A DNA stretch of 20,851 nt, taken from the IMG/VR virus record IMGVR_UViG_3300032249_000281, positions 1-20,851 of that record; one strand, given 5' to 3'. Below are positions 1 to 20,851 of this stretch, piece after piece. Each line of letters begins with the position of its first letter. The first letter of the stretch is position 1. Position numbers and translations under genes: made by a program. Source of the stretch: a virus. The notes under the pieces are model-generated. The model made no database searches, was not told the origin of the DNA, and saw only the letters and a program-made list of their open reading frames with translations.

Positions 1-64
1 CAGATACCTTTGTGTTTTGTCTTTCAATAACGTTTTCTGTAATTTCTTCCATGATTTCCCCCAT
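1..64 (-). CDS. Partial CDS, N-terminus only, runs off the window
   Basis: An open frame begins at the left edge and continues out of the window, so only about 21 residues are visible (MGEIMEEITENVIERQNTKV if the first ATG is used). The ATG at 62-64 overlaps the preceding stop as TAATG, a junction used elsewhere in this operon. A second in-frame ATG at 50-52 has a purine-rich GGGGGA a few bases upstream and is an equally good start. The visible peptide is acidic and shows no recognisable family. It is probably co-transcribed with the helix-turn-helix gene just upstream. Function unknown. Confidence 0.5.
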   Translation of the reverse strand, partial: MGEIMEEITENVIERQNTKVS

Positions 65-609
65 TAGTTAATGCTCTCATTCCAAACTGGAATAAATCTT
101 CCATCTTCGGTTCTTGTATAAACTAGTATACCATCGCCTGTTCTACGTGTCAACTCTTGACTAGTAGGTGTCATATTATTTGTTATTAAATTATCTTTTC
201 TTGGTCTTCCAATATGTATGCTTGCAAGTATATCACGTATCTCTTTTACTTGCAATTCAGAGTAGTAGGCTCTTACTTGCCAATGTCTTACACCGTTTAG
301 TTGTGAACCCATTGGTGGAGGAATGACTCCTCGTTTAATTAACATTGGAAAATATTTCCTATGTCTATTGACAAGTTTTGCAGTTTCTGTTACAGTGTAT
401 GCCCTTTGTCTGTTTTTTCTAAAGTCAGCACGAAAGCATGTTTCAATTCTATCTTTTGTAATATTATAGACAGATACCATTCCAGTAGATCGTGAACTAT
501 GATGAAGCCTAACTAAGTCACCATTAAGAAACCAGATGTTTTGATTTCCTTTAATTACAGGTTGACTATTGTAGTCTTTGCTCTCAAGTTTTCTTGGTTT
601 AAAATCCAT
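64..609 (-). CDS. Putative DNA-binding protein, helix-turn-helix plus AT-hook-like motif (181 aa)
   Basis: Residues about 70-105 (AYTVTETAKLVNRHRKYF followed by IKRGVIPPP) read like a MerR/excisionase-type winged helix-turn-helix: a T-x-x-E-x-A-x-L recognition unit, then a wing of the 'G-x-I-P-P-P' type. Residues 133-138 contain GRPRKD, which resembles the AT-hook core that binds the minor groove of AT-rich DNA. The N-terminal 60 residues (WFLNGDLVRLHH...) look like a small beta domain. The ATG at 607-609 has a near-perfect AAGGAGG Shine-Dalgarno 4 nt upstream, inside the coding sequence of the overlapping zinc-ribbon gene. It is the only clear non-structural protein here together with that gene. 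A transcriptional or genome-packaging regulator is inferred; the target is unknown. Confidence 0.6.
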   Translation of the reverse strand: MDFKPRKLESKDYNSQPVIKGNQNIWFLNGDLVRLHHSSRSTGMVSVYNITKDRIETCFRADFRKNRQRAYTVTETAKLVNRHRKYFPMLIKRGVIPPPMGSQLNGVRHWQVRAYYSELQVKEIRDILASIHIGRPRKDNLITNNMTPTSQELTRRTGDGILVYTRTEDGRFIPVWNESIN

Positions 610-743
610 CTACCCTCCTTGCTGTCTGCTGGTGGATGAAAAAATTTTCTTGAACCACAACAGACGCAATAAGTCTCAATATGTATCTGACTAGAATATT
701 GTCTATCAACAAACATTCTGCCACTGCATTTACTACAATGCAT
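555..743 (-). CDS. Small zinc-ribbon protein (62 aa)
   Basis: The protein has two cysteine knuckles, C3-x2-C6 and C26-x2-C29 (YCVCCG), spaced about 20 residues apart. This is the classic layout of a minimal zinc ribbon that binds one zinc ion by four cysteines. An aromatic/basic tail (RKFFHPP) follows. The start ATG at 741-743 is preceded by AAGGGGA. The gene follows the small fibre gene by 13 nt, and its last 55 nt overlap the start of the helix-turn-helix gene in another frame, so translation of the two is probably coupled. Short zinc ribbons in phages are usually nucleic-acid-binding or transcription-associated; the actual partner cannot be told from sequence. Confidence 0.7.
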   Translation of the reverse strand: MHCSKCSGRMFVDRQYSSQIHIETYCVCCGSRKFFHPPADSKEGRWILNQENLRAKTTIVNL

Positions 744-756
744 TGCCCAATCCCCT

Positions 757-1200
757 TTAGTTTGGTACGCCTATAACAATGATATTTACAATCGTAGATA
801 CATCGCCAGAGGCATTAAATCTTACTAAACCAGACACGCTGGATCTAGTTACATCTGTTAAAACTACAGAAACGTTTTCTCCAGCAGAAGTTTTACCTGA
901 GTTAATAGCAGAAGCTGTAACTATAGGAGTATATTTAAAATCACTAGGGAATGCATATGTAAAAGTTTTAGTTGATGATGCCGTAACAGTACTGTTATTT
1001 GCTACTGGAACATAGCCACCAATAACACGAGCCTCAGATGTTTTAATATTTTGTTTTCCTGCTGATACAGTATCAATTGTTGTATAGTTGTATGTAGCAG
1101 TAGACACTTGATCAGACAGCTGATTAAGTGCATTTGTTATTTGGTATAGGTAAGCCACATCTATGGGCTGTCCTCGTTCTGGTAGCGGTACTTTTGCCAT
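757..1200 (-). CDS. Small tail fibre / tip protein with H-lectin-like C-terminus (147 aa)
   Basis: Residues about 1-35 (MAKVPLPERGQPIDVAYLYQ...) contain a short amphipathic stretch, LYQITNALNQLSDQV, that could trimerise. Residues about 70-147 are an all-beta region: alternating hydrophobic strands, a F-x-x-x-F-K-Y-T-P-I-V core, then VSVVLTDVTRSSVSGLVRF and a final IIVIGVPN strand. This order resembles the H-type lectin fold found at the ends of phage fibres and in some animal lectins. The ATG at 1198-1200 has a GGAG site upstream. Its place at the end of the tail-tip genes supports an exposed structural or receptor-contacting role. The fold assignment is by pattern only. Confidence 0.6.
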   Translation of the reverse strand: MAKVPLPERGQPIDVAYLYQITNALNQLSDQVSTATYNYTTIDTVSAGKQNIKTSEARVIGGYVPVANNSTVTASSTKTFTYAFPSDFKYTPIVTASAINSGKTSAGENVSVVLTDVTRSSVSGLVRFNASGDVSTIVNIIVIGVPN

Positions 1201-1218
1201 TATATCTCCATTATATCA

Positions 1219-1716
1219 TTAAAGTGTTTCAAGTGCCGTTTGAAATACTGTTATTTCACTAACTGTCGGATAGTTTTCTTTTTCTTTTGGATATGTAGGT
1301 CGCTGAACGGCAACCCTTACTTTTATTGGAAGTTCTGTTCCACCACCTGGAGCTGGAATATTTGTTGGAAATACCATAGAGTATTGATTATCTGTTATAG
1401 TGGCAAGGTATTGCCAAGGATAACTAGATTCAGCAGAGGCACCAACCCATCTTACCCAAACATCAAAATATGCTGTTTCTGGAACTTGGTCTAAATTCCA
1501 TGTAACAGTAACCAAGTTATTAGCACCTGTAATAACAATTGAAAACTCAGTAGTTGGTGTAATTATTGGTGAGACCAAGTTATATATATTTGACCAAAAA
1601 GAAATTCTGTTTCTATCTTCAGATATTAGCCTATATCTAACATTATAGCTTCTAGTCTCTAGGTCTACCGCTGGAAGTTCATCTCTCCCAATTACCACCT
1701 TTTTAACTACAGACAT
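1219..1716 (-). CDS. Fibronectin type III-like minor tail protein (165 aa)
   Basis: The sequence reads as one or two Ig/FN3-type beta sandwiches: YNVRYRLISEDRNRISFWSNIY resembles the C-terminal strands of one FN3 repeat, and residues about 57-150 form another, with VTVTWNL, YFDVWVRW and KVRVAVQR strand signatures. FN3 domains are common decorations on siphovirus tail tips and are thought to aid loose binding to surface carbohydrates. There is no signal peptide or catalytic motif. The start ATG overlaps the stop of the 610-aa gene by one base (TAATG), so translation is probably coupled. Confident as a structural protein, moderately so for the fold. Confidence 0.65.
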   Translation of the reverse strand: MSVVKKVVIGRDELPAVDLETRSYNVRYRLISEDRNRISFWSNIYNLVSPIITPTTEFSIVITGANNLVTVTWNLDQVPETAYFDVWVRWVGASAESSYPWQYLATITDNQYSMVFPTNIPAPGGGTELPIKVRVAVQRPTYPKEKENYPTVSEITVFQTALETL

Positions 1717-3548
1717 TACGACACATCCAGAACAAATCTAAATTCTATATAGTTACTTGTGTTTGTTTGCTTTACAATGGTGACTGCGCCAGGGGTTTCG
1801 ACAAGGGCATAACCAATCATTCCGTACAAAGGGTTAATTGTTGAAACATTATCAAGTCTTATTGCATCAAGTGCAATAAAATAATTAGAGTTAACCTTAT
1901 CAAAATTTCCAGTTGCGACAGCAGAAGTGACATTTGTTGCTGTTTTATTATATCTAAATGATGTTGATGTTGGTGCATCAAGAACAGTATAAGTACCGTT
2001 AAATGTCGAATCAACTCCATAGATAGTTACACCATCACCAGTTGTAAGGCCGTGTGGTGTTGAGCCAGTGCTTATGGTTGCAATATTGCTTGTTAAAGCT
2101 TTGTTTGATATTGTTGTTTCATTATCTATTGCACTAGCATAAATTTTAATTTCACTAACTGCATTCCAAGAAAAGTTAGCACTATAAATAAGCTCATCTA
2201 GTCTTTTTTCAACAGTAACATACCTATTGTTTAGGATGGTTGACCCTGTGATATCGCATTGCATTCTTGCGTATTGTGTTCCGTTACTGTCTGAAAACTC
2301 TACCATTACACGAATTTTTTCTGCAATATTTGCAGTATTGTTTCCAGTAACATTTACTACAGAAAATGCTATTTTTAGCAAATCTGATGTAGAGTTTCTA
2401 CTAAAATCAACAGTTTGTCCAGATAAATTAAAGAATGTTGGAGTTCCACCAAAAACAAAGTTGCTGCTAGAATCAAGACCAATATGTGAACTGTTACCTC
2501 TAAGCATAATAATATTATTTAAATATCTACATCTTTCATATCTACCTGCTCTGATGGTGTTTTCAAAGGTAAAGTTTGTTGATAAAGTTTGGATTGCCTT
2601 AGATGTAATAGTAATGTTGTTTGTTGCCTCTTCTGCCAATGGTTCATCTATCATCAAAGCATATATTGGGTTTGGATTTACTGGATTTGTGTCTGTAGGA
2701 ATAACCGCACTATTTGGACCAGATCCATTATTATATGTCCAGCTTTCTGTGTTTGCAAAAGCTGTAATTGTTTTGCTGTCATATGGGCCAGCACTAGAGT
2801 TTGCTCCAGCGGAGTATACTGATACCTCGGATATTTCATATCTTTCTTCAGTTGGTAGCTCCGCTGTCAGCACCACCTTATTAACCCCAGAATCGTTTAT
2901 GTAGCCTCTTGAGGTTATGGGAACCCTAAACATTTCAAAATCTAAAACCTGAAGAGATGGATTAATTTCTGCAGAAATTACAGCATTGTATAAATCTACA
3001 ACAGGTGCAGGATCTACAGTAAAAGTAGTTGAACTAGTTATTTCGGTTATTATAGTATCTTCTGTTGAACTTAACTCACCAGTTCCATATTTAATATTTG
3101 TTATTGTTCCAGCGGTAGGCGTAGTTCCACCAGTCGCTGTAAATGTTATAGATGTTGTGCTAGGAATTGTAGCAACAATATATAATCCACTACCACCCAA
3201 TGATCCAGTTCCAGCAGTTGCGGTAATCTTATCTCCAATACTTAAGCCTACAGTGGTAGACATTCCAGTAATAGTTGCTGTCCAAGGACCAGAGCCAGAT
3301 ATGCTTCCAACTGTTCCACTGTTAGATATAGCAATAGTTTCTTTTGAAACCAATGATATTTTGGCACCCTTCCAAAATGCATCCATGCTTGGCACGGTTA
3401 CAACATTTGAAGAACTAGAAGTACCAGAAGCTGAACTAGTTGTTAGTCTTGGTTTAGCTCCACACCCAAGGGCAATATATGCAGCATAGGATGATGTAGT
3501 GCCAAGCAAATACTTGGATATAATCTGTTTACCTGTATTGGTTATCAT
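1716..3548 (-). CDS. Probable receptor-binding / tail fibre protein with duplicated beta modules (610 aa)
   Basis: The N-terminus (MITNTGKQIISKYLLG...YAAYIALGCGAKP) and the block around residues 198-250 (LDFEMFRVPITSRGYINDSGVNK, TAELPTEERYEISEVSVYSAG) look like the base-attachment domain of phage tail-tip proteins. A Ser/Thr/Gly-rich beta module at about residues 77-157 interrupts this domain. A related module lies at about 483-548 (HGLTTGDGVTIYG, FNGTYTVLDAPTSTSFRY). Between them, about residues 320-480, is a jelly-roll-like region that could bind carbohydrate. The C-terminus (YFIALDAIRLDNVSTINPLYGM...YIEFRFVLDV) returns to a compact beta domain. The start is ATGA-coupled to the upstream stop and has an AGGA site. 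The receptor-binding role is inferred from position and composition. Confidence 0.6.
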   Translation of the reverse strand: MITNTGKQIISKYLLGTTSSYAAYIALGCGAKPRLTTSSASGTSSSSNVVTVPSMDAFWKGAKISLVSKETIAISNSGTVGSISGSGPWTATITGMSTTVGLSIGDKITATAGTGSLGGSGLYIVATIPSTTSITFTATGGTTPTAGTITNIKYGTGELSSTEDTIITEITSSTTFTVDPAPVVDLYNAVISAEINPSLQVLDFEMFRVPITSRGYINDSGVNKVVLTAELPTEERYEISEVSVYSAGANSSAGPYDSKTITAFANTESWTYNNGSGPNSAVIPTDTNPVNPNPIYALMIDEPLAEEATNNITITSKAIQTLSTNFTFENTIRAGRYERCRYLNNIIMLRGNSSHIGLDSSSNFVFGGTPTFFNLSGQTVDFSRNSTSDLLKIAFSVVNVTGNNTANIAEKIRVMVEFSDSNGTQYARMQCDITGSTILNNRYVTVEKRLDELIYSANFSWNAVSEIKIYASAIDNETTISNKALTSNIATISTGSTPHGLTTGDGVTIYGVDSTFNGTYTVLDAPTSTSFRYNKTATNVTSAVATGNFDKVNSNYFIALDAIRLDNVSTINPLYGMIGYALVETPGAVTIVKQTNTSNYIEFRFVLDVS

Positions 3549-4075
3549 ATGGTTCCTATTTCATTATCAGTTAAATCTATACTATATATTGTACCACTCC
3601 GAGTGATCTCTACCTCTACCTGCTCATTACCCTCTAGATTAATTAACTCTATAACGATATTGCCATCAGCATCTAAATAAACATTTTCTGTTACCCCAGT
3701 TATTGTGTATTCTTGTGGTATTGTAGGCTCAAGTTTTAATGGAAAGTTGCCAAATATTCTATCTGATGTTTGTTGTAATTTAAGTATGTTGTTTGGATTA
3801 TACTCTTCTTGAATTATATTAAGATTTTTAATTGGTTGATACAAAACTTCTTGACCATTTACAGTGTCATATCTGGCTATCTGCAGTAATTCCTGACCGC
3901 CAATATTTTCAAACAAAAGATCGACCATAGCTTCTGCATTGTCTTCTATGTCTTTATCATTAAATAAAACAATGTCTGGGCTTGCTGACTTAACAACATC
4001 TGAGCTAATTGAAGATTTTGTAGTAAATAAAAAATTACCCGTATTTGGTGTTGGGCTTACTCCGCTAGATACCAT
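3545..4075 (-). CDS. Tail-tip structural protein of unknown fold (176 aa)
   Basis: Length and position place this between the tail hub and the receptor-binding protein. Residues about 45-100 contain an acidic helix (AEAMVDLLFENIGGQELLQI) followed by ARYDTVNGQEVLYQPIKNL. The C-terminal third is beta-rich (VYLDADGNIVIELINLEG), resembling a small Ig-like or hook domain. I recall similar proteins next to hub genes in other uncultured phages but cannot name a family. The start at 4075 is chosen because GTGAGG at 4082-4087 sits 6 nt upstream as the Shine-Dalgarno. A longer frame from a GTG at 4087 would begin within that site. One base separates it from the hub stop, and its own stop overlaps the next ATG. 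Confidence 0.6.
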   Translation of the reverse strand: MVSSGVSPTPNTGNFLFTTKSSISSDVVKSASPDIVLFNDKDIEDNAEAMVDLLFENIGGQELLQIARYDTVNGQEVLYQPIKNLNIIQEEYNPNNILKLQQTSDRIFGNFPLKLEPTIPQEYTITGVTENVYLDADGNIVIELINLEGNEQVEVEITRSGTIYSIDLTDNEIGTI

Positions 4076-4076
4076 T

Positions 4077-7000
4077 TTATACCTCACTCAAATAGACGGT
4101 CATACTAGGACCTTCAACTGTCCTAGAATAATCAATATTATATACTACTAACCTAGTTGTACTTGGAACAACCAAGTCAAGTCCTTCATCATTCTTATAA
4201 TTAATATTTACAATATCTCCAAGTTGTAAAATTGGCATAGAAAAAATATCAAGACCAATAGCTTTTCTAGGTGAAAGATTTTTACTGGCTATCCAACCCA
4301 AAATGTCTTCTGCCTGATCTTGTGATTGTATGTAAATACTATCTAATGAAAATTCATTTTTTCCATACTCAATTCTACTATTTCTAATTTTGTCATATTC
4401 TTCTGTAAATTGATATGGAGATTTAATTATCACGTCACCCTTTAATTCTGGATCAGAAAAGTTGCCACGCTTTTTGTAGTAATCATCTATTGTTACTGTT
4501 GATGTTGTATCTTGTGTAAATGAAACTCCCTGAATTCTTAAGTAGTTACCGCTTGTTTCATCTAAACTTAAGATTGAGTCTGTACAGTTAAAGATTAAAA
4601 ATTCTGCACCATAAGAGGATGCTGTAAACCCAGATACCGTATATCCCTTTAATCTATTAAATGTTGGGGATATCTGAGCATAGAGTGCTGGATATGCACG
4701 ATCAAACTTAATATTAAAGTATGAGCATTCACGCATGGTCGTGCCGAACTCATCATAGTAGATATTGTATTTTCTTGCAGTATTTGGGCTAACTTCTGAT
4801 AAAAACGTTTTTTGAATCATACCACTTAAAGAGTATTTTGTCAATGCCTCAGATGCATTCAATTCTCCGTTGTCGTCTCCGAATATAGACGCAATTGGCA
4901 CATTTGTGGTAAAAACAGAGTTGTCTGAGTAATTTTCGCTTAGTGCATATATATTTTCAAACATACATTTAGATGTTCCTCTTACAAACAAACCAATAGA
5001 GTTTGTAATAATATCAATAGGGTCTGTGTCTGTAACTACCTGAACAAGCTTTTGATTAATATACAAATAGAATACACGGGTTGTTTCATTAATGTCTACA
5101 TACTCTATTGCTAGATCATATACCGTTGGATTTTCTTCTCCAATAATTCTGTATTGTCCTGTAAAGTTGCCATCGTCAACAACTATATTTCCAGTGCCAC
5201 CCCACATTTTGATTGGAACAGCTAAATCTTTATTGCTGGCTGCGGCAGAGTTTCTTTTTACTTTATAAAACATAATGTTATCAATTGCATTAGTTGGCTC
5301 TCCAGTGGAGGTGTCAACGTTTAAATAAGAATCAAGATTTGATGCGCTTAATGCTGCTATTTCAAAGTAGTATCCATTATTAGTGTTAGGGTTTACAATA
5401 CACACACCACCAGATCCACCACCAATAGTGACAGGTTGTGTTGGATTTGTGCTAGGAATATTATAATAAGTCATTCCACCAGATGGTGTTTGTGAAAGAT
5501 CTCCTGCTGCTTCAACCTTTCCAATAATTCTCATTCTAGTACCGATGTGCTTATAAGGCTTATCTAAGTCTTTCCAAACATAAGTAATAAAGTTTTTAGG
5601 TATTTCCGTATTTCCAAAATCTGGGCCAGTAAATACTAATGCAGATGATTGTACTGTTCCAGTCTGAGTACTTCTTAAATATCCAATGTTTGCTTCCGTA
5701 CCAAATGAAGATGAAAAAAAGTTTTTAATAACTCCATTTCTCTGTGATTTGGTTGCTTTTGCTGTAAAATCTATGTCATATCCAGCTTGTGATGATGCAG
5801 ATGCTGGAGATGTTGTTGGGGGTGTAACAGAAACAGAAGTATTGTATAAATCATCTGCATTCATATTACATCCCTGAACAAACTGATTATCTGACCAATT
5901 GCTTGGCAAGCCTGCACTGTGAGATGTTATCGTGGTATTAAATTGACCACGGCCATGTGAGGCAACAGCTCCATTTTTTAAATATGTTCTTCCTTCTATC
6001 TGTTCATAGTAAGGCTCAGCATAAATTCTTACAACTCCTGTTGGATATATCTTTCCATTAAATGGAAGTGATGCGAAATACTTTTGATATTCGAGATTGC
6101 TAGTTATCCAAACATTTCCTACGCCAGTAATATTATATTCAACAGCATCATACTTTATAATTTCTCCAGATGAATAGAAAAATCCTTGGTATCTACTTAT
6201 GTAGTAAACATTTTCACCAAAGTCAATAATGTTATTTACAATCTGTCTTGATACAACCTGTGGTACAGACACAGTTAGGTCTGAGTTTAATGGCATGGCG
6301 CTCAATGTATACTTAGACTGTTTTTCATCATTAAGAGTTTTTGTGGCTTCTGAGCCAGATATCTCCCAAAGAAGAACTGGTTTATAGATCCAAGTCTTTT
6401 CTCTATCTATCATCATAGATTGTTTTAATGTTCCATATGATCTTTGTATGTATCTAGAGGTGTAGTTAATAGTACCCTGATTAAATACCTTCTGATCTTG
6501 AGAAGCAATATCAATAATGTTAGATAGTTTAGTTGGGTAAACATTTTCATTAATACCAGATATTGTACTGTCTTGAGATCCATAAAGAACCATGTCCACT
6601 GGTCTTTGGTCTTGGCTATCTAGCAAATAGTTTTTTGTCATTACTACAAAGTTGTTATACTCATCAAAGAACATTCCACTTTGTGTAGACTTTGCAAGCT
6701 CAATTAAAATTTCTGCAATATTCTTTTCTGGTGGTATAAAGAAAAATGGAATGATTGGATCTTTTTCTGAAGCAAGTCTTTTAAATACATAGTTAGAAAA
6801 ACCAATTGAGTCTAAAAGAATTGCAATAGCCTGACTCAAGGATACTTCTGATAGAAGAATTTGTGGCGATGGCATTGATTCAAAGTAAAAGAAAAAGTCT
6901 CTTAAGTCCATAGAGATTGTTGCTTGACCAGAATCTGTTTGTGGGATTCCTTCTGAATAAAGAACTTTGATTGGAATATAAAAGTTTGCTATTTCTGGGT

Positions 7001-8492
7001 TTCCAGCTAGGTCTGTTGAGTTTACATTTTTAATAACATCATAGAATTTAAATTGAATGTTTTTCTTTAGGTATTTAGATATAATGCTGCCAGAATTTCC
7101 ATTCCAAACATTGTTTTGATTAAATGCCTGGTCATCATCAAATAAAGATACCTTACCAGTAGATGCAAACATGCCACCAACTGGCAAAGAAGCATTTGTT
7201 AAGTCAGACAATGACTTTGTTATTGATAGCTCTATTAGTCTTCCAGTTAAATCAACAGCCAGTCTTGGCGATATCTCTATTAGTTCAAGAGGTGCGTCAA
7301 CAACATTCATTGACTCAACTACAAGCCTTAATCCCTTTACCCAGACAAGTTCTCTGTAAAACTTATTTTGGTCCCCTGGCTCATAAAAATAGTCTGGGTT
7401 AGTAAGGTCAGTTACAAACTGTGTATTTTCGTATATGTTTTCTGTTCCTAGTGACCAACTATACTCTGGAACAGATTGATCATAATCTGTACCGTTCCAA
7501 ATATAAAGTGTGCCTTGTTCAAAACTATTTTCTTGTAGTAGGTATGCATATCCAAGTATACTTTGGTCTGGTATCTGAGAAACATCTGCAACCTTTCCAA
7601 CATACAAAAAATTATTCTGATACTCAGAAGGTATTTGTAGTCCATACTGTAGGCTTAGGTATCCATCTGGACCAAATATATCTGATCCGTCTTGTCTAGT
7701 TGTTGTTTGATCAAAAACATAAGCATTAATCCATTGGTCATTTGCATCAAGATATTGAACATTAAATCTTTGAGGAACTGTTTTGTTTATATTTCCAAAG
7801 AATGGGTCTGGAAAATCTTCAACTCCAGAGTCCTTAAATGGTCCAAGATCGATATCGCCAATATTTGTTTGAACCTTTATAATAATTCTATTTGCTGGAA
7901 CTTCTTCTTTATAGACAACAAATGGAACTGCATCCTCAATTGGATATACACCATTATCATTTGACTTAGATATACCGTATTCTATATTTCTGGTATCTAA
8001 GCTATTGCCACTACCTTCTGTTCTATACGATCTCCAATACTTAAACTGATCATCTTTTGTTGGCATATAGTATCTTGGTCGTAAAAACATATCTTGGTTT
8101 GGATGGGATAAATATTTATTAGTAAAAAAAGAACACTTGTTAATTCCTGATCTTGGTCTAAATGGCTTTATGCAATCTTCAAGGGAGTAATATAGCTTTT
8201 CTTTTTCTTTTTGAAATGTAAATAGCAAAGGTGTTGTTCCATCAGCCTCTAGGCCATTTTCAATAGTAATGTCAGCATTAGTTGCACCAGTATAATATGT
8301 TCCTGCATCAAGTCTATCAAACAGGTTAGGAAGAAAGGCATATACTCCTGTGCTTGTTGGTCTGTATCTATAATTTCCTAACTTAAATATATTTCCTGGA
8401 ACATTCATATTCCATTCCGCAATTAAAGCAGTTTGTGACTCTATTGTAAAAGAAGACTCTAAATGATTCTTCAAATCTTCATTCTGAAACAT
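4077..8492 (-). CDS. Large tail hub / central tail-tip protein with lectin-like region (1471 aa)
   Basis: This is the largest gene after the tape measure and is two genes downstream of it, the usual place of the tail hub (Tal/gp27-like) of siphoviruses. Residues about 390-530 (LRLVVESMNVVDAPLELIEIS..., then ELSITKSLSDL, SLPVGGMFASTGKVSLFDDD) read as the hub beta-barrel. About 530-760 looks like further hub domains with ISMDLRDFFFY and KSTQSGMFFDEYNNFVV. Residues about 900-1190 look like a concanavalin/LamG-type sandwich (YYFEIAAL, VFYLYINQKLVQVV, IGLFVRG). The C-terminus (QLGDIVNINY...MTVYLSEV) is a typical hub closing domain. No lysozyme or peptidase motif was seen. TAA and ATG are directly adjacent to the preceding gene, with GGAAGAAG as ribosome site. 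Confidence 0.7.
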   Translation of the reverse strand: MFQNEDLKNHLESSFTIESQTALIAEWNMNVPGNIFKLGNYRYRPTSTGVYAFLPNLFDRLDAGTYYTGATNADITIENGLEADGTTPLLFTFQKEKEKLYYSLEDCIKPFRPRSGINKCSFFTNKYLSHPNQDMFLRPRYYMPTKDDQFKYWRSYRTEGSGNSLDTRNIEYGISKSNDNGVYPIEDAVPFVVYKEEVPANRIIIKVQTNIGDIDLGPFKDSGVEDFPDPFFGNINKTVPQRFNVQYLDANDQWINAYVFDQTTTRQDGSDIFGPDGYLSLQYGLQIPSEYQNNFLYVGKVADVSQIPDQSILGYAYLLQENSFEQGTLYIWNGTDYDQSVPEYSWSLGTENIYENTQFVTDLTNPDYFYEPGDQNKFYRELVWVKGLRLVVESMNVVDAPLELIEISPRLAVDLTGRLIELSITKSLSDLTNASLPVGGMFASTGKVSLFDDDQAFNQNNVWNGNSGSIISKYLKKNIQFKFYDVIKNVNSTDLAGNPEIANFYIPIKVLYSEGIPQTDSGQATISMDLRDFFFYFESMPSPQILLSEVSLSQAIAILLDSIGFSNYVFKRLASEKDPIIPFFFIPPEKNIAEILIELAKSTQSGMFFDEYNNFVVMTKNYLLDSQDQRPVDMVLYGSQDSTISGINENVYPTKLSNIIDIASQDQKVFNQGTINYTSRYIQRSYGTLKQSMMIDREKTWIYKPVLLWEISGSEATKTLNDEKQSKYTLSAMPLNSDLTVSVPQVVSRQIVNNIIDFGENVYYISRYQGFFYSSGEIIKYDAVEYNITGVGNVWITSNLEYQKYFASLPFNGKIYPTGVVRIYAEPYYEQIEGRTYLKNGAVASHGRGQFNTTITSHSAGLPSNWSDNQFVQGCNMNADDLYNTSVSVTPPTTSPASASSQAGYDIDFTAKATKSQRNGVIKNFFSSSFGTEANIGYLRSTQTGTVQSSALVFTGPDFGNTEIPKNFITYVWKDLDKPYKHIGTRMRIIGKVEAAGDLSQTPSGGMTYYNIPSTNPTQPVTIGGGSGGVCIVNPNTNNGYYFEIAALSASNLDSYLNVDTSTGEPTNAIDNIMFYKVKRNSAAASNKDLAVPIKMWGGTGNIVVDDGNFTGQYRIIGEENPTVYDLAIEYVDINETTRVFYLYINQKLVQVVTDTDPIDIITNSIGLFVRGTSKCMFENIYALSENYSDNSVFTTNVPIASIFGDDNGELNASEALTKYSLSGMIQKTFLSEVSPNTARKYNIYYDEFGTTMRECSYFNIKFDRAYPALYAQISPTFNRLKGYTVSGFTASSYGAEFLIFNCTDSILSLDETSGNYLRIQGVSFTQDTTSTVTIDDYYKKRGNFSDPELKGDVIIKSPYQFTEEYDKIRNSRIEYGKNEFSLDSIYIQSQDQAEDILGWIASKNLSPRKAIGLDIFSMPILQLGDIVNINYKNDEGLDLVVPSTTRLVVYNIDYSRTVEGPSMTVYLSEV
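4082..4087 (-). promoter_or_regulatory. Shine-Dalgarno GTGAGG fixing the 176-aa protein start
   Basis: GTGAGG lies 6 nt before the ATG at 4075, inside the last codons of the hub gene. Its GTG would otherwise be read as a longer start at 4087. Confidence 0.65.
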
Positions 8493-9176
8493 TTATACTT
8501 CTTCCAGCGTTACAGAAACATCCCAAAAATCATATCCACCAAAAGTGCTTCCTGTAGATATTCCAGGACCTCCACGCTTAACTACGTTATAGTTAAATCC
8601 TGTTATGTACATTTGAACTACCTGAGAATACTGAGCTAAATGTAAATGAGCATTATCGTCTATTCCAAAATTTATGTATTTATCGTATGATAAAAATACC
8701 CAAAATGGTCCTTTGTGATCTTGATACCATTTTAACAACTCTGCACCACCTGCACCACCATCTACAGTATATTTTTCAACACTTGTAGGAATGCCATTAA
8801 TTGTTCTTTCTGCTGGTGCTTTTCCATTTGCTGGATTAAAGTCTGCAAGAAATGCAAATCCTCTTGATGGTAGATTTGACCAGCTAGTAGATATAGTAAG
8901 TTTATCTGCTATGTGATAAGAACGCATTGTTCCATTAACCATTCTTTTTCTTTGTTCAATTCTTTCTGTTGCAAAATCAATAGCACCCCTATTATGATCT
9001 GATAATATAATAAATGAGTCATTAATATCTGCTGGAGGTATTGTAAGGTCTTGATAGACTTCATACCCAGAAGGAACGTATGACCCACCAGAAAGAACTC
9101 CTGGGGTATCTGACCAAAGCATAGCCTGTGGTCTTTGATACTGCTTTCTACCAGACATGTAGACTGGTGTAGCCAT
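8493..9176 (-). CDS. Distal tail (Dit-like) structural protein (227 aa)
   Basis: The gene lies immediately after the tape measure gene, with a one-base TAATG overlap, and before the hub gene; this is the standard place of the distal tail protein that caps the tube and connects it to the hub. The sequence is beta-rich. Residues about 65-105 (ERIEQRKRMVNGTMRSYHIADK followed by TISTSWSNLPSRGF) have the long hairpin and 'nG-x-x-R' pattern seen in tube-like proteins, and LKWYQDHKGPFWVFLSY and a closing VSVTLEEV strand follow. No enzymatic motif is present. The role is inferred mainly from gene order, with sequence features consistent. Confidence 0.6.
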   Translation of the reverse strand: MATPVYMSGRKQYQRPQAMLWSDTPGVLSGGSYVPSGYEVYQDLTIPPADINDSFIILSDHNRGAIDFATERIEQRKRMVNGTMRSYHIADKLTISTSWSNLPSRGFAFLADFNPANGKAPAERTINGIPTSVEKYTVDGGAGGAELLKWYQDHKGPFWVFLSYDKYINFGIDDNAHLHLAQYSQVVQMYITGFNYNVVKRGGPGISTGSTFGGYDFWDVSVTLEEV

Positions 9177-12100
9177 TAATTCGCCTGCTTTCTTATTTTT
9201 TGATTATCTAACTGCTGAATTTGCTTTATCACAACTCGTGCAATCTCATCTGGATTAGAATCAGATTTAACATTTACGCTTAGGTTATAATTATACACCT
9301 TTTCGCCTTCGTATGTTCCACTATTAATTGCCTTCATTTTATCAACACCATAACTGCTAACAGCATATCTACTCATTACAAATTCTCCAGGGGTTAGCAT
9401 TGCTGGAACTATATCTGTACCACGAGAATATCCGCCAGCAGCAAAATATTTAGGATTAATCATTCCGCCAGAAGATTTGCCCACCATTTCTGCATACCTC
9501 ATTGCTTGGCCAGTATATCGTGCAGCTGAAAGTGCTGCTGCTGTTCCGCCGACTGCTTGTGTCATAGATTCTGATTTTGTTAGTGCTCTTGCCATATTTA
9601 CTGCTATAGTTTCTGGAGATAGGATTCCTTGTGCTTCAGCAACTGCTTTATTTAAACTTTTTATATTAGTTGCTGTTACAATTTCTGTTCTTGCAATCTC
9701 TGAAGCTGCCCATGCTGCCTTTGCTGCTGCATCGTTAGCAGCCTGTTGTGCTGCCGTTATTCCTCTATCCCCATCATCTAATAAAGAACCTGCAGCACTA
9801 AAACCAAGAGCTGCTGCTTCATATGCTGCTCGTTCTGATGCTTCATATGCTGCTCGTGCTGCTGCATCTGCTGCTTCTTGTGCTTCTTTAGACGTAATAA
9901 ATGGACTTGTTGGTTTAAATTTACTACTTGTAATTTGTGAAAGGGCTAGAGCAATTGAATCAACAATTTCCTTCATAGTCTTAAGTGGACCATCATTAAT
10001 CTTTTTCAGCTCATCTTTATAAGCGTCAAGTTTAAGTTGAACTGAATCCCAACCTAGTTTTTCTTTATCAATTGCAAGAAGTTTTGCATCAAGTATTGCC
10101 TGATTCTTATCAAGTTCCCCTTGTAGTGCATCTAACTTAGACTGTGCTGTTGCAAGTTGGTTAAACTTAAATCCATCAATAACTGTTTCAATGTTTCTAA
10201 TATCTAGAAGTTTTGCTTCTCTTAATTCTGTTATATTATAGATTCTATCTTCAATTTTAATAATTGCTTCTTTAGCAATTTTTGATTGTTGTTCTAGTGC
10301 AAAAATCTGTTGTTCAATTCTAAACTGTTCTTCTTGAATTTGTTTCTTTGTCATACCACTTGCAGAGCGCAAGTTTTCAATTTCGGACTTTCTTCTAGTT
10401 TCTAATAAATCTCTGGCTGAACGGTTTGCTGATTCTGCTGCATTAGCTCTCATTTCTTGTATCATCTGTGCTGCTGCAGAAATATCACCCTGTGATAAAG
10501 CATCTGCAAGAGATATTCTACTTTTTTCTTGTGCAGCAATATCAGAGTTTAGTTGAGAAATTTTAGATAAAGCTTCTTCTTGTTTGTCATATTTTTCATT
10601 AATTTCATCTGCAGCTTTATCAATTAATGTTAAATCATTAGATAGTATTGTTGATCTATCCTGCAACTTTTGAATAGGTCTATCAAAATCAAACTCTATC
10701 TTTCTTTGAGCATCATTAATTTCTTCTTGTAGGTCATCAAGTAAGTTTTGTCCAATATTTGGATCATACTTTAGTTCAAGATTAATTTTATCAATTTTAT
10801 CTTGTTCTTTTTCAATGTCTTTATTAATCTTTTCAACTTCACCCTCAGCAATTTTAATGTCAGCTTTTAGTTGAAAGTTATCTAAATCAAATTGATTCTG
10901 AAGTGTTTTGGCCTGTAGGTCAAGTGCAGAAATGTTTGCATCAATAGCATCTTGTGTTTTTTGCTCAAAGGTGAGTGTTTGTTTTCTAATTAACTCAAGA
11001 AGATCAGAATACTCTTTGGTCTTATTTATTAAATCACCAAACTTATCTACAGTATTTATTGTTCCATCGGCTGAAGCAATAGCCCAAGCATTATTTTTGT
11101 CTTTTAGTATTTCAAGAATAACTTCTTGTTTTACTCCTGCAGCAGACAGTCTGTTATAGGCCTCAATTTGCATCTTTGTTTCTGCAATATTTTCATTAAG
11201 TTTAATATTGCTTAGTTCATAATTAAGGTTAATAGTTTTTTGTATTTCTTTGTTTAGTTCTGCTTGCTCTTCTTTAGTAGCTTTTAGTCCACCCTGTGCA
11301 GCAATCTTTGCAGTTAGTGTTGCATTTTGTAATATCTTTTGAATTTCAATTGAGTTATATCCCTCATCTGTTAATGCTTTGTGGGCAACAATTTGATCTT
11401 CAATTTCTTTACTTGCATCCTTTACATCTTGAATATACCCACCAATTGTGGCTTTGCGGAATCCTTCATTAATAATAATAAAGTCATCCTTTAGTCCCTT
11501 AATTCTTCCATTTTTGGATATGTCAAACAAAGTTTTTGACCATAGCACAAATTGTTCAGCATCTAAACCTCTAATAATTTCCATGAAATCTTTATCAATA
11601 GCAATTCCAGCAGACTTTGCTGCTGCCTCTATTTGTTTAATTGCTCCACGCTGATCATCAAGTCCTGGGTTTATTGATTTTTTGCCACCATCTTCAAGGA
11701 ATTTCTTTAGAGATTCTAATGGCTTAAGAGCATCAAATGCACCTTCTTTAACAAGTTTTAATCTTTGAGCAAGATCAAATAAGAATGAGTCATCTCTTGT
11801 TGGACCAGTATTTGTGTTGCCAGTTGCTCCACCCTTCTTTGAGTCATCAACTGTTCCAACACCAAACAGTTGTGGTGCAACCTTTGAAAAATATTTGCTA
11901 GTTGCCTCACTTATATTATCTGCATCTTTTTTAAATGCCGCAAGTGCTGCTTTTTTTGCTGCTTCTCTTTTAGGATCAACAAAACTATAGTTTAAGTCAG
12001 GGTTCTTTGCATAAAACGCCGATTCAAGTTCTCTGTCTAAAATCTTATCAAAACTATCACTTTCTGTAATAGATCCAATAGTAATCATTGCCTGGAATTG

Positions 12101-15100
12101 TAACTCTTTAGGAAGTTTAGAGATTGCAGTCCATTGCTGAATGGCAGCATCTAATGTTAGATTTTTTTCTGGACCACCTGCTTCTTCTTGCATCTTAACA
12201 AGTGCGTTAAGATTTATTTGACCATTAGGGAATTTCTTTTTAAGAGCATCAATTTCTTTTCCACGAGCCTTAAGATCTACAATATTATTTTTTTGTGTTT
12301 CAATATTTAAATCAATACCAATATAGTCTGGAATCTTTCCAAGTTCTTCAATTGCAGAGAATGTTTCATCTGCATCAGCCTTATCCATATTTTTAATAGC
12401 AAAAACAAGTTGTCTTTGATTGTTTTCATTTGGAAGCATTGTTAGAATTGTAGAAAGTCTTTGTACTCCTTCTGTTCCTTGAACACTAACAATTGCCTCT
12501 AATCTTTTCTGAACATCTCCACCCATGGTAGTGAGGGTGTTTACAAGTGTTGATGCTTCTGCTGGAGCAAGAACATCTGATGTAACTAATGTTGAAATCT
12601 CAAGAGTTATTTTATCGTTTCCAATTGCATCAAGTTCTGCTTGAAGTGCTGCAGCCTGTGCCTTAAGTGGGGCATTGTCTTTGAATTTATCTTGCATTCC
12701 AACTGCAAATGCTTCCATGTATTTATCACGAACTGCACCACGACCAGAGCCAAGTGGACTAATTTTTTCAAATATTGATGGACCAGAAACTTGATCTAGC
12801 ATGTCTGCAGAAGTCTTTAGCATATTTGCTTGCTTTGATCTTAGAGTCTGTAATCCGCCCTGTTTCTTAGATTCTAAATCACGAATTTGTTCATCTACTG
12901 CTGTTCGTTCTTTTTCTGTCTTTAATGTTTTCTTTTTAAGTTCAAGATTTGCAATAGCAGAATCATATTGAGATGTCAATGCATCTATACTTGCTTGTGA
13001 AGCAGCAACATTTTGTGATACTATTCCCTGTAGCATTCCTGCTGACTTTCCTATTGCAGCTTTTTCTTTACCCTTTTGCCAACTTCTAATCGCTGCTTCA
13101 ATACCGCCAAAAATTACTGTTGATACAGCCAAACCAATTGCTCCAGGAACAATACCAACGCCTGTAGCACCTGTTGCAAGAGAAGCAACTTGTCCACCAG
13201 TTCTTACTGCTCTAGCAACTGCTAATGCTTTTCCTACTTTTGTCATTTCTGTAGTTGCCTTAGCAATGGCTGCTTCAGATCTAGCAATTGCTGCAGCATT
13301 TGATCCCATTTGTACCATGTTTGCTGCTTGAACTCCTGCTCTTGCTCCAAGCAGTCCTCCACCAATTGCTCCTGCTCCTAGTTGAGCAATTTCAGTTTTT
13401 GTGTTAATTCCAGTTTGTTGCTTAGCAACTAGATTCATGTTATCAAGAGCAGCCTGCTGAAGCCTTTCTCCAGATGCCATTAAGTCAAGTTGAACTTGTA
13501 ATGGATTATTAAGAATATTTTCTCCATTTGGTCCAAGTAGTTGAATTAATTTTCCTCTAACATCAAGTTCAAGTTTTGCATCTTTAAGATTTCTTGTTAG
13601 TGCAACAGCAATTGATTCTGCCTGACCTCTATCAAGAACTCCTTGTGATACTGCTGTTCCAAGTTGATTTACTAATGAATCTACAGCAGGTCCTGAACCA
13701 AGTGTTGCCATTGAAGTGTCAAATGATTTTTTAAGGTTTTTTCCAAAATCACTGTTTGAAATAACGTTGTTTCCAAATTCCATACTAACTGGAACTATGT
13801 CTGTATTTCTTCCTGCTCTTTTTGCTTGTGCAACCTGAGTAATAGAAACTTTTCCAGTAATCTTTCCAAGCTCTTCAAGTTGTTTTGTAGTCATAGTCAT
13901 TGACTCTGCTTGCTTTTGTCCTTCAATTATATTCTTTTTAATTGTTGCTGCTTGCATTTTAAATACCGCAATTAAGCCAACGGCAGTGGCTGCAAGTAGT
14001 TTAAGTGGACTATTAAGCATTGGCAAAAGCATAGTCAGCATAGATAGCATCATAATTGCATTCATGTTTTTTGCTATTGCACCTTCTGGATTTTTTTGAG
14101 CAACCATTCCAGCAGCCATTGGAATCATCATTCCAGCCATCTGCATAGGCATCATTTTTTGTGTAAAGTTCATTCTATTCATTTGACGCTGATTAGTACG
14201 TTCTGATGCAGTTGCTGCTCTTGTAGTTCCGTCCTCATTTGTAACTGTTGGAGATACGTTTCCGTACCCAGTTAAAAATCCACGGAATCCACGAGTTTTA
14301 TCTTTGCCAAAAGACTCAGTTGTTTTATCTGCTGTCTTTCCAAGATCTGCAACTTTTGGAGTTGCCTTACTCATTTGAGCAGCAAACTTATCAATTCTTT
14401 CTCCAAGTTTTTTAACTCTTGGCTTATCAAAGAATTTATCAATTGCTCTTTCAACTCTATCTGGAGACCTTGTTCCAGCAGGGGGGGTATCTTTAACTGG
14501 ATCTCCCGATGAGTCAGTTCTCCATGAACCAGGATTTCCAGTCCAAGGAGTAACGTTTGATGCTTCAAAACCAGGAACATTGTCTGCAATCATTGACTGA
14601 ATGAGTGGCATATACTTTGCAGATTGTTTTGCAGGAATTACAGCTTCTCCTGGTGAAAGCATTGCAGGTTGAATATCACCAGCACCCTTTGGACCAGGAA
14701 CAGAAAATATTCCATTACTTAAATATAAAAAAGGATCTTTCTGAGCATTTTTCATTCTGGTAAATACTGTCTGTAATGCTTCTTGAAATGTTTTTCCACT
14801 AGTAGAAGTCAGTTTACCAAAATCAAAAAGTTGAGATAACTCAGGATTTTGTTTTATTAGTTCTTGAATAAATTTATTTTGGCTTGGGTTAGTAGAAGTA
14901 ACAGTTGTAGATGTTTTAGTTAAATCAAAACCTAAAATGTCTGCAAGATTATTTATTTGTTTTTTAATATTTATTTTTCTTGGTTTAGCATTTTTTGGTA
15001 TTGTAATTCCTATTTCTTTTGCTAAAGCATCAATTTCTTTTTTAGATAGATGAGATGCGGCTGCTTTAAATACTCTTTCTTTTAGATCTCCAACATCTTT

Positions 15101-18100
15101 TTGAAGAAGATCTGATGGTTTTTGAATACCTCGGAATCCAGCTAGTGCAGAATTTCCAATATCTAAATTAACAAACCTTCCAGTTTTTTGATCAAACATT
15201 ACATTTCCAGCGTGTGTGTCTACATTACCTATAAGACTATTAAACACAGCATCTTTTGTAGCATATCTTTTGTATGATAAAAATAATTTTTTAACTGCTG
15301 CTTTTGGATCTTTTTGTTTTCCTATCCATGAATCTAAACTATTTTTTGTTGATTGCTTAACAGTAGGAATAAACCTGCTTCCTACAATATTTTTATCAAA
15401 CATCTGTAAAGGAACTGCATTACCTCCAAATTTAGATAAAAGATTTGATGCAATTACCTCAGATGTTGCTTCTGGACCAGACTTTAATTGTTTTACATAA
15501 TATTTTTTACCACTAATATCTCTAAAGCCACCTGGAGTTGCTCCTTTTTTATCTTTATCAAAATCTGCAATATTAAGTTCTTTTTCAGTAGCACGACCTA
15601 CAGATTGTGATTGTTTGTTTTGTGTTCTTACTGGACGTGGAACTGCAGCAATACCACGAATAAATCCAGGAACACTGTCAGAAATCATTGATCTATTTTT
15701 AGAAATTGTCTTAAACGGTATTGGCATTCCTAGAGAAACAACTCCTCTAGCAAATCCTGGAACACCAGTTCTTGGCAATTCTTTTATTTGAGAATTTGTT
15801 AGGCCAGCATCTTTTAACAATGAAAGTTGGTTTGTTTTTGCACCAAACTTTTCGTAATATCCACTAGCAAGTCTCTTATCTAGTGTTGCATGAACAGCCT
15901 TTTCAATTGCAGATCTTTTAGAAGCAGGCTTGTCTAAAATCATCTTAAGTGCTGCTTGTGCCTGATCTCTTCTAGATATGTGCATTCCACCAAGAGAAGT
16001 CTTTGATATATCTTGGAAATATTTATTTAAAAATGACTGCTCTTCAAAAACATTGCTTGGTGAATTTCTCTTATATTGAGTTAATCCTGGTAATTCACCA
16101 ACCTGTCTATCTGTAAATCTATGGCTAAGTGCTCCAGAATATCTAAACTCTTTAGCATTTGCTCCTTGTGCACCCTGAATTTTTAATAAGTCGTCTGGTG
16201 TTAGTCCATATGGATTACCCTTAGTTTGTGAAAGAAGTTTTAAATTTTTAACTTCATCTTTGTGGGTTTTAACAAGTTCTTTATAAATTGGAGAATTTTT
16301 ATATCTTGTTCTTAAGGCCTTAAGTTCTTTTGGAACTGCTCTAACTTTGCTTGCATCATATTTTTGTAATTTACTAAATACTTCTCTAGGACTTAAAACA
16401 TCTTTGCCTGCAAGCCTTGTTCTTAATACATGCTCAAGTTTTCCTTCTGTTGTATCAGCATACCCCTTCTTTGTGCTAACTGGTCCTCCAGGAAGTCTAC
16501 CCTTAGACTCAAGCCATGTTTGATTATCTTTTAATAAACTTTTTAGTTCGTCAACTTTTTCTTTTCTTACTCTAAAAGATTGTGATCCTACTGTTACACT
16601 TACTAGACCATCTGCTCCTTCAGTAAATCTAATACCCGAAAGTCCAGGTCTTGTCAATGAACCAGATGCTATTGAAATAACTGGTGCTGAGGCTCCGATT
16701 GCTCCTCTTGTTGATACAGCCCTTCCAACATTTGCTGCTGCTCCGAATGCTGGGAATGCTCCAACTCTTCCAGCCATAAACCCTGGAACCTTATCTTGAA
16801 TAATTTGATTAATAAATCCTGCATATTTTTGTGTTTGTTTTGTTGGAATAACAGACTCTCCAGGTGAAAGCATTGCTGGTATTACATCCCCTGCTCCCTT
16901 TGGTCCTGGAACAGATGTTGTTCCTTTTGCAAATTTTCTAGGAAGCACAACTCCACCCCTAGGCATAAACATTCCTGGGTTAGTTGCTGCAAATGATCCC
17001 ATAGTTGCGTTAGCTCTAGCATATACAGACATCAAAGAAGATAGTGCTGTTGACTCTAGTGCATATGCTGCAGATAGTTGTTGGTGTTTAGAGTAAAGAG
17101 CATTACTAATAGAAATATTTTCTAATTCTTCTTGTGATAAATATTGTGTTTTTAGTGCTGCATCTGTTGATCCCGCAGCAAGTTGCTGATAACCTTTACG
17201 AAGAACTTGAACACCTTTAACAGAGTTTGCAACGGCATTTGCAAGCAAACCAAATGTCATTAAGAATATTGGTCCTAATCCACCAACTACAACAGTTATA
17301 ATTCCAATAGCTTTTTTTATTCCTTCTGGAAGGTTATTAAATTTTTCTGCCATTTTTGCAATAAATTCAATTACTGGAGTAAAAACTTTAGCAAATAATT
17401 CTCCGATAGGGGCTATAGATTTTTTAAATCTTTCTATTGATCCAGCTAATTTATTCATTGGAGAATCTGCTTGAATCTTTAATTCTCGTTGGCTTAAAAT
17501 TGCAAGTTCTTCTACAGAAGCATTAGTAAGTTGAAGAACACGAGCAGCCTGAGTTCCTTCTCTTCCTAGGTTATTTAAAAGTGCAGATATTCTTGCAAAC
17601 TGATATTTACCAAAAACTTTTTCAATTACTCTTGAACGTTCAAGATCAGTTAGTGGTTGTAGTGCTTGTGCAAATCCAGTTACTGTGTTTCTTAGATTTC
17701 CCTGGTTGGCTTCAACAATGCCCTTGATATTAATTCCAACTGCTGCTGCAGCCTTTGATGCAGCATTGCTTGGGTTAATTAAAGATGCAAGACCTGACTT
17801 AAGTGCGTTAGCACCTTGTGCTGCAGAAATTCCACCTTCTTGCATTGCAGCCATAAAGTATGCTAAATCTTTTACATCTCCACCTAATTGTTGAATAACT
17901 GGTGCAACCTTTGGAATTGCTTCTGTTAAATCTTCAAGGGCTACAACTGTTTGGTTTTCAACTGCGTTAAGGAAGTCAATTGTTCCAGCCATTGCTCCAG
18001 TATCAATTTGAAAAGCATTTTTAAGTGCAATTGTTGTTTCTAATGCTTTTTCTTGTGTAACTCCACCGAGTACTGCAAGTTTATTTGTTTGCTCTACAAG

Positions 18101-18940
18101 GTTTTCTAGTCCCTTACCAGAAAAGCCTGCTGCTGCTGCATCTGCTGCAGTCTTGATAGTATCTGCAACCGTAAGCCCATATTTTGTATATTCATCTGCT
18201 AATGCACGAATATTTTTTAAAGCAGCCTCTGTTGCTCCTTGATCTGTAAAAATATCTCCATAAACTTTTTTAAATCTAATTACTTGAGTTTCAATTTCTT
18301 TAAATACTTTTATTGCCTGAGTACCAAAAAGCATAAGTGGAATAGTAAAACCAACCATGAGTTGGCGACCTGCCCATTGTGTATTTTTACCAAAGTTTAA
18401 AAGTTTTGTAGATCCATCATCAATAAGTTTGTTCATTATTTGTTGACGCTGGGTTGCCATCATCAACTGTGTAGTTAGGTTCTGCATGTTCAATGACTTT
18501 GGAGTAAACTTCATAGAGTTCATTGCACCCTGAGCATCACGTCCTAATTGAACATACTGCTGCTGTAGAGTCTTTACACGCTTATCTACAAGTTTTTCAA
18601 TAGTGTCAAACTCACGACCAAACATCTTTCCAAATGTTTTGGTAGATGCTGCACCATATCTAAAATATTCTTTAAGTGATAGTTTTTGTCTATCTAGGCT
18701 TGTAGCAAACTGCTCAGATGCAGTGCTCATTCGTGTCATTGATGCTGTCCACTGGCCAGTGGCATTTACATTGTGTAGAAGAGATTGTGCGTATTTTGCT
18801 TGTGCTGCTGCTGCAGTCTTTGTTCCAACAATTAAAGAGCGGTTAAGGGCTGTGAGTTCCTTCTCAAGTAAACGCAGTTGCGCCATTGCTTGCGAAGTAT
18901 CAATATTTATAAAAATATTGGTATTTGTATCCCCAGCCAT
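9176..18940 (-). CDS. Giant tail tape measure protein carrying a kinase-like domain (3254 aa)
   Basis: The TMP sets tail length, is packed in the tube lumen and is ejected before the DNA. Visible order: N-terminal helices; a TP901/PhageMin_Tail-type region at about 180-500; hydrophobic segments at about 194-211 and 537-572; a repeated linker at 676-724; an unrecognised module at 725-1059; VPGF repeats at 1060-1066 and 1090-1096; a kinase-like domain at about 1132-1330; a second linker at 1413-1458; a Met-rich hydrophobic stretch at about 1587-1670; a Gly/Ala-rich hydrophobic stretch at about 1910-1952; a long coiled coil at about 2685-3000; an Ala-rich stretch at 3021-3107; and a C-terminal VPAMLTPGEFV motif. 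GAAGG lies 10 nt upstream of the ATG. The stop overlaps the next start. The TMP call is very secure; the kinase call is from motifs. Confidence 0.95.
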   Translation of the reverse strand: MAGDTNTNIFINIDTSQAMAQLRLLEKELTALNRSLIVGTKTAAAAQAKYAQSLLHNVNATGQWTASMTRMSTASEQFATSLDRQKLSLKEYFRYGAASTKTFGKMFGREFDTIEKLVDKRVKTLQQQYVQLGRDAQGAMNSMKFTPKSLNMQNLTTQLMMATQRQQIMNKLIDDGSTKLLNFGKNTQWAGRQLMVGFTIPLMLFGTQAIKVFKEIETQVIRFKKVYGDIFTDQGATEAALKNIRALADEYTKYGLTVADTIKTAADAAAAGFSGKGLENLVEQTNKLAVLGGVTQEKALETTIALKNAFQIDTGAMAGTIDFLNAVENQTVVALEDLTEAIPKVAPVIQQLGGDVKDLAYFMAAMQEGGISAAQGANALKSGLASLINPSNAASKAAAAVGINIKGIVEANQGNLRNTVTGFAQALQPLTDLERSRVIEKVFGKYQFARISALLNNLGREGTQAARVLQLTNASVEELAILSQRELKIQADSPMNKLAGSIERFKKSIAPIGELFAKVFTPVIEFIAKMAEKFNNLPEGIKKAIGIITVVVGGLGPIFLMTFGLLANAVANSVKGVQVLRKGYQQLAAGSTDAALKTQYLSQEELENISISNALYSKHQQLSAAYALESTALSSLMSVYARANATMGSFAATNPGMFMPRGGVVLPRKFAKGTTSVPGPKGAGDVIPAMLSPGESVIPTKQTQKYAGFINQIIQDKVPGFMAGRVGAFPAFGAAANVGRAVSTRGAIGASAPVISIASGSLTRPGLSGIRFTEGADGLVSVTVGSQSFRVRKEKVDELKSLLKDNQTWLESKGRLPGGPVSTKKGYADTTEGKLEHVLRTRLAGKDVLSPREVFSKLQKYDASKVRAVPKELKALRTRYKNSPIYKELVKTHKDEVKNLKLLSQTKGNPYGLTPDDLLKIQGAQGANAKEFRYSGALSHRFTDRQVGELPGLTQYKRNSPSNVFEEQSFLNKYFQDISKTSLGGMHISRRDQAQAALKMILDKPASKRSAIEKAVHATLDKRLASGYYEKFGAKTNQLSLLKDAGLTNSQIKELPRTGVPGFARGVVSLGMPIPFKTISKNRSMISDSVPGFIRGIAAVPRPVRTQNKQSQSVGRATEKELNIADFDKDKKGATPGGFRDISGKKYYVKQLKSGPEATSEVIASNLLSKFGGNAVPLQMFDKNIVGSRFIPTVKQSTKNSLDSWIGKQKDPKAAVKKLFLSYKRYATKDAVFNSLIGNVDTHAGNVMFDQKTGRFVNLDIGNSALAGFRGIQKPSDLLQKDVGDLKERVFKAAASHLSKKEIDALAKEIGITIPKNAKPRKINIKKQINNLADILGFDLTKTSTTVTSTNPSQNKFIQELIKQNPELSQLFDFGKLTSTSGKTFQEALQTVFTRMKNAQKDPFLYLSNGIFSVPGPKGAGDIQPAMLSPGEAVIPAKQSAKYMPLIQSMIADNVPGFEASNVTPWTGNPGSWRTDSSGDPVKDTPPAGTRSPDRVERAIDKFFDKPRVKKLGERIDKFAAQMSKATPKVADLGKTADKTTESFGKDKTRGFRGFLTGYGNVSPTVTNEDGTTRAATASERTNQRQMNRMNFTQKMMPMQMAGMMIPMAAGMVAQKNPEGAIAKNMNAIMMLSMLTMLLPMLNSPLKLLAATAVGLIAVFKMQAATIKKNIIEGQKQAESMTMTTKQLEELGKITGKVSITQVAQAKRAGRNTDIVPVSMEFGNNVISNSDFGKNLKKSFDTSMATLGSGPAVDSLVNQLGTAVSQGVLDRGQAESIAVALTRNLKDAKLELDVRGKLIQLLGPNGENILNNPLQVQLDLMASGERLQQAALDNMNLVAKQQTGINTKTEIAQLGAGAIGGGLLGARAGVQAANMVQMGSNAAAIARSEAAIAKATTEMTKVGKALAVARAVRTGGQVASLATGATGVGIVPGAIGLAVSTVIFGGIEAAIRSWQKGKEKAAIGKSAGMLQGIVSQNVAASQASIDALTSQYDSAIANLELKKKTLKTEKERTAVDEQIRDLESKKQGGLQTLRSKQANMLKTSADMLDQVSGPSIFEKISPLGSGRGAVRDKYMEAFAVGMQDKFKDNAPLKAQAAALQAELDAIGNDKITLEISTLVTSDVLAPAEASTLVNTLTTMGGDVQKRLEAIVSVQGTEGVQRLSTILTMLPNENNQRQLVFAIKNMDKADADETFSAIEELGKIPDYIGIDLNIETQKNNIVDLKARGKEIDALKKKFPNGQINLNALVKMQEEAGGPEKNLTLDAAIQQWTAISKLPKELQFQAMITIGSITESDSFDKILDRELESAFYAKNPDLNYSFVDPKREAAKKAALAAFKKDADNISEATSKYFSKVAPQLFGVGTVDDSKKGGATGNTNTGPTRDDSFLFDLAQRLKLVKEGAFDALKPLESLKKFLEDGGKKSINPGLDDQRGAIKQIEAAAKSAGIAIDKDFMEIIRGLDAEQFVLWSKTLFDISKNGRIKGLKDDFIIINEGFRKATIGGYIQDVKDASKEIEDQIVAHKALTDEGYNSIEIQKILQNATLTAKIAAQGGLKATKEEQAELNKEIQKTINLNYELSNIKLNENIAETKMQIEAYNRLSAAGVKQEVILEILKDKNNAWAIASADGTINTVDKFGDLINKTKEYSDLLELIRKQTLTFEQKTQDAIDANISALDLQAKTLQNQFDLDNFQLKADIKIAEGEVEKINKDIEKEQDKIDKINLELKYDPNIGQNLLDDLQEEINDAQRKIEFDFDRPIQKLQDRSTILSNDLTLIDKAADEINEKYDKQEEALSKISQLNSDIAAQEKSRISLADALSQGDISAAAQMIQEMRANAAESANRSARDLLETRRKSEIENLRSASGMTKKQIQEEQFRIEQQIFALEQQSKIAKEAIIKIEDRIYNITELREAKLLDIRNIETVIDGFKFNQLATAQSKLDALQGELDKNQAILDAKLLAIDKEKLGWDSVQLKLDAYKDELKKINDGPLKTMKEIVDSIALALSQITSSKFKPTSPFITSKEAQEAADAAARAAYEASERAAYEAAALGFSAAGSLLDDGDRGITAAQQAANDAAAKAAWAASEIARTEIVTATNIKSLNKAVAEAQGILSPETIAVNMARALTKSESMTQAVGGTAAALSAARYTGQAMRYAEMVGKSSGGMINPKYFAAGGYSRGTDIVPAMLTPGEFVMSRYAVSSYGVDKMKAINSGTYEGEKVYNYNLSVNVKSDSNPDEIARVVIKQIQQLDNQKIRKQAN
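9346..9430 (-). repeat. C-terminal PAML-PGE motif of the tape measure protein, copy 3
   Basis: The protein segment GGYSRGTDIVPAMLTPGEFV near residue 3180 is a diverged third copy of the linker motif. It lies in the usual place for tape measure proteins, about 75 residues from the C-terminus, and is followed by a conserved-looking beta tail (YNYNLSVNVKSD). Confidence 0.7.
9816..9863 (-). repeat. 24-bp tandem repeat (two copies) in the Ala-rich region of the tape measure gene
   Basis: Two adjacent 24-bp units share the + strand core gcttcatatgctgctcgt at 9816 and 9840. They encode consecutive 8-residue units beginning AAYEA. The segment sits in an Ala-rich stretch at about residues 3021-3107 and looks like a recent in-frame duplication that lengthens an amphipathic helix. 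Confidence 0.75.
14567..14704 (-). repeat. Tape measure linker repeat, copy 2 (residues 1413-1458)
   Basis: This copy reads SVPGPKGAGD, then PAMLSPGEAVIPAKQSAKY, then DNVPGFEAS. It follows the kinase-like module directly, so the two full copies bracket both inserted domains. Short partial copies (VPGFARG at 1060-1066 and SMISDSVPGFIRG ending at 1096) separate the two modules from each other. Confidence 0.8.
14951..15547 (-). other. HipA/PI4K-like kinase domain inside the tape measure protein (residues 1132-1330)
   Basis: The segment follows the order of an atypical protein or lipid kinase. GGFRDISGKKYYVK could be the nucleotide-binding loop and strand, with K1150 as the ATP-binding lysine. 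E1161 in SEVIASNLLSKFG could be the helix-C glutamate. After a helical stretch comes NSLIGNVDTHAGNVMFD, with D1241 (catalytic) and N1246 (metal), then FVNLDIGNSA with D1260 as the DFG-type metal ligand. The D-x4-N spacing and the 'GN-x-D-x-H-x-x-N' form match HipA, CtkA and phosphatidylinositol-kinase families better than Ser/Thr kinases of the Hanks type. All key residues appear intact, so activity is plausible. The substrate is unknown. Confidence 0.65.
15764..16768 (-). other. Unrecognised inserted module in the tape measure protein (residues 725-1059)
   Basis: This stretch lies between the first linker repeat and the VPGFARG repeat. It is unlike the helical or coiled-coil body of the TMP. 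It is basic and mixed alpha/beta, with a short beta region (GADGLVSVTVGSQSFRVRK) followed by helices (EGKLEHVLRTR, LSPREVFSKLQKYD, AIEKAVHATLDKRLASGYY) and polar patches such as RYSGALSHRF and LGGMHISRRDQAQ. The His/Arg/Ser patches could belong to an active or nucleic-acid-binding site, but I recognise no catalytic signature. It occupies the same kind of slot as the kinase-like domain. A linker-only explanation is unlikely because of its varied composition. Confidence 0.4.
16769..16915 (-). repeat. Tape measure linker repeat, copy 1 (residues 676-724)
   Basis: The protein-level repeat begins SVPGPKGAGD, continues PAMLSPGESVIPTKQTQKY and ends DKVPGFMAG. Copy 2 at 14567-14704 keeps the same order with few substitutions. 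Similar PAML-x-PGE motifs are common near TMP C-termini in other phages; here they also frame the inserted modules. The repeat is clear in protein but diverged in DNA. Confidence 0.8.
18901..18920 (-). promoter_or_regulatory. Perfect inverted repeat at the 5' end of the tape measure coding sequence
   Basis: CAATATTT (18901-18908) and AAATATTG (18913-18920) form a perfect 8-bp inverted repeat with a 4-nt loop, placed 20-39 nt inside the tape measure gene. In mRNA it could form an AT-rich hairpin close to the initiating ribosome and reduce initiation or pause early elongation. It is A/T-rich, so it is only marginally stable and could be chance. Confidence 0.3.
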
Positions 18941-18960
18941 TAACCGCTAGCCTTCAACCG

Positions 18961-19290
18961 TTATAGTTCTTCTTGTGCTAAAGCAAGTAAAGCGGTATCT
19001 GAAAGATTGATTCCAGATGCAGCCTCAATAATTGAGTAAACTGTAGGAAGATCAATTACATCCTCAAGCTTCTCAATGCTTTCCCCCAACTCTGGCTTAT
19101 ACTGCTCCATAGCGATTGCTACACACTCAATTAAAAGTGTCATAGACTGATCGTTATCATTTTGGACTGCCCCCAAGCCCTCAAACTTTTTCATAAATTT
19201 ACGTAAAAGTGAGATCTTGAGAGGTCTGACCTTAATCTCTGTTCCATCAATCAAGGTTATTGTTTTTTCTTCATGAACTGTTGTAGTCAT
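18961..19290 (-). CDS. Short tail assembly chaperone, paralogue of the upstream long form (109 aa)
   Basis: The protein aligns along almost its whole length with the first 96 residues of the 240-aa upstream protein: both share ITLIDG, PLKI, IAM-x-QYKPE, LED and DLPT blocks, roughly 40% identity by eye with one gap. Its size and place just before the tape measure gene fit the short (gpG-like) chaperone that coats the TMP and recruits tube subunits. Here it is a separate gene rather than the unshifted product of a frameshift pair. The ATG is preceded by GAGAGGAAG, a much better ribosome site than that of the long form. Only 20 nt separate it from the tape measure gene, leaving no room for a T extension. 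Confidence 0.75.
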   Translation of the reverse strand: MTTTVHEEKTITLIDGTEIKVRPLKISLLRKFMKKFEGLGAVQNDNDQSMTLLIECVAIAMEQYKPELGESIEKLEDVIDLPTVYSIIEAASGINLSDTALLALAQEEL

Positions 19291-19315
19291 AACTTCCTCT
19301 CAGTAAGTTACCTTA

Positions 19316-19324
19316 ATTATAGCA
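19316..19324 (-). promoter_or_regulatory. Candidate extended -10 promoter before the short chaperone gene
   Basis: TGCTATAAT on the minus strand is a perfect TATAAT with a TGn extension, in the 42-nt gap between the two chaperone genes. A transcript starting about 7 nt later would have a short leader containing GAGAGGAAG. No good -35 box is seen at the right distance (CTTATA is weak), as allowed for extended -10 promoters. In AT-rich DNA such matches arise by chance. Confidence 0.35.
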
Positions 19325-19332
19325 TAAATAGG

Positions 19333-20055
19333 TTAATTGTTTATAAGAGATGGATCTCTGGCATCTTCATAATCAAGACCCATTCCAATACCAAACCCTG
19401 CTTTTCTAGCATTTTGTCCTTGTAGTGATAAAATGTCATTGCTGTCAGATGTAGCCCCACGACTAAATACCCTGGCTTTCATGTCTTCCCACTCTTTTTG
19501 ACCCTTGTCTTGATTTGTTGCACCATCTAAATCTACACCTTGAATTGCTGCAAGGAATTTTTTTTCTTGATAGTCTAAATCTCTAATAGATCCAATTGTT
19601 GTAACTAACTCTGGCATAGACATATTTAGTTCTAATTCTTGATAGTCTTTCCATATACCCAACAAAAATATCTCAGATTCCAGCTTTGCCAAATCTAGTT
19701 CGTCCCATCCGCTTCCATGGCTGTCATTTTTTAGAGCCTGCTCTTTTACTGGTTCATCTACTTCACCTTTTATACTTATACCGCCACCAATATTAATTAT
19801 TTTATAAATAGTTGGCAAATCAACATTGTCTTCAAGGTCTTGAATTGTTTTAGAAATTTCTGGTTTATATTGTTTCATGGCAATTCTTGCACATTCTGAC
19901 AAATAGGATATTGATTCAAGATCATTTTTTGCATCTTTAATTAAATGGAATGCCTCCATAAATTCTCTAAGATATTTAATCTTTAAAGGATAAATTTCTA
20001 TTTGTTCGCCATCTATTAATGTAATAATATCTGACTTGTATATTTTTGTAGCCAT
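19333..20055 (-). CDS. Long tail assembly chaperone, in-frame N-domain plus C-domain fusion (240 aa)
   Basis: Residues 1-96 are the N-domain shared with the short paralogue downstream. A polar linker (about 97-122) leads to a C-domain with EIFLLGIWKDYQELEL, then YQEKKFLAAIQGVDLDG and EWEDMKARVFSRG, and a flexible tail with FGIGMGLDYEDARDP. In most long-tailed phages the equivalent gpGT is made by a programmed frameshift; here the fusion is one open frame. A heptamer A_AAA_AAT at residues 108-110 could instead shift ribosomes to an immediate stop. The ATG at 20053-20055 has a poor Shine-Dalgarno, and the gene lies beyond a terminator, so expression should be low relative to the major tail protein. 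Confidence 0.75.
   Translation of the reverse strand: MATKIYKSDIITLIDGEQIEIYPLKIKYLREFMEAFHLIKDAKNDLESISYLSECARIAMKQYKPEISKTIQDLEDNVDLPTIYKIINIGGGISIKGEVDEPVKEQALKNDSHGSGWDELDLAKLESEIFLLGIWKDYQELELNMSMPELVTTIGSIRDLDYQEKKFLAAIQGVDLDGATNQDKGQKEWEDMKARVFSRGATSDSNDILSLQGQNARKAGFGIGMGLDYEDARDPSLINN
19726..19732 (-). promoter_or_regulatory. Candidate -1 frameshift heptamer A_AAA_AAT with immediate TGA
   Basis: On the minus strand the codons read CTA AAA AAT GAC. The last base of CTA plus AAA and AAT give the X_XXY_YYZ heptamer in exactly the right register. After a one-base backward slip the next codon is TGA. The product would be 110 aa, ending between the N- and C-domains. A small possible stem (CCAT/ATGG, loop of 8) begins 5 nt downstream. 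Such A-runs are common in AT-rich DNA, so this is a candidate only. Confidence 0.4.
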
Positions 20056-20069
20056 TATATCTATTCTAT

Positions 20070-20104
20070 CACAACAACAAAGCCCACCCCCGAAGGGATG
20101 GGCC
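20070..20104 (-). terminator. Intrinsic terminator with UUCG tetraloop after the major tail protein gene
   Basis: On the minus strand GCCCATCCC and GGGGTGGGC (20095-20103 and 20082-20090) pair over 9 bp, with one T-G wobble, around a TTCG loop. The T-rich tract TTTGTTGTTGT follows directly. This is the strongest hairpin in the window. It lies between the major tail protein and the chaperones, so it probably acts as a partial terminator and 3'-end stabiliser giving high tube-protein and low chaperone/tape-measure expression. Confidence 0.85.
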
Positions 20105-20110
20105 TGTTAT

Positions 20111-20127
20111 TAATCTAAACTAGATTA
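20111..20127 (-). repeat. 7-bp perfect inverted repeat directly after the major tail protein stop
   Basis: TAATCTA (20111-20117) and TAGATTA (20121-20127) form a perfect inverted repeat with a 3-nt spacer, abutting the stop codon and lying just before the terminator hairpin. It may form a small second stem in the mRNA, or be a protein-binding dyad. It is A/T-rich and may have no function. Confidence 0.4.
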
Positions 20128-20781
20128 TTATGCTGGTGTGTAGGTACGATCAATGATCTTACCGTATGAAGCAGATGTGTCTTCTGGAAGAAGACGGAAT
20201 GAAACTTCAAACATTGAAGGCTCATCACGCTTTGCAGATACTGTTACATTCTCAATTGAGAGTGCACGATATGCTGCATAAACACGCTCTACATTTGCTG
20301 AATTAGAGCAGTCACCTGTTCCAGGTCCAACTGCAACAATTCCACGCTCAACTGGGCACTCACCAATATCTCCTGCTGAGAGATTAAGTGTTTGTCCAGT
20401 TGATTGTGCTTTTCCAGATGATGCTCCTAGGTCAGCTGTCTGACCTGCAATAGCAAGCAATAGGTTTTCAAGAGTTGCTTCAGCAAAAGCAGTTGCAAGA
20501 TTTACTTGCATTCCTTGCTTATAAAGCTTTGCAACATCAAGAACCTGATCAACTGCAACTTCACCAAAATCTGGCTGGAACTGTAGTTCAAGACCATTCA
20601 TGGTATAACCCACGTTTGTAAAGTCTAGTCCAGAAGACACTGCGAAATCGCTTAGTGTGTCTCTGTAAGACTTATTGCTTTGGAAAGCTGGAAGATCTGC
20701 TGGAAGCATAGGCTCTGTAGCAACAAAGAATGCCGCTGCGCCTACAATGATATTATTTGACGTACCACGTGTGTATGCCAT
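20128..20781 (-). CDS. Major tail (tube) protein (217 aa)
   Basis: The protein starts MAYTRGTSNNIIVGAAAFFV and is a mixed beta protein: a central GYTMNGLELQFQPDFGEVAVDQV hairpin region, a helix (VNLATAFAEATLENLLLAIAG) and a C-terminal VSAKRDEPSMFEVSFRLLPE. This is the layout of siphovirus tube proteins (a hairpin, an AT(L)EN helix, then strands). Its position directly before the chaperones and tape measure gene is the standard one. The ATG at 20781 is chosen because AGAGGT lies 7 nt upstream; the in-frame TTG at 20802 would place that site inside the gene. The tight terminator after it, good ribosome site and GC-richer sequence fit a highly expressed gene. Confidence 0.85.
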   Translation of the reverse strand: MAYTRGTSNNIIVGAAAFFVATEPMLPADLPAFQSNKSYRDTLSDFAVSSGLDFTNVGYTMNGLELQFQPDFGEVAVDQVLDVAKLYKQGMQVNLATAFAEATLENLLLAIAGQTADLGASSGKAQSTGQTLNLSAGDIGECPVERGIVAVGPGTGDCSNSANVERVYAAYRALSIENVTVSAKRDEPSMFEVSFRLLPEDTSASYGKIIDRTYTPA

Positions 20782-20788
20782 ATTTATT

Positions 20789-20794
20789 ACCTCT
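20789..20794 (-). promoter_or_regulatory. Shine-Dalgarno AGAGGT fixing the major tail protein start
   Basis: AGAGGT ends 7 nt before the ATG at 20781. It argues against the upstream TTG at 20802, which has no comparable site. Confidence 0.75.
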
Positions 20795-20817
20795 ACTTTC
20801 AATAGAATTGATATTAA

Positions 20818-20850
20818 GTTTTGGGGTGTTTCCTCAAAACAATTATAACA
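20818..20850 (-). promoter_or_regulatory. Leader of the major tail protein gene: candidate extended -10 and hairpin
   Basis: TGTTATAAT (20842-20850) is a perfect extended -10 on the minus strand; the -35 position is beyond the window. Just downstream, GTTTTGAGG (20832-20840) can pair with CCCCAAAAC (20818-20826) around an AAACA loop, with one mismatch. If the promoter is real its start site would fall near 20835, cutting into the hairpin, so the two readings compete: promoter here, or a leader stem in a longer transcript. Confidence 0.4.
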
Positions 20851-20851
20851 G

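Follow-up and report, generated by a model that had tools for sequence, protein, structure and literature searches.

Does the tape measure protein (TMP) of this virus carry a kinase, and if so, what would such an enzyme do in a phage tail? The window, by which we mean the whole stretch of DNA analysed, is the 20,851-base record IMGVR_UViG_3300032249_000281, a fragment (20.9 kb) from an uncultured virus. The original prediction placed an apparently intact HipA/PI4K-like kinase domain at 14951-15547, corresponding to TMP residues 1132-1330. TMPs fill the tail tube, and in the phages where this has been studied their ejection is established. The features of the locus are collected in Table 1, where the kinase-like domain is called type A.

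Table 1. Features of the tape measure protein ORF and its slot in the window.
Feature	TMP residues	Position	Strand	Basis
Tape measure protein ORF, 3254 aa		9176..18940	minus	PF10145, phrog_10030, TIGR01760
Conserved N-terminal domain	~45-650	16991..18808	minus	three profiles, relatives
First linker motif, SVPGPKGAGDxxPAMLSPGExVIP	~671-702	16835..16930	minus	motif copies
Domain C, between first linker motif and kinase slot	~731-1060	15761..16750	minus	slot comparison
Upstream slot flank, PGFARGVVSLGMPIPFK	1061-1077	15710..15760	minus	conserved in relatives
Kinase-like domain, type A	1117-1340	14921..15592	minus	PF00454 (sub-threshold), MuF-kinase HMMs, alignment A4
Gly-rich loop and β3 lysine, GATPGGFRDISGKKYYVK	1133-1150	15491..15544	minus	aligned to virion kinases
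Candidate αC glutamate	E1161	15458..15460	minus	invariant in alignment A4
Catalytic loop GNVDTHAGN, with D1241 and N1246	1238-1246	15203..15229	minus	sequence, A4, motif test
Metal-binding motif DIG	1260-1262	15155..15163	minus	sequence, A4
Second linker motif, downstream slot boundary	1410-1458	14567..14713	minus	identity back to ~80%
C-terminal PAMLTPGE motif	~3163-3195	9356..9454	minus	shorter linker copy

Profiles from three independent libraries identify the 3254-aa ORF as a tape measure protein, as the original prediction had proposed. The matches lie in its N-terminal part, to phrog_10030 over residues 45-647 (E=6.5e-86), to TIGR01760 over 201-557 (E=2.1e-30) and to PF10145 over 250-444 (E=3.3e-27), and the gene is also placed where a TMP gene belongs, behind a gene that weakly matches a major tail protein (phrog_885) and a pair of small paralogues. 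The N-terminal 650 residues are up to 95% identical to TMPs from viral contigs. The best-known relatives are those of Streptomyces and Gordonia phages, and the host is therefore likely to be an actinobacterium, as far as sequence relationships can tell.

All five residues singled out by the original prediction were found at the positions and in the motifs given for them, with codons starting at 15493 (K1150, in YYVK), 15460 (E1161), 15220 (D1241), 15205 (N1246) and 15163 (D1260, in LDIG). The HipA core consists of D-x-H-x-x-N and D-x-G together with a β3 lysine and an αC glutamate. The residue set of the superfamily is present in the window in order, the β3 lysine, the αC glutamate, the catalytic aspartate with its asparagine and the metal-binding D-x-G, and GATPGGFRDISGKKYYVK aligns with the GSNxGGxYRDxxGNEYYVK of virion kinases. 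When the set was searched for as one motif (hydrophobic-K..E..N-x-D-x-H-x-x-N..hydrophobic-D-x-G), it appeared in 1 of 5000 shuffles of the window's TMP; a set of 7378 real ORFs, taken from 162 sequences, had it nowhere else than in this TMP. The description "apparently intact" holds for the catalytic residues, all five of which are kept, and for that level only.

It is conceivable that residues 1117-1340 are not a kinase and resemble one by chance. A Pfam scan of the segment gave PI3_PI4_kinase (PF00454) as its top family, with the catalytic core aligned (E=0.0062) and a score of 16.9 bits that does not reach the gathering score of 27.1 bits. The HipA_C profile (PF07804) matched nowhere in the window record, in a search that detected the positive controls. 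An AF2 model from the single sequence was uninformative (pLDDT 48), and Foldseek gave no fold match with it; neither did searches of the PDB go further, as phmmer with the domain returned chance matches only and profile A4 returned none.

The relatives of the domain speak for a kinase. The pattern [FY]RDxxGxxYYVK led to 11 further loci carrying the same domain, and when 12 virion kinases were combined into an HMM that left the window out, it matched TMP residues 1130-1286 with E=1.4e-8 (7378 ORFs), a score that owes part of its strength to the motif that had served to pick the loci. Because of this circularity the search motif was masked, and the masked HMMER score of the TMP was not significant on its own. 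The part after the motif, compared by hhalign, scored 32.1 as compared to 13.6 ± 2.4 in shuffled sequences, none of 200 reaching it (maximum 21.5). Furthermore, an HMM of three prophage MuF kinases matched the N-lobe of the TMP domain with E=1.5e-4; these kinases, from bacterial genomes, do not have the search motif in its exact form; a catalytic-loop pattern led to them, and their similarity to the window confirmed them. Alignment A4 has no variation at the positions of K1150, E1161, N1239, D1241 and D1260 and keeps N1246 in at least 90%, the lysine partly reflecting how the loci were selected, the glutamate and the two aspartates not. Thus none of K1150, D1241 and D1260 varies freely in the MuF kinase family. 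Given the rarity of the motif in shuffles, these family matches and the profile match between two domain types described below, a chance resemblance is in our view extremely improbable.

Several of the type A relatives are MuF head-morphogenesis proteins, which are ejected from the head. Of the MuF-type relatives examined, two have ADP-ribosyltransferase domains, and NUDIX domains are also present in some. ADP-ribosyltransferases are known host-takeover effectors, and injected host-takeover proteins are built in this way, with MuF, kinase and ADP-ribosyltransferase combined. Of 48 such ORFs, none has the N-terminal domain of the window's TMP family, and among the TMPs compared and the MuF-type ORFs type A did not turn up in a second TMP. 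The single isolate-phage match to type A is weak, and lies in a 3289-aa protein of Actinomycetia phage DSL-LC01. Searching viral contigs for GNVDxHxGN gave mostly unrelated ORFs, plus kinases, one of them fused to MuF. The catalytic D-x-H-x-x-N is compact in the window, while in relatives a few extra residues separate the catalytic aspartate from the asparagine.

The TMP of L027 is 66-92% identical to that of the window up to residue ~1050, 6-30% over 1100-1400 and again 82% from 1400. The cassette extends over residues ~1087-1400, about 300 aa. Where the N-termini are identical to about 90% or more, the TMPs differ in what they carry at this place, type A in the window, another domain, type B, in L002-L007, and neither in L024; type B is what most of the close relatives have there. 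Pfam revealed no other enzymes in the slot of the kinase-free TMPs. Domain C, upstream of the slot, is common to some relatives and replaced in others. The idea that the window's kinase is common to its close relatives was rejected, none of L002-L161 having type A. Judged from these alignments, the TMP slot is exchangeable and repeatedly receives predicted kinases of the HipA/CtkA superfamily.

Type B is a domain of ~280 aa with matches in at least 350 IMG/VR stretches. It was seen in TMP ORFs only: 134 of the 142 ORFs examined have the TMP N-terminal domain, and the remaining 8 are cut by contig ends. It starts between residues ~741 and ~1385 across the TMPs, and at 2829 in L080. There was no type B in the bacterial genome set, none in a translated search of 50,697 phage records, and no credible match in Pfam, PHROGs or PDB sequences. 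Its AF2 model, from 33 sequences, is of high confidence (pLDDT 91, pTM 0.89). Six PDB entries matched this model in Foldseek with E<=0.001, and all of them are CtkA (E 1e-4 to 4e-4, probability 1.00), followed by protein kinases, RioK1, HipA (rank 15), Fam20C and PI3K. In a viral structure library the model matched phage multidomain proteins annotated as ADP-ribosyltransferase or portal, and an archaeal-virus PI3K/PI4K protein. With CtkA the TM-scores come to only about 0.4, at 13-16% identity, and type B was therefore placed at superfamily level. The predicted model gives type B good support for a two-lobed CtkA/HipA-like kinase fold.

The two domain types can be compared directly. With their profiles aligned, K, E, D and D-x-G are in register (probability 74%, E=2.9e-5), and the step from D143 to N148 in type B is the same +5 as from D1241 to N1246 in the window. 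The two families are, at the level of their profiles, distantly alignable, and the window's type A domain presumably folds like its predicted-kinase counterpart. A HipA/PI4K-like kinase domain within the TMP, as originally predicted, is supported by the residues, the homologues and the predicted fold of the slot counterpart.

A segment of this kind may also be structural filler, or a degenerate pseudokinase that just makes the TMP longer or more flexible. Changes in length are tolerated by TMPs, and type A was met in one TMP, that of the window. The conservation of type B is difficult to reconcile with such a role: all 85 of the distinct sequences, which form 31 clusters and go down to 35% identity, have K60, E71, D141, D143, N148 and D156, in an alignment where only 12.6% of the columns reach 98.5% identity, and the median dN/dS is 0.14. 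With all five key residues also present in the window, filler seems very unlikely.

It is also possible that the kinase fold is kept and serves another ATP or nucleotide chemistry, such as AMPylation, polyglutamylation, modification of nucleotides or lipids, or inactivation of a defence signal. The sequence gives a broad superfamily placement only, the HipA_2, PI4K and CtkA signals are mixed, and at rank 31 of the type B Foldseek list is SidJ, a pseudokinase glutamylase. The full K/E/D/N/D set is kept, as would be expected for phosphotransfer, and we find a chemistry other than this quite unlikely.

The reading that we prefer, with a probability of about 0.62, is that the TMP carries an exchangeable enzymatic cassette, and that this cargo kinase is ejected and modifies a host molecule. 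The domain would be threaded through the tail lumen with the remaining TMP, unfolded or loosely folded, exit with it at infection, and fold in the host envelope or cytoplasm. There it would use ATP to modify a host molecule, in the simplest case by phosphorylating a host protein, and the outcome may be that early takeover is favoured or a defence blocked. The occurrence of type A beside ADP-ribosyltransferases in head-ejection proteins, together with the purifying selection on type B, suggests that the enzyme is active and works on the host. That the TMP kinase is catalytically active, is ejected, refolds and has a host target is what we infer. A globular domain would be hard to fit into a narrow tail tube, and this speaks against an injected effector, as do the pLDDT of the window domain, its Pfam score, the occurrence of type A in one TMP and the TM-scores between type B and CtkA.

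The kinase could instead act before infection, in the producing cell, on tail or chaperone proteins or on the TMP itself, with delivery being incidental. The confinement of type B to TMPs would fit this, and a domain made in the cytoplasm would fold there before it is packed into the tube. However, the kinase is present in some close relatives and absent in others, with N-termini ~90% identical and no kinase in the slot, which argues against an essential role in assembly, and the company that type A keeps in head-ejection proteins points to host takeover. An assembly-stage kinase is, in our opinion, unlikely. A wider version of the injected-kinase reading is that a large group of siphophages uses the TMP as an effector vehicle, in which a PAMLSPGE-bounded slot takes up one or another catalytically active kinase of the HipA/CtkA superfamily; entering together with the DNA, these enzymes would modify the host as soon as infection begins. 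Two far-diverged kinase families in the same slot would imply that the activity, and not the sequence, is selected, and we consider the chances for and against this version to be evenly balanced.

Among known systems, the best PDB fold match of type B, CtkA (PDB 3akj/3akk/3akl), is a proinflammatory kinase of Helicobacter pylori from the same small HipA-like superfamily. Contrary to the TMP domain it is a separate bacterial protein and not a part of a virion, and it matches the slot relative, not the window's domain directly. The HipA toxin kinases (PDB 3dnu; PF07804) share their core with the window, but the TMP has no HipB partner, no toxin-antitoxin layout and no HipA_C match. Closer in sequence is L165, a head protein that combines MuF with PF00454 above the gathering score, whereas the window's TMP is below it; its loop VIGNVDRHGGN is nearly the same as the window's IGNVDTHAGN. 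The MuF and polyvalent kinases are homologous to type A and are virion cargo with host-takeover partners, but they are carried in head-type proteins.

Most known virion-borne enzymes sit in heads, as do T4 Alt and the MuF and polyvalent proteins, or are tail domains that degrade the wall. The original prediction knew of no described TMP with a kinase, and in searches of open-access papers we likewise found no TMP joined to a HipA-like or other effector kinase. The nearest published concepts are the kinases of polyvalent proteins (PMC5512222) and a tape-measure-related nuclease effector (PMC11126660). Injected polyvalent proteins do carry kinases, but the families described are others, and neither tape measure nor HipA is mentioned (PMC5512222). 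Tme of the Streptomyces contractile injection systems is related to TMPs and has a C-terminal endonuclease as enzymatic cargo (PMC11126660); both Tme and the window's TMP carry an enzyme, but Tme is not from a phage, and the kinase of the window is internal and not C-terminal.

The TMP kinases suggest that tails of this kind deliver an enzyme into the bacterium besides the DNA. If this is true, the tail tube itself would be a protein-delivery device, like that of the contractile-injection-system nuclease. Type B is a defined and easily expressed domain for asking what phages phosphorylate upon entry, and it also offers a handle on how enzymes get through the tail tube.

The exchangeable region of the tape measure protein (TMP), which holds the kinase-like domain, is flanked by copies of a linker motif, PAML[ST]PGE, that is repeated in this protein at residues ~680, ~1410 and ~3178, and this linker is possibly a recombination seam or a processing site. 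A second variable domain, domain C, has conserved SH and xHxxxxxA positions, and in many relatives (L082, L083, L094) it occupies the slot alone.

Kinases resembling the type A domain of the window were also found in bacterial genomes of Thalassotalea and Endozoicomonas (L264, L265, L266), where the loci are probably prophages; in L264 and L265 the kinase is fused to MuF, the head-ejection or head-morphogenesis protein. Two further MuF proteins combine such a kinase with ADP-ribosyltransferase domains (see table). PI3/4K-like kinases are present in phage proteins of L164, L165 (1771-3687) and L166, and the L165 protein combines MuF with PF00454 (PI3_PI4_kinase), the latter scoring over the gathering threshold.

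The usual place of the tail assembly chaperones G/GT is taken in the window by two tandem paralogues, 48% identical across 83 aa and each matching phrog_10504. The pair could have arisen via gene duplication as a substitute for the usual G/GT frameshift pair.

Features of the window and of two kinase-bearing loci
Feature	Position	Strand	Description
Domain C	window 15761-16750; TMP residues ~731-1060	-	second variable domain, adjoins kinase
Short phrog_10504 gene	window 18961-19290	-	109 aa
Long phrog_10504 gene	window 19333-20055	-	240 aa, extra C-terminal domain
L271	6088-12216		MuF, type A-like kinase, ADP-ribosyltransferase, NUDIX domain
L273	5195-10081		MuF, type A-like kinase, ADP-ribosyltransferase
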